This document shows, one piece after another, positions 1-59,915 of a stretch of 59,915 bases of DNA; position 1 is the first letter of the stretch; every line of letters starts with the position of its first letter. The notes under the pieces were generated by a model. The model was not told the origin of the DNA and did no database searches. It saw only the letters and a program-made list of their open reading frames with translations. The stretch covers positions 1 to 59,915 of the forward strand of contig JAJPHJ010000010.1 in the NCBI GenBank assembly GCA_021325335.1, in the 5' to 3' direction. This DNA comes from Pseudomonadota bacterium (GTDB lineage Bacteria; Vulcanimicrobiota; Vulcanimicrobiia; Eremiobacterales; Eremiobacteraceae). Made by a program: the position numbers and the translations under genes.

Positions 1-1935
1 ACGATCAACCTTTCGGACTTCGCGGCCGTGGACTATCGCGCGAACGACGAGACGATGATCGACGAGCTGATCGGTCTCAACAAGAACACCGGATCGGACG
101 CCTTTGCGTACGCGGTGAATTCCAAAAACCCAGCCTCGGGCGTGTGCTATACGGCGACCGGAGCCGCGGTCAGCTGCTATTCTGGAAATGCCTTGAACTT
201 CGGACTTGCTCAGGCATTCACCGGAACCGCGCTCCCCACGCTTCCAGGGTCATGCGGAGGCAACGCGTGCGAGTGGTTCGTCGCGGAGAACGGGCAATAC
301 GGCGGCGCCAATTACGCGAAGCCGAACTTCGGCAACATCTCGATCACGGATCAGATCAAGCCGAGCAACCAGTGGTTCATCAATATCGGTCTGCGCGAAG
401 ACCGGTTCGCGTACAATCTCTCGAACACGGCGCCAACCGCAGCGCGAACGTTCTGGACCAACGCCTGGAACAACTCATACTGCGTGCTCCCAGGCGCACA
501 TACGCCGCAATACAACCCAGCGAATGACACGACGGTCGGTGCGCCATGTCCAGCCGGCCAGGTGCCGGCGACGTTCACGAACCTCCCCAACGACAGCGAA
601 ACCTTCTGGGTGTTCCAGCCTCGGCTCGGCGCGACGTTCACGGCAAATCCGAACGACGTGTTCCGGTTGAGCGCCGGGGTGTATGACCAGGCGCCGAACA
701 CCGCGTACGAGCAGTACAATTATCTCAACCAAGACCTGCCCGGCCAGTCGAACCTCACGTACAACTTCTGGTCGTACGGTTTCAACACGAGCACCCATCG
801 GGTGGTCCCGCCGACGTCGGACAATTACGACCTTTCGTGGGAGCACCACTTCGCGGGGACCGACACCAGCTTCAAGCTGACGCCGTTCTACCGCACCACG
901 AAGAACCAAATACAAAACTTCTTCCTGAACCAAGCGACGGGCTTCGTGTCTGGTCTCAACACCGGGAACCAGACCTCAGAAGGCGTCGAGTTCCAGCTCA
1001 ACTTAGGCAACTTCAACCAAGACGGACTCTCGGCGTTGCTCGCGTACACGTACACGCACGCCTACATCCATTACAACACGCTCGGCAACGGCACGACGGT
1101 GCTCGATGGGATCAACCAGGCGATCCAATTGTACAACTCGTTCACGGGTGCGTGCGCGGGTGTGGCGCCGAACAACAGCAGCACGAGTCTGTGCGGCATC
1201 TACGGGAGCAACGGCAACGCCGTGGCGACCGAGCTGAACGGCGTGGCAAACCCGTACTTCAAGGCCCCGCCGCAAGCGCGACTGGACCCCAACGCCAACT
1301 ACGTCCCGTTCACCACGCTCCCCAACGCGGTGGAGGCTGCGGCTACGTCCTACGAAGTGCCGAACGTCGCGGCGCTCATCCTGAACTACAAGCACGACAA
1401 ATGGTCTATCTCACCACAGTTCCAGTACGTCGAAGGGAGTTTCTACGGGGATCCGCTCTCCGGGTTCGGCGTCGATCCATCGACCTGCGGATCATTGGGA
1501 TCCGGTCTCAGCGGCGATCCGCGCTACCCATACGGCGGCACGGGAACCGCGTTTGACGCGCTCACATGCGGCGGAACGATCGCCGTGCCCGACCCGTACA
1601 CGCACGTGTTCGACAGCATCGGTGCGTTCAGGCAACCCAACCAGTTCCTCATGCACGCACAGCTCTCGTACCGCGCGTCCAACAGAGTCACGTTCACGGC
1701 GAACGTGGCGAACATCATCAACACGTGTTTCGGAGGGACTAAAGAGGCATGGACGACGATCTCGACGCGCCTCAACTGCGGCTACGTCCTGCCGGGTTAT
1801 GGCTTCCCACTGAACTACGGCGCCAACATCTACAACCCGGGTGTGACGTTCCAACCGATGCTCCAATTCCCGTACCAAGAGAACCCGATCGCACAACCCG
1901 TACAAGCGGTCTTCTCGGTCAAGGTAAGTCTCTAA
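1..1935 (+). CDS. TonB-dependent receptor, C-terminal part (gene begins upstream of window)
   Basis: Frame is open to base 1; beta-barrel-like alternating aromatic strands (e.g. LSALLAYTYTHAYIHY, FLMHAQLSYRASNRVTFTANVANIINTCFGG) and C-terminal barrel strand ending in VFSVKVSL. Confidence 0.8.
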   Translation, partial: TINLSDFAAVDYRANDETMIDELIGLNKNTGSDAFAYAVNSKNPASGVCYTATGAAVSCYSGNALNFGLAQAFTGTALPTLPGSCGGNACEWFVAENGQYGGANYAKPNFGNISITDQIKPSNQWFINIGLREDRFAYNLSNTAPTAARTFWTNAWNNSYCVLPGAHTPQYNPANDTTVGAPCPAGQVPATFTNLPNDSETFWVFQPRLGATFTANPNDVFRLSAGVYDQAPNTAYEQYNYLNQDLPGQSNLTYNFWSYGFNTSTHRVVPPTSDNYDLSWEHHFAGTDTSFKLTPFYRTTKNQIQNFFLNQATGFVSGLNTGNQTSEGVEFQLNLGNFNQDGLSALLAYTYTHAYIHYNTLGNGTTVLDGINQAIQLYNSFTGACAGVAPNNSSTSLCGIYGSNGNAVATELNGVANPYFKAPPQARLDPNANYVPFTTLPNAVEAAATSYEVPNVAALILNYKHDKWSISPQFQYVEGSFYGDPLSGFGVDPSTCGSLGSGLSGDPRYPYGGTGTAFDALTCGGTIAVPDPYTHVFDSIGAFRQPNQFLMHAQLSYRASNRVTFTANVANIINTCFGGTKEAWTTISTRLNCGYVLPGYGFPLNYGANIYNPGVTFQPMLQFPYQENPIAQPVQAVFSVKVSL

Positions 1936-1958
1936 CCTTACCGCCGGCAGGGACCGGA

Positions 1959-1997
1959 CGAGGCTCTCGTGCTCATGCGAGGGCCTCGTTTTGCTTT
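1959..1997 (+). terminator. Rho-independent-like terminator after TonB receptor
   Basis: cgaggctctcg / cgagggcctcg stem (one G.U) followed by ttttgctttg. Confidence 0.6.
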
Positions 1998-2076
1998 GCC
2001 GGCACTACTGCCAAAATGATGCCATACGACGCCGGCACCCGCGGGGTATCGTTAAGCGCCGGGTGAACTTTTGCTC

Positions 2077-3870
2077 ATGCGTTGGGCGAATCAAGAGACG
2101 AGAAACCTGCTGCGCCTGATGCGTCGCCCTCACGCTTTGGAGCGCGAGCGGCTCGCGGTGATGCTGCGGGAGGCAACGCGCGCCCCCGACGCCCGATACG
2201 CGCTGCAGCAGATCATCGAGTCCACCTTCGATAAGAGCATTGCCGCCGACCGTCTGCGCTACGCGATCATCCAGCGCTGCGACGTCGGGGGCGAGACCAC
2301 GCGCAGCGCCGCCACCGCGCTCGGGCTCTCCGTGCGTCAGTTCTTCCGCGTCCGCGCCGATGCCATCGCCGCGCTCGCCGAGGCCATCGAGCGACGCTTG
2401 CGGCAACCGCCAGATGCCCACGACGACCTCGAACGGCTCGCGCAAACGCTCGAGATGGTCGACTCGAAGGCAGCCCTCGACATCTACTTGCGCCTGCCTC
2501 CGGGAACGCGCGAAGAAACGCCCTACGACATCGTGCGCACTTCGATTTGGGCGGGACTTGACGTCACGCAGGAACAGCTCGATGCATGCGAAGGCCCCTG
2601 GCGGCTGCTCGCGTATGCGGCGCTTTCGCGCAATCTCGTCTGGCGAGGCGACGTGGACGGCGCGCTCGCCTTGATAGAACGCGTCCGCGACGAGATGCAG
2701 GGGAAGAAGGGAGCGCGCTACGAGCCGGTCGCTTTCGAGATAGCGTTTCTCGAGCGATGCGATGCAACGCGCACGGGCGACATTCACCGAAGCCGCGCGT
2801 TGCTCGATGAGCTCAGAGCGCTCGCCGGCCAAGACGAGACACGACAAGCGATGACCCTGCTTTTCGAAGCAGATCAAGCCAGTATCGAAGGTGACGCACG
2901 CGCGGCAGCCACGGCGATCGACGACCTGGAACGGCTGGACGTACGCAATCGCGATCTGACCGTCATGGCGCGCACTGCTTTGGCCAAAGCGATGCTCGCG
3001 CTCGTGCAAGGCCGCTATGGAGAGGCCTACGCCCTGGCCAACGGCGCAAGCCAAGGGATGGCGTGGTTGGAGGCGGCGTTCTCCTGGCGCGCGGCTGGCA
3101 TCGCGGGCAGAGCAGCCCTTTTCAGCGGCTCCCGTTGGACGCCGCCGCAGAGCTTGAACTCGCGCTACCCAAATGTCTGGACACGCTCGCTGGCGGAGGC
3201 CGTGCGCGCGCGCCATCTCTTGCCCGGCGCGCCCCGTGAAGCTCGCGAGGCGGCCGAACTCGCTTTGGAAATCGCGCAAAAGCAGCATTGTCCGTCCTAC
3301 GCCGCGTACGCAAAGGTGTCGCTCGCTGGAGCGCTCGACGCGCTTGGCGAGCACGAAGCGGCGCGCGAACTTCGGGTCGAGGCGTGGGAAAGCGAGGTTC
3401 GGCGCGACGATCGTTTCGCGCTCTACGACCTTTTCTATAACCCGCATGCGAAGATCCGCGACTTGAACGCGATGTTCGATCAACGCTTCGGCGCGGCCAT
3501 CATGCGTTATCTGGAAGACGTGGCGCCGGTGTTCGCGGATTTGCGGCGCCGCGCGTCGGGTGAAGCGGTCGCAGGCGTCGCGCGCTACTGCTTGGAGCTC
3601 GGCCTTGGCAATCCCAAACCGCACGGTGACCTGGAGCTGATCGGCAAACCGCTCGCCGAGCGGCTTGCGGGAGGCTATGACGACGCGATCGTCTTGCGAA
3701 CCCACTGCGGAGCGCTTGGCCACATCGCCGCGAAGGCACTGAGCTGGTGCGTCGTGCCCGCCGAGCGCGAGCGGTTCGTGCAGCGCTTCGTGGAAGCATG
3801 GGTGGAAGGCGGCGAACGCGCGCGCCTTGCGATCTGTCCGGAGCTTGCGGCTTGGAGGGAAGCGGTTTGA
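2077..3870 (+). CDS. Putative regulator: N-terminal HTH-like domain (LGLSVRQFFRVRADAIAAL) plus long alpha-helical/TPR-like C-terminus
   Basis: ORF 2071..3870; N-terminal ~100 aa similar to the product of 7953..8357(-); C-terminus Ala/Arg/Leu helical repeats. Confidence 0.55.
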   Translation: MRWANQETRNLLRLMRRPHALERERLAVMLREATRAPDARYALQQIIESTFDKSIAADRLRYAIIQRCDVGGETTRSAATALGLSVRQFFRVRADAIAALAEAIERRLRQPPDAHDDLERLAQTLEMVDSKAALDIYLRLPPGTREETPYDIVRTSIWAGLDVTQEQLDACEGPWRLLAYAALSRNLVWRGDVDGALALIERVRDEMQGKKGARYEPVAFEIAFLERCDATRTGDIHRSRALLDELRALAGQDETRQAMTLLFEADQASIEGDARAAATAIDDLERLDVRNRDLTVMARTALAKAMLALVQGRYGEAYALANGASQGMAWLEAAFSWRAAGIAGRAALFSGSRWTPPQSLNSRYPNVWTRSLAEAVRARHLLPGAPREAREAAELALEIAQKQHCPSYAAYAKVSLAGALDALGEHEAARELRVEAWESEVRRDDRFALYDLFYNPHAKIRDLNAMFDQRFGAAIMRYLEDVAPVFADLRRRASGEAVAGVARYCLELGLGNPKPHGDLELIGKPLAERLAGGYDDAIVLRTHCGALGHIAAKALSWCVVPAERERFVQRFVEAWVEGGERARLAICPELAAWREAV

Positions 3871-4937
3871 TTCCGCGACCGCACGTGTGGAAGTCCGCAC
3901 TTGCGGTCGCGAGCACGGTGGCTTGCACGTTGATAGCGGCGGGGGCGCCCACCCGGGCCGAACCCATAGGCCAAACCCAGCTCAGTGCGGCTCGGGCCCA
4001 GCTCGTCGCTCACTACAACGACGTGGTCCGCCGCACGGGCCTCGACGCGGCTGCGAATCTCGAAGAGCGCTTGGATGACGACATCGGCGCATTTCTCTCT
4101 TTGGATACGCCGAGCAACCTGAGCCGCGAGGCTTGGATCGAGCGCCTCAATGCGCTCGCGGCGCTCGACACGAGCTTCGTCAATCAGGTCATCGCCGGAA
4201 AATCGGAGCCGATCCTAGGATCGCAAGGCCTGGTCGAGCGCCTCGTGCTGGCACGCACCGATCGAACGTTGCAGCCGTACGCACTCTACGTGCCAAACAA
4301 TCTGCCGCCGAACCCCTCGCTCGTGGTGCTGCTCCACGGCAACCCGCAGACCGAGTCTGAGATCCTCGTGGGACCATACTTCCAAAACCTCGCGGACGAG
4401 ACGAAGACCGTTGTCGCGGCTCCGTATGGGCGCGGCATCTACGACTATGCGGCGCCCGCTGACGACGAGGTCTACCAAGTGGCGCAGGAAGTGGCCGCCG
4501 CCTTGCATGCCGATCCGCGCAAAATCTTTCTCGCGGGCTACTCGATGGGCGGCTTTTCGGTTTTCAAGATCGGCCCCGAGCATCCCGCGCAATGGGCGGC
4601 GATCATGTGCATCTCCGGGTCGATCCTCAACAGCGAGACTGCAGCGGTGAGCTCAGCGTTCGCGCACACTCGCATCTACGTGGTGAACGGGGCCAAAGAC
4701 GACAACATCCCCGCCAAGTACGGCATGCAGACGGCGCAGTGGCTCGCGCAAACCGGCATACCGACCGGATTCTACCAAGACCCGGAAGGCAATCACTACC
4801 TGTACACGTTCATGCCGGCATTGTCCCGGGCATGGCACGAAATGATCGCGGGATCCATCGGGCTCGACGCGCAACCCGTCGCGCAACCGGTGCACGACCT
4901 TCCCGAGGTAGCACCACCCGGGGCGACGCATCCGTAA
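3867..4937 (+). CDS. Secreted alpha/beta hydrolase (esterase / PHB-depolymerase-like)
   Basis: TTG start overlapping upstream TGA; signal peptide; LVVLLHGNPQ and nucleophile elbow GYSMGG. Confidence 0.7.
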   Translation: MIPRPHVWKSALAVASTVACTLIAAGAPTRAEPIGQTQLSAARAQLVAHYNDVVRRTGLDAAANLEERLDDDIGAFLSLDTPSNLSREAWIERLNALAALDTSFVNQVIAGKSEPILGSQGLVERLVLARTDRTLQPYALYVPNNLPPNPSLVVLLHGNPQTESEILVGPYFQNLADETKTVVAAPYGRGIYDYAAPADDEVYQVAQEVAAALHADPRKIFLAGYSMGGFSVFKIGPEHPAQWAAIMCISGSILNSETAAVSSAFAHTRIYVVNGAKDDNIPAKYGMQTAQWLAQTGIPTGFYQDPEGNHYLYTFMPALSRAWHEMIAGSIGLDAQPVAQPVHDLPEVAPPGATHP

Positions 4938-4984
4938 GCTCCTTTCGGTGGGAGTTCGCGCGATCTCCCACGTACAGCCCCAGC

Positions 4985-5332
4985 ATGGTCGTGGCGATGT
5001 CAACGCTCGCAAAAATACTGCTCGGGGTTGCCGTCATCTCGGCACAGGCGCTCGACATCAACGCGACGCAGCACGTCCTGCACCCGCCCTACAATGGCAG
5101 GGAAAATGAGTTCCTAGCCCATCCCTTCGTCCACGAAGGTGGGTATGCCGAGCAGTGGGGCGCGACGCTTGCCTCCGACGCCATCCAATACGCCATCACC
5201 CGGCGCTGGAACAGCGAAGAGCAGGCTGCAGCATGGTCGTTGCGCGCTGCCGCCCACCTTAACGCGGCGCTTCAGACGGAAGCGACCATCCGCGCTCGCG
5301 ATGCGGCGGACGCGGCCGCGGCGCCGCATTAA
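4985..5332 (+). CDS. Small hypothetical secreted/membrane protein
   Basis: Hydrophobic N-terminus MVVAMSTLAKILLGVAVISAQA; intact 115 aa frame. Confidence 0.45.
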   Translation: MVVAMSTLAKILLGVAVISAQALDINATQHVLHPPYNGRENEFLAHPFVHEGGYAEQWGATLASDAIQYAITRRWNSEEQAAAWSLRAAAHLNAALQTEATIRARDAADAAAAPH

Positions 5333-5367
5333 TGTTGCCGTAATGATGAACTGCTAGGCTTGGGGCC

Positions 5368-6486
5368 ATGAAGCGATACTTCGCGCCGATCCTTGCCATC
5401 TTGACGACGGCGGCTTTGGTCGCACGCGCGGCTGTGGGCCAAGCCGCGGGCGGTGACGGCGCCGTGCCTCGTTATGCGCACATCTTCGTGATCGTGCTTG
5501 AAAACAAAGACCAAAGCCAAGTCATCGATCCGGCGGCAGCGCCGAACATCGCGCGGCTCGCCAAGACCTACGGCTTGGCCTCACATTTCTATGCGGAGTC
5601 CCATCCAAGCGAACCCAACTACGTGGCCATGGTCTCAGGCGACACGTACGGCATCCGCGACGACGACGCGTACTACTGCCACTCGGGTTTGAAAAACCAG
5701 TATTGCGAAAAATCCATGCGTCCCGGCTACGTCAACCATACCTTGACGCAACCCGATCTCGGCTCGCAGCTCACGAGCGCCGGACTGACCTGGAAAGGCT
5801 ACTACGAAAGCATTCCCAAGCCGGGCTCTGAAGCGATCGTCGCCGGAGATCCCTCATGGGGCGCCGCCGCTGCGCATTGGGAGCTATACGCCTCCAAGCA
5901 CTCAGGCTTCTTGAATTTCGCCGCGATTCAGAACAGCCCGAAACGCTCGTCGCTGCTCGTCGGCTTCGATCAGCTCGATCGCGACCTGGCAGGCCCCGAT
6001 ATGCCGGCCCTGGCCTTCATCGTGCCCAACCAGTGTAACGACATGCACGGGCTCGACCCGGCCGATTATAGCGCCGACGTCGCCGCCGCCATCCCACACG
6101 AATGCCTCCATGACAACGCGGCTGGTCTCATCAAACGAGGGGACGTCGAGGTCGCTAAGCTCGTGGACAAGATCCAAGCCTCGCCTGCATGGAAGGCGCA
6201 GGCCAACGCGGCCATCGTCATCACCTTCGACGAAGGTTCGACCGACACGCCCATGGGCTGCTGCGGCATCGATCCCAAGAGCCCTTCCAACTTCGGCGGC
6301 GGCCTCATCCCGACGGTCGTCATCACGAATAACGGTCCGCGCGGACTCGTGGACCCCACGCCGTACAGCCACTATTCGCTCTTGCGCACGATCGAAGACG
6401 CCTTCGGCGTGCACGAGTATCTCGGCCATGCCGCCGACACGAGCGCCGGCGTCCAGCCGATGGTGCCGCTCTTCGCAGTGCGCTAG
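5368..6486 (+). CDS. Phosphoesterase family protein (acid phosphatase / phospholipase C-like)
   Basis: Signal peptide; HIFVIVLENKDQSQVI, HPSEPNYVAMVSGDTYGI, VITFDEG, SHYSLLRTIEDAFG motifs. Confidence 0.8.
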   Translation: MKRYFAPILAILTTAALVARAAVGQAAGGDGAVPRYAHIFVIVLENKDQSQVIDPAAAPNIARLAKTYGLASHFYAESHPSEPNYVAMVSGDTYGIRDDDAYYCHSGLKNQYCEKSMRPGYVNHTLTQPDLGSQLTSAGLTWKGYYESIPKPGSEAIVAGDPSWGAAAAHWELYASKHSGFLNFAAIQNSPKRSSLLVGFDQLDRDLAGPDMPALAFIVPNQCNDMHGLDPADYSADVAAAIPHECLHDNAAGLIKRGDVEVAKLVDKIQASPAWKAQANAAIVITFDEGSTDTPMGCCGIDPKSPSNFGGGLIPTVVITNNGPRGLVDPTPYSHYSLLRTIEDAFGVHEYLGHAADTSAGVQPMVPLFAVR

Positions 6487-7007
6487 CGGGGGCGTCCCTC
6501 ATATACCCAGCGGTTCACGTCCTGCTCGTAGTTGATGGCACCCGGCACCGTGCGGTAGCGACGTACGAACGTGAACCCAGCCTTTTCGAGCACGCGATTG
6601 GGCGCGAGATTTTCGGCGCGCGGTTCGCAAAAAACGCGTTTGAGCGCGAAGCGCTCGATGGACAACGCCACCGAGCGTTTGAAGAACTCCGTGCCTAGAC
6701 CAGCGCGCCGCAGCGCGGGTACCCACAGGTGCAGGTGGATGAACGCATCTTCGCCTGCGCGGATGTTGCCCAAGCTCGAATGACCCACTTGCGTGCCGTG
6801 GTAAAGCCATGCGAAATAGACGCGCTCTTTTTGCTCATCGGGTTTTTCGTGATCCTCGAGCAACAGGCGTAACCACTCGTCGGCGCTAGGGAGCTTTGCG
6901 CGGTCGGCCCCCATCCCGTAGAGAAACGCGTCGCTTGCCTGGACGAAGTAGCGTACCACTCCCGCGTATTGCTCGCGAGAGGTGAACGGGCAGACGTCGA
7001 CCTCCAA
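6483..7007 (-). CDS. GNAT-family N-acetyltransferase
   Basis: Long frame to 7100; likely TTG start near 7007 (MEVDVCPFTSREQ); LHLWVPALRRAGLGTEFFKRSV acetyl-CoA motif, ENLAPNRVLEKAGF. Confidence 0.7.
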   Translation of the reverse strand: MEVDVCPFTSREQYAGVVRYFVQASDAFLYGMGADRAKLPSADEWLRLLLEDHEKPDEQKERVYFAWLYHGTQVGHSSLGNIRAGEDAFIHLHLWVPALRRAGLGTEFFKRSVALSIERFALKRVFCEPRAENLAPNRVLEKAGFTFVRRYRTVPGAINYEQDVNRWVYEGRPR

Positions 7008-7015
7008 AATGGGAC

Positions 7016-7915
7016 CTATTTCAAGAACGTCCCTTCGCGCAACTCCGCGAACGCCTCGCGCAGTTCGTCTTGGGTGTTCATGACGATCGGGCCGTACCAC
7101 GCCACCGGTTCTTCCAGCGGCTTGCCCGAGACCAAGAGGAAACGCACGCCGTCCTCTCCGGCTTGGACGGCTACCTCATCGCCGCTGTCGAACAGGACGA
7201 GCGAACGGTTGTCGGCGTCAGGCGGTGGGGCGGTGTCGAGCCAGCCGACCGATTCCGTCGGCACGGCCAAAGGACCCGAGGCGTTGCCGAACTTCGCATC
7301 TCCTGCGAAGACGTAAGCGAAGGCATGGCGGCTCGTGTCGACTTTGAGCGTCTTGCGCTGGCCCGGCGGCACGGTGACATCCAGGTAGATGGGATCGGCT
7401 GCGACGCCCGTGACCGGACCTTTCTTGCCCCAGAAACTTCCGCATACGACGCGCACCTGTGTGCCATCGTCATCAATCGCCGCAGGGATCTCGGCCGACT
7501 TGACCTCTTGATAGCGGGGTGCCGTCATCTTGAGCGATGACGGAAGGTTGGCCCAGAGTTGAAAGCCGTGCATGCGCCCGCTCTGGTCGCCTTTGGGCAT
7601 CTCTTGGTGGATGATGCCGCGGCCCGCGGTCATCCACTGCACGTCGCCGGCTGCGATGGTGCCCGCGTGACCCATGCTGTCCCCATGGTCGACCGTGCCG
7701 GCGAGCACGTAGGTGATCGTCTCGATGCCGCGATGCGGATGCCAGGGGAAACCGGCGAGATAGTCCGCCGGCACGTCGTTGCGAAAATCGTCGAGCAGCA
7801 GAAACGGATCGAAGTCCGAAGTATTGCCGAACCCGAAGGCACGGCGAAGATGAACGCCCGCACCCTCCAGCGTCGGTTTTGATTTGATCAGGCGTTTGAT
7901 CGGTCGAATCGACAT
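7016..7915 (-). CDS. Pirin family protein
   Basis: FDPFLLLDDFRNDVPADYLAGFPWHPHRGIETITYVLAG and AGDVQWMTAGRGIIHQEMP signature. Confidence 0.92.
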   Translation of the reverse strand: MSIRPIKRLIKSKPTLEGAGVHLRRAFGFGNTSDFDPFLLLDDFRNDVPADYLAGFPWHPHRGIETITYVLAGTVDHGDSMGHAGTIAAGDVQWMTAGRGIIHQEMPKGDQSGRMHGFQLWANLPSSLKMTAPRYQEVKSAEIPAAIDDDGTQVRVVCGSFWGKKGPVTGVAADPIYLDVTVPPGQRKTLKVDTSRHAFAYVFAGDAKFGNASGPLAVPTESVGWLDTAPPPDADNRSLVLFDSGDEVAVQAGEDGVRFLLVSGKPLEEPVAWYGPIVMNTQDELREAFAELREGTFLK

Positions 7916-7952
7916 GGATGGCGATTCAGCCATCCGGCGGGTTTCTCTTGCC

Positions 7953-8357
7953 TTATGCTCGCAACGCGCCGCAGCGCGAGCAGACGATCGGTTCCCGGAA
8001 ATCCGAGCCGAAAGAGCGATCGTCGGGGCCGAGCTCCTGGATGGCAGTCGCCAACATGCCGATGGCGGCCGCGCGCCAGCGGAAGAACTGCCGGATGGAG
8101 AGGTTCATCTCGGCGGCTGCCGCGCGCGCCTTTTGGCCTCGGAGGTCGCAGCGCACGAGCAGATCGCGCAGCTGCGCAGCGCCGGGATCCTGCGCGAAGG
8201 CCCGATCGATGAGGAGGACGAGCGCATCGCGACAGCTCTGCGTTTTGAACGACTCCCGCAGCCGGCGAGCGAGCGGATCCCGGCCCAAGAGTTCGGGTCG
8301 CCGCAAGAGTCTCAGGGTCTTGCGCAGCGCAAACGGGGAGCCTTCATGCTGCATCAT
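7953..8357 (-). CDS. Standalone HTH-like domain protein related to the N-terminus of 2077..3870
   Basis: LRLLRRPELLGRDPLARRLRES...AAAAEMNLSIRQFFRWRAAAIGMLATAI aligns with LRLMRRPHALERERLAVMLREA...AATALGLSVRQFFRVRADAIAALAEAI. Confidence 0.5.
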   Translation of the reverse strand: MMQHEGSPFALRKTLRLLRRPELLGRDPLARRLRESFKTQSCRDALVLLIDRAFAQDPGAAQLRDLLVRCDLRGQKARAAAAEMNLSIRQFFRWRAAAIGMLATAIQELGPDDRSFGSDFREPIVCSRCGALRA

Positions 8358-8537
8358 GATGCTTGAGACCTTAACACCTCGTGGCATGCAGAGGCTTCAA
8401 TCGGGCCTCACATGTGCCTCAAATCGCTCTCAAATGGTTAATATGCCAAGGTTCTGCCGACGGCTTTGGGACCGATTATTCGCAGGGCGCCTTAAGTGGA
8501 CGTCTAAGAACGTGCGCGGACACTCCCAGAGGTCATC

Positions 8538-9935
8538 GTGAGTCACGTCTACGCGTTTGGACCTTTTCGCCTCGATCCGCAGAACGAGTCGCTGCGACGC
8601 GGCTCGCAACGGATTCATCTCACTTCAAAAGCGTTCGCCGTCCTAAGGCTGCTCATCGAACGGGCCGGCCAGCTCGTCACAAAAGAGGAGATACTCGCGG
8701 CGGTCTGGCCCGACGGTTTCATCGAGCCGGCCAATCTGACGCAGACAATCTACCTGCTCCGCAAGGCGCTCGATGACCGTGGCGGCAACCTGATCGAAAC
8801 GGTCCCCGCTCGCGGCTACCGCATCGCCTCGGCCGTCGAAATAATCCCCCAGACTTCTGCCCTCCCCTTGCAAGCGGCGTCCTCATCGGGCAAAGCGCTG
8901 ACGCATGTCGCCTGGGTGGGCGCGCTCCTGTTGGCTGTCGCCGCAATAGGCGGCTCCGATTTCACCGCGAGACACCATTCGGCCGCCGCCGATCCGCGCA
9001 TGCAACGCGACTACGTCCTTGGAAGGCACTATTGGAACGAGCGCACGATCGTGGGCATCAACACCGGCCTGCGCTATTTCAAAGAGGCACTGGCGATCGA
9101 TCCGCACAGCGCGCTCGTGCACTCAGGACTTGCGGATAGCTACTCTGCGCTCGCGTATTACTTGCCGGGGAGCGCGCAACGCCAAAACCGCCTGCAAATG
9201 GCTCGTGCGGAGGCGCTCACGGCGATCGCATTGGACCCGCAAGCCGCCGAGGGGCATGCCTCCCTCGCGTTTGTCGATGAATTCTTGGGTCCGTCCTACA
9301 GGCCGGAGGTCATGCGCGAGTTCCAGCGATCTTTGGCGCTCGACGACCGGTACGCGACCGCGCACGAATGGTATTCCTGGTTCTTGTTCCGCTGGGGAGA
9401 TCCGAAGGGAGCCTTGCGAGAGATGGCGCGGGCGCGCGAGCTGGACCCGTTGTCGCCCGTCATCAACTTCGCGCTCGGCAACCAGCTGTATTACACGCGT
9501 CATTATAAGGAAGCATCGGAGCAGTGGCGATTGGCCATCGCGATTCTTCCGACGTCCACGCAAGGCTACTACGGCGCCAGCCTGAGCGACGAACAGATGG
9601 GCGACGAACGTCGAGCCGAACAAGAATTGCGGCGCGCCCTGACCATGACGCCGAACGATCCGGATCTGCTTGGCGCGCTCGCCCATGTCTACGTGCAGGC
9701 GGGCCAGACTCAGAAGGCGCTTGCGCTGCTGAAGCAGCTCTCGGCGATGCGCCCTGCGCCCGCCTATGAGATCGCGGTGATCGAGACGGCCTTGGGCCAG
9801 CAACTCGCGGCGTTGCAATGGCTCGCGGTGGCCAAACGCCAGCACGACGAGAACATGGCCGAATTCGATATCGATCCGCGAATGGACAAATTGCGCCACA
9901 AGATCATGAGGTACATGGCGGACAACGCGTCGTGA
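8538..9935 (+). CDS. Winged-helix (OmpR/CadC-type) transcriptional regulator with TM segment and TPR-like C-terminus
   Basis: GTG start; GPFRLDPQNESLRRG...LTSKAFAVLRLLIERAGQLVTKEEILAAVWPDGFIEPANLTQTIYLLRKAL trans_reg_C motif; TM VAWVGALLLAVAAIGG; TPR repeats. Confidence 0.85.
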   Translation: MSHVYAFGPFRLDPQNESLRRGSQRIHLTSKAFAVLRLLIERAGQLVTKEEILAAVWPDGFIEPANLTQTIYLLRKALDDRGGNLIETVPARGYRIASAVEIIPQTSALPLQAASSSGKALTHVAWVGALLLAVAAIGGSDFTARHHSAAADPRMQRDYVLGRHYWNERTIVGINTGLRYFKEALAIDPHSALVHSGLADSYSALAYYLPGSAQRQNRLQMARAEALTAIALDPQAAEGHASLAFVDEFLGPSYRPEVMREFQRSLALDDRYATAHEWYSWFLFRWGDPKGALREMARARELDPLSPVINFALGNQLYYTRHYKEASEQWRLAIAILPTSTQGYYGASLSDEQMGDERRAEQELRRALTMTPNDPDLLGALAHVYVQAGQTQKALALLKQLSAMRPAPAYEIAVIETALGQQLAALQWLAVAKRQHDENMAEFDIDPRMDKLRHKIMRYMADNAS

Positions 9936-10021
9936 CCCCATGCAATCGTAAGCGCGTCCCGTGCCCGGAGTGAGCTGGGTCCGGCTACCGGCGGCCCAGG
10001 GATGAAACCGATATACAAGGC

Positions 10022-10363
10022 ATGAGAAATTTCAGCCTCATCGGTCTTCTCATCGTCGTCGCCATCATCGGTTATTGGGCGAAGTCAATGTTCGCGCCGT
10101 CGGTCTCCCACGATCCCAACGACAAAGCGACCGTCGAGTATTGGGTGACGCACGATAGCGATCGTCAGACGATGCTCAGCTATTGCAACGCGCATCCGGA
10201 TCAGCAGAACACGCAAGATTGCAAGCTGGCAATCGCTGCGCAGACGCAGTTGGACTCCCAGCCGCGTGCGGGCCAAAACGCTGGTAACAGCGGCGTCGAT
10301 CAGACCACGAGCCAAGCGCAGGACGAACTCGAAGCGCAAAAAGACGCAAACACGCTGCCTTAA
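10022..10363 (+). CDS. Small membrane-anchored protein, weakly EexN-like
   Basis: N-terminal TM; VEYWVTHDSDRQTMLSYCNAHPDQQNTQDCKLAIAAQTQ. Confidence 0.4.
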   Translation: MRNFSLIGLLIVVAIIGYWAKSMFAPSVSHDPNDKATVEYWVTHDSDRQTMLSYCNAHPDQQNTQDCKLAIAAQTQLDSQPRAGQNAGNSGVDQTTSQAQDELEAQKDANTLP

Positions 10364-10383
10364 GCAAGGCGCATCGCGAGATA

Positions 10384-13300
10384 TTACGCGGAGGCGGTTT
10401 CGCTGCCGAACCCTGGCAGCCAGCGGGCGATGAGCGCGCGGAGCGCCTCGAGCTGGACTGGTTTTGCGAGATAGTCGTCCATGCCGGCCGCGACGCACTG
10501 CTCGCGATCGCCTTCAAGCGCATTGGCCGTGATCGCGACGATCGTCGTATGCCGGCGCGTTCCAGCCTCTGCGGCTCGGACGAGCCGCGTCGCCTCGAAT
10601 CCGTCCATGCCCGGCATCTGACAATCCATGAGGACGAGCGCGTATTCACGCTTCTTGATCGCGTCGACGGCCTCTTGACCGCTTCTGACCACTTCAGCCT
10701 CTAAGCCGAAGCGGCGCAGCTGCGCGACTGCAAGCTTTTGGTTGATGGCGTTATCTTCCGCGACGAGCACGAGGCCCTGACTGGTCGGCATGACGCGCGG
10801 CTCGAGCTGGTCAAGGATGGTCGCCGCGGCTGCCGGATCGGCGGTGCCGCCGTGGCCCTGCCGGATGGCTGACGAGACGCTCATGAAGAGCTGCGACTGT
10901 TTCACCGGCTTCGTGAGATAGGCGGCAAATCCGGCCCGGGATGCTTCGCTGCGCTGCAGATTCGCATCGAAAGCCGTCATCAGGATGAGCTTCGTGACCG
11001 AGAGCTGCGGATCCGAGCGCACGCTGCGAGCCACAGAAAGTCCGTTCACCTTGGGCATCCAAAAATCGACGATCGCAATGTCGTAGGGATCGCCATCCGC
11101 GGCCGCCTTTTGGAGCGCTTTCAAGCCTTCTTCGCCGCCCGCCACGTTATCGGCGCGCATGCCCCAAGCTGCGAGGTAGGCGTGGATGATCTCCCGCGAG
11201 ATCGGGTCGTCGTCCACGATGAGCGCGCGGTGTCCGCGAAGCTCGGTGCGCGGCGGCTCAGCCGAGGTCGTGGTGCTCTTCGCGAAGCGAGCCGTGAAGA
11301 AGAAGGTTGAGCCCCTGCCTTCCTCGCTTTCGAATCCGATTTCGCCTTGCATGAGCTGCACCAGCCGCTTGCAGATGGAAAGGCCGAGACCGGTGCCGCC
11401 CGCGTAACGCGTCGAGGAGCCGTCGGCTTGCACGAACGGTTGAAAGAGTCTGCCGCGCGCTTCTCGCGGCACGCCGATCCCGGTATCGGTCACCGCGAAC
11501 TTCAGGACCGCGGCGCCGCCCGGCTTCGACTCGTTCGTGACCCGCAGCGTAACCCGCCCTGCATCGGTGAACTTGATCGCATTGCCAACCAGATTGATGA
11601 GCACCTGGCGGATGCGCCCGGCGTCTCCCCGCAGCGAACGAGGCACGTCGGGAGCGACGAATGATTGGACTGCAAGCGATTTCTGACGAGCCTGCGATGC
11701 GAGCAGGTCAGCCACGCTCTCCGCGACCGCCGTCGGCGAGAACTCTGCGAGCTCCAGCTCCAGCTTTCCGGCTTCGAGCTTCGAGAAATCCAAAATCTCA
11801 TTGATGATGGCGAGCAACGCCGCGCCCGACTCGCGGATGGCGGTCGCATATTCGCCTTGTTCTCGCGAAAGCGGGGTGGAGAGCAACAGTTCGGTCATGC
11901 CGATGACGCCGTTCATCGGGGTGCGGATCTCGTGGCTCATGTTCGCAAGGAACTGAGACTTGAGCCGCGAGGCCTCGGTCGCTTTATCTTTCGCTTGTGC
12001 GAGGGCGATCTGCGCGGCTTTTTGCTCGGTCACATCGCGACCCATCGCATAGAAGAGGTCGCCCTCGCCGGCCGGCACCGCATCCCACAACATGTCTTTG
12101 TAGGAGCCGTCCGTGCAGCGGCAGCGCACTTCGAACGCGACCACTTGTCTGCCCGCGGCGAGTTTGCGCAACTGCTCCATGCAACGCGGCAGATCGTCGG
12201 GGTGAGCGAGCTCCAAAAAAGGAGTCGCAAGAAGCTCCCGTTCTGTAAGTCCCAGCGCGCTCGCATACGCGCTATTGACCCGTACGAGCTTCCCTCCGAA
12301 GTGGCCGATGCACATGGGGTCGATCGACAGGTCGAAATAGCGCTGGCGTTCGCGCTCGAACTGCTTGCGCTCGGTGATGTCGCGCACGATGGCGACGAGC
12401 ATGTGCTCGCCGCCGACGACGGCGCCCTGGGCGCTGACCTCGATGGGGAAAGAGCTCCCATCCTTGCGTCGGTTGCGCGCCTCATAGGTGGCGCCGCCCT
12501 GAGCGGCGGCGGCGAGAGAGGCGTCGAGGGACGCGAGATCGCTTGGATCGCGCAGATCTTTGACGCACATGGAGAGCAGCTCTGCGCGGGTGTAGCCATA
12601 CATCTGCTGCGCGGCGTCGTTCGCTTCGACGATTCGCGTGTCGGGGCGGCGCACGAAGAACATCGCCTCGCGGGAATGTTGCGCCAGCAATTGATACATC
12701 GCGAGGCTGGCCTGACGCTCCTTGAGCACCGCCGCCATGGCGTGGAAAGCTTCGTCGACGGCCGCAACCTCGTCGTGGCCGCCCAAGGAGGGACCGACCT
12801 CGCCGGACGCGGCAAAGCGCTCCGCCTCTTGCGCGAGCATCGACAGCCGGCGCCCCATCGTGCGGCTGAACAGCCCCATGAGTCCGAGGGTGAGAAGGCA
12901 GGCTGCGAACGCTCCGCCGACGAGCAAGATGTCGAATTCGTGCCACGCGCTCTGCAAAGCCGCCTCGCGCAAGGCGCTCTTCTGGCGCTCATCGGCGATG
13001 AACGGATCCACGTCCCTGACGAACTCGTCGTTGAGCCGAGCGCTCGCGCTCACCGCAGCTTGGAGGTGCGGGCGATTCCTCGTGTCTTCGCCTTGGATCG
13101 ATCGGACTTGCGAGAGCGAGCTCATGATCTGATCCGCCAAGCGCGCTAGCCGGGAGGCCGCCAGCAGCTGTTCCGAATTCTCGCTGACCAGCTGCTTGAG
13201 CCGGTCGGCCTCATCGGGAATATCGACGGCAGCGGCATCGTATGGCGCGGCGAGCGCCGAGTCGCCGGTCAGGGCGTAGCCGCGGATGCTCGATTCTGCG

Positions 13301-13482
13301 CGCGCAAGCTCTCGCGCGAGCGATTGCGCTTGGACGATGACGAGCTCGGAACGCTGGGCATAATACTCGGCTGAGGCGACGCGGTTGTGCATCTGGTCGG
13401 CCGTGAAGAGCAGCGCCAAGATGAAGGCGAGGGGTACGGCTGAGATGATGAGGAGGCGGTGGCTGAGCTTGGCGGGCATCAC
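10384..13482 (-). CDS. Hybrid sensor histidine kinase (CHASE3-like sensor, HAMP, two PAS, HisKA, HATPase, REC-REC)
   Basis: [20 protein letters not shown]-box, [16 protein letters not shown], two receiver domains ([13 protein letters not shown]..., [14 protein letters not shown]...[18 protein letters not shown]). Confidence 0.92.
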
Positions 13483-14603
13483 ACGTCAGAGCCGCGCTCT
13501 TCCGGAAAGCGCTTCTTGATCTGCGCGATATCCGGGAGCACGGCGTTGAACGCGCTGACGAGCTCCGGATCGAATTGCCGGCCCGAGCCCGCGTTGATCT
13601 CTGCGACCGCATCGTTGAACGGCCATGAATCCTTGTAGGTGCGCGCCGACGTCAGCGCGTCGAAGACGTCGCTGATCGCGCAGACCCTGCCGACGATCGG
13701 GATCTGCTCGCCGCGCAGGCCGCGCGGATATCCGGATCCGTCCACGCGCTCGTGATGGGTCAACGCGATCTCGGCCGCCATCTGCATGGTGCTCGAGCGC
13801 CCCAGGCGCAGGATCTCGTAACCGATCGTGGTGTGGCGCTGCATGACCGTGAGTTCCGCCGGCGTGAGCTTGCCGGACTTGAGTAAGATCTCGTCGGGGA
13901 TGCCGATCTTTCCGATGTCGTGCAGCGGGGCCGTCGCAAGCAGGAGCTCCTGTTGCGGCTTGGGCAGACGGGCGGCTCGCGCAATGGCCTCGCAGTAGTG
14001 GGCCATGCGCTTGAGGTGCGACCCCGTTTCGGGATCGCGCCGTTCCGCGGCCATCGAAAGGGTGAGGATCGTCTCGCGCTCTCGTGCGACGAGCTCCGCG
14101 GTGGCGGCTTTGACTTGGTCGGCGAGCCACGACGCCGTCTCGCTGAGCTGGCGTTGGCTTTGCCGCAGCGCGAACATGTTCTTGAGGCGCGCGCAGAACT
14201 CGTCGGGATCGATGGGCTTGGCAAGGAAATCGTTCGCGCCGGCCTCGAGCGCTTTGCGACGCACTTCTTTGGCCTGATCCGCGGTCACCATGAGGATGGG
14301 AACGTGCTCTTTTTCTCCCATGGTGCGAACTTTTTGAATGAAGCCCACGCCGTCCGGGGCCGACATCTTATAGTCGACGACGATGAGGTCAACGTCGTGC
14401 TCGCCGACCCAGGCGAGAGCTCCCGCGGAGTTCGAAAAGCAGTGGACGTCCGTACCACCGATCGCCGTGACGAGTTTCTCATACATCTTCAGGTTGACGT
14501 TGCTGTCGTCCACGATCAGCACGGTCATGCGCGCGGCGACAGGCGAAGTAGACGCCACCTGCCGCTGCGGTGCCGAAGTCATAGGGGTGAGAGGCTGACG
14601 CAT
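13479..14603 (-). CDS. Response regulator with HD-GYP domain (putative c-di-GMP phosphodiesterase)
   Basis: REC: VLIVDDSNVNLKMYEKL; HD: LHDIGKIGIPDEILLKSGKLT; GYP: HHERVDGSGYPRGLRGEQIPIVGRVCAISDVFDALTS. 4-bp overlap with kinase gene. Confidence 0.93.
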   Translation of the reverse strand: MRQPLTPMTSAPQRQVASTSPVAARMTVLIVDDSNVNLKMYEKLVTAIGGTDVHCFSNSAGALAWVGEHDVDLIVVDYKMSAPDGVGFIQKVRTMGEKEHVPILMVTADQAKEVRRKALEAGANDFLAKPIDPDEFCARLKNMFALRQSQRQLSETASWLADQVKAATAELVARERETILTLSMAAERRDPETGSHLKRMAHYCEAIARAARLPKPQQELLLATAPLHDIGKIGIPDEILLKSGKLTPAELTVMQRHTTIGYEILRLGRSSTMQMAAEIALTHHERVDGSGYPRGLRGEQIPIVGRVCAISDVFDALTSARTYKDSWPFNDAVAEINAGSGRQFDPELVSAFNAVLPDIAQIKKRFPEERGSDV

Positions 14604-14681
14604 TGTGAAACCGTCCAGATTCAGAGTCTCTATGGAACAGTATCGGTTTGACCACAGGAGCGGCTAGTCTGCGCTGCCGAC

Positions 14682-15059
14682 ATGTATGAGCCCGGTCACA
14701 GATCCGGAGGGGCGTCGCGGGTGCTTGACGCTTCTCGCCTCGTCGAGGTCTTCGGCGACGACCGAAAAGCGATCCGCGAGATCCTGCAACTGGCAGTGGA
14801 CTCCATCGAGGACCTCCTGGGTCAGGTCGAGGCTGCGTTGGGGAGGGGCGACCGGTTCGGGGCGTGCGCCGCGGTACATGAGGTCAAAGGGGTCAGCGCA
14901 AATGTCGGAGCCGAGGCGTTGGCCAACAGCGCCGCCGCCTTGGAGCCGGCGCTTTCGAACGAGGCGGTGCCCCTCTCGGCAGAGCTCGTGGCGCCGCTGC
15001 GGCAGGCGTATGGGCTCTTCGCGACCGAGGCCCGAGCTCGCATCGATGGTCCAGCTTAA
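14682..15059 (+). CDS. HPt (histidine phosphotransfer) domain protein
   Basis: AVHEVKGVSANVGAEALANSAAALE matches the HPt active-site helix; divergent from REC-HD-GYP gene. Confidence 0.75.
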   Translation: MYEPGHRSGGASRVLDASRLVEVFGDDRKAIREILQLAVDSIEDLLGQVEAALGRGDRFGACAAVHEVKGVSANVGAEALANSAAALEPALSNEAVPLSAELVAPLRQAYGLFATEARARIDGPA

Positions 15060-15126
15060 AACGCGTGGGGACCGAGCGCTTCCCTCACGAAACGGCAAGC
15101 CGACCCTCTTCGAGAAAGGCGCAATC

Positions 15127-15534
15127 ATGAAACATCTCACGATCGCATCGGCTTTTGTCTTGGTGGCTGGGCTTTCGTTGCTCGCCATTGCGAGCGCGCG
15201 ACAGCTGAGCTTCCCCATGCATGCCGTCGGCAGCTCCGGAGAGAGCGGAACGGCGACGATCGCCAAGAACTCCGACGGCAAGCTCGTGGTCACGGTTACC
15301 TTGACGGGCGAGCCATCCGGGGCGAGCCAGCCCGCGCACATCCACCCCGGAACATGCGACAAACTCGATCCCGTGCCGAAGGCCGTGTTGAGCAACGTCG
15401 TCGACGGCAAGTCGGTCACAACCCTCCCGGCTCCAGCCACGCCGATGACCGGTGCCCGATCAATCGTCGTGCACAAGGGCTCGGGTGCCGACATGAGCAC
15501 CTATGTGGCCTGCGGCGAGATTCCATCCCCGTAG
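15127..15534 (+). CDS. Secreted small CHRD/SodC-like beta-sandwich protein
   Basis: Signal peptide; GTATIAKNSDGKLVVTVTLTGEPSGASQPAHIHPGTCDK pattern. Confidence 0.55.
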   Translation: MKHLTIASAFVLVAGLSLLAIASARQLSFPMHAVGSSGESGTATIAKNSDGKLVVTVTLTGEPSGASQPAHIHPGTCDKLDPVPKAVLSNVVDGKSVTTLPAPATPMTGARSIVVHKGSGADMSTYVACGEIPSP

Positions 15535-15552
15535 CGCAGCGACGTCATAGCC

Positions 15553-15582
15553 GCGGCGAGCCGTGGGCTCGCCGCTTTTTTT
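15553..15582 (+). terminator. Rho-independent terminator
   Basis: gcggcgagcc-gtg-ggctcgccgc followed by ttttttt. Confidence 0.85.
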
Positions 15583-15678
15583 GAAGGACGCGGGCGCGTC
15601 CGCACAAGAACATTCGGTCAGCGAACGGCGCGGTAGTTCCCGAGAACATACCACACCGCCGGTTTTTCGCATGGTGCT

Positions 15679-15698
15679 CGAAGCCGCACGCGGCTTCG
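15679..15698 (+). promoter_or_regulatory. Perfect 8-bp hairpin immediately upstream of the RBS of the aspartyl protease gene
   Basis: cgaagccg-cacg-cggcttcg followed by catgaggagcgcggaccATG. Confidence 0.4.
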
Positions 15699-15715
15699 CA
15701 TGAGGAGCGCGGACC

Positions 15716-17311
15716 ATGCGTCTTGCAACGTTCGTTTCGACCGTCGCTGCTATCGAAATGCTCTTGACCCTCGTCGTCATCCCGGCGCCCGGCACTGCCG
15801 CGGAGGCGCCGCCGGCAGGCATCGTGCCCACGAAGGCGACGCTGGACATGGTGCTCGCCGGTTACGACAGGGCGCGCGCGTCGAAGGGACCGGCGAGCCA
15901 AGTCGAGGACGGCCGCGTGCAAATGTATGGGATGAGCGGCACGTATCGCGACATCTACTCGAATGAGGACTACAAGGAAAGCACCAATCTCGGCGTGGTC
16001 TCGTTCGCCGACGGCTCGTCCGGCGGGCAGCATTGGTACGAGAACGAGAATGGCATCGTGATCCTCGAGCACGATACGCACGAGGAGAATGAAATCGCGC
16101 ACGCAGCGCTTGCGGACCACGCGAAGGACGCCAACCTCGGTTTGGCCCTTGCCGGCGAAAGCGAAAGCCCCGCAGCTTACGTGATCGAAATCCGTGCGCC
16201 GGGTGGCCGCCACGAGTGGCAGTACTATGACAAGCAGACCTTCCAACTCGTGCGCTCGGTCGAGATCTATCCTGCTCGCCGCGTCGTCACGACCTTTGAC
16301 GACTATCGCACGACGCAGGGCTTCAGCGAGCCGTGGCACGTCCATCGAACCGACGGTTTCGCGCAAGACGACGTCGACTACGTGACGACCGGCCTCAGGA
16401 TCAACGCCCCGGTGGCAAGCGGCGATCTCGACATCCCGCAATCCAATGCCAATTTCGTGCAATTCCCCGCCGGCACGGAGACGGTCGATTTGCCGGCGCA
16501 GATCCTCCACGGGCGCGTCATCGTGCACGTGATGATCAACGGCCGCGGGCTCGACTTCGAGCTCGATTCGGGATCCAGCTCCATCCTCATCGACGATCAG
16601 GTGGCCAAGCAATTGGGACTCAAACTGTTCGGGCAATCGATGGAGACGGCGGCCGGCAATTTCGAGGACAGCGAGGCAGTCGTGCCTGATCTGGGTGTCG
16701 GTGCGATCCACATGAAAAACGTGGTGGTCGACGTGGCGTCCTTCACCTCGCAGGAGAACAGCGCCATCAAAGTCGTGGGGCTGCTGGGATTCGATTTCAT
16801 CGCAAACGCGCTCGTGAAGATCGACTACAAGAGCGGCACCGTACAGGCCATGCTGCCATACCTGTTCGTCCCTCCCGCGGAGGCCATCGGAGTCGACGCG
16901 TTTTGGGACGACGGCGTCCCCAAGGTGACCGCCAAGGTCGGCGACGTTCCCGCAAGCTTCATCGTGGACACCGGCGCAGATGATGGCGTGATCTTCGGGT
17001 CCTTTGCCCGAGCACACCCGGACGTGGTGCGCGATCAAGGCGGCGGCCAAGCGCTCTTGAACGCAAATCCGTTCCAGCATGCGACGGGCGTGGGCGGTCA
17101 GATCTCATACGTGCCTACGCAAATCAAGAGGCTCAGCGTCGGAGACGCGACTTTCAGCGACTTCACCATGTACCGGGTTGACGATCCCGGCTTCGAGGGC
17201 GAGGACTACGCGGGTCTGCTCGGTCACACGTTCCTCGACAATTTCACGCTGTATCTGGATTATCGGGACAATCACATCTACCTGATGCCGAACTCGAACT
17301 CGCATGGATGA
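15716..17311 (+). CDS. Aspartyl (retropepsin-like) protease family protein with two DTG-type motifs
   Basis: Signal peptide; FELDSGSSSILID and FIVDTGADDGVIFG; LLGFDFIANALVKIDYKSG and LLGHTFLDNFTLYLDYRDN. Confidence 0.75.
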   Translation: MRLATFVSTVAAIEMLLTLVVIPAPGTAAEAPPAGIVPTKATLDMVLAGYDRARASKGPASQVEDGRVQMYGMSGTYRDIYSNEDYKESTNLGVVSFADGSSGGQHWYENENGIVILEHDTHEENEIAHAALADHAKDANLGLALAGESESPAAYVIEIRAPGGRHEWQYYDKQTFQLVRSVEIYPARRVVTTFDDYRTTQGFSEPWHVHRTDGFAQDDVDYVTTGLRINAPVASGDLDIPQSNANFVQFPAGTETVDLPAQILHGRVIVHVMINGRGLDFELDSGSSSILIDDQVAKQLGLKLFGQSMETAAGNFEDSEAVVPDLGVGAIHMKNVVVDVASFTSQENSAIKVVGLLGFDFIANALVKIDYKSGTVQAMLPYLFVPPAEAIGVDAFWDDGVPKVTAKVGDVPASFIVDTGADDGVIFGSFARAHPDVVRDQGGGQALLNANPFQHATGVGGQISYVPTQIKRLSVGDATFSDFTMYRVDDPGFEGEDYAGLLGHTFLDNFTLYLDYRDNHIYLMPNSNSHG

Positions 17312-17315
17312 AGTC

Positions 17316-17342
17316 ACCCTATAGGGTCAAAAGGAAACCCTA
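17316..17342. promoter_or_regulatory. Candidate operator: ACCCTATAGGGT palindrome plus third ACCCTA half-site
   Basis: ACCCTA 17316-17321, TAGGGT 17322-17327, ACCCTA 17337-17342; half-site repeat spacing 21 bp; upstream of HxlR gene. Confidence 0.45.
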
Positions 17343-17396
17343 GAGCCGAAAGGAACCTAGCTCGCCTTCAGGTGCTTCAGTCCGGGGGCGAATCAG

Positions 17397-17774
17397 ATGA
17401 CCTACACAACCAAGCTCGCGTGCCCGATTCAGCGCACGATCGCGATGATCGCCGACAAGTGGAAGGTGATCGTGATCGGCAATCTGGGTGAAGGCACAAT
17501 GCGCTTCCGCGAACTGCAGCGCGCCATGGTGGGCGTGACGCCGAAAGTGCTCACGCGCCAGCTGCGAGACCTCGAGCACGATGGGCTCGTAACCCGCAAA
17601 GCCTACGCCGAGATCCCGCCCCGCGTCGAATATTCACTCACGCCGCTCGGTCGCAGCTTGCTGCCGATCCTTCACCAGCTTCACAATTGGGCCGTCGCGA
17701 ACTCAGACACGTTGCTGTCGCGCCTAGAAGTCCAGGCACCGAGCAGCGACGTGCCGATGAAGAAGTCGGCCTAA
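17397..17774 (+). CDS. HxlR-family transcriptional regulator
   Basis: CPIQRTIAMIADKWKVIVIGNL...RFRELQRAMVGVTPKVLTRQLRDLEHDGLVTRKAYAEIPPRVEYSLTPLGRSL. Confidence 0.93.
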   Translation: MTYTTKLACPIQRTIAMIADKWKVIVIGNLGEGTMRFRELQRAMVGVTPKVLTRQLRDLEHDGLVTRKAYAEIPPRVEYSLTPLGRSLLPILHQLHNWAVANSDTLLSRLEVQAPSSDVPMKKSA

Positions 17775-17788
17775 AGCTTTCCCCGCGC

Positions 17789-18229
17789 GTGGCGGCCGAG
17801 GCTCGCTTCAAGTTCTCTCATCCGATCCACGTCATCTTCCGCGACCTCGACGGCATGCGTCACGTCAACCATGCCGTGTACCTATCGTATGCGGAGGCCG
17901 CGCGCAGCCTATACTGGATGCACGTGACCGGAATCCAAAGCCTTGAGGAATTCGATTTCGTCCTCGTCGAACTCACCGCTCGCTACCGCGCCTCAGCGCA
18001 GTTGCACGACAGACTGGTCGTGAGCTGCGGGGTGACGGAATTGCGGCGCTCCAGCTTTCTCATGGAATACGAGATGCGCGATGCCGCCACGGGGAAGCTT
18101 GTCTTCGAAATGACGTCTGTGCAGGTGATGTACGACTATGCGACCGGGCAGGTCTTGCCTATCTCAGACGAGCGCCGCCGTCAGGTAGAGGGCTTCGAAG
18201 GACGGTCGCTGTCCTCAAGTCGCGAATAA
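17789..18229 (+). CDS. Acyl-CoA thioesterase (4HBT/hotdog fold)
   Basis: HVIFRDLDGMRHVNHAVYLSYAEAARSLYW; GTG start just after HxlR stop. Confidence 0.85.
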   Translation: MAAEARFKFSHPIHVIFRDLDGMRHVNHAVYLSYAEAARSLYWMHVTGIQSLEEFDFVLVELTARYRASAQLHDRLVVSCGVTELRRSSFLMEYEMRDAATGKLVFEMTSVQVMYDYATGQVLPISDERRRQVEGFEGRSLSSSRE

Positions 18230-18280
18230 GTTCGCGACGGCTACATCGAAAGTCGCGAATAAGTTCGCGACGCCTACATC
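18219..18280 (-). repeat. GTAG-headed palindromic repeat, tandem pair (33-bp period)
   Basis: gtcgcgaa-taag-ttcgcgac at 18219-18238 and 18252-18271; minus-strand heads GATGTAG. Confidence 0.7.
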
Positions 18281-20640
18281 TTATAGGTCACAATCAGCCG
18301 CAGCGAAGCGGGTTCGATGTGGAGCGCGTCGGTGGGCAAATCGCCGTAGATGGGATTGAGCGACGAATCTTGGCCGACCACGCCGCGGTACGGCACGCCC
18401 GCGCCGAAAATGGTGAAGGGACCAGCGGCGGCGTTGAAGAGGTTCGAACCCGATAGCGATAGATCGGTGTGCGATCCGATCGAGCGGCCGACGAGCGCAT
18501 CGACCATCGTGAAGGGCGGGAGGGAAAGCTCGTTGTTCCTGCCGCGGAAGATCGAGGCAGCCGATGCGTGCCAACCCATATGCTCCCAGTCGAGTTGCAG
18601 CGAGCCTTCCTGTTGAGGGATCCCCAAGAACTGCGCATTGTCGACCAGACTGCCGCCTGACGTCGGATTGGAAAACGCCGCGTTGAGATCTTTCGGGTAG
18701 GCGACGTTGATACCGTAACGAGCCGTCAAGAAGAGATGCTGCGGGGCGAACCGGCTCGCAAAGCGCATCTCGGTGCCTTCGTACACCGCATTGCCGACGT
18801 TGCTGTTATAGGAAAAGCACTGAGCGAAGGGATGTTGCGGCGTGTTGGTCGGGTTCGTGCAATCAGGTCCCGGCGGCGGCGCCGTGGCGTCGAGCGGATA
18901 GAAGATCTCGATCGGGTCGCGCAGATTCGTGCGATAGAGCGACACATCCAAGGTGGACGCGGATGAAAACTCGTGTGACCCGCCGAGCTCGAACAACGTC
19001 GCATGCTCGGGTTGTTCGCCCGGGTTCCCTTGGCCGTTGAAAACACCGTTCGCGTCTTGCGCCAACTGCGTTGCGGGGAAGAGGTAGCGCTCGACGAGCA
19101 GCGGCGCCCGGAAACCCGTACCGACCGAGAAGCGCAGCGATGTGCGAGCATCTGCGCTGTAAACCGCGCCAAAGCGCCCATCGAGGTTCGATCCGAACGA
19201 TGTATAGCGCGATTCGAAAAGGCCGCCATCAAGGCGCAGCTTGGGAGCAGGTTCGAAACCGCCACGCGCATAGTAGACCTCGACCGTCTGCCCGATCGTC
19301 GCTTGCGCAGGCCCGGCGCCGGGAGGCGACACGAAGCTCAAGTCCTCGTACCGCGTGTAGCCGCCGATCGCGAACTGAGAGGTCGCGAACACGCGCTGCC
19401 ATGCAAGCGCTGCGTTGTAGCGATGATCTTCGTGATTGACGCTGTACGGCGTGGAGTAGTTCTGCCCGTTGACGCTGATGCTGTTAACGCTCTCGGACGC
19501 TGAGGTCGTGAGCTCGCCTGCGCCGAGCGGCAGCCGTCCATCGAGCATATACGCGCGGATGACCTGCGCGAACGTCTGCGCGCCCGGACCGATGAACGAT
19601 CCGAACGTAGAATCGGCGGTGTTGCCGTCGATGCCGTTTTGCGAACTGCTCATATCGCGGTTATCGCCAAGCGTGAAGATCCGGGCTGTGAGATCGGCGT
19701 TTTGCGAAAAGTTCCAATTCACGTTCAACAGTCCGAGATGCGACGCGAGCGACGACCCGAGCGCCAGCGGAGAAGGCGGCGCAGGTGTCGTTTCAAGGGG
19801 TGTCGCCTGGAACAGCGGCACGGTCTGACTGACATAGCCACGCTCGTTTTGATCGTCGAGCGCAAGCGCATATCCCAATCGGTCCTGGGTCCCGGTTATA
19901 TTGAACCAAGCTTCGCTGCGACCGAACGAGCCTGCGGAGAGCGAAAGCGCGTAATGCGGCGTTTGGGTGGGACGAAGCGAAACAAAATCGATCGCGCCGC
20001 CAAACGTGTTGCTTCCCTCGGCGTCTTCCGGACCGAGTCCCTCCGTCACATCGACTGAGGAGAATGCAGCGACTGGAAAGCGCGATAGGTCGAGATCTCC
20101 CGTGTTGCCGTCATTGAGCAGTTGCCCGTCAAGCGTGTCCAAAGCTTCGGAAGGGTCAGGTCCGCGCAGCGAGACCACGGAGATGGCGCTGGCTGCGCCG
20201 CCGGTCGGACGTGAAAACGTCACCGATGGCACCGCCTCTAAAGCGTCCACCACGCGGGCATCGCCGAGACGCTCGAAATCGGAGCGCGTCAGGCTGGTGG
20301 AGGGGATCGTGCCTTCTATCGGCACGAGGCGGCCGTCGACCGTCACCGTGCCGAGCTGGCGCAGTTTGGGCGAATCGAGCGGCTCGAGCGCGATATCGAG
20401 CGAGAGGTCGCGATCGACGTCGAGCGCGATCGTGACCGGCGCGTAGCTACGCGCCGAGGCGCTCAGCACGTAGCGACCCGGCTGCGCGAAGATGGAGAAG
20501 TCCCCGTGCGCGCCGCTCACGGCCGACAGCGGGCTCGCGCCGCCTCGCAATTCGACGCGGACACCGGGCAGCGAACTGCCGGATTGCGCGTGGATCGTGC
20601 CAGCGATCGCGCAGCAGATCGCAAGAATCAAGGCGGGCAT
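18274..20640 (-). CDS. TonB-dependent receptor with N-terminal carboxypeptidase-regulatory-like domain and plug
   Basis: Signal peptide; LPGVRVELRGGASPLSAVSGAHGDFSIFAQPGRYVLSA; plug VVSLRGPDPSEALDTLDGQLLND; barrel to C-term. Confidence 0.88.
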   Translation of the reverse strand: MPALILAICCAIAGTIHAQSGSSLPGVRVELRGGASPLSAVSGAHGDFSIFAQPGRYVLSASARSYAPVTIALDVDRDLSLDIALEPLDSPKLRQLGTVTVDGRLVPIEGTIPSTSLTRSDFERLGDARVVDALEAVPSVTFSRPTGGAASAISVVSLRGPDPSEALDTLDGQLLNDGNTGDLDLSRFPVAAFSSVDVTEGLGPEDAEGSNTFGGAIDFVSLRPTQTPHYALSLSAGSFGRSEAWFNITGTQDRLGYALALDDQNERGYVSQTVPLFQATPLETTPAPPSPLALGSSLASHLGLLNVNWNFSQNADLTARIFTLGDNRDMSSSQNGIDGNTADSTFGSFIGPGAQTFAQVIRAYMLDGRLPLGAGELTTSASESVNSISVNGQNYSTPYSVNHEDHRYNAALAWQRVFATSQFAIGGYTRYEDLSFVSPPGAGPAQATIGQTVEVYYARGGFEPAPKLRLDGGLFESRYTSFGSNLDGRFGAVYSADARTSLRFSVGTGFRAPLLVERYLFPATQLAQDANGVFNGQGNPGEQPEHATLFELGGSHEFSSASTLDVSLYRTNLRDPIEIFYPLDATAPPPGPDCTNPTNTPQHPFAQCFSYNSNVGNAVYEGTEMRFASRFAPQHLFLTARYGINVAYPKDLNAAFSNPTSGGSLVDNAQFLGIPQQEGSLQLDWEHMGWHASAASIFRGRNNELSLPPFTMVDALVGRSIGSHTDLSLSGSNLFNAAAGPFTIFGAGVPYRGVVGQDSSLNPIYGDLPTDALHIEPASLRLIVTYKM

Positions 20641-20699
20641 GAGCCGCGTCTTTCGCTGAGGACTCGTCCATCCTTTTCAGGCGGCGACAGAAGGGACTT

Positions 20700-21464
20700 T
20701 CAGACCTTCAGGTTGACGCCGCGCTCGGTCAGGACGAACGCGATGACGAGAGCGCTCAGAGCAAGCGCGCTCACGATGAGCGCGTCGAGGACGAGATTCA
20801 CATCCACAGCCCCGGTGTAGGAACTACGAAACCCGTCAATCATGTAGAGCATCGGGTTGAAGAGCGACAACTTCCGCAAGAGCGGCGGCAGCAAGCCGAT
20901 GCTTGAAAAAACACCGCCGATGTAGGTGAGCGGCGTGATGATGAACGTGGTGAAGATGGCAAGATTATCCCAGGTCTTGCCGAGCAGGCCCGCGATCATG
21001 CCGACCGCGGAGAACAAGAGCGCCGTGACGAGCATGAAGAAGAAGTAGAGGAACAGGTCGTGCGGATGAGCGTGCACGAGCAGCAAGCCGATGAGCATGA
21101 CGAGATTGCCGATGACAAGACCGCGCAGCACCGAACCCGTCAAGAATCCGACGACGAGCTCGACGGAAGACAGCGGCGCGATGAGCAGCTCCTGGATTGA
21201 ATTCATGAACCGCTGCTGGAAGATCGAAGAGGCCGACTCGTCGTAGCTCGACGAGATGACGTTGAGCATGACGAGACCCGGGACCAAGAAGTCAACGTAT
21301 GGCACGCCGCCGAGCATCTTGATGCGCGAGCCGAGCGACAGCCCGAAGATGAAGAGGAACAAGAGCGTCGTGATGACCGGCGGCCAGATCACCTGGTTGA
21401 TGACCATGTAGGTGCGCTTGAGCTCGCGCCGGATGAGCGTGCCGAGCCCGACCCCGTTAACCAT
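20700..21464 (-). CDS. ABC-2 type transporter permease
   Basis: ELKRTYMVINQVIWPPVITTLLFLFIFGLSLG, multiple TMs; 8-bp overlap with ATPase gene. Confidence 0.88.
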   Translation of the reverse strand: MVNGVGLGTLIRRELKRTYMVINQVIWPPVITTLLFLFIFGLSLGSRIKMLGGVPYVDFLVPGLVMLNVISSSYDESASSIFQQRFMNSIQELLIAPLSSVELVVGFLTGSVLRGLVIGNLVMLIGLLLVHAHPHDLFLYFFFMLVTALLFSAVGMIAGLLGKTWDNLAIFTTFIITPLTYIGGVFSSIGLLPPLLRKLSLFNPMLYMIDGFRSSYTGAVDVNLVLDALIVSALALSALVIAFVLTERGVNLKV

Positions 21465-22212
21465 GGGTCCGCCGTCCGACGAGCTCCAAGAAGACCTCCT
21501 GCAGCGAACGGTCTGCGTGACGCGCCATGAGCGTGGACTTGTCTTCCAGCTCCACGAGCTTGCCGTGATTGACGATGCCGATCCGGTTGCACAGCGCCTC
21601 GACCTCCTCGAGATAGTGCGAGGTCATGAAGATGGTCATGCCGCCGGCGTTGATGGCCTTGAGAAAATCCCACAGCTCCAGCCGCAGCTCCACATCCATG
21701 CCGGCGGTCGGTTCGTCCAAGATGAGGAGCTGCGGTTCGTGGACGAGCGCGCGCGCTAAGGAAAGCCGGCGCTTCATACCCCCGGAGAGCTCGAGATACG
21801 TGGCGCGCCGCTTGTCGGTCAGCTCGAACTGGTCGAGCAGCGTTCGCGCACGCGGTTTCGCTCGAGCGACCGGGATCCCATAGTAGCCGGCCTGGTAGAT
21901 GAGGATCTCCTCGATCGTCAGATAGCGGTCGAAATTGAACTCCTGCGGCGACAGCCCGACGAGCGAGCGGGAACGCCGGTAATCCGAGATAACGTCGTGT
22001 CCGAAGATGCGGATGGTTCCGCCTTGGAAGGTCGCAAGCCCGACGATTGCGTTGATGGTGGTTGTCTTGCCGGCGCCGTTAGGCCCCAAGAAGCCGAAGA
22101 ACTCTCCGGGCGCGACGTCAAACGAGAGACCGTCCACAGCAGTGACGGTCTTATATCGTTTGACGAGCTGTTGGATGGAAACGGCGCTCGGAGCGCCGTC
22201 GGGCTGTTGCAA
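21457..22212 (-). CDS. ABC transporter ATP-binding protein
   Basis: GPNGAGKTTTINAIVGL, LSGGMKRRLSLARALVHEPQLLILDEPTAGMD. Confidence 0.95.
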   Translation of the reverse strand: MQQPDGAPSAVSIQQLVKRYKTVTAVDGLSFDVAPGEFFGFLGPNGAGKTTTINAIVGLATFQGGTIRIFGHDVISDYRRSRSLVGLSPQEFNFDRYLTIEEILIYQAGYYGIPVARAKPRARTLLDQFELTDKRRATYLELSGGMKRRLSLARALVHEPQLLILDEPTAGMDVELRLELWDFLKAINAGGMTIFMTSHYLEEVEALCNRIGIVNHGKLVELEDKSTLMARHADRSLQEVFLELVGRRTHG

Positions 22213-22572
22213 CTAGTAGTAGATCCCCATCATCATCTTGGCGTCTTCGCTCGCCATGGTGCGCGGGTCCCAGGGCGGCGTGAAGGTGAGGTCGACCTTG
22301 GCGTCGGTCACGCCCGGAATGGACATGAGCGCGGCGTGCACCGCGTTGATGAACATGCCTGCGACCGGGCAGCCGGGCGAGGTGAGGGTCATGGTGACGA
22401 AGACGGTCGATCCATCGATCTTCACATCGTAGATCAAACCGAGGCTCACCATGTCGATGCCGATCTCGGGATCCACGACGTTGCGCAACTCGGCGCGCAC
22501 GCGCTCCTCGGTCAGCGGTTCGGCGGGTGCCTGCGTCGCGCTCTGCGGGTCGGAGATCTCTTCGGGATTCAT
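22213..22572 (-). CDS. MIP18/DUF59 family protein (SufT/PaaD-like Fe-S assembly)
   Basis: LRNVVDPEIGIDMVSLGLIYDVKIDGSTVFVTMTLTSPGCPVAGMF. Confidence 0.88.
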   Translation of the reverse strand: MNPEEISDPQSATQAPAEPLTEERVRAELRNVVDPEIGIDMVSLGLIYDVKIDGSTVFVTMTLTSPGCPVAGMFINAVHAALMSIPGVTDAKVDLTFTPPWDPRTMASEDAKMMMGIYY

Positions 22573-22628
22573 ACTTTTAACGCTCTTATCGGCGGAGAAG
22601 AAAAACCCTCTCACGAAACCGGTGCGCC

Positions 22629-23474
22629 ATGATTCATGCGACTCGGCAATTGACGCTGGGCCACTCCCCCGATTCCGATGACGCCTTCATGTTCTACGGA
22701 CTTGCAAGCGGCCGCGTGCCGACGGGCATTCTTTCGTACGACCACATCTTGCAAGACATCCAGACGCTCAACGAGTGGGCGAAAGAAGGCAAGCTCGACA
22801 CGACGGCGATCTCCGTGCACGCGTACGCCTACGTCGCGCGGACCTATGCCATCCTCAATCATGGCGCGTCAATGGGAGGCCGTGATTACGGACCGATGGT
22901 CGTCGCCCGGCGACCAGTGGATGTCGGCAAGCTGCGCGGCGCCACGATCGCGGTGCCCGGACTCATGACGAGCGCATTTTTGGCCTTGCGCTTGCTGGTC
23001 GGTGAGTTCACGCCGCTCGTCATGCCGTTCGATATAATCATGGAAGCGGTCGCGCGCGGCGAGGTGGACTACGGCCTGCTCATCCACGAAGGTCAATTGA
23101 CGCACCAGTCGCTCGGCCTCGCTTCGATCGTCAACCTCGGATCGTGGTGGTTCGAAGAAACCAGTTTGCCGTTGCCGCTCGGCGTCAACGCGATCCGCCG
23201 CGATCTTCCGGACGAGATACAATCGCTCGCGTCACAGCATTTGCGGGCAAGCATCGAATACGGTTTGCAGCATCGCCCCGAGGCGCTCGCGTGGGCGCTG
23301 CGCTATGCGCGAGGCATGCGCTCGGAGACGGCCGACACGTTTGTGGGCATGTACGTGAACGAACGAACGCTCGACCTGGGCCCCGACGGCCGCGCGAGCA
23401 TCGAGCTCTTCCTACGGCGTGCGCAAGACGCCGGGCTCATCCCCGCGCTTCCACCGATCGACTTCGTCATGTAG
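22629..23474 (+). CDS. mqnD: 1,4-dihydroxy-6-naphthoate synthase-like protein (futalosine pathway)
   Basis: LGHSPDSDDAFMFYGLASG, IAVPGLMTSAFLALRLL, VDYGLLIHEGQLTHQSLGL, LPLPLGVNAIRRDL. Confidence 0.82.
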   Translation: MIHATRQLTLGHSPDSDDAFMFYGLASGRVPTGILSYDHILQDIQTLNEWAKEGKLDTTAISVHAYAYVARTYAILNHGASMGGRDYGPMVVARRPVDVGKLRGATIAVPGLMTSAFLALRLLVGEFTPLVMPFDIIMEAVARGEVDYGLLIHEGQLTHQSLGLASIVNLGSWWFEETSLPLPLGVNAIRRDLPDEIQSLASQHLRASIEYGLQHRPEALAWALRYARGMRSETADTFVGMYVNERTLDLGPDGRASIELFLRRAQDAGLIPALPPIDFVM

Positions 23475-23511
23475 CGGGCTTCGTCATGTAGTGGGCGACC
23501 GAAGGTCGCCC
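23462..23511 (+). repeat. GTAG-headed palindromic repeat with duplicated 17-bp head
   Basis: cttcgtcatgtagcggg/cttcgtcatgtagtggg tandem, then gggcgacc-gaa-ggtcgccc; between convergent genes. Confidence 0.65.
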
Positions 23512-23515
23512 TTTC

Positions 23516-24706
23516 TTACACGCGCTCCACGATCATCGCGGTGCCGCCGCCCGTGCCGTGGCAGAGCGCTGCGAGGCCACGTTTGCCAGCCCGTTCCGCA
23601 AGCGCGTTGAGCAACGTGATGACGAGGCGCGCGCCCGTCGCGCCGATGGGGTGGCCGAGCGCGATCGCGCCGCCGTACACGTTGAGACGTTCGCGCGTCA
23701 CGCCAAGCTGGCGTTCGAACAAAAGCGTGCTCAGCGCGAAGGCTTCGTTGTTCTCGAACAAATCGATGTCGCTGAGCTGCAAGCCGCAGCGCGCAAGCAC
23801 CTTGCGGGCGGCAGGGATCGGCGCTTCAGGAAAGCGCCAGGTCGCGCCCGCGGCCCAAGCGCTGCCGAGGATTTTGGCGATGGGTTTGAGACCGCGCTCC
23901 TTGACCGCGCGAGGGCTTGCGAGGACGAGCGCGGCAGCTCCATCAGAGATCTGGCTTGAATTGCCGGCCGTGAGCAACGAACCGCCGGCGACGGAAGCCC
24001 GCAACTTCGCCAGGACTTCAAGAGTCGTGTCGGGCCGGATGCCTTCGTCACGATCGATCTTCTCAACGCCTTTTTTCGTCTCGATCTCGATCGGAACGAT
24101 CTCGCGCGCGAACGCACCCGTCTGCGTGGCTTGCGCGGCGCGCTCGTGGGAGAGGGCCGCGACCGCGTCGAGATCGGTGCGCGTGACGCCGTATTCCGAG
24201 GCGAGCCGTTCGGTCTCGTCTCCCATGCCTTCGTGCGTCACGGGATCGGTCAAGCCATCGTGCGCCATCACGTCCACGAGGTTCTCGGGAGCGCCGGCGA
24301 GCGAGCGCAGACCCCATCGCGCTCGCGATGAAAGCACGAAGCCTGCCTGCGACATCGATTCGAACCCACCGGCGAGGACGAGGTCGGCCTCCTGGGAGGT
24401 GATGGCGTGAGCCGCGGTCGCAAGACTCATCATCGCGGACGAACAAACCATGTCGATCGCAAAGCCGTCGACCGTATCGGGAACGCCGGCTGCCAGAGCG
24501 GCTTGGCGCGGGACCAGTTGGCCCCAGCCCGCGCGCAAGACGTTGCCGAAGATGTAGAGGTCGAGGTCGCCGCCCGCCACGCCGGCGCGCTCTAATGCCG
24601 CCTCCATCGCACGCGCCCCTAGCGAGATGGGCGTGAGACTTGCGAGTGCGCCGCCGAACTTGCCGATCGGCGTGCGCACGCCCGAGACGATGAAGACGTC
24701 CTGCAT
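23516..24706 (-). CDS. Thiolase (acetyl-CoA C-acyltransferase)
   Basis: VCSSAMMSLATAAHAI active-site Cys region; GGAIALGHPIGATGARL; ALCHGTGGGTAMIVERV. Confidence 0.95.
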   Translation of the reverse strand: MQDVFIVSGVRTPIGKFGGALASLTPISLGARAMEAALERAGVAGGDLDLYIFGNVLRAGWGQLVPRQAALAAGVPDTVDGFAIDMVCSSAMMSLATAAHAITSQEADLVLAGGFESMSQAGFVLSSRARWGLRSLAGAPENLVDVMAHDGLTDPVTHEGMGDETERLASEYGVTRTDLDAVAALSHERAAQATQTGAFAREIVPIEIETKKGVEKIDRDEGIRPDTTLEVLAKLRASVAGGSLLTAGNSSQISDGAAALVLASPRAVKERGLKPIAKILGSAWAAGATWRFPEAPIPAARKVLARCGLQLSDIDLFENNEAFALSTLLFERQLGVTRERLNVYGGAIALGHPIGATGARLVITLLNALAERAGKRGLAALCHGTGGGTAMIVERV

Positions 24707-24721
24707 CAGACGACGGATCGC

Positions 24722-25090
24722 TTAGTGGACCACGACCGAGTTTGCGATCCAGGCTCCGTTGCGAACCACGCCGCTCGTGCTGATCTTGCTGCCGCGGCGG
24801 ATGTCCGAGATGCTGCCTGCCTGACCGTGGATTTCGATCGCGGTCGTCGGCGTGATCAGTATCTGCAGGCGGCGACCATCGCTGTCCAAGGTGAGAGTAT
24901 TGCTCACGTAACTCACCGCAGTGACCACGCCGTTCGCCTCGAAGCGCTTGTTCGCGTCGGCGAGAAACTGGATCTGCGTGGCGCCCGCAGATACGGCGTC
25001 GACCGGGCGGGCCAGCGCACAACACAGGATGGTCGCCACAACGGCGACGATTGCCCATCCGGCAGCCCATGCGGGTCTGTGCGTCTGCAT
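24722..25090 (-). CDS. Secreted DUF5666-like small protein
   Basis: N-terminal hydrophobic segment; FEANGVVTAVSYVSNTLTLDSDGRRLQILITPTTAIEIHG. Confidence 0.45.
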   Translation of the reverse strand: MQTHRPAWAAGWAIVAVVATILCCALARPVDAVSAGATQIQFLADANKRFEANGVVTAVSYVSNTLTLDSDGRRLQILITPTTAIEIHGQAGSISDIRRGSKISTSGVVRNGAWIANSVVVH

Positions 25091-25193
25091 GTCACTCGGG
25101 TAACGCTTCCCACCGGCGTTTTGTTTCGCCTGCACGGACAGCTCGGCGACGTGTGACGAGGCGCGCGCAGACACTCGCGCGAACGCGCCTCGT

Positions 25194-26042
25194 ATGGATG
25201 TGGCGCAGATAGCGCGGCGCGCACTGGGTGCTACGGGCGTCGATGTGACGGTGTTCGGTCTGGGTGGTGAAGGCGTCTTGCGAACCTTCGGTCACGACGC
25301 GTCGGCTCGCGACGTCATCGACGCGGCGCTCGATGAAGGCGTGACCTATTTCGATTCCGCGCGCGCGTACGCCGGAAGCGAAGAGTACTACGGCGCCACC
25401 CTCGGCGCCGCTCGCGACCGGATCTTCCTCACATCGAAGTCGCACGATCGGACGCGGCGCGGTGCCCTCGCCATGCTCGATCAGACGCTCGCAAACATGC
25501 GCACCGATCGCTTGGACCTTTGGCAGTTGCACGATCTGCGCACTTGGGGCGAGCTCGACGAAGTCTCGGCACCGGGGGGAGCGTACGAAGCGTTCGTCGA
25601 GGCCAAGCGTGCGGGCAAGACCCGCTTCATCGGACTGACCGGTCATCACGATCCAGCCGTGTTGTCTGCGGCGGTCGAACGGTTGCGCTTCGACACGCTG
25701 CTCATCCCGATCAACCCGTGCGAGCCGCGGGGCCGCGCCTTCGCCGCGACCACGGGTGCGCTCGCGCGCGAGCGCGAGATTGGTGTCATCGGCATGAAGG
25801 TCTTCTCCCGCGGCCTGCTGCGCAACTTCCAGGGCGCACCGAGCGCTCGAGAGCTCATGGACTACGCGCTCAGTCAGCCTGTGGACGTCGTGATCATCGG
25901 TTGCGACGACGTCGCGCAGGTGCGCGAAAACGCTGCCGCCGCGCGCGTATTCGAGCCGATGCCGCTGGAACGGCAACGCGCGCTGGAAGAGAGGCTGCGG
26001 CCTCTCGCGTCTGACGCGCTCTACTACCGCGGCAGCATCTGA
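25194..26042 (+). CDS. Aldo/keto reductase family protein
   Basis: YFDSARAYAGSEEYYGATLG, IFLTSKSHDRTRRGALAMLDQTLANMRTDRLDLWQLHDL. Confidence 0.9.
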   Translation: MDVAQIARRALGATGVDVTVFGLGGEGVLRTFGHDASARDVIDAALDEGVTYFDSARAYAGSEEYYGATLGAARDRIFLTSKSHDRTRRGALAMLDQTLANMRTDRLDLWQLHDLRTWGELDEVSAPGGAYEAFVEAKRAGKTRFIGLTGHHDPAVLSAAVERLRFDTLLIPINPCEPRGRAFAATTGALAREREIGVIGMKVFSRGLLRNFQGAPSARELMDYALSQPVDVVIIGCDDVAQVRENAAAARVFEPMPLERQRALEERLRPLASDALYYRGSI

Positions 26043-26061
26043 TCGGGGCGGCGATCGCCTC

Positions 26062-28725
26062 TTATTGGGGAGGCGGTCCTTGCGTTATCTGGGCGAAGCC
26101 GTCCGGCCGGATCCACTTGCCGAACGCGCTTTGCACCTGGGCGGCGGTCACCGCGATGTACTTCGCGGCCGCGAGCTCGAGCTCGTTGAGCGGAAGACCG
26201 GCGACCGTTCTCGCGAGCAGCCCTCGCGCGATCGAATCCTCGCTCGACTCGCGCAGCGGGATCTCATGGAGCAAGAGCGCCTTTGCGAGCGTGAGTTCGC
26301 CCGCGGAGACGGGCGTCGTCTGCATGTCTTTGAGATCGCGCACGATGATATCGCGCACCTTACCGACGTTGCGCGCGTCGCACCCGTACGACACCGAATA
26401 CAGAGACCGTAGCTTTCCGACGTTGAGATCGTTGCTCACCTCATAGGCCAATCCCGCCTGCTCGCGGATGTCGCGGTACAAACGCGTCGCATAAAATCCG
26501 CCTCCCAGCACGTGATCGCCCACGACGAGCGCGTAATAGTCTGGATCCGAGCGCTTCACGGAGACCGTCTCGGCCAGCGTCACGCTGTCCTGGCTACGCG
26601 CCGCGTTCGGCACGTCGACCGCTGCCGCCGCGTTATCGGGCACGCTCGGCAGATCGGTGTCGGGTTTCGGACCGGTGGCAGCCCAACCGCTAAACCATTT
26701 CTGCACTGACGCTTGGGCCTGCGCGGGAGTCACATCGCCGATGATGACGATCGTGGTGAGATCGGGTCGGAACACCGAGGCGTAGTAATCCTTCACGTCC
26801 TGCAGCGAGAGCGCTTGGACGGTATCGGGTGTGGCCTCGCGCTGGGTCGGATCGCCTTTGGGATAGAGCGCGCTCTCGAGCGCGCGACTGGTGAGATAGT
26901 CGGGCGTCTGCATCTCACCGCGCAGCTGATAGGCGAGCTGCGAGCGCACGATCGTGAAGTTCGCGGGTGGCAGCGCCGGATGCAACTCGTTGTCTGCAAG
27001 CAGCTGCATGCCGCGGTCGAAATCGGTCGAAAGCACCGAAAGCGAAAAATTGGAGCCCGCGTTTTCGGATGCCGAGATGTCGTCGAGCGCGCGGGCGAAC
27101 GCGACCCGGTCGAGACTCGTGGTGCCGAAGGAGAAGAGACCGTCGAGCAGGTCGGAGACGCCCTCTTTGCCTTGCGGTGTTTGCAGATCGGGATTTGACT
27201 TGACGCTCCCGACCACGGTGACGGTCGGCGTGACGCGCTCGGTCTGGACGATGAGCCGCAAACCGTTCGGCAAGACGGTCGAACTCGGATTGATGCTGGA
27301 CTGCGGCACGTTCAGCGACGAAAGCGCGCTTGTGGCCCAGTCCGGCGTCGCCGCTGCCGCATTTTGGGTCGGCGCGAACGATTCGGCGCCTCCGTAGCCG
27401 CGGCTCGTGACGGGTGCGCCGGAAGCGCGCGGGGTGAGCACGCCTTCGATCGCCGTGCGGTTGACAAGGTAGGTGCGCGCGACGCGGTCGACGTCTGCCT
27501 TCGTCACCTTGCCGATCGCTGCGACGTCATCGTCGGGGGACGACGCCCCTTCGATCGCCAGCGCTTGAGACCACGCGTCGGCAAGTCCGGAGATGGAATT
27601 CTTGCTGAACTCGGCTTGCGCGATGAGCTGTCGTTTGGACGCGTCGACCAGATCCTGCGGCACGCCGTTCTTCACGTAGTTCGCGATCACGCCTTCGACC
27701 AAATGCAACACCGTCAATGGGTTGCCGCCCTGCGTCGCTCCATAAACCATGGCGGAGCCCGTTTCGGGCATGGTGCTTCCCGGGAAGAACCCGGCGCCGA
27801 GCGCCTGCCCGGAGACGACGAGGCCGGCGAGCGCCGCGCGTTGGTTGCCGAGCGCATCGCTCAACACTTCGCTGGCCGCATAGTCGCGGCTGCGATAGCC
27901 GGGGAAGCGATATGCGGCGAGCACGATCGGCACCGAGAAATCTGAGGTCAGCGCGATGCGTGCCGGCTTGAGCGGTCCCGGCTTCACCGGCGTCCGCGCC
28001 GGCAGTTGCGCTCTCGGGATCGCGCCGAAGTACTGCTGGACCTGCGCGAGCGCGGCCTGGGGATCCACATCGCCCGTGATGACGAGGATCGCGTTGTTGG
28101 GGTGGTACCAGGCGTCGTAAAAGCTCTTGATCATGGCGGCGCTCGTCGCCTGGAACGATGGCCGCGTACCGAGCGCGTCGTGCGCGTACGGCGTGCTTGC
28201 GAACATGTCGGCGCGCGCGGCCGAGAGGAACTTGTAAAACGGCGCGGAGAGATCGCGCGAGACTTCTTGCTCGATGGCGCCGCGTTCTTGCTCCCAATCC
28301 GCTTGGGTGTCGAGCACCCCCCGCATGCGGATGGACTCGACGCGCAACACGATCCCGAGATCGTCGGACGGCACGGAAGACACGAATTGCGTCACCGTGT
28401 CCTGGGTCTGCGCATCAACGTCACCGCCCATCGAGGCGTTGATGTTGGCGAGCTGTCCGGTCGAAAGCCCTGCGCTACTCCGGAACATCATGTGCTCTTG
28501 CGCATGCGCCATTCCCGGAAAACCGGCCGGCGCCTCGGCCGATCCGGTGAGGTAATTCAGATCGACCGCCACCACGGGCGCGAGCGGGTCGCGCACGATC
28601 ACGACGCGCAGGCCATTGGAAAGCGTGTTCTGCAGCACGTCCGGCGCCGGCACGGACGCGCTCGCGCCGGATGCCCGTAAAAGAACCGCCGCCACGACGG
28701 CGACGGCGCACAACCACAATCGCAT
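26062..28725 (-). CDS. M16 family zinc peptidase (two M16 halves), secreted
   Basis: Signal peptide MRLWLCAVAVVAAVLL; inverzincin motif HAQEHMMF; second-half M16 core. Confidence 0.92.
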   Translation of the reverse strand: MRLWLCAVAVVAAVLLRASGASASVPAPDVLQNTLSNGLRVVIVRDPLAPVVAVDLNYLTGSAEAPAGFPGMAHAQEHMMFRSSAGLSTGQLANINASMGGDVDAQTQDTVTQFVSSVPSDDLGIVLRVESIRMRGVLDTQADWEQERGAIEQEVSRDLSAPFYKFLSAARADMFASTPYAHDALGTRPSFQATSAAMIKSFYDAWYHPNNAILVITGDVDPQAALAQVQQYFGAIPRAQLPARTPVKPGPLKPARIALTSDFSVPIVLAAYRFPGYRSRDYAASEVLSDALGNQRAALAGLVVSGQALGAGFFPGSTMPETGSAMVYGATQGGNPLTVLHLVEGVIANYVKNGVPQDLVDASKRQLIAQAEFSKNSISGLADAWSQALAIEGASSPDDDVAAIGKVTKADVDRVARTYLVNRTAIEGVLTPRASGAPVTSRGYGGAESFAPTQNAAAATPDWATSALSSLNVPQSSINPSSTVLPNGLRLIVQTERVTPTVTVVGSVKSNPDLQTPQGKEGVSDLLDGLFSFGTTSLDRVAFARALDDISASENAGSNFSLSVLSTDFDRGMQLLADNELHPALPPANFTIVRSQLAYQLRGEMQTPDYLTSRALESALYPKGDPTQREATPDTVQALSLQDVKDYYASVFRPDLTTIVIIGDVTPAQAQASVQKWFSGWAATGPKPDTDLPSVPDNAAAAVDVPNAARSQDSVTLAETVSVKRSDPDYYALVVGDHVLGGGFYATRLYRDIREQAGLAYEVSNDLNVGKLRSLYSVSYGCDARNVGKVRDIIVRDLKDMQTTPVSAGELTLAKALLLHEIPLRESSEDSIARGLLARTVAGLPLNELELAAAKYIAVTAAQVQSAFGKWIRPDGFAQITQGPPPQ

Positions 28726-28805
28726 CAGACGATTTTCCGCCAGCCCTCCCGCCCGACCTCCAACCGCGCAAAGGTGCGCGTGCCGGTCGCGCGGTAGCCC
28801 GGTTT

Positions 28806-30383
28806 GTGACGCAGACGACGATCGCCGAGCGCGCCGGGGAGCTGATTCTCTTCGGCTTTGAGGGCACGGGCGAACGCGACATCCCACAGGATCTCACCGG
28901 CCAGACGAGCGGCGTCATCTTGTTCCGGCGCAACCTCGAGGACGCGCAACAGGTGCGCTCGCTGACCGATGCCATCCGCGCTCTCGGCTCCAGAGGCGAT
29001 CTCGCGCCGCTCATCGCCGTGGATCAAGAAGGAGGCAGCGTCTCGCGCCTCGCCCACATAGGGACGACGACGCCAAGCGCGATGGCGCTGGGAGCGATCC
29101 ACGATCCGTCCGTCACCGAGGCGATGTATCGTCTCATCGGAGACGAACTCGCCGCGCTTGGGATGAATCTGGATCTCGCGCCCGTGGCCGATGTCAATTC
29201 GAATCCCGCCAACCCGGTCATCGGTCTGCGCTCGTTCGGCGACGACCCGCATGCCGTTTCGCTTTTCGTCCGTGCTGCGATCAGAGGGCTGCGCGGCGCC
29301 GGCGTCGCTGCGACGGCCAAGCATTTTCCCGGGCATGGCGATACGACGATCGATTCACACTTCGGCTTGCCCGCGATCCCCCACGACCTCGCCCACCTGC
29401 GCTCGGTGGAACTCGTGCCCTTCCGGGCGGCCGTCCGCGAAGGGGTGGACGCGATCATGACTGCGCACGCGATCTTCCCGGCGATCGAGGACGCCAAGCC
29501 GGCCACTCTTTCGCGACAGCTGCTCGCGGGCGTGCTGCGCGAGGAGTTGCGCTTCGAGGGTCTCATCGTGACCGATTGCATGGAGATGGAAGCCATCAGC
29601 GGCCACCACAGCCCTGAAGAGGCGGCGGTGCAGGCGGTGGCAGCGGGCGCGGATCTGGTGCTGTTCTCGCATACGCCGGATAAGGCTAGAGCAGCGATCG
29701 AGGCGCTGCGTGACGCCGTTGCGAGCGGGCGTATATCAGAAGAAGAAGTAGGTCGAAGCTTGGACAGAAGCAGGCGGCTGCGGCGCCGCCTCGCAGTCTC
29801 CCAGGCGGCATTAGGGGTGGTCGGCAGCGAGACTCACCAAGCCGAAGCTCTAGCGGCCGCGCGGCAGGCGGTCACGCTCGTCCGCGATCCAAAAGGCGTA
29901 CTGCCGCTGAGGCTTAGCAAGGCGGACCGGCTTTTGGTCATCGAGTTCACGGGCACCGCGGTGTCCGGGGTCGAGGAGGGAGACAAGCAGTCGCGAGCGG
30001 TGCTCGCACCATGGCTCGCGGCAAGCGGGGCTCGGATCCACGAACAGATCCGCTCGCTCGATCCCGCCGGACACGAATACAAACAGCTGCTCATGGCAGC
30101 AGGCTCGGCGGCAGCCGTCATCGCCTTGACTTCCCGAGCGTCGCAACATCCACTCCAAGCGCGAGCGGTCTCCGACCTCGCGATGCTTGGAAAACGCATC
30201 GTCGCGGTTGTTGGCCGGGAGCCGTACGACGCGGCCGTCCTTCCGCCGGAGCTCACCGTGATCGCGAGCTTTGGCGAAGACGCGCACGCCATGCGCGCCG
30301 CAGCGGAAGTCCTGCTTGGGACGACCCCGGCCGCGGGCAAACTTCCGGTGGCCATCACGCCACCCCAGGCAGCGGCGCGATGA
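28806..30383 (+). CDS. nagZ: Beta-N-acetylhexosaminidase, GH3
   Basis: VDQEGGSVSRL, AVADVNSNPANPVIGLRSFG-type region, KHFPGHGDTTIDSHFGLP, VTDCMEMEAI. Confidence 0.9.
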   Translation: MTQTTIAERAGELILFGFEGTGERDIPQDLTGQTSGVILFRRNLEDAQQVRSLTDAIRALGSRGDLAPLIAVDQEGGSVSRLAHIGTTTPSAMALGAIHDPSVTEAMYRLIGDELAALGMNLDLAPVADVNSNPANPVIGLRSFGDDPHAVSLFVRAAIRGLRGAGVAATAKHFPGHGDTTIDSHFGLPAIPHDLAHLRSVELVPFRAAVREGVDAIMTAHAIFPAIEDAKPATLSRQLLAGVLREELRFEGLIVTDCMEMEAISGHHSPEEAAVQAVAAGADLVLFSHTPDKARAAIEALRDAVASGRISEEEVGRSLDRSRRLRRRLAVSQAALGVVGSETHQAEALAAARQAVTLVRDPKGVLPLRLSKADRLLVIEFTGTAVSGVEEGDKQSRAVLAPWLAASGARIHEQIRSLDPAGHEYKQLLMAAGSAAAVIALTSRASQHPLQARAVSDLAMLGKRIVAVVGREPYDAAVLPPELTVIASFGEDAHAMRAAAEVLLGTTPAAGKLPVAITPPQAAAR

Positions 30384-31459
30384 GCCTGCGACGCCCGAAC
30401 CTTGCGCCCTCCTCCCTGCCGCGAGCGACGCAGATCGTGAAGCGATCGGTCGGCGAGATCTGCGGGGCGGCCGTCTTGCATGTCCGCCAGGAAGGCAACG
30501 TGGTCGCGGAAGCCGCGTTCGGCGAGCTTTATCCCCACGGTGAGCCAGTGACCATCGATTCGATATTCGATCTGGCGTCCGTCACCAAGGTGTTCGCCGG
30601 CACCGGGTTACTCGCGCTGTTCGATCGCCGCCGGCTTTCGCTCGACGACCCGATCGTCGCGCGCCTGCCGGAGTTCTCAGGACTAGACGACCGCCGTGCT
30701 CGTGTCACCTACAGGCACCTGTTGACGCATACGTCGGGTCTGCCCGCGCACGTGAATTTTCGCGATGCGCTGGGCGCTCCCACCGTCATCGCGCGCGTCT
30801 GCGCCACGCCGCTGCAGGCCGCTCCTGCGACGGAGATCATCTACAGCGATCTGGGATTCATGCTCGTGGGAGAAGCGATTTCTCGCATCCACGGCCAGCC
30901 GCTCGACGCGGCGGTCGCAAAGCTCGTGTGCGAGCCGCTTGGTTCGGGCGCGGTGTATCGTCCATCGGGCGAGTCGCTCGAACGAGTCGTGTGCACGGAG
31001 AACGACGCGTGGCGCCGGCGGCTGCTGCGCGGCGAGGTGCACGACGAGAACTGCTGGGCTATGGGCGGCGTGGCGGGCCACGCGGGTCTTTTCGGCACGG
31101 CCGGCGATGTCGCGGCGCTGGCGGAGATGTATCGCGAGGGCGGCAGCGTGGGTCACGCGCGCCTGCTGTCACGCGCAACCGTGCGCGAGGCCACGCGCGA
31201 GCAGGCCGCCGGTCCTGATGAGCGACGCGGTCTTGCGTGGGCGCTGCGCGCGAGCGATCAGCATTCGAGCGGTTCGCGATTCTCTTCAGAGTCCTACGGC
31301 CATACGGGCTATACCGGCACGTCGGTGTGGGTGGATCCGCAGCGGGCGCTCACGGTCGTGTTGCTCACCAACCGTGTTCTTTTGGACCGCAACCCGGAGC
31401 CGATTCGAAGTTTGCGTGCCGCCGTGCACGACGCCGTGGTCGAGGACTTGGAAGGGTGA
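30380..31459 (+). CDS. Beta-lactamase-fold serine hydrolase (class C / PBP4*-like)
   Basis: SIFDLASVTKVF (SxxK), YSDLGFMLVGEAI (YxD), HTGYTGTSVWVDP (HTG); ATGA overlap with nagZ. Confidence 0.88.
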   Translation: MSLRRPNLAPSSLPRATQIVKRSVGEICGAAVLHVRQEGNVVAEAAFGELYPHGEPVTIDSIFDLASVTKVFAGTGLLALFDRRRLSLDDPIVARLPEFSGLDDRRARVTYRHLLTHTSGLPAHVNFRDALGAPTVIARVCATPLQAAPATEIIYSDLGFMLVGEAISRIHGQPLDAAVAKLVCEPLGSGAVYRPSGESLERVVCTENDAWRRRLLRGEVHDENCWAMGGVAGHAGLFGTAGDVAALAEMYREGGSVGHARLLSRATVREATREQAAGPDERRGLAWALRASDQHSSGSRFSSESYGHTGYTGTSVWVDPQRALTVVLLTNRVLLDRNPEPIRSLRAAVHDAVVEDLEG

Positions 31460-32637
31460 ATATCCTCGGCCTCATGTCCGGCACGTCGATGGACGGCGTG
31501 GATGCGGCGGCCGTTGCGGTGGAGCGAAGCGACAAAGGGATGACGTGCCGGCTTTTGGCCTTTGAGACCACGCCCTACGCGCCGGCGCTGCGAGACAGGC
31601 TGCTGCGCCTGCCGCACGTGGGCGACGATTGCGTGGCGGAGTTGAGTTCGCTCAACGTCGAAATCGGCGCTGCCTTTGGGGCGGCTGCGCACGCGTCCAC
31701 CCAGCGCGTGGCGGACATCGTGCTTGTCGGCTCCCACGGTCAGACGGTCTTCCACGAACCTCGCCCGGCGGACACCCGCGCGCGCGTCCCGTCCACGCTG
31801 CAACTCGGAGAGCCTGCGCTCATCGCCGAACGTACGGGTCTGACGACGGTCGCGGACTTCCGCGTCGCCGACGTCGCGGCCGGAGGCCAGGGCGCACCGC
31901 TCGTATCGTATGTCGATTACCTGCTGTTACGCAGCGACGGGGAGTCGCGCGCCGTGCTCAACATCGGTGGCATCGCCAACCTCACGCTCTTGCCCGCAGG
32001 TTGTCGGCCGGATGAGGTGCACGCCTTCGACAGCGGTCCCGGCAACATGCTTATCGACGCTGCGGTTCGGGAGCTCTTTGCCGAGTCGCCGGGTTACGAC
32101 GCCGATGGGAAGATCGGGGCTTCCGGCGTCGTCGATCCGCAATTGCTGCGCGAGCTGCTCGACCATCCTTATTTCTCAACGCCCGCCCCGAAAACGGCCG
32201 GCAGAGAGCAGTTCGGCGAAGCGTTCTTTCGCTCGGCGCTGCAGAAGGCGCGCTCGCGGCGATGTGCTGCGCAGGACTTCATCGCGACGCTCACGGCGCT
32301 CACCGCGCGCACGATCGCGCAGGCGCTGCCCCCGGGGTATGCGCTCCTCGTGACCTCGGGCGGCGGCATCCACAACCAGGCGCTCATGGTTGCGCTCGAA
32401 CGCGAGCTTCAGGCGAGACCTGGCAGGCCGCGGATCGCGCGCGCCGATGAGTTCGGCATTGATGCGGACGCGAAAGAAGCCATGGCGTTCGCAGTCCTCG
32501 CGCACGAAGCGCTGCATGGCCGTTTCAATACACTGCCGAGCGCCACCGGCGCGCGGCACGCGGCCGTGATGGGCAAGATCGTACCCGGCGCCAATTTTTC
32601 TTTACTCATGCGATCCATCTTCGCACCACCGGCGTGA
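31456..32637 (+). CDS. anmK: Anhydro-N-acetylmuramic acid kinase
   Basis: LGLMSGTSMDGVDAAAV, VGSHGQTVFHEP, AVLNIGGIANLTLL, FDSGPGNMLIDA; GTGA overlap. Confidence 0.95.
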   Translation: MNILGLMSGTSMDGVDAAAVAVERSDKGMTCRLLAFETTPYAPALRDRLLRLPHVGDDCVAELSSLNVEIGAAFGAAAHASTQRVADIVLVGSHGQTVFHEPRPADTRARVPSTLQLGEPALIAERTGLTTVADFRVADVAAGGQGAPLVSYVDYLLLRSDGESRAVLNIGGIANLTLLPAGCRPDEVHAFDSGPGNMLIDAAVRELFAESPGYDADGKIGASGVVDPQLLRELLDHPYFSTPAPKTAGREQFGEAFFRSALQKARSRRCAAQDFIATLTALTARTIAQALPPGYALLVTSGGGIHNQALMVALERELQARPGRPRIARADEFGIDADAKEAMAFAVLAHEALHGRFNTLPSATGARHAAVMGKIVPGANFSLLMRSIFAPPA

Positions 32638-33551
32638 GACACGTCATCGGGATCGATGCGGGCGGAAGCAAGACGCTCGCGCTCCTCGTGACAGAAGCGG
32701 GCGAGGTGGTCGCGCGCAAGCTCGAAGGCGGCGCCAATCCTCGTTCGGTCGGCCACGAGCAGGCAGCCGATAACGTGCGCCGGGCCATCCAACCCTTGCT
32801 CGAAGGACGCGCGGTCGCAGCGATCTGTCTAGGGGCCGCGGGAAACGCAAGGCCAGCAGATCGCGAATTCTTCGAAGCGACGTTGCGTGCGGCCGCGGGA
32901 TCCGAGGTCGTCTTGCAGGTGCTCAATGACGCGCAGATCGCGCTGGCCGCGGGAACCCGAGATCGACCGGCCATGGTCGCGATCGCAGGCACCGGCAGCC
33001 TCGTCTATGGCGAGCGCGCTGACGGCAGCGAAGTCCGGTGTGGAGGGTACGGCGCCGTTCTCGGGGACACGCCGGGCAGGTATGCGATGGGACTGCAAGC
33101 GCTGCATCATGCGGCATCGGTCTTAGATGGGGTGAAACCATGCGGTCCACTGAGCGATGCGATTCTGGAAAGCGTGTCCGCGGACTCCGTCCCCTCGCTC
33201 GTCGACCGCGTTCACGGGTGGCCCCCAAACGTCGTCGCCATCGCGGCGCTCGCAAGCCTCGTGGGCGATACCGCGGTTCGCGATCCGGCAGCGGAAGCAA
33301 TCGAGCGCACGGCTTGTGACGAACTTCGCGCGCAGGTCGCCCACGTCGCCGCGAAGATACGTGGCGACGCACCGCTCCCCATCATCGTCTTCGGAGGGGC
33401 TTTCGATGCGGTGCCGCCGTTGCTCGAAGCCGTGCGTGAGGGTGGGCTCTTGACCGGGCCTTGCCGAGTGGGACAGCCGGTCCTCGAACCCGCCCACGGT
33501 GCGGCTTTGCTCGCATTGGAGGCCCTCAAAGCAATCCATAAGGCCCGCTAA
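32634..33551 (+). CDS. BadF/NAGK-type amino sugar kinase (GlcNAc/MurNAc kinase-like)
   Basis: VIGIDAGGSKTLALLV, VAIAGTGSLVYGERADG, GGYGAVLGDTPGRYAMG. Confidence 0.85.
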   Translation: MRHVIGIDAGGSKTLALLVTEAGEVVARKLEGGANPRSVGHEQAADNVRRAIQPLLEGRAVAAICLGAAGNARPADREFFEATLRAAAGSEVVLQVLNDAQIALAAGTRDRPAMVAIAGTGSLVYGERADGSEVRCGGYGAVLGDTPGRYAMGLQALHHAASVLDGVKPCGPLSDAILESVSADSVPSLVDRVHGWPPNVVAIAALASLVGDTAVRDPAAEAIERTACDELRAQVAHVAAKIRGDAPLPIIVFGGAFDAVPPLLEAVREGGLLTGPCRVGQPVLEPAHGAALLALEALKAIHKAR

Positions 33552-33607
33552 TACGTTAGCTGACCAGAAGCTAAAGCCGCTTCTATCAACCTTTTGAGGA
33601 GGGTTCA

Positions 33608-34252
33608 ATGAAGGTAAAACTCATCGCCGTTGCACTCGCGGTCGCCGCGGGTCTGATCGGCGCATCGGCAGCGTTTGCCGATCAGCCGATGGATAACGGC
33701 CAAGACACGATGATGAACGGAACGATGATGGGCCGTTTCGGCGGTCCGATCTACAATGGTCCGCCTGCGCTTGCGGTCACCGCGTCTTTGGTGGCAGCCG
33801 GCGGCGGCGCGTCCGATTACTCGACGGCCACAGCGCTGACGAACATGCTCGGCGCGGCGACCGTCAATGCTGAAGTCGCAAAGCTCACGAAGCAATACGG
33901 CGCAGCTAAAGTCAATCTCTGGCTCAAGACGTTCGACTTCGCGGTCAAGGATTCGCTCAAGATCGCGACATCGGCCGGCATAAAGCTGCCTGCTGCGACG
34001 ATGTCGGGCAAAGATCTCGCGACGACTCTCGTAAAAGCCGGCACGGCGGCCGATGGCACGTTCCAGATCGAGTTCTTGCTGGACAAGGCGGTTTCGCATA
34101 AGATCCACGTCCAAGTCATGAACGACATCGACAAGGAACCGGGTCTCGGCAAGCAGGCCGACCTCGATTACCATCTGATCAGCAACCAGGCGTTCTATGA
34201 CGTCGCGCAAGCGCTCGGCATGGCGTCGGTCAAGCTGGCACCGCTTCACTAA
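33608..34252 (+). CDS. Secreted hypothetical protein
   Basis: Signal peptide MKVKLIAVALAVAAGLIGASAAFA; good RBS aggaggg. Confidence 0.6.
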   Translation: MKVKLIAVALAVAAGLIGASAAFADQPMDNGQDTMMNGTMMGRFGGPIYNGPPALAVTASLVAAGGGASDYSTATALTNMLGAATVNAEVAKLTKQYGAAKVNLWLKTFDFAVKDSLKIATSAGIKLPAATMSGKDLATTLVKAGTAADGTFQIEFLLDKAVSHKIHVQVMNDIDKEPGLGKQADLDYHLISNQAFYDVAQALGMASVKLAPLH

Positions 34253-34297
34253 CCCTCCGCGGGGCGGCCCTCACCGGTCGCCCCGTTCCTTTTCAAA

Positions 34298-34326
34298 GGG
34301 GGCAAATAAATTTGCCCCCGCTACAT
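34298..34326 (-). repeat. GTAG-headed palindromic repeat
   Basis: gggggcaaa-taaa-tttgccccc then gctacat (minus-strand head ATGTAGC). Confidence 0.7.
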
Positions 34327-34380
34327 TTATGGGGCTCGCGCGACATGGGCCTCAGCCCCCTGCGAAACGAAAATCCAACC

Positions 34381-35286
34381 ATGGACGAAACGCGGATCTC
34401 GCAGACCGAAGAGCTCCATCCCTCCACCCTCGATTTGGACCTGCTCTCGACGCACGACCTGTTGCATCGCATCAACGATGAGGACCGGCGTGCCGCGTGG
34501 GCGGTGGAACGCGAGATCGACGTCATCGCGACGGCGGTGGACGCCATCGCGGAGCGTTTGCGCACAGGCGGCACGCTCCATTATTTCGGAGCAGGCACCA
34601 GCGGCCGGATCGCCGTGCTCGACGCAGCCGAAATGCGCCCTACTTTCGGCGCGGACGGTATGGTCGTCGCGCACCTCGCCGGCGCGCCGCAGGCGCTGAC
34701 CAGCGCAGTCGAAGGAGCTGAGGACGATCGCGCGGCAGGCCGCGCTGAGGCGGCCGGGTCGCTTCGGCCGGCGGACGCGGTCATAGGCATTTCGGCGAGC
34801 GGCCGCGCCGCCTACGTCTTGGGTGCGATCGAGGCCGCTTTCGAAACAGCGGCGCTCACCATCGGGATCACGGGCGACGGGGATTCGTCGCTTGCTCGCG
34901 CGGTTCAGATTCCGGTCGTCTTGCGCACCGGGCCGGAAGTCATCGCCGGATCGACGCGGATGAAAGCCGGTGCGGCGCTGAAGATGACGCTCGCCATGAT
35001 CAGCACCGCCGTCATGGTCAAGCTCGGTAGAGTCTACGGCAACCTCATGGTGAACATGATCGCGTCCAACGCCAAATTGCGGGCACGCGCCGAGCGCATC
35101 GTCGCCTCGCTCGCAGCCGTGGATCAAGCGGCGGCCGCAAGCGCGCTCGGTCAGGCGCGGGGGGAGATCGACACTGCCATCGTCATGCTACGCTGCGCGT
35201 GCGATCCAGCCCAAGCTCGCGAGCGCCTTGCGCGGTCGGGTCATTCCTTGCGTGCGGTGCTTGACGGCCTACGCGGTCCGGCGTGA
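34381..35286 (+). CDS. murQ: N-acetylmuramic acid 6-phosphate etherase
   Basis: LHYFGAGTSGRIAVLDAAEMRPTFG; VIGISASGRAAYVLGAIE; GSTRMKAGAALKMTLAMIST. Confidence 0.95.
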   Translation: MDETRISQTEELHPSTLDLDLLSTHDLLHRINDEDRRAAWAVEREIDVIATAVDAIAERLRTGGTLHYFGAGTSGRIAVLDAAEMRPTFGADGMVVAHLAGAPQALTSAVEGAEDDRAAGRAEAAGSLRPADAVIGISASGRAAYVLGAIEAAFETAALTIGITGDGDSSLARAVQIPVVLRTGPEVIAGSTRMKAGAALKMTLAMISTAVMVKLGRVYGNLMVNMIASNAKLRARAERIVASLAAVDQAAAASALGQARGEIDTAIVMLRCACDPAQARERLARSGHSLRAVLDGLRGPA

Positions 35287-36393
35287 AAAACGCGCGCTCG
35301 ACACGACGATCAGCACGGATCCCAAGGCCACCATCGCCGCGATGGACGGCCACAGTGCCGCGACGCCTGCGCCGCGCAAGATGATGCCACGCAGGATCTC
35401 CAAGAAGTAGGTCAGCGGAATCGCGTAACCCATCCATTGCAACACGGCTGGCATGAGGTCGCGCTCGAACATGAATCCGGAGAGCAAAATCGACGGCAAG
35501 GTTATCGCGAAGGTGAAGAGCAGCGCTTGCACCTGATTTTTTGCGACGCTCGAGATCAGCAGGCCGAGTCCGAGCGCGACGACCATGAACACACCCCCGA
35601 GCGCCAGCAGCAACGGAACGCTGCCGGCGACGGGCACCCCGAACACCCACACCATCGCCCCGAGCACGAAGAGGAAGTCGATCGATCCGATGACGGCATA
35701 AGGGATGATTTTGCCGAGCATGAGTCCGGTCACCCCAATGGGCGTCACGAGCAGCTGATCGAGCGTGCCGCGCTCGCGTTCTCCCACGATCGATAGCGCC
35801 ATGAGAAAGACCGTGATGAGTTGCATGATGATGCCGACGAGGCCGGGCACGAAGAAGTTCGCGCTGCGCAAGCTCGGATTGAAGAGCATCCGGGGCCGCA
35901 CGTCGACGAGCGTCGCCGTCAGGGAAGGTCCGCCGGCGAACTGGCTCGATAACACCGCGCCGACCGACAGCGCGGCGCTGTACGCTTGCTGGGCGATGTT
36001 CGAGTCCGATCCGTCCACGAGCACCTGCAGCTGTGCACCCCGTCCGCTCGACACGTCGGCCGTGAAGTTCGGCGGGATGTCGAAGGCGACTTTGACCCGG
36101 TTGGCGACGATGAGATCGCGCAACTGGGCTCGCGATGCGGCCACTCGGACGAAGTCGAACTGATTCGAAGCCCGGAGCGCATCGAGCGCGCGCACGGAGA
36201 GGGCGCCGCCGTCCTCGTTGATGTATGCCGATCCGACATGCTCGACGCGGGTATTGACCGCGTACCCGAAGATGATGAGCTGCACGATCGGTAGCGCGAG
36301 CGCAAGGCCCAAGGTCAGGCGGTCGCGGGTGACGTGGATGAACTCCTTGTAGAGCACTGCGCCAAGACCCGTGAGATCGAACGTGGCCCTCAT
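35269..36393 (-). CDS. ABC-2 type transporter permease
   Basis: YKEFIHVTRDRLTLGLALALPIVQLIIFGYAVNT; C-terminal TMs. Confidence 0.9.
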   Translation of the reverse strand: MRATFDLTGLGAVLYKEFIHVTRDRLTLGLALALPIVQLIIFGYAVNTRVEHVGSAYINEDGGALSVRALDALRASNQFDFVRVAASRAQLRDLIVANRVKVAFDIPPNFTADVSSGRGAQLQVLVDGSDSNIAQQAYSAALSVGAVLSSQFAGGPSLTATLVDVRPRMLFNPSLRSANFFVPGLVGIIMQLITVFLMALSIVGERERGTLDQLLVTPIGVTGLMLGKIIPYAVIGSIDFLFVLGAMVWVFGVPVAGSVPLLLALGGVFMVVALGLGLLISSVAKNQVQALLFTFAITLPSILLSGFMFERDLMPAVLQWMGYAIPLTYFLEILRGIILRGAGVAALWPSIAAMVALGSVLIVVSSARFSRRTA

Positions 36394-37331
36394 GCGGCCG
36401 CCCGTGCCCGTGTGAGCGCAACGAAGACGTCCTCGATGGACGGGCCGATACGATCGACGCTATCGATCGTGCCTGCCGCCTCGATCAAATCCGCTCGTAA
36501 CCTCTCGCTCGTGATGCCCTGCTCGACGAGACAGTGCAGGTCGCGCCCAAAAATCGTCACGTCGCGCATGTACGGAAGCTTTTGCGCTTGCGCGAATGCC
36601 GGCATGATACGGTCGACGGTCACGCGATAGCGCACGGTGCCGGGCGGGTCCACGTGCGGCAACGAGCGCAGCTCGTCGAGCGTGCCCAGCGCGATGAGGT
36701 CGCCGTCGTAGATGTAGCCCAGGGCCGAGCAGCGTTCGGCCTCATCCATGTAGTGCGTCGTGACGAACAGCGTCATCCCCTTGCCCGCGAGGTTGAAGAG
36801 CAGGTCCCACAGCGCACGGCGCGCGACAGGATCGATACCGGCCGTCGGTTCGTCCAAGAACAACACCGCGGGTTCATGGAGCAAAGCGCAGGCGAGAGCG
36901 AGACGTTGCTTCCACCCGCCCGAGAGCGTTTGTGCCAGCTGCGCTGCATACGGTCCGAGACCGGTGAGCGCGCTGACCTCCTCGGCGCGGCCAAGCCTGC
37001 GACCTGCATCGAGCCCGTAGGCCCGCCCATAGAATTGAAGGTTCTCGCGCACCGTGAGATCGCCGTACAGCGAGAACGACTGCGACATGTACCCGATGGA
37101 GCGCCGCACCTGAGGGCTCTGGGTCTTGACGTCGAAGCCGTTGACCGAAGCTTGGCCCGCGTTCGGCTCGACGAGGCCGCACAACATCTTGATCGTGGTG
37201 GATTTCCCGCTGCCGTTCGGCCCCAGGAAACCGAAAATCGATCCGGGCGAGACTTCGAAGGTGACGTCGTGCACCACGTCGCGGTCGCCATAACGCTTGG
37301 TCAGATGGCGCGCCACGATCGTCGCGCTCAC
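36390..37331 (-). CDS. ABC transporter ATP-binding protein
   Basis: GPNGSGKSTTIKMLCGL; LSGGWKQRLALACALLHEPAVLFLDEPTAGIDP; 4-bp overlaps both sides. Confidence 0.95.
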   Translation of the reverse strand: MSATIVARHLTKRYGDRDVVHDVTFEVSPGSIFGFLGPNGSGKSTTIKMLCGLVEPNAGQASVNGFDVKTQSPQVRRSIGYMSQSFSLYGDLTVRENLQFYGRAYGLDAGRRLGRAEEVSALTGLGPYAAQLAQTLSGGWKQRLALACALLHEPAVLFLDEPTAGIDPVARRALWDLLFNLAGKGMTLFVTTHYMDEAERCSALGYIYDGDLIALGTLDELRSLPHVDPPGTVRYRVTVDRIMPAFAQAQKLPYMRDVTIFGRDLHCLVEQGITSERLRADLIEAAGTIDSVDRIGPSIEDVFVALTRARAAA

Positions 37332-38476
37332 GGCAGGGCGACCTCGACCGTAGTGCCGCCATGCAGCCGGCGATCCGGATCGTGCACGCGCACTTTGACG
37401 CCGAACACGAGATCGGCACGGTCTTGTGCGGTCTGCACGTCGCGGGGCGTGAACTGCGCGTCCTGGTCGATCTCCTCGACGCGCCCGCCAAGCGTCGTGC
37501 CGGGTAGAGCGTCCGAACGCACCTGCACGTTCGTGCCGACCGCGATGCTGCCAAGATCGCGCTGCGCGACGTAGATACGCACGTAGGGATCGACGTTTTC
37601 GCGCACCGCGGCAACCGTCGCGCGCGGTCCGACCATGTCGCCGACGCGCAGGTCGAGGGCATCGATGATGCCGCTTGCGGGTGCACGGACGGACATCTCG
37701 CGCAGGAGGCTCGCCGCCGCCGCCGCGTTCGCCGTGGCTGCTGAAAGCGCCGCCCTCGCTTGCGCGATCTGCTGCGGCCGCGCGCCCGCTGCGATCAGGT
37801 TCGCGTTTGCCGCCGCCGCGGCGTAGGCGCTTTGCGCCGCTGCGAGGTCGGAGGGTTGCGACGCCGAGGTGAGCTGGGCAAACTGGGCTCGCGCGGAGGC
37901 GAGTTGCGCTCGAGCGGCGCGCGCGTTTGCGACGGCGGTCTGATAGCCGGCGCGCGCATCGTCGCGCGCCTGTGCGGCGATCGCTCCCTCTTCGTACAAC
38001 TGTTGCGCGCGACCGTAGGTGAGCGACTGTTGGCGTTCCGCCGCAAGCGCGCGAGCGAAGTCGGCGGCGCTGGAGCGCACGTTCGCTCGCGCCACGCGGA
38101 TCTCGTCGGGTTGCGAAGCAGCCACCTTGCGCAGCTGCGCCTGCGCTTGTGCGGCCTCGGCCCGGGCGCGGGCGATCTCTTCCGGCCGCGAGCCTGCCAA
38201 CAGGTCGCGCAACGCGGCGGCGGCCTGGGCACGCTCGTGATTGGCCGCCTCGTATTGCGCGCGCAACTGGCTATCGTCCAACGCCACGATCAGTTGACCC
38301 GCGCGGACAAGGCGTCCGTCACTCGTCGCGACCTCCGTCACGCGTCCGCCGACCGTGCTCCCCACATTGGCGACCTCCGGCTGCAGGGTGCCGCTGTATG
38401 CGAATCGGTCAGACGTGCCGCACGCGCTGCACAACGCCGCGCAGACAAGGATGACGGCGCTGCGATGCGCGGTCAC
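37328..38476 (-). CDS. HlyD-family membrane fusion protein (lipoprotein-like N-terminus)
   Basis: LVCAALCSACG lipobox-like; long coiled-coil; VRAPASGIIDALDLRVGDMVGP lipoyl motif. Confidence 0.88.
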   Translation of the reverse strand: MTAHRSAVILVCAALCSACGTSDRFAYSGTLQPEVANVGSTVGGRVTEVATSDGRLVRAGQLIVALDDSQLRAQYEAANHERAQAAAALRDLLAGSRPEEIARARAEAAQAQAQLRKVAASQPDEIRVARANVRSSAADFARALAAERQQSLTYGRAQQLYEEGAIAAQARDDARAGYQTAVANARAARAQLASARAQFAQLTSASQPSDLAAAQSAYAAAAANANLIAAGARPQQIAQARAALSAATANAAAAASLLREMSVRAPASGIIDALDLRVGDMVGPRATVAAVRENVDPYVRIYVAQRDLGSIAVGTNVQVRSDALPGTTLGGRVEEIDQDAQFTPRDVQTAQDRADLVFGVKVRVHDPDRRLHGGTTVEVALP

Positions 38477-39108
38477 GCGCGCTGCGCCCGGAGCGCCGCG
38501 AGGGAGAAGTCGGCGATGTGCCGCGCTATCCGGTCGAGGCGCGCGCGCGTGAGGGGCAACGCCGGGCGCAACAGGCGCACGAGCGAGCCGGTGCGCGCGT
38601 ACAAGATGATCTGCGCGATGATGCTCAGCGTGCACATGCACGTGCGCTCGTCGTCGGGCGGCGCGCCGACGATCCGGCCCACGAGCGTGCGGATGCGGTC
38701 GTAGTTCGGTTGCACGATCTCCTTGACCAAACGGGGGAGCACGGACGTCGGTCGCGCGAGCTCGTGGGCGATCAACAAAAAGCGTCCCTGCGATCCCTGG
38801 GCGCCGAGCACTCGATGCACGAACGTCGCGATCAACTGCCGTAAGATCGCTTCAGGGGGCGCGTCCGTATCCACAAGCGCGGGGACGAGCGCGTGACCGG
38901 CGCCGAGCACCGTCGCCCGCAGGACCTCGGTATAGAGGCCGAGCTTGTCTCCGAAATGATACTTGACCGCAGCCACGTTCGCGCCGGCGAGGGAAACGAT
39001 CTCGCGCACCGTCGCGTCATGGTAGCCGTCACGAGAGAAGACCTCGGTCGCGGCTTCGAGCAGCGCTTCCCGCGTCGAATCGCGCGCAGCGGTCGTCGCA
39101 CCATGCAT
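38473..39108 (-). CDS. TetR/AcrR family transcriptional regulator
   Basis: REALLEAATEVFSRDGYHDATVREIVSLAGANVAAVKYHFGDKLGLYTEVL. Confidence 0.95.
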   Translation of the reverse strand: MHGATTAARDSTREALLEAATEVFSRDGYHDATVREIVSLAGANVAAVKYHFGDKLGLYTEVLRATVLGAGHALVPALVDTDAPPEAILRQLIATFVHRVLGAQGSQGRFLLIAHELARPTSVLPRLVKEIVQPNYDRIRTLVGRIVGAPPDDERTCMCTLSIIAQIILYARTGSLVRLLRPALPLTRARLDRIARHIADFSLAALRAQRA

Positions 39109-39119
39109 CTGGCGCCGAT

Positions 39120-39137
39120 TTTAAACGATTGTTTAAA
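39120..39137. promoter_or_regulatory. Candidate TetR operator, 18-bp perfect palindrome
   Basis: TTTAAAC-GATT-GTTTAAA, 11 bp upstream of the TetR start codon. Confidence 0.65.
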
Positions 39138-39142
39138 TCCTG

Positions 39143-39928
39143 TCAAGCAGCGAGCATGGCCGCGAGCTCGCGGGCATTGGCCGCCGCCTTGCCCAGGTGG
39201 TGGTTGTTGAAGAGAACGTAGGTCTGCTGGGCTTGCTCCTCGATGGCCGCGATGCGGCCGACCCACTCGCCAAGCTCCTGCGGGGAGTACAGATAATCGT
39301 AGCGCTCGTGAGCGCCGCGCTCTTGCTTCCACCACTTGCCGTAGTTGCGACCGTGAAAACGCACGTAGCCGACGCTGGAGGTGACTTCGGATCCAGGCCG
39401 CATGAGCGACGCGAACCGCGGCTCGTCGACGTTGCAGATGCCGATGGAAAGAGCCCGCAGCTCCTCGATGGTGCGGTCGTCCTGCCACGCTCGGTGTCGA
39501 AACTCCGCAACCAGATCCAGATCGGCCCACCCGCCGGCGATGCGATGCAACCGTTCGTACGCCTCCGGACCCGGCCGGAAACTGTTGGGGAACTGCGCGA
39601 GCACGGCACCGAGCTTGCCGCTCGCGCGCAAGGGCTCAAGACACGCGCGGAATGCAGCCATGTCGCCGGCCGAAGGAATCGCATCGGCTGGAACGTGGGT
39701 TATGCTGCCCGGTGCTTTGACCGTGAAACGGAAGTGCGCGGGCGTGCGCCGGTCCATGCTCTCGAAGAGCTGCGGCTTTGGGATCGCGTAGTAGGTGCTG
39801 TCGATCTCCACGGCATCGAACCGCTCGGCATAAAAGGGCAACATGTCGAGCGGCTTGATGCCGGGAGGGTAAAAGGGTCCGATCCAGTCGCGGTACGAGA
39901 AGCCGCAGGTTCCGATGTGCAACGCCAT
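39143..39928 (-). CDS. DUF72 domain-containing protein
   Basis: HIGTCGFSYRDWIGPFYPPGIKPLDMLPFYAERFDAVEIDSTYYAIP; YVLFNNHHLGKAAANARELAAML. Confidence 0.93.
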   Translation of the reverse strand: MALHIGTCGFSYRDWIGPFYPPGIKPLDMLPFYAERFDAVEIDSTYYAIPKPQLFESMDRRTPAHFRFTVKAPGSITHVPADAIPSAGDMAAFRACLEPLRASGKLGAVLAQFPNSFRPGPEAYERLHRIAGGWADLDLVAEFRHRAWQDDRTIEELRALSIGICNVDEPRFASLMRPGSEVTSSVGYVRFHGRNYGKWWKQERGAHERYDYLYSPQELGEWVGRIAAIEEQAQQTYVLFNNHHLGKAAANARELAAMLAA

Positions 39929-39963
39929 GCGGCGTTGCTTCGCGGGTCACCGAGGGGCTCTTG

Positions 39964-40404
39964 CTAGGACTTCGCGAGCCGCAACCAGACGTCGCGCTGA
40001 GCGCCGCAGCCGCTGAAGTGCAAAGCGCCGCTGTCTTGGCTCACGCTGTTGCACACGTACGTGTCAACGAGCGCGTCGGTTCCGTTCACCCGCGACACAG
40101 TTTCGGAGATGTTGCAACCGTGGTCGCCCGTATAGGTCGTGAAGATGGACGACACCGGGTTGCCGCCGTCGGTCGAGGTCGCGGTCAACGATGCAAAATC
40201 GCACGCCGCGAAGGCCTTGGTGAAGCAGTTGAACGCAGCATTAGCGTCGGCGCTGCTCGCCGAATTCAAGTCGACGCTGCCGCAAGAGACCTGGGCTGCT
40301 GCGACGTCTTGATCGGCTCGTGCGACGCCGTGGCTGCCGGCGAGGAGCGCGAGGACGATCGCGAGGGGTGCGAGCGACCGCAAGATTTTCCATGAAGGGT
40401 GCAT
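39964..40404 (-). CDS. Secreted hypothetical protein
   Basis: Signal-peptide-like N-terminus and four or more cysteines. Confidence 0.45.
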   Translation of the reverse strand: MHPSWKILRSLAPLAIVLALLAGSHGVARADQDVAAAQVSCGSVDLNSASSADANAAFNCFTKAFAACDFASLTATSTDGGNPVSSIFTTYTGDHGCNISETVSRVNGTDALVDTYVCNSVSQDSGALHFSGCGAQRDVWLRLAKS

Positions 40405-40483
40405 GACGGAGAACTCCTTTCTCGAGTGCGCAAGTTCTTACCGAACATGCCTACATGGAACGCACGCGGGAGGTTGCAAAGAA

Positions 40484-40888
40484 TTAATGCGGAGTTTGGC
40501 ACAGCTCTAGAAGCGTGCCGCCGGTATAGGACGGATGGATGAATGCGATGCGATTGCCGTGCGCTCCTCGTCGCGGATGCTCGTCGATCAACGGCACGCC
40601 GAGCGATTTGAGCCGCGCGAGCTCCCCCTCCAGATCGTCGACACGGTAGGCGACGTGGTGCAGCTTCGAGGTTGCAGTGCCAAGATAGTGCCACAGCTTG
40701 GAGTCGTCGCGCAGCGGCCGCAGCAATTCGATCGCGCTGTCTCCGGCGCGCAAGCCGACGATATCGACGCCTTGCTCTTCCACGCGCTCGCGGTAGAGCA
40801 CGGAAAAACCGAGCGGGGCATAGAGCGCTTCCATCGCGGCAAGGTCGCGCACGACGAGCGCTACGTGGTCGAGCTCGCCAAAAGCCAT
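40484..40888 (-). CDS. mce: Methylmalonyl-CoA epimerase
   Basis: LDHVALVVRDLAAMEALYAPLGFSV...LHHVAYRVDDLEGELARLKSLGVPLIDEHPRRGAHGNRIAFIHPSYTGGTLLELCQ. Confidence 0.9.
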   Translation of the reverse strand: MAFGELDHVALVVRDLAAMEALYAPLGFSVLYRERVEEQGVDIVGLRAGDSAIELLRPLRDDSKLWHYLGTATSKLHHVAYRVDDLEGELARLKSLGVPLIDEHPRRGAHGNRIAFIHPSYTGGTLLELCQTPH

Positions 40889-42474
40889 CAGACCGCCCGC
40901 GCCGGCTCGTAGACGGAGAACACCGAACGCAACGCATCGCAGATCTCCCCAAGCGTGCAGCGCGCGTCGACGGCTTCGATGAACTCGGGCATGAGCGGCG
41001 CCCGGGTCTGGGCCGCGCGCACGATCGCGGCGAGACGTGAGCTCACCGCGGCGCGGTCGCGTTGCTCGCGCGTTCGCGCAAGACGCTCGCACTGCTCGCG
41101 CTCCAATGCCGGGTCGATCTTTTGCAACCGCGGCTGTTGCGCCGCGGCATCGGGATCGTTGAACTTGTTGACCCCGACGACGATGCTCTCGCCGGATTCG
41201 ACCGCGCGCGCGGCGCGATACGCGCTGTCCGCGATCTGCTGCTGCATCCAGCCGCTTTCGATTGCTTTGATCGCGCCGCCACGCTCATCGACCTCAGCCA
41301 TGATGACACGTGCTGCAGCCGCGAGATCGGCCGTCAGACGCTCGACGAAATACGAGCCGCCCAAGGGGTCCGCCGTCTCCGCCACGCCGCTCTCAAACGC
41401 GATGATCTGCTGGCTGCGCAGCGCGAGCTTCGCCGCATGTTGGGTCGGCAGGGCCAGGGCCTCATCGGATGCATTCGTGTGCAGCGACTGCGTGCCGCCG
41501 AGCACTGCGGCCAGCGCCTGCAACGTCACGCGCACGACGTTGTTGTCCGGTTCCTGCGCGGTAAGCGTCGAACCGCCGGTCTGCGTGTGGAAGCGCATCA
41601 ACCACGAACGTGGAGAGGTGGCGCCGAACTCATCCCGCGTGATGTGCGCCCACAGCTCCCGCGCCGCGCGGAACTTCGCGACCTCTTCGAACAGATTGTT
41701 GTGAGCGTTCCAGAAGAACGACATGCGCGGCGCGACCGAGTCGACCGCGAGTCCGGCGTCGATGGCCGCCTGCAAGTACGTGCGGCCGTTGGCCAGGGTG
41801 AAGGCTAGCTCTTGCGCCGCCGTGGCGCCCGCCTCGCGGATGTGGTATCCGCTCACGCTGATCGTGTTCCAGTTGGGCACTTGCTCCGCGCCGTAACGCA
41901 TGAGGTCCGTGACCAGCCGCAGCGACGGCGCAGGCGGGAAGATGTAGGTGCCGCGCGCGGCGTACTCCTTGAGGATGTCGTTCTGAGAGGTGCCCGAGAG
42001 TTTCTTGAAAGGGATGTCGCGTCGCCGCGCGACCGCGAGGTACATGGCGAGCACTATCGCTGCCGGCGCGTTGATCGTCATCGATACGCTGACATCGTCC
42101 ATCGGGATGCCTTCGAAGAGCAGCTCCATATCATCGACCGTGTCGATGGCCACGCCCGTCCGTCCGACCTCGCCCGCGGCCATCGGCGCGTCCGAGTCGA
42201 GTCCCATCTGCGTGGGCAGGTCGAACGCGACCGACAATCCGGTCTGTCCCTGGGAAAGCAGATAGCGATAACGTTCGTTGGACTCGCGGGCGGTGGCATA
42301 ACCAGCGTACTGGCGCATGGTCCAGAGCCTGCCGCGATACATCGATTCAAAAATGCCGCGGGTGAACGGGAATTCGCCTGGCTTGGGCTCGTGCGCGAGG
42401 TCAAGATCACAGACATCCCCCGCCGTATAGACCGGTGCGATCTCGATGCCGCTGTCGGTTTTCCTGCGCCGCAT
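40888..42474 (-). CDS. Methylmalonyl-CoA mutase-type catalytic subunit (no B12-binding domain)
   Basis: [61 protein letters not shown]; ends after the catalytic domain. Confidence 0.92.
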
Positions 42475-42556
42475 ATGAACACGGGCGTTTGCCAAGCGCC
42501 GAGGTTGGGCCTCGTGTCTCAAGGGCCCAGGTGGTGAAGCGCCAAGACGACGCGCG

Positions 42557-43492
42557 ATGATCCTCGTCGTCGGAGGCACGGGTAACGTCGGCAGCGCGCT
42601 CGTCAAGTCGCAGCTCGAGGCCGGCGTGCACGTCCGCGCGCTCACGCGCGATGCGAAGAAGGCGCAGTCTCTGCGTCAAGCCGGCGCACAGATCTACGTC
42701 GGCGATCTGCGCGACGCCGATTCGCTTGCGCGCGCATGTCGTGGCGTCGACAAAGTGGTCGCTGCTGCGCACTCGCTTCTTGGGGTCGGGGAGAACTCAC
42801 CCAAGCTCGTCGACGGCACTGGCAATCGCAATCTCATCCAGGCCGCGAAGGCCGCATCCGTACAGCGTTTTGTTTTCTTGTCGGCGCTCGGCGCTCGCGC
42901 CGACAACCCGATCGACTTTTTCCGCATCAAGCACGACACGGAGACAGCCGTGCGCGAGAGCGGTTTGGATTTCACGATCTTGCGGCCGGCGCCGCTCATG
43001 GAGGTCTGGGCCGCGCAGGTCGGGGATCCGATCCGCAAAGATGGCCGCACCCGGATTTTCGGGCGCGGTTCGAATCCCATCAGCTTCGTCGCAGCGGCGG
43101 ACGTGGCCTATTTCGCTGCGCTGGCGCTGCGTGGTCAGCTCGCGGGCGAGACGCTTGACATCGGCGGACCGCAGGCGTTGACGATGAATGAGGTCGCTGC
43201 TGCGTTCGCCAGGATCGCCGGTCGTAGCGCGCAGATCACGCACGTCGCGCCAGCGACCATGCATCTCATGGCCGGAGTCACTGGCACGGTGCGCCCGGCC
43301 TACAGCCGCCAGGTTCAGACGGCCATCATGCTCGATACGCAGAACATGGTGGTCGACATGGAACCCCTGCTCGCGCGGTTTCCGGCCGAACTCACGCTGC
43401 TCGATGACTTCGTCGCGGCTCGCTGCGGCCGCAAACCCGGTGCGCCCGCTACTCCTCCGCCAGCGAAAGAAGCGGCGAGCCAGCCTCGATAG
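42557..43492 (+). CDS. NmrA-like NAD(P)-binding Rossmann protein
   Basis: [32 protein letters not shown]. Confidence 0.92.
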
Positions 43493-45197
43493 TCTGGCCG
43501 GCCTCGACGTGCACGGCTTGCACCATCCCCGAGCGCTGGGCGATCACCTCGTTCATCATCTTCATCGCTTCGACGACCGCCACGACCTGACCGGACGTGA
43601 TGCGATCGCCGGCTTTCACGCGGATCTCGGCGACGATGCCGTGCATCGGTGCGGCTACCGTGGCGCTGCCGTGCGCTGCTCCTCGCGCGCGCCGATATTT
43701 GCGCGTTTGGGTCGCGACGTCCGTGGCCGCCTCCAGACCGAACACGCGCACGCGGAACTGTTTTTCGTTCACCTCGACGGTCAACTCGGCAGACCTGCCG
43801 TCGGCACTGCCTTCGCGCGCGGGCTGGGATGACGGGTATGCGGCGGCAAGCGCGCCGGCATTTTCGGTGACGAAAGCCTCGACGGTTGCGGTCGAGTAGT
43901 CGCCACGGATGAAGGCAGCATCTCCGAGGAGCATTCGATAGAACGGGATCGTGGTCTGGATTCCCTCGACCTCGTACTCGCGCAGCGCTCGCATCATCCT
44001 GGCTCGCGCCTCCTCGCGATCCGCGCCCCATGCGACGAGCTTGGCGACGAGCGAATCGTAGTCGCTGCCGATTGTCCAGCCCGCAAAGGCGGCGCCGTCG
44101 ATACGGATGCCCGGTCCTCCAGGTTCCACATATCGTGTGATGCGACCGGGGCTCGGCGCGAACGACGCGACGGGCGACTCCGCGTTGATGCGGCATTCGA
44201 TGGCATGCCCCCGCGAAACGAGGTCCTGTTGCGGAAACCAGAGCGGTTCGCCGGCCGCGATCCGGATCTGCGCCTTCACGAGGTCGAAGCCGTACGTCGC
44301 CTCAGTGATCGTGTGCTCGACCTGGATGCGCGCGTTCATCTCCAAGAAATAGAAGTCGGCGCCTTGGACGAGGCATTCGATCGTGCCGGCGCTATCGTAG
44401 CCGATCGCGCGGACGAGCGCGAGCGCGGCCTCATGCATGCGTCTGCGCAGCGCATCCGGGATCGAAGCGGGCGTCTCTTCCACGAGCTTTTGGTGGCGCC
44501 GCTGCATCGAGCAGTCGCGCTCGCCGAGATGCACGGCGCCGCCGTGGTGGTCGCCGAGCACTTGGATTTCGACATGCTTTGGGTTTGGCAGGTAACGCTC
44601 GACGTAGACCGTGCCGTCGGCGAAATAGGCGGATGCTTCTTTAGATGCTAGCGACAGAGCGGCCTCGACCTCGGCGGGGGACGAGGCCACTTTCAAACCT
44701 TTGCCACCCCCGCCAGCCGAAGCCTTGATGGCGATCGGATAGCCAAGCGTTGCAGCCGCATCGAGGGCCGCTTGCGCAGATATGGCCGCACTTGCGGTTC
44801 CGGGTACGACCGGCACCCCGGCCTGTACGGCAACCTTGCGCGCCGAGAGCTTGTCACCCATGCGTTCCATGGGTACGGGCGAGGGTCCGATGAAGGTGAG
44901 GCCGGCGTCTACGACCGCCCGCGCGAACGTAGCATTTTCCGCCAAGAAGCCGTAGCCGGGGTGCACCGCGTCGCATTTGCTGCGCCGCGCCGCTTCCAAG
45001 ACGCGCTCGATGTTGAGGTACGATTGCGTGGGTGACGTTGGACCGAGGTGGATCGCCTCGTCCGCCGAGCGCACGTGCAGCGCATCGCGATCGGCATCGG
45101 AGTAGACGGCGACGACGCCGACGCCAAGCTCCCGGCACGCACGGATGATCCGAAGCGCGATCTCCCCGCGATTCGCGACGAGCACGCGCTTAAACAC
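43449..45197 (-). CDS. Acetyl/propionyl-CoA carboxylase alpha subunit (biotin carboxylase + BCCP)
   Basis: RVLVANRGEIALRIIRACRELG; KASAGGGGKGLKVA; FLEMNARIQVEHTITE; biotinyl motif VVEAMKMMNE. Confidence 0.95.
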   Translation of the reverse strand: MFKRVLVANRGEIALRIIRACRELGVGVVAVYSDADRDALHVRSADEAIHLGPTSPTQSYLNIERVLEAARRSKCDAVHPGYGFLAENATFARAVVDAGLTFIGPSPVPMERMGDKLSARKVAVQAGVPVVPGTASAAISAQAALDAAATLGYPIAIKASAGGGGKGLKVASSPAEVEAALSLASKEASAYFADGTVYVERYLPNPKHVEIQVLGDHHGGAVHLGERDCSMQRRHQKLVEETPASIPDALRRRMHEAALALVRAIGYDSAGTIECLVQGADFYFLEMNARIQVEHTITEATYGFDLVKAQIRIAAGEPLWFPQQDLVSRGHAIECRINAESPVASFAPSPGRITRYVEPGGPGIRIDGAAFAGWTIGSDYDSLVAKLVAWGADREEARARMMRALREYEVEGIQTTIPFYRMLLGDAAFIRGDYSTATVEAFVTENAGALAAAYPSSQPAREGSADGRSAELTVEVNEKQFRVRVFGLEAATDVATQTRKYRRARGAAHGSATVAAPMHGIVAEIRVKAGDRITSGQVVAVVEAMKMMNEVIAQRSGMVQAVHVEAGQTIEAGSPLLSLAEE

Positions 45198-45405
45198 CGG
45201 TCTCGAGACCCTCCCGCCGCGCCGTCTCGGCCCAACCGCGGTGCGAATCTATCTGCCCCTCACGCACCTGCTTCCAGTGTAGCGGGCGCGAATTTATTCG
45301 CGCCCCATTTCCACGCACTCGCCGGCTCGCAAGCATCGCGAGCGCCACCTCGATCGCGGCCGCCTCGTCACGTGAAGGTTTCGGCTCGATCCGTTCGACG
45401 ATCAC
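45190..45405 (-). CDS. Small ORF in the position of an acyl-CoA carboxylase epsilon subunit
   Basis: 71 aa; ATGA overlap with beta-subunit gene and 8-bp overlap with alpha; [15 protein letters not shown] helix, C-terminal W residues. Confidence 0.45.
45278..45305 (+). repeat. GTAG-headed palindromic repeat inside 45190..45405 ORF
   Basis: tgtagc head; gggcgcgaa-ttta-ttcgcgccc perfect 9-bp stem. Confidence 0.7.
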
Positions 45406-46952
45406 AGCGGGATGTTGCCGTGCTTGCGCGCCGGCCGCGCGACGCGTTTCGTCGCAAGCGTCGCAAGCGCGCCGGCCAAAGCGGGCCTTGTCGTCGCAGG
45501 ATCGATCACCGCGTCGAGATAGCCGCGTTCGGCGGCGACATACGGATTGGCAAAGCGCGCGAGATAGTCGCTGACGAGCTCCTCGGCTCGCTTGGCCGGA
45601 TCTTTCGCTTGTGCGATCTCCTCACGGAAGATGATCTTCACCGCGCCTTGCGGCCCCATCACCGCGAGCTCCGCAGTGGGCCATGCCACGTTGAAGTCGG
45701 CGCGGATGTGCTTGCTGCACATGACGTCGTACGCGCCGCCGTAAGCTTTGCGCGTGATGACGGTGAGTTTTGGAACAGTCGCCTCGGCGAACGCGTAGAG
45801 CAGCTTGGCGCCGTGCTTGATGATCCCGCCATACTCTTGCGCCAGCCCAGGCAAGAAGCCGGGGACGTCGACAAACGTCACGAGCGGGATGTTGAACGCA
45901 TCGCAAAAACGCACAAAACGCGCGCCTTTGATGGACGAATCGATGTCGAGCACCCCAGCCAAGACCTTGGGCTGATTGGCGACCACGCCGATCGGGCGTC
46001 CAGCGATGCGCGCGAAGCCCACCAGCAGCGATCCGCCATAGGACGCCTGCACTTCGAAGAATTCGCCGTCATCCACCACGCGCCGGATCACGTCGTGCAT
46101 GTCGTAGGGCAGATTCGAAGAATTCGGGATGACGCCGAGGAGGGATGGGTCCGTGCGGTTGGGATCGTCCTCGCACGCCGCGACGGGCGGGTCATCCAGG
46201 TTGTTCTGGGGCAGGAACGAGAGCAGCTGGCGGGTCTGTTCGAAGGCATCGTCTTCGTCCGCGGCGAGGAATCCGGCGACGCCGCTCTTCGTGTTGTGCG
46301 TCGTCGCGCCGCCGAGCTGTTCAAACGACACCTCCTCGCCGGTCACCGTCTTGATGATCTCGGGGCCGGTGATGAACATCTGCGAGATCTTGTCCACCAT
46401 GATGATGAAGTCGGTGATCGCGGGGCTGTACACGGCGCCGCCCGCGCATGGCCCTGCGATAATGGATATCTGCGGCACCACGCCCGACGCTTGCACGTTG
46501 CGCCAGAAGATCTCCGCGTAGCCGCCCAGGCTGACGACCCCCTCTTGGATCCGCGCGCCGCCCGAATCGTTGATGCCGATGATGGGACAACCGATCTTCA
46601 GCGCCAGATCCATGACCTTGCAGATCTTTTCGGCGAACACTTCACCGAGCGACCCGCCCAGCACGGTGAAGTCTTGGGAGAAGATGCATACGCGCCGCCC
46701 GTCGATCGTGCCGTGACCGGTGACGACGCCGTCGCCCGCAAAGCGCTTGTCCGCAAGCCCGAACGCATCGCTGCGATGCACCGCGAACGCATCGAGTTCC
46801 ACAAACGAATCGGGATCGAGCAACTTCGCGACGCGCTCGCGCGCGGTGAGTTTACCTCGCTCGTGCTGGCGCGCGACAGCCGCCTCACCGGCCGGCAGCG
46901 CAGCGGCTGCAAGCTTTTGCTGCAGCAGCTCCATCTCGGGCTCGTGGCTCAT
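45402..46952 (-). CDS. Acyl-CoA (propionyl-CoA) carboxylase carboxyltransferase subunit
   Basis: [79 protein letters not shown]. Confidence 0.95.
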
Positions 46953-47032
46953 CGTGGCTCGTTTCAGCAGCCCGCGGCCCTCCCCTTCGCTCTGTCAGGG
47001 GCCATCTCTCGGCACGCAGCGAATGCGGGTTC

Positions 47033-47392
47033 ATGATGAAGGTGCTCCTATTGCAGTTCAAAACCGACCCGGCATGCGCCGAGCGCCGCCAAGCTCTTCA
47101 AGAGACGGGCGCGACGGTGGTTGAAGCGGAACCTCGCTGGCCGGTGTTCTTCGATGCGGTGGACGCGAATCGCCCGGATGTCGTCGTCATCGCGGCGAGC
47201 GTCATCCCCTCGCATGCATTCGAAGCGGCGCGCTACCTCGGTGAAGGTTTCAACACGCGCGACTTACCCGTGTTCCTCGTCGACGTCAACCCAAAAGATC
47301 TTCTCAAAGCACAAAGCTCCGCTCCGCGCGCGGTGATCCTCGCCACGACGGACCTGCGCCAAGAACTCGGGAAGTTGTCGGCGGTGACGTAG
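47033..47392 (+). CDS. Small Rossmann-like/receiver-fold hypothetical protein
   Basis: MKVLLLQFKTDPACAERRQALQETGATVVEAEPRWPVFFDAVDANRPDVVVIAASV. Confidence 0.5.
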   Translation: MMKVLLLQFKTDPACAERRQALQETGATVVEAEPRWPVFFDAVDANRPDVVVIAASVIPSHAFEAARYLGEGFNTRDLPVFLVDVNPKDLLKAQSSAPRAVILATTDLRQELGKLSAVT

Positions 47393-47400
47393 TCGGGCTA

Positions 47401-47426
47401 GGGGCGACTTGCCAGTCGCCCCCTAC
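47401..47426 (-). repeat. GTAG-headed palindromic repeat
   Basis: ggggcgact-tgcc-agtcgcccc then cctaca (minus-strand head TGTAGG). Confidence 0.7.
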
Positions 47427-48649
47427 AGGCGCTTGAGATAGGTGAGGGCGGCGCGCAATTGCGGGTCGCGGCCGCGGGCGATGTCTGCGGGCGTCCGCGC
47501 GACGGTGATGTCGGGGGTGACCCCGCGTCCTTCGAGCGCAATGCCGCGCACGTCGCGCATGTCGAGCGTGGCGACGCGCAACAATCCACCGTCCGCGAGC
47601 CGTTCTTCCACCTCGACGCCGAGCACGTGCCGCGCCGTCGGCTCGCCGATGATGACCCCTCGATGATACGCTTGGAGCGCCGAGGCGAGAGCCTCCGCGC
47701 CGCTTTCGCTGGTCCCATCGACGAGAACGGCGAGCGTGCCATCGTAGCGGATCCCTGCATCAGCGGTCGCCGCGAAGCGCCGCCGGAAAAGCGAATAGCG
47801 CCCGGTGCCCGTCGCCACCAGCGCTCCCTCGGGCAAGAAGATGCCTGCCGTGGCGTCCACCGCGTCGATAAGTCCACCGGGATTTCCGCGCAGGTCGAGG
47901 ATCATGGCCGGGTGTCGTCCGATGTCCGAGACGGCCCAGCCCAGTTCTTCTTCGATGTTGTTCGGAAACGACGCCATCCGCAAGTAGCCCACGTCCGAAC
48001 CGATCGTGCCCCAATCAAGATCGGCGGGGATGACCGCGTCGTAGGATCTGCCCGGCACGATCGGCCGCAGCACCGTGCTCCACGAGCGCCCCGTCACCGG
48101 ATCGCGAATGGCGAGCGGTCCCCACGGCGCATGAGATCCAGCAACCGGTGCGCCTTCGGCGATGATGTAGCCAGGCCGCAGTCCCGCTGAGGCCGCGGGC
48201 GATCGCGGTGCCACTCGTGCGACGACTCGGTCACGCCCGATCGTCACGAAGACCGCGCCGGTCGTGCCGGCATCTGCAGCCTCCACGCCGTTGACTTCAT
48301 CCGGAGAGAAAACCGCGGTGTGGGAATCGCCTAAGCGAGCGACCATGGCCTGTAAGAGCTGATAGCGGCGATCCACCGTCGGAGCGCTTTCGACGAGCGG
48401 CCGATAGTGCGCGACGAGTCCGTCCCAATCGACGCCGTGGTAGGAGCGGTCGTAGTAGCGCACGGACACCGTCGTCGCCACCTGATCGAGCACGCGGTCG
48501 GCGATGGGCTCCGTCACCAGGCGATGCCGGATGAACAACACGACGCACGCAAGCCCAGCGATCGCTGCGAGGAATGCAAGGTTTCGTCGAATGAGCTTGC
48601 GCCGCCGGATGGGCCAATAGGGGACGGCCGCCGCCTCGAAGTCCATCAT
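47423..48649 (-). CDS. S41 family (C-terminal processing) peptidase with PDZ-like region, membrane-anchored
   Basis: N-terminal TM; VARVAPRSPAASAGLRPGYIIAEG; MILDLRGNPGGLIDA; DGTSESGAEALASALQ. Confidence 0.85.
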   Translation of the reverse strand: MMDFEAAAVPYWPIRRRKLIRRNLAFLAAIAGLACVVLFIRHRLVTEPIADRVLDQVATTVSVRYYDRSYHGVDWDGLVAHYRPLVESAPTVDRRYQLLQAMVARLGDSHTAVFSPDEVNGVEAADAGTTGAVFVTIGRDRVVARVAPRSPAASAGLRPGYIIAEGAPVAGSHAPWGPLAIRDPVTGRSWSTVLRPIVPGRSYDAVIPADLDWGTIGSDVGYLRMASFPNNIEEELGWAVSDIGRHPAMILDLRGNPGGLIDAVDATAGIFLPEGALVATGTGRYSLFRRRFAATADAGIRYDGTLAVLVDGTSESGAEALASALQAYHRGVIIGEPTARHVLGVEVEERLADGGLLRVATLDMRDVRGIALEGRGVTPDITVARTPADIARGRDPQLRAALTYLKRL

Positions 48650-50139
48650 GGCCGGTGTGCCACGAGGTCGCCGGCGAGCCATTGCCCGAGCGTGGTGTGG
48701 CGGACCTCTTTCTCGCCGCCCAATTCACGGCGCAGTTCCTCGAGCGTGCAGGCGGATTCCGCTACCGCGTCGTGCTTGTGGATGCTCTCAAAATTGATCT
48801 GCCGGGCGAAGATAAACGTCGTGGCGGGAAAATCTTGCAGCACGTCGCCGCAGTAGCGCAGCATCTCGCGCACCACGTCCTCGACGAATCGCGGCGACTG
48901 ATGTGCCTTGTTCACGACGAACAACTCATCGGGGCGTTTGAGCAGATCGTACGTCTCAGACGACATGGACTGTTCGACGATCTCCACGAGCTGTTCGAGC
49001 GCGACGGGCCGGTCCGAGCCCACGAGCAGCGTCCCGACGCCCCGCTGATTGTGGGTCGCGATGGGCATCGCGTTCAAGATCTTCACTACCTGCTCTTCGC
49101 CAAAACCTTCGCCGAGGAGGCGCTCGCGAGACTGTTCGGCAACCATCGCCTGCGCGCAAGGGCACGCGGTCATGCCTTCGACCTCAACGCCGGCCAGACG
49201 ACGCGCAAAATCGGAGGCGACCACAGCCCGGGCGATCCCGGTATAGAACTCTCGCGTCGGCAACGCGCTCGCCGGAGTGGCTCGGGCGAGCGACAGTGGG
49301 GCGCGCAGGGCGACCTCCGCGCGCTCCGCGTGCTGGCTTTCGACAACGCGCTGCGCTACCGAGTGCGTCAAGTCCGCAAGGTTCGCACCGTCCCAGTGCA
49401 GCTCGGCCAGCGCGTCCTCGAGGTCTTGCGAGAAGCGCGACATGTGGACGCCGCTGTGTTCGGCATCGAGATCGGCATAGATGTCGACTGTGGCGATGAT
49501 CTGCTGCCCCAACTGGGATGCGTTCTCCAGGTGGATCAAGGTCCGGACGCCGGTGACGCCGACGCGGTTGAGAGCGAGGGGAACAAGCGGTCGCGACTCT
49601 TGCACGTCGCGCTGAACCCGGGTCAAAAGACCGCCCTCGTATACGGAAACCCCCGACCGGTCTATGGCTTTCGCCAACTCACCGATCGTCTTTCCGGATC
49701 GCGGATCGACGAGCTCGGGAGCGATCTCCGCGAGCGGCACGAGGACAAACGCCCGAGACGGAAGTCCGGGGTGCGGAATCGTGCAGATTTCTTCGTCTGA
49801 GATGACCGCGTCGTAGAGCAACAGATCCAGATCGATGGCTCGTGGACCCAAAGGGACCGTGTTGCGGCGCCCGACCTGCCGCTCGATCCGGGCCATCGCG
49901 TCGCGCAGAGCTTGCGGGTCGAGCGTCGTCCATCCGGTGCACGCGAGATTCAGGAAGTCGGGTTGATCCGTGAAGCCCACGGGCTTGGTTTCATATGCGC
50001 GCGAGATCCGGTCGATGCGGACGTAGCTGCGCAAGCGCGCGATCGCGGCAATGACGTTGCCGGAACGGTCGCCGATGTTAGAGCCGAGCGCGATCGCGAC
50101 GCGATGCTCGCTCGCGTGCTGAGAATTGAACGATGCCAT
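48646..50139 (-). CDS. Fusion: HPPK (FolK) N-terminus + GTP cyclohydrolase IB (FolE2/MptA family, COG1469) C-terminus
   Basis: VAIALGSNIGDRSGNVIAAIARL...GPRAIDLDLLLYDAVI...PHPGLPSRAFVLVPLAEIAP; then DVQESRPLVPLALNRVGVTGVR...EGMTACPCAQAMV...ATHNQRGVG. ORF extends to 50196. Confidence 0.88.
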   Translation of the reverse strand: MASFNSQHASEHRVAIALGSNIGDRSGNVIAAIARLRSYVRIDRISRAYETKPVGFTDQPDFLNLACTGWTTLDPQALRDAMARIERQVGRRNTVPLGPRAIDLDLLLYDAVISDEEICTIPHPGLPSRAFVLVPLAEIAPELVDPRSGKTIGELAKAIDRSGVSVYEGGLLTRVQRDVQESRPLVPLALNRVGVTGVRTLIHLENASQLGQQIIATVDIYADLDAEHSGVHMSRFSQDLEDALAELHWDGANLADLTHSVAQRVVESQHAERAEVALRAPLSLARATPASALPTREFYTGIARAVVASDFARRLAGVEVEGMTACPCAQAMVAEQSRERLLGEGFGEEQVVKILNAMPIATHNQRGVGTLLVGSDRPVALEQLVEIVEQSMSSETYDLLKRPDELFVVNKAHQSPRFVEDVVREMLRYCGDVLQDFPATTFIFARQINFESIHKHDAVAESACTLEELRRELGGEKEVRHTTLGQWLAGDLVAHRP

Positions 50140-50189
50140 GACCGCGCTTGATTGCTTCGTGTCGAGCAGTTTCGATTCCGTCATGCTCC

Positions 50190-50218
50190 TTGACATTGGG
50201 CGCGCGCGAAAGTATTAT
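50190..50218 (+). promoter_or_regulatory. Near-consensus sigma70 promoter
   Basis: TTGACA (50190-50195), 17-bp spacer, TATTAT (50213-50218). Confidence 0.75.
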
Positions 50219-50224
50219 CGCGGT

Positions 50225-50440
50225 AGGCCTCAAGCGGCCACGCTCCAAGGCGTACTGATCGGCGAGCGGGTCTAAGCGACGAACCCGCATCCGGATTGTG
50301 CAATCCGGGCGTAGCGATTGGCATACAATCGACCGAAAGCCGATGCGACATCCTGAGGTTTCTCGGGCACCAGTACAGCACGGACCGTGTTCCTTGAGGC
50401 TTTCCGTTTGCCGATAATCCAAGCATGAACCGTTCATGGC
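50225..50440 (+). ncRNA. Candidate structured non-coding RNA / clpC leader
   Basis: Downstream of sigma70 promoter; at least seven hairpins plus two enclosing long-range stems (ATCGGCGA/TTGCCGAT and GAAAGCC/GGCTTTC). Ends estimated. Confidence 0.5.
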
Positions 50441-50456
50441 GTCCGCAACGTTATTA

Positions 50457-50531
50457 ATGTAGCGGGCGACTGTCAAGTCGCCCATATGTAGCGGGCGACT
50501 GGAAAGTCGCCTATAGACTGGCAAGTCACCC
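50457..50531 (+). repeat. Tandem GTAG-headed palindromic repeats (two good copies, one degenerate)
   Basis: atgtagc gggcgact-gtca-agtcgccc; atgtagc gggcgact-ggaa-agtcgcc; gact-ggca-agtc. Confidence 0.75.
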
Positions 50532-50651
50532 AAACGGGTAACAAATGCGCGAGAAGGTACGCCGTCGAACATAAGAACGAGAACGAAGCCGCCCGCAAGG
50601 CGGAAATCCGGGTGCGATATCCCTGAAGCGCCCAAGGAGTCAAAAATCTAA

Positions 50652-53138
50652 ATGTCCATGTGGGAACCGTTCACCGAGCGCGCGCGCCGGTCCATCGTGC
50701 TGGCACAAGAAGAAGCGCAGCGGCTTGGGAACAACTACATCGGGACAGAGCACATCCTGCTCGGCATCATCAGCGAAGGCGAGAGCCTTGCCGCCAAAGT
50801 GTTGGAAACTTTAGGAGTCAACCTGGCGAAGGTCCGCGCTGAAGTTGAAGCGATCGTCGGCCGGGGCGGTCAGACCGTCCAGCAAGAGATGGTGTTCACC
50901 CCGCGCGCCAAACGCGTCATCGAGCTGGCTTTCGAAGAAGCGCGCCAGCTCAACCATAACTACATCGGTACCGAGCACCTGCTGCTCGGCCTGATCCGTG
51001 AAGGCGAAGGCGTCGCCGCTCGCGTCCTCACCAACCTCGGCGTGGACCCGGCCAAGGTCCGCGTCCAGACCACGTCGCTGCTCGGAGCCGAGTCACAGCC
51101 ACAGACGGCCTCCAAGGGCAAGAGCAAGACCCCGACGCTCGATGCCTACGGCCGCGATCTCACGCAGCTCGCCCGCGAGGGCAAGCTCGACCCGGTCATC
51201 GGGCGCAACACCGAGATCGAGCGCGTCATCCAGATCCTCTCGCGCCGAACGAAGAACAACCCCGCGCTCATCGGCGAGCCGGGCGTGGGCAAGACGGCCA
51301 TCGCCGAAGGCCTCGCCCAGCGCGTCATCAGCGGCGACGTGCCCGAACCGCTGCGCGACAAGCGGGTCATCACCCTCGACCTCGCGGGCCTCGTGGCCGG
51401 GACGAAGTACCGTGGCGAGTTCGAAGAGCGCATGAAGCGCGTCATGGACGAGATCCGCGCGGCTGCGGGCGAGATCATCCTCTTCATCGACGAGCTGCAC
51501 ACGCTCGTCGGCGCCGGCGCGGCAGAAGGCGCGATCGACGCGAGCAACATCATCAAACCAGCACTCGCGCGCGGTGAGCTCCAATGCATCGGCGCGACGA
51601 CCCTGAACGAATTCCGCAAGCACATCGAAAAAGACTCGGCGCTCGAACGGCGCTTCCAATCCATCATGGTGGGCGAGCCATCGGTCGAAGAGACGATCGA
51701 GATCCTCAAGGGCTTGCGGGATCGGTACGAAGCGCATCACCGCGTGAAGATCTCCGACGAGGCTCTGGACGCGGCGGCGCGGCTGTCCGATCGCTACATC
51801 ACGGATCGCTTCCTTCCGGACAAAGCGGTGGACCTCATGGATGAGGCCGCCTCGCGCGTACGCCTGCAATCCACGTCGCTGCCGCCGGAGATCCGCGAAG
51901 TCGAAAACGAGATCCGCAAGGTACGCGCGGAAAAAGAGGCGGTCATCAAGGCGCAGGAGTTCGAAAAAGCGGCGCAGATCCGGGATCGCGAGGAGAAGCT
52001 GCGCGCCCGCAAGACCCAGATGGAGGAAGCCTGGCGCGAGACCCGCACCGTGAAGGGTTCGACCACGAACACGGTCGGCCCGGAGGAGATCGCCCACATC
52101 GTCTCCACCTGGACCCGCATCCCCGTGAGCAAGCTCAAAGAAGAAGAGACGATGAAGCTGCTCAACATGGAGGAGGCGCTACACAAGCGCATCGTCGGAC
52201 AAGACGAGGCGATCAAGGTCATCACGCGAGCCATCCGTCGCGCAAGGGCAGGGCTCAAGAGTCCCATGCGCCCGATCGGTTCGTTCATCTTCCTCGGACC
52301 GACCGGCGTCGGCAAGACCGAGCTCGCGCGCACGCTCGCCGAGTTCCTCTTCGACGACGTCGACGCCATGGTGCGCATCGACATGTCGGAGTATATGGAG
52401 AAGTATTCCGTCTCGCGGCTCGTCGGAGCGCCGCCTGGCTATGTCGGCTACGAAGAGGGCGGACAGCTCACCGAAGCGGTGCGACGCAGGCCGTACGCGG
52501 TCGTACTGCTCGACGAGATCGAAAAGGCGCATCCCGACGTGTTCAACCTGCTGCTGCAAGTGCTCGAAGACGGACGCCTCACGGATTCGCAAGGCCGTGT
52601 GGTGGACTTCAAACACAGCCTCATCATCATGACGAGCAACGTTGGCACGACCGGCCTCATGAAGTCGGCCGAGATCGGATTCCGTCCCATCAAGGAAGAG
52701 GGTTCGACGACCATCCGTTACGAGCGGATGAAGAACAAGATCTTGGAGGAGGTCAAGCACCTCTTCCGGCCCGAGTTTCTCAACCGCATCGACGAAGTGG
52801 TCGTGTTCCACTCGCTCGAGCTCCACGAGATCAAGCAGATCGTCGCGCTCGAACTGGCCAAGGTGGTCAAGGAGCTGGAGAACCAGCGCGTGACCCTCGA
52901 AGCCACCGAAGCCGCCAAGGAGCTCATCGCCAAGGAAGGGTGGGACCCGCAGTTCGGTGCGCGCCCGCTGCGACGTGCCATCCAGCGGCTGGTCGAGGAT
53001 CCCTTGTCGGAAGAACTCTTACGGGGCAGCTTCAAGGTAGGCGACCACATCCAGTTAGACGTCGAGGACGGAAAAGCGGTCTTCCGCAAGATCGGCGAGC
53101 CGCTCAAACCGCCCGCTCCGCAACCAACCGGGTCGTAG
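50652..53138 (+). CDS. clpC: ATP-dependent Clp protease ATP-binding subunit ClpC
   Basis: Two N-repeats ([33 protein letters not shown]), [18 protein letters not shown]-like linker, [19 protein letters not shown]. Confidence 0.97.
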
Positions 53139-53167
53139 CGCGTCTGCATGCGGCCATGGACAAGAAT

Positions 53168-53197
53168 GGGCGGCTCGTCGAGCCGCCCTTCTTTTTC
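53168..53197 (+). terminator. Rho-independent terminator after clpC
   Basis: gggcggctc-gtc-gagccgccc followed by ttctttttc. Confidence 0.85.
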
Positions 53198-53276
53198 TGC
53201 AGGTGTAAGACCAGACGCCGCGGGGTAAGAAGTATTGAAGGGGACGTCAAAGTTCGTTCAAGGACGGACGAAGTCT

Positions 53277-55709
53277 ATGCGCATGTCGTATTTGCTGGGC
53301 CGGTTCGTTCGGGGTGAAATCTCAGCCCCGCTCAAATTTGGCTTGCTCGCGCTCTGCGCGGTGCTCATCGCCCTCACCGCGGTGCTCAACACCGACTATC
53401 CGCTCCTTCGTCTGAGCGTCTTGGCCTTGGTGTACATCATCGCCATCGATACGATCACGGGCTTTGCCTGGGGCGTGGCGGCAGCCATCATCAGCGCGCT
53501 CGTTTTCAGCGCCGCAGAATGGTTTAGCCCGCAGCCGGCGCTCCATGACTTCGCAATTTCTGATTTCTTCTCGCGGGTCGTCGCCTTCCTCATCGTCGTA
53601 GGCCTTGTGGAAGTCGTCCGGCGTCAGGGCTGGGCCTTAAGGGATGTCCAGCTGCGGGACCACGCCCTCGAGCTGTCTCGTTTGCAAGGCCAGCTCGCGG
53701 AGAATGACGCGCGCTTCCAGGCCGTCAGCGAGTCGATCCCCTTCGGTGTGTGGCATTGCAACGCCGAAGGCCGCGTGGTCTACATGAGCCGATCATTTCT
53801 CGACATGCTCGGGATGACGCTCGCCGACGTGCGCGCGGGCGGCTGGTTCGATCGCGTGCTCCCCGAAGACGCCGAACGCATCCGCGACGCCTGGCGCAAC
53901 CGCGAGCAATGGGGCGAGATGTGGGAGGATGAGTATCGCATCCTCGGGGCAGACGGTAAGATCTACTCGATCCTGTGCCGGGGAAGCGTGGTGCGCAACG
54001 AAGCAGGGGAGCGCATCGGCTGGACCGGCGTCAATTTGGATCTCACCGAACGCAGCATGGCGCGAGAACAGCTGCGTTTTTTGGTGGATGCGGGGCGCAC
54101 GCTCTCGCTCTCGCTCGACCCGATATCGGTCTTGGAGCGGATCGGGCAACTCGTCGTGCCGCGGATGTCCGACTGGTGCGCGATCGAAATAGCCAACGAG
54201 GGAGAGCTCCAGACGGTGGTGTTGCGTCACAAGAATCCAGACAAGCTCGACATCGTCCGCGAGCTGCGAGGCTATCCTCCGAACACGGAAACCGGCACCG
54301 CTCGCGTGCTGCGCACCGGGCAGTCCGAGCTCTACGAGGTCATCAGCAACGACCTTTTGGCGGCGGCGGGCGCGGCGCACGGGGAGCGCTATATGGAGCT
54401 CTTGGATCAGCTCGGCATGCGCTCGGCGATGGTGGTGCCGCTGCAGGCGCGCGACAAGATCCTCGGCACGATGACCTTCGTCCAGTCGGAATCGAACCGT
54501 TCCTTTAACGCAGATGACGTGCGATTTGCGGAGATGCTCGCGGCTCGCACCGCGCTCGCCTACGACAACGCGCGCAATTACGCCAAAGAACAACGCGTCG
54601 CCGACACCTTTCAACGCGCCTCGCTGCCGGTCAACCTGCCGCGCATTCCCGGCATCCGGCTGCGCGCGACCTACCTCTCCGGCGCCAAGGAGGCGGAAAT
54701 CGGCGGCGACTGGTACGACGCGTTTTTGTTGCCGAGCGGCGAGCTCGCGCTTTCTATAGGCGACGTGGCGGGCAAAGGTCTCAGCGCTGCGGTATCCATG
54801 GTGAGCGCACGGCAAGCTTTGCGTGGAGTGGCGCTCGAGGGCGCCTCACCCGGACAGGTGCTCAGCCGGGTCAACCAGCGCCTGACCTACGAAGGCAGCG
54901 GTATGGTCACGGCGCTCTTCGGCGTGCTCGACCCTGTCTCGTTACAGTTCCGCTTTGCCTGTGCCGGGCATCCACCGCCGCTACTCGCCCGCCCCCCGGG
55001 TGACGTGCAAAGAGTTTCAAACAAGGGTCTCCCGCTCGGGCTCTTCGCCGACCAGCAATACGAAGAGATCTCCGTCACGCTGGAGGCAGGAGCGATGCTG
55101 GTCCTCTACACCGACGGGCTCATCGAGTTCGACCACAACGTGAGCGCAGGCGAGAAGATATTGGAGCGCGCGGTGTCGGCCGAGGTCGCGACCCAGTCCC
55201 CCAATCCGGCCGAAGCCATCGCGCGCCGCGTCATCCTCGGATCGCCGAGCGACGACGTCGCCATCCTCACGGTCTCCGTCGCGCCCGCGCCGATGGAAGC
55301 GCTCGACTTGGTGGTGACGGCCGATCCGAGCTGCGCCCGGGTGCTGCGCCAAAGCCTGCGACGTTTCGCGCTCGGCGTCGGCATGGATGACACCCGTACG
55401 ACCGATCTCTTGGTGTCCTGCGGCGAAGCGATCAGCAACGTCATCGAGCACGCCTACGGCATCGGCGAAGGACCGCTCATGGTCCACGCCGTCCGCAATG
55501 ACGAAGAAGTGCTCATCTCGGTGAGCGACCATGGGAACTGGCGACCGCCGCGCGACGACGGAGGCGGCCGAGGGTTGCCGCTCATGCGGGCCCTGACAGA
55601 CAGGGTCGAGGTGGAACCAAACGAAAAGGGCACCACCGTTCACTTGCACATGTCGCTAGCAGGCTCCGTACGTGACCGATCAAGCAACCTTTCGACAAGA
55701 AGCCATTAA
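53277..55709 (+). CDS. Membrane PAS-GAF-SpoIIE (PP2C) phosphatase fused to RsbW-like HATPase
   Basis: N-terminal TMs; PAS; GAF; AEIGGDWYDAFLLPSGELALSIGDVAGKGLSAA; C-terminal SCGEAISNVIEHAYG and GGGRGLPLMRALTD. Confidence 0.92.
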   Translation: MRMSYLLGRFVRGEISAPLKFGLLALCAVLIALTAVLNTDYPLLRLSVLALVYIIAIDTITGFAWGVAAAIISALVFSAAEWFSPQPALHDFAISDFFSRVVAFLIVVGLVEVVRRQGWALRDVQLRDHALELSRLQGQLAENDARFQAVSESIPFGVWHCNAEGRVVYMSRSFLDMLGMTLADVRAGGWFDRVLPEDAERIRDAWRNREQWGEMWEDEYRILGADGKIYSILCRGSVVRNEAGERIGWTGVNLDLTERSMAREQLRFLVDAGRTLSLSLDPISVLERIGQLVVPRMSDWCAIEIANEGELQTVVLRHKNPDKLDIVRELRGYPPNTETGTARVLRTGQSELYEVISNDLLAAAGAAHGERYMELLDQLGMRSAMVVPLQARDKILGTMTFVQSESNRSFNADDVRFAEMLAARTALAYDNARNYAKEQRVADTFQRASLPVNLPRIPGIRLRATYLSGAKEAEIGGDWYDAFLLPSGELALSIGDVAGKGLSAAVSMVSARQALRGVALEGASPGQVLSRVNQRLTYEGSGMVTALFGVLDPVSLQFRFACAGHPPPLLARPPGDVQRVSNKGLPLGLFADQQYEEISVTLEAGAMLVLYTDGLIEFDHNVSAGEKILERAVSAEVATQSPNPAEAIARRVILGSPSDDVAILTVSVAPAPMEALDLVVTADPSCARVLRQSLRRFALGVGMDDTRTTDLLVSCGEAISNVIEHAYGIGEGPLMVHAVRNDEEVLISVSDHGNWRPPRDDGGGRGLPLMRALTDRVEVEPNEKGTTVHLHMSLAGSVRDRSSNLSTRSH

Positions 55710-56022
55710 AGGCGTGCCGCTCGTCGTCGCGAGCGGGGAAATCGATCTTTCAAACGTCGACCAGTTCAAATCGTTCGTGCGCGAGGTGGCCGCAAATGAG
55801 AGCGGGCCGCTCGTCATCTCGCTAGGCGGCCTTTCATATCTCGACAGCCACATGCTCGAAGCATTGGTCGACACCGCCCGGCGGCTGCGCACGAACCGGC
55901 GCAGGCTCTTGGTGTCGGCGCCGACGGAGAGCCCTGCGGGTCACATCTTGCGGCTCACCGGGATCGAGCTCGCGATCGAAGTGTTCGAAAGCGACGAAGC
56001 GGCAATCGACAGCCTCGGATAA
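55672..56022 (+). CDS. STAS-domain anti-sigma factor antagonist (RsbV-like)
   Basis: VASGEIDLSNVDQFKSFV...LVISLGGLSYLDSHMLEALVDTARRL; overlaps SpoIIE gene. Confidence 0.88.
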   Translation: MTDQATFRQEAIKGVPLVVASGEIDLSNVDQFKSFVREVAANESGPLVISLGGLSYLDSHMLEALVDTARRLRTNRRRLLVSAPTESPAGHILRLTGIELAIEVFESDEAAIDSLG

Positions 56023-56028
56023 CGATAC

Positions 56029-56604
56029 ATGACGGTCGAGCTCCTCACCGCCATCGCTTCTGTCGGCACGCTTGTCGTCATCACCGCGGGATCCATCGCG
56101 GCGTTCGTCCAGCTGCGTCATTTGCGCAAGGGCAATCAGCTCTCCGGATTGCTCTCGGTGTTGGAGTTATTCCAACAGCCCCACTTCCACGAGCTCATCA
56201 ATTTCGTGCGCTCGGAGCTGCCGGAACGGATGAAAGACGATGCCTTCCGCGCTAGCCTCAAGCAGCTACCGGTCGACCGCCGCATCCACCCCGAACTTCA
56301 CGTCGCGGACCTGTACGAGGAGATCGGCTCGTACGTGCGCGCCGGGCTCATCGATGAGGATATGTTCTTGCTCGGTCACTGGCTGAACGTGCTGCTATAC
56401 TGGTCGCTCTTGGAGCCGTGCATGGAGATCGTGCGCCGTCATTCCCCTCATACGTTTGAGAACTTCGAGTTCCTCGCGGCTCGCGCGCTCATCTGGCGGG
56501 CGCGGCATCCGCAAGGCAACTATCCAGCGACGCTGCCCCGGGTGAGCGGTGACGCGCGCGCGGCTATCGTGCGCACGCCGGCCCGCGAAGAAGGTTGGGC
56601 ATGA
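56029..56604 (+). CDS. Single-pass membrane protein, paralog 1 (DUF4760-like)
   Basis: N-TM followed by AAFVQLRHLRKGNQLSGLLSVLELF; FENFEFLAARALIWRARHPQGNYP. Confidence 0.75.
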   Translation: MTVELLTAIASVGTLVVITAGSIAAFVQLRHLRKGNQLSGLLSVLELFQQPHFHELINFVRSELPERMKDDAFRASLKQLPVDRRIHPELHVADLYEEIGSYVRAGLIDEDMFLLGHWLNVLLYWSLLEPCMEIVRRHSPHTFENFEFLAARALIWRARHPQGNYPATLPRVSGDARAAIVRTPAREEGWA

Positions 56605-57164
56605 ACTGGGAGGAGATCTCGGCGATCTCAACCTTCATCACGATGATCGTCATCGCGGCGTCGGCCATCGCTGCGGTCGTCCAACTACGGCACATGCGCG
56701 CGAGCAACGCCATTACCGGTTTTTTAGGGTTCATGGACAAGTGGTCGAGTCCCGAAGCGCGCGAGATCGCGAACTACGTGTTCGGCGAAGCGATGCAGCG
56801 CAAGCTTGCGGATCCTGCATATCGCGAGGAGCTCCTCACCGCGCCGCTGGTCGACCGCCTCCGTCACCCTGAATTCCAGTACCTCGACTTTTGGGAGTCG
56901 ATCGGCGGCTTCCTGAAGCTCGGCTATTTCGCCGAAGACGTCGTCATGGAGTCCGGTGGCCCCGTCGCGCTGCGGGCCTGGGGCGTCCTTATGCCCGTCA
57001 TCGCCATCCGCCGGCGAGTGGGCGGGCAGACCCTCTATGACAATTTCGAATATCTCGTCTCGCGCGCCATCATGTGGGAGAACAAACATCCCGAAGGCGT
57101 CTTCCCCCACAACACGCCGCACCTTTCGGTGAAGGATCCCGGCGCGGCCGGGAACTCCTCGTGA
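56601..57164 (+). CDS. Single-pass membrane protein, paralog 2 (DUF4760-like)
   Basis: AAVVQLRHMRASNAITGFLGFMDKW; YDNFEYLVSRAIMWENKHPEGVFP; ATGA overlap. Confidence 0.75.
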   Translation: MNWEEISAISTFITMIVIAASAIAAVVQLRHMRASNAITGFLGFMDKWSSPEAREIANYVFGEAMQRKLADPAYREELLTAPLVDRLRHPEFQYLDFWESIGGFLKLGYFAEDVVMESGGPVALRAWGVLMPVIAIRRRVGGQTLYDNFEYLVSRAIMWENKHPEGVFPHNTPHLSVKDPGAAGNSS

Positions 57165-57727
57165 GCGACGTCAGCCTGAGCACGATCTTCGCGGGCGCGA
57201 CGTTCGTCGTGATCGCGGCGACCGCCATCGCTGCAGTGGTTCAGCTGCGGCACCTGCGTGCGAGCAACCAGCTCAACGCGATGCTCACCATCATGGAACT
57301 GTGGAACGAGCCCGCCTTGCAGGATCAGATCGCGTACGTCCGCGGCGACCTGCAGCGCAAGATCAAGGATGGGGGGTACGTCGCAGACCTGCAATTGGAA
57401 ATCGCCAAGGGTCCGGTCACCCGTTCAGGCCATCCGGAATTCTTCGTGCTCGATCTTTGGGAACAAGTCGGCGCGTTCATGAAGTATGGCCTCATCGACG
57501 AGGCTCCGCTGCTCGATATCGTCGCCCCGCAAGTCCTCGGAACGTGGAGCCAGCTGGAACCTATCGTCGCCTGCCTGCGCGAGCGCTTTGGCGCATCCGC
57601 CTTCGAAAACGTCGAATACGCCGCAGTGCGCTCGAGATTGTGGCTCGACCGTCACCCTGAGGGGACCTATCCGAGAGGCACCCCGCGGATGCGTGAAGTG
57701 CTCGCCAGGAGGGCGGTGGAGCGATGA
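57161..57727 (+). CDS. Single-pass membrane protein, paralog 3 (DUF4760-like)
   Basis: AAVVQLRHLRASNQLNAMLTIMELW; FENVEYAAVRSRLWLDRHPEGTYP; GTGA overlap. Confidence 0.75.
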   Translation: MSDVSLSTIFAGATFVVIAATAIAAVVQLRHLRASNQLNAMLTIMELWNEPALQDQIAYVRGDLQRKIKDGGYVADLQLEIAKGPVTRSGHPEFFVLDLWEQVGAFMKYGLIDEAPLLDIVAPQVLGTWSQLEPIVACLRERFGASAFENVEYAAVRSRLWLDRHPEGTYPRGTPRMREVLARRAVER

Positions 57728-58971
57728 GCGAGCGGCGGCTCGGCATTTTGGTCGGTGGAGGCCCAGCGCCCGGCATCAACGGGGTCATCGCCGCGGCGAC
57801 GATCGAGGCCATCAATGAAGGCTGCCGCGTGACCGGCATCTACGACGGTTACCAGTGGTTGGCCCGAGGCGACGCCTCGCACGTGGCCGAGCTCCATATC
57901 GAAGACGTCAGCCGGATCCATTGGCTCGGTGGATCCGTATTGCGGACGTCGCGCACGAACCCGGCGAAAGACGAGCAGTCGCTCGATCACGCAGTGCACA
58001 CGCTGCGCGAGCTCGGCGTGACGGATCTGCTGTGCATCGGCGGTGACGACACCACGTTTGGTGCAGCGCGCATCGCCGAGCGCGCTGCGGGCGCCTTGCG
58101 CGTCGCCACCGTGCCCAAGACGATCGACAACGACCTGCCGCTGCCGGACAACATGCCGACCTTCGGTTTTGAGACTGCGCGCGCGGTCGGCACGAATATC
58201 GTGGAAAGCCTCATGGAGGACGCGCGCACCACGACCCGCTGGTATCTCGTCGTCACCATGGGCAGAAAGTCCGGCGCGCTCGCGCTCGGCATCGCCAAGG
58301 CCGCGGGCGCCACGACGGCCGTCATCCCTGAAGAGTTCCATGGACACGCGGTGCCGCTGCATCTGGTCGCGGATTCACTCGCCGGCAGCATCATCAAACG
58401 TCGCGTGTCCGGTCACGACCACGGCGTCGCGGTCATCGCGGAAGGCGTCGCGGAGAGCCTCGAACCGAACGAACTCGCGTCGATGTCGAGCGCGGCCAAG
58501 GACGCGTACGGGAACGTCCGGCTCACCGAGGTGGACCTCGGCGACATCATCAAGCGTTCGCTCGGCGAGCGCTTGAACGCGCTCGGTCTGACCACGACCC
58601 TCGTCGTCAAAGACATCGGCTACGAACTGCGCTGCGCCAAACCGGTGGCGTTCGACGTGGAGTATGCGCGCACGCTCGGCTACGGCGCGGTGCGCTACCT
58701 GCTTTCGGGCGGCTCCGGCGCGATGGTCGCGCTGCGCGGCGGAAAGGTCGCGCCGGTGACGTTGTCCGAGATGCTCGACCCGAAAAGCGGGCGGATCAAA
58801 GTGCGTCTGGTGGACACGGGCACCGAGGCATACGAGGTGGGGCGCAAGTACATGATCCGGCTCGAGCCGGCCGACCTGCAAGAGCCGCGCTTATCCCTCC
58901 TCGCGGCGGTGACCCGACTGACCCCTGCCCAATTTCAAGAGCGCTTTCAGCCGGTCGTGGACGGCGCCTAA
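57724..58971 (+). CDS. 6-phosphofructokinase family, predicted PPi-dependent type
   Basis: GILVGGGPAPGINGVI; LCIGGDDTTFG; VPKTIDNDLPLPD; ATGA overlap with paralog 3. Confidence 0.9.
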   Translation: MSERRLGILVGGGPAPGINGVIAAATIEAINEGCRVTGIYDGYQWLARGDASHVAELHIEDVSRIHWLGGSVLRTSRTNPAKDEQSLDHAVHTLRELGVTDLLCIGGDDTTFGAARIAERAAGALRVATVPKTIDNDLPLPDNMPTFGFETARAVGTNIVESLMEDARTTTRWYLVVTMGRKSGALALGIAKAAGATTAVIPEEFHGHAVPLHLVADSLAGSIIKRRVSGHDHGVAVIAEGVAESLEPNELASMSSAAKDAYGNVRLTEVDLGDIIKRSLGERLNALGLTTTLVVKDIGYELRCAKPVAFDVEYARTLGYGAVRYLLSGGSGAMVALRGGKVAPVTLSEMLDPKSGRIKVRLVDTGTEAYEVGRKYMIRLEPADLQEPRLSLLAAVTRLTPAQFQERFQPVVDGA

Positions 58972-59427
58972 TCCGGTCTTGGGCGCCAGCCCGTTGGTGC
59001 TCGCGGATTCGCCGTCGGCAGGGACCCCTCGCAGCGTATATTTGGTCAAGCGCACCGACGTGCCCGAGCGCTTCGTGGTGAAGGAGACGTCGTCCATGAG
59101 CGAGCGCATGATGAAGATACCGAGGCCGCGCGTCGCCAGCGCTTCTGGTTCGCAGCGTTCGCCTTTGCCGCGCGGATCGAAACCCGTGCCTTGGTCCGTG
59201 ACCTCGATGTTGAGCTCACCCTTTTTGTAAGCGCAGAACACGCTGAAAGAACCGGCGGAGACATGGCCGTGCTCTGCTGCGTTGTTGCAGGCCTCGCCGA
59301 CGGCCAGCGTGATGTCCCCGACGTCGAACGGAAGCAGCCCGCAGCCGCGGGCGAACGTCGCCACGTCGTGTCTGGCCTTGGAGACAGAGGAATAATTGCT
59401 GGAATATTGCCGCCGGAAGGTTCTCAT
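58891..59427 (-). CDS. RsbW-like anti-sigma factor / serine kinase (HATPase_c_2)
   Basis: ITLAVGEACNNAAEHGH; IEVTDQGTGFDPR; TRGLGIFIMRSLMDDVSF. 3' end overlaps pfk antisense. Confidence 0.88.
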   Translation of the reverse strand: MRTFRRQYSSNYSSVSKARHDVATFARGCGLLPFDVGDITLAVGEACNNAAEHGHVSAGSFSVFCAYKKGELNIEVTDQGTGFDPRGKGERCEPEALATRGLGIFIMRSLMDDVSFTTKRSGTSVRLTKYTLRGVPADGESASTNGLAPKTGLGAVHDRLKALLKLGRGQSGHRREEG

Positions 59428-59492
59428 GGATGAGCCACGCGCGTCCTTCCGTACCACATTCCCAAACCGGCGGGCTCAAAACCTCGACGCAC

Positions 59493-59915
59493 TTAGGACT
59501 TCGCTCCGATCCACGTATCGGCGACCAGGTTCGTGCCGAAAAAGTAACCGAGCTCGCGATAGTCGCCTGTGACGAGTTGGACGATGTCGGCTCGCTTTCC
59601 GGCTGTCAAGCTGCCGATCTCGCCCGCGAGTCCGAGCGAGTAGGCCGCGTTGAGGGTGATGGCCGCGAGCGCCTCTGGTGCGGTCAATCCCATCCAGCGC
59701 CGCGCAAGCGACACGACGGTTTGCAAGGAGAAGCACGGACAGGTCCCCGGATTGAAATCAGTCGCGAGCGCGACGGGCACTCCTTCGTCCATCAGGCGTC
59801 GCGCGGGCGCGAAGCGCTCGAGGTCGAGGTATTCGACCGTGCCCGGGCACAAGACCGCGATGCAACCCGCCGCGGCGAGCTCCTCGATCTGCCGCGCTCC
59901 GACGAAATTGAGATG
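59493..59915 (-). CDS. hutI: Imidazolonepropionase, C-terminal part (gene begins beyond window)
   Basis: LATDFNPGTCPCFSLQTVVSLARRWMGLTAPEALAAITLNAAYSLGLAGEIGSLTAGKRADIVQL; frame open to end. Confidence 0.9.
   Translation of the reverse strand, partial: HLNFVGARQIEELAAAGCIAVLCPGTVEYLDLERFAPARRLMDEGVPVALATDFNPGTCPCFSLQTVVSLARRWMGLTAPEALAAITLNAAYSLGLAGEIGSLTAGKRADIVQLVTGDYRELGYFFGTNLVADTWIGAKS

Follow-up and report, generated by a model that had tools for sequence, protein, structure and literature searches.

In bacterial Y RNAs (YrlA) and in other RNP scaffolds, the terminal stem is closed and the four-way junction is reminiscent of a cloverleaf, and the RNA that we describe here shares these features with them as a resemblance only. 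A further kind of comparison is offered by Acido-1 and Dictyoglomi-1, which have been described as lineage-restricted, stand-alone candidate non-coding RNAs (ncRNAs) (Weinberg et al. 2010, PMC2864571). Here we analyze a structured RNA encoded in a stretch of 59,915 nt (the window) from a member of the family Eremiobacteraceae. An earlier note had pointed to this RNA and could not place it in any familiar class, and this is borne out by our analyses. The RNA is conserved and its substitutions preserve the structure. None of 4227 Rfam families matched the window at the gathering score, and even when the search was relaxed to E<=10 no match overlapped the RNA, either in the window or among the 14 homologues, the only matches being chance ones to unrelated families. 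A full-text search of the open-access literature found no paper describing it. Based on these sequence comparisons, this appears to be a genuine and novel class of RNA.

Promoter and extent of the RNA gene

The RNA gene occupies positions 50227-50400 of the plus strand and has a length of 174 nt, the copies in the family being 172-180 nt long and extending from GCCTCAAG to CTTG[AG]GGC. It scores 168.1 bits with the covariance model R1 (see below). The earlier note had extended a structured RNA over positions 50226-50440; the structured RNA stands, but the interval does not, the conserved element being limited to the coordinates given above.

The sigma70-type promoter TTGACA-N17-TATTAT, which had been claimed at positions 50190-50218 of the plus strand, agrees with the consensus at 11 of 12 positions. 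An equivalent, TTGAC[AG]-N17/18-TATNAT, is present in all 14 homologues at a fixed distance of 7-8 nt 5' of the P1 strand GCCTCAAG, and 0.5 promoter-like sites would be expected in a shuffled region of 1 kb. Thus, as is typical for a stand-alone structured ncRNA, the RNA has its own promoter at a fixed distance in 14/14 genomes, and its 5' end would lie at about position 50225-50227.

Secondary structure of the RNA

The layout of the RNA consists of helices P1, P2 and P3, followed by P4, which closes a four-way junction containing P5, P6 and P7, and by a side hairpin, P8, all on the plus strand. P1 is formed by GCCTCAAG (50227-50234) and CTTGAGGC (50393-50400); it has standard pairs and is present in the minimum free-energy (MFE) fold in 14/14 copies, all of which contain it as the invariant closing helix GCCUCAAG/CUUG[AG]GGC, the A-to-G change found in four genomes retaining the pair as U-G. 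In P2, CGCTCC (50241-50246) pairs with GGACCG (50382-50387), with one C/C mismatch and a top pair that changes from C-G to U-A or U-G; a variable extension of this helix (50239-50240/50388-50389) is of the A-U, G-C, U-G and C-G types and is broken in some genomes. P3 pairs GCGTACTG (50250-50257) with CAGTAC (50371-50376) plus GC (50378-50379), leaving an invariant bulged A50377, and four of its pairs show compensatory changes. P4, in which ATCGGC (50258-50263) pairs with GCCGAT (50339-50344), is paired in 14/14 copies, is nearly invariant and appears in the MFE fold of 12/14.

Within the junction, hairpin P5 (GCGGGT...ACCCGC; 50266-50288) shows U-A/C-G and G-C/A-U covariation and has a variable loop. 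Positions 4 and 5 of hairpin P6 (CCGGATT-GTGC-AATCCGG; 50291-50308) swap from G-C/A-U to A-U/G-C, many genomes having A-C mismatches here, and hairpin P7 (GATTG...CAATC; 50316-50330) contains several compensatory pairs. The segment GCGTAGC between P6 and P7 (50309-50315) is invariant in 7/7 columns, and the segment GACCGAAA (50331-50338) in 5/8 columns, which contain CGAAA. Altogether, the invariant joining bases of the junction are GA, AU, GCGUAGC and CGAAA; the hairpin loops and the remaining joining segments vary across the 14 homologues. P8 (CCTGAG...CTCGGG; 50352-50367), a side branch between P4 and P3, retains its pairing while its sequence and loop vary.

Helices P5 to P8 correspond to four of the eight local stems read by eye in the earlier note (GCGGGT/ACCCGC, CCGGATT/AATCCGG, CGATTG/CAATCG and CCTGAG/CTCGGG, respectively). 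Three others, GGCC/GGCC, ACGC/GCGT and AGCACG/CGTGTT, turned out to be incorrect and compete with the conserved helices P1-P3, and CATGAA/TTCATG falls outside the conserved element. The overall fold proposed there was built on two long-range stems and is incorrect; it missed the helices that actually close the structure, GCCTCAAG/CTTGAGGC and AUCGGC/GCCGAU. One of the long-range stems, ATCGGCGA/TTGCCGAT, needs unconserved bases 3' of the RNA and, at the same offset, retains 0-6 of its 8 pairs in the 13 relatives; in five relatives the other, GAAAGCC/GGCTTTC, is reduced to 4-5 of its 7 pairs, uncompensated. An alternative pairing that involves the U-tract, GAAAGCC/GGCUUUC, was also considered; it is complete in six genomes but uncompensated in five, and we rejected it.

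Conservation of the structure

Mean identity among the homologues is 0.75 in the RNA, 0.34 in the spacer between the RNA and clpC, and 0.42 in the 60 bases 5' of the -35 element. The folding energy is better than that of shuffled controls, as the earlier note had asked to be checked: the z score is -2.16 for positions 50224-50440, which is a moderate difference only, and -3.84 for the trimmed element (50227-50400), and its mean over the 14 homologues is -3.47.

Evidence for the fold also comes from substitutions that preserve pairing. Firstly, a structure-blind MAFFT alignment contained 96.8% standard pairs and 11 double-change pairs, which none of 500 shuffles equalled, and sliding the partners by 1-3 columns in this alignment left 26-43% of cells paired and 0-4 double changes. 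Secondly, in a tree-aware null, in which substitutions were re-dealt along the tree among the variable helix columns of a hand-made alignment, 740 of 797 cells were paired, against 662.4 +/- 10.0 expected, and 19 double-change pairs were observed, against 7.0 +/- 1.9 expected (P = 0.0002). It should be noted that the hand alignment, which also underlies the single-pair test, was built with the structure in mind, and the structure-blind MAFFT test is therefore the cleaner one. Thirdly, an R-scape-like single-pair test against a phylogenetic null, whose power is low for 14 close relatives, found 2 of 57 pairs to be significant. The covariation in relatives that the earlier note had called for is thus present: the fold is kept by compensatory change, with limited power per pair.

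Distribution of the RNA

The RNA is present as one copy in each of 14 genomes of the family, representing nine genera. A DNA search of 61 genomes matched all 14 family genomes at E values of 1e-16 to 1e-128, and outside the family it gave only chance-level matches. The covariance model R1, which comprises 178 positions and was built from the 14 family sequences, recovered these 14 loci with scores of 163-187 bits. Across 149 genomes of the phylum it gave nothing above 20 bits outside the family, and with looser filters on 30 sister-family genomes its scores stayed at chance level (<20 bits). When 85,462 species were scanned with the pattern GCGTAGCGAT-N8-30-CGAAAGCCGAT, eight family members and four unrelated records were returned, and the latter were rejected by R1. 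The eight records confirmed by R1 are assigned to Candidatus Eremiobacterota, Eremiobacteria or Eremiobacter, one being labelled 'unidentified bacterium'; Ca. Eremiobacter is a member of Ca. Eremiobacteraceae, phylum Vulcanimicrobiota (also named Eremiobacterota). The viral contigs searched for the RNA gave no match. These sequence data show that the RNA is inherited vertically, in single copy, within one bacterial family.

Genomic context

The RNA is flanked upstream by a divergent folK-folE2 fusion gene (48646-50139, minus strand; HPPK and GCHY-1 domains) and downstream by clpC (50652-53138, plus strand), which encodes a ClpC-type AAA+ protein with Clp_N, UVR and ClpB_D2-small domains and starts 252 nt after the RNA. 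Both neighbors are syntenic in 14/14 genomes, clpC always lying downstream on the same strand at a distance of 122-259 nt. The folK-folE2 fusion scores above the MptA cut-off and below the FolE2 cut-off, and its fused arrangement aligns across the relatives. Downstream of clpC, positions 53235-55709 (plus strand) encode a single chain with PAS, GAF, SpoIIE phosphatase and RsbW-like HATPase_c domains. In the window, a 29-base palindromic repeat, GTAGCGGGCGACTGNNAAGTCGCC, is present twice in tandem between the RNA and clpC (50457-50515); the exact pattern of this REP-like family occurs 14 times in the genome, and groups of two or three copies are frequent.

Strong intrinsic terminators are found within 100 nt after the RNA in 8 of the 14 genomes, where 0.22 would be expected. 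Five genomes have separate terminator hairpins about 24-26 nt past P1, for instance GGGAGGGTTACGCGCCCTCCC-TTTT, which are clear of the conserved fold. In the other three (G004, G011 and G013; loci L008, L009 and L014), a terminator AGCCC-UUG-GGGCU followed by a U-run overlaps the P1 3' strand, so that the full fold and the terminator would be mutually exclusive there. The scan after the RNA detected no terminator in six of the 14 genomes, including that of the window, where P1 is followed only by TTTCCGTTT.

The spacers between the RNA and clpC showed no consensus sigma70 promoter. Most family genomes share an element GTCGAA about 52-92 nt before the clpC ATG (about 50564-50572 in the window, GTCGAACA), and GAAGC, GGAGC or GCAGC, read by eye, is often located exactly 16 bases upstream of it. 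We suggest that this pair of elements may resemble an ECF-type promoter. As the spacer lacks the sigma70 consensus and contains the shared GTCGAA, clpC may have its own promoter. In sister families, the clpC upstream regions contain no such promoter or RNA, and the upstream neighbors are different.

Discussion

Taken as a whole, the sequence evidence makes it likely that the RNA is a stand-alone transcript, sealed by P1, whose junction binds a protein or a ligand and which acts in trans. With the promoter, the fold and the terminators as observed, the gene would be transcribed, probably constitutively, into a highly structured RNA of about 175 nt with both ends sealed in P1. The four-way junction P4-P7 may be compact, with its invariant joining bases forming a tertiary core to which, we infer, a protein or a small ligand could bind. 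With its variable hairpin loops and closed ends, the RNA would be expected to function in trans as an RNP and not through antisense pairing, and clpC would simply be a conserved neighbor. The RNA is retained in every member genome of the family (14/14). More tentatively, and with confidence a little short of even, we propose that it constitutes a class restricted to the Eremiobacteraceae and unlike described RNAs, acting in trans either as an RNP or as a ligand-binding RNA built on the four-way junction, with an importance close to that of a housekeeping RNA.

The earlier note had offered two possibilities, a stand-alone sRNA and a clpC leader or riboswitch-like element. As a leader, the RNA would be the 5' UTR of clpC, its junction sensing a metabolite, an ion, heat or a protein and setting readthrough at the following terminator. 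Since all 14 genomes have clpC downstream of the RNA and in the same orientation, readthrough from the RNA promoter may occur, and several features would fit this scheme: the spacer lacks a consensus sigma70 promoter, the terminators following the RNA in 8/14 genomes are placed as in attenuators, and those overlapping the P1 3' strand in three genomes would compete with P1. However, the terminators are unlike each other, five being separate hairpins off the conserved fold and six genomes having none detected, and the spacer is unconserved. With terminators that differ in kind and position, no conserved expression platform, that is, a terminator or RBS sequestration tied to the fold, was found in the family. 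Although the RNA is always upstream of the same gene, this concerns a single family in which synteny is conserved on either side, and we read the synteny as vertical descent because folK-folE2 is equally conserved upstream; in addition, clpC may be transcribed separately, from a promoter at the GTCGAA element. Based on the terminators that precede clpC in most of the family, the lack of a conserved feature resembling an expression platform, and the sister-family clpC genes without the RNA, we favor the stand-alone transcript and consider the leader unlikely.

We regard it as very unlikely that the RNA is a base-pairing sRNA acting antisense to mRNAs. Its own promoter, the terminators and its size would suit such a role. 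Base-pairing sRNAs usually retain an exposed conserved seed, but in the 14 homologues the invariant unpaired bases are confined to the junction, the loops differ both in length and in sequence, and P1 holds the two ends.

A diverged copy of a housekeeping RNA (6S, SRP, tmRNA or RNase P) has next to no likelihood, and as far as these families go this reading is already refuted. The size of 172-180 nt, the closed ends and the strong promoter recall 6S RNA, and the window's own genome has no match to 6S, SRP or full-length tmRNA. On the other hand, 6S RNA (RF00013, 76-94 bits) is located elsewhere in 13/13 relatives, as are large SRP RNA and full-length tmRNA in the 13 relatives, and RNase P RNA sits on another contig of the window's own genome; a four-way junction with a side hairpin also differs from the 6S rod, and all 14 copies lack an Rfam match at E<=10. 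That 6S, SRP and full-length tmRNA are all unmatched in the window's genome, each being present in the 13 relatives, probably reflects gaps in the draft assembly.

Finally, a protein-coding or DNA-level element, such as a minus-strand ORF or a protein-bound palindrome, can practically be dismissed: an ORF of 81 codons does span 50181-50426 on the minus strand of the window, and on the reverse strand R1 still reaches 18-26 bits because the DNA is nearly palindromic, but neither strand has a frame that stays open throughout the 14 relatives and the length differences are not multiples of three, as fits the earlier description of the stretch as non-coding, a Pfam search gave no match, and the plus strand scores 163-187 bits with the promoter pointing in the same direction.

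Uncultured phyla likely contain many RNA classes that are missing from Rfam. The signature of this one is clean, combining a promoter, a closing helix, an invariant junction and family-wide retention, and can be modelled and sought in metatranscriptomes. If trans-acting, the RNA would be an RNA machine new to a little-studied bacterial lineage; if a leader, it would represent an unusual RNA control of ClpC proteolysis.

Comparison with known RNAs

Like riboswitch and attenuator leaders, the RNA has a multi-helix junction, invariant joining bases, a downstream gene on the same strand and sometimes a terminator; in contrast to them, it has no conserved expression platform, its terminators vary in kind and place, and the spacer to clpC is unconserved. 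With 6S RNA (RF00013) it shares a length of about 180 nt, its own sigma70-type promoter, closed ends and a single copy. However, the relatives have a separate 6S RNA, and here we find a multi-branched junction and neither an RF00013 match nor the 6S rod with its central open-promoter-like bubble. The difference from YrlA and other RNP scaffolds is that the RNA has no Rfam match and that ARAGORN called no tRNA in the window. The RNA is like Acido-1 and Dictyoglomi-1 in being a structured RNA without an assigned function, discovered by comparison in a sparsely sequenced lineage and judged to be expressed apart from mRNAs (PMC2864571), and it differs from them in matching no Rfam family and in its fixed place beside folK-folE2 and clpC. 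As ncRNAs of the Acido-1 and Dictyoglomi-1 kind are established, the RNA of the Eremiobacteraceae would form a new lineage-restricted family within the orphan structured ncRNAs.
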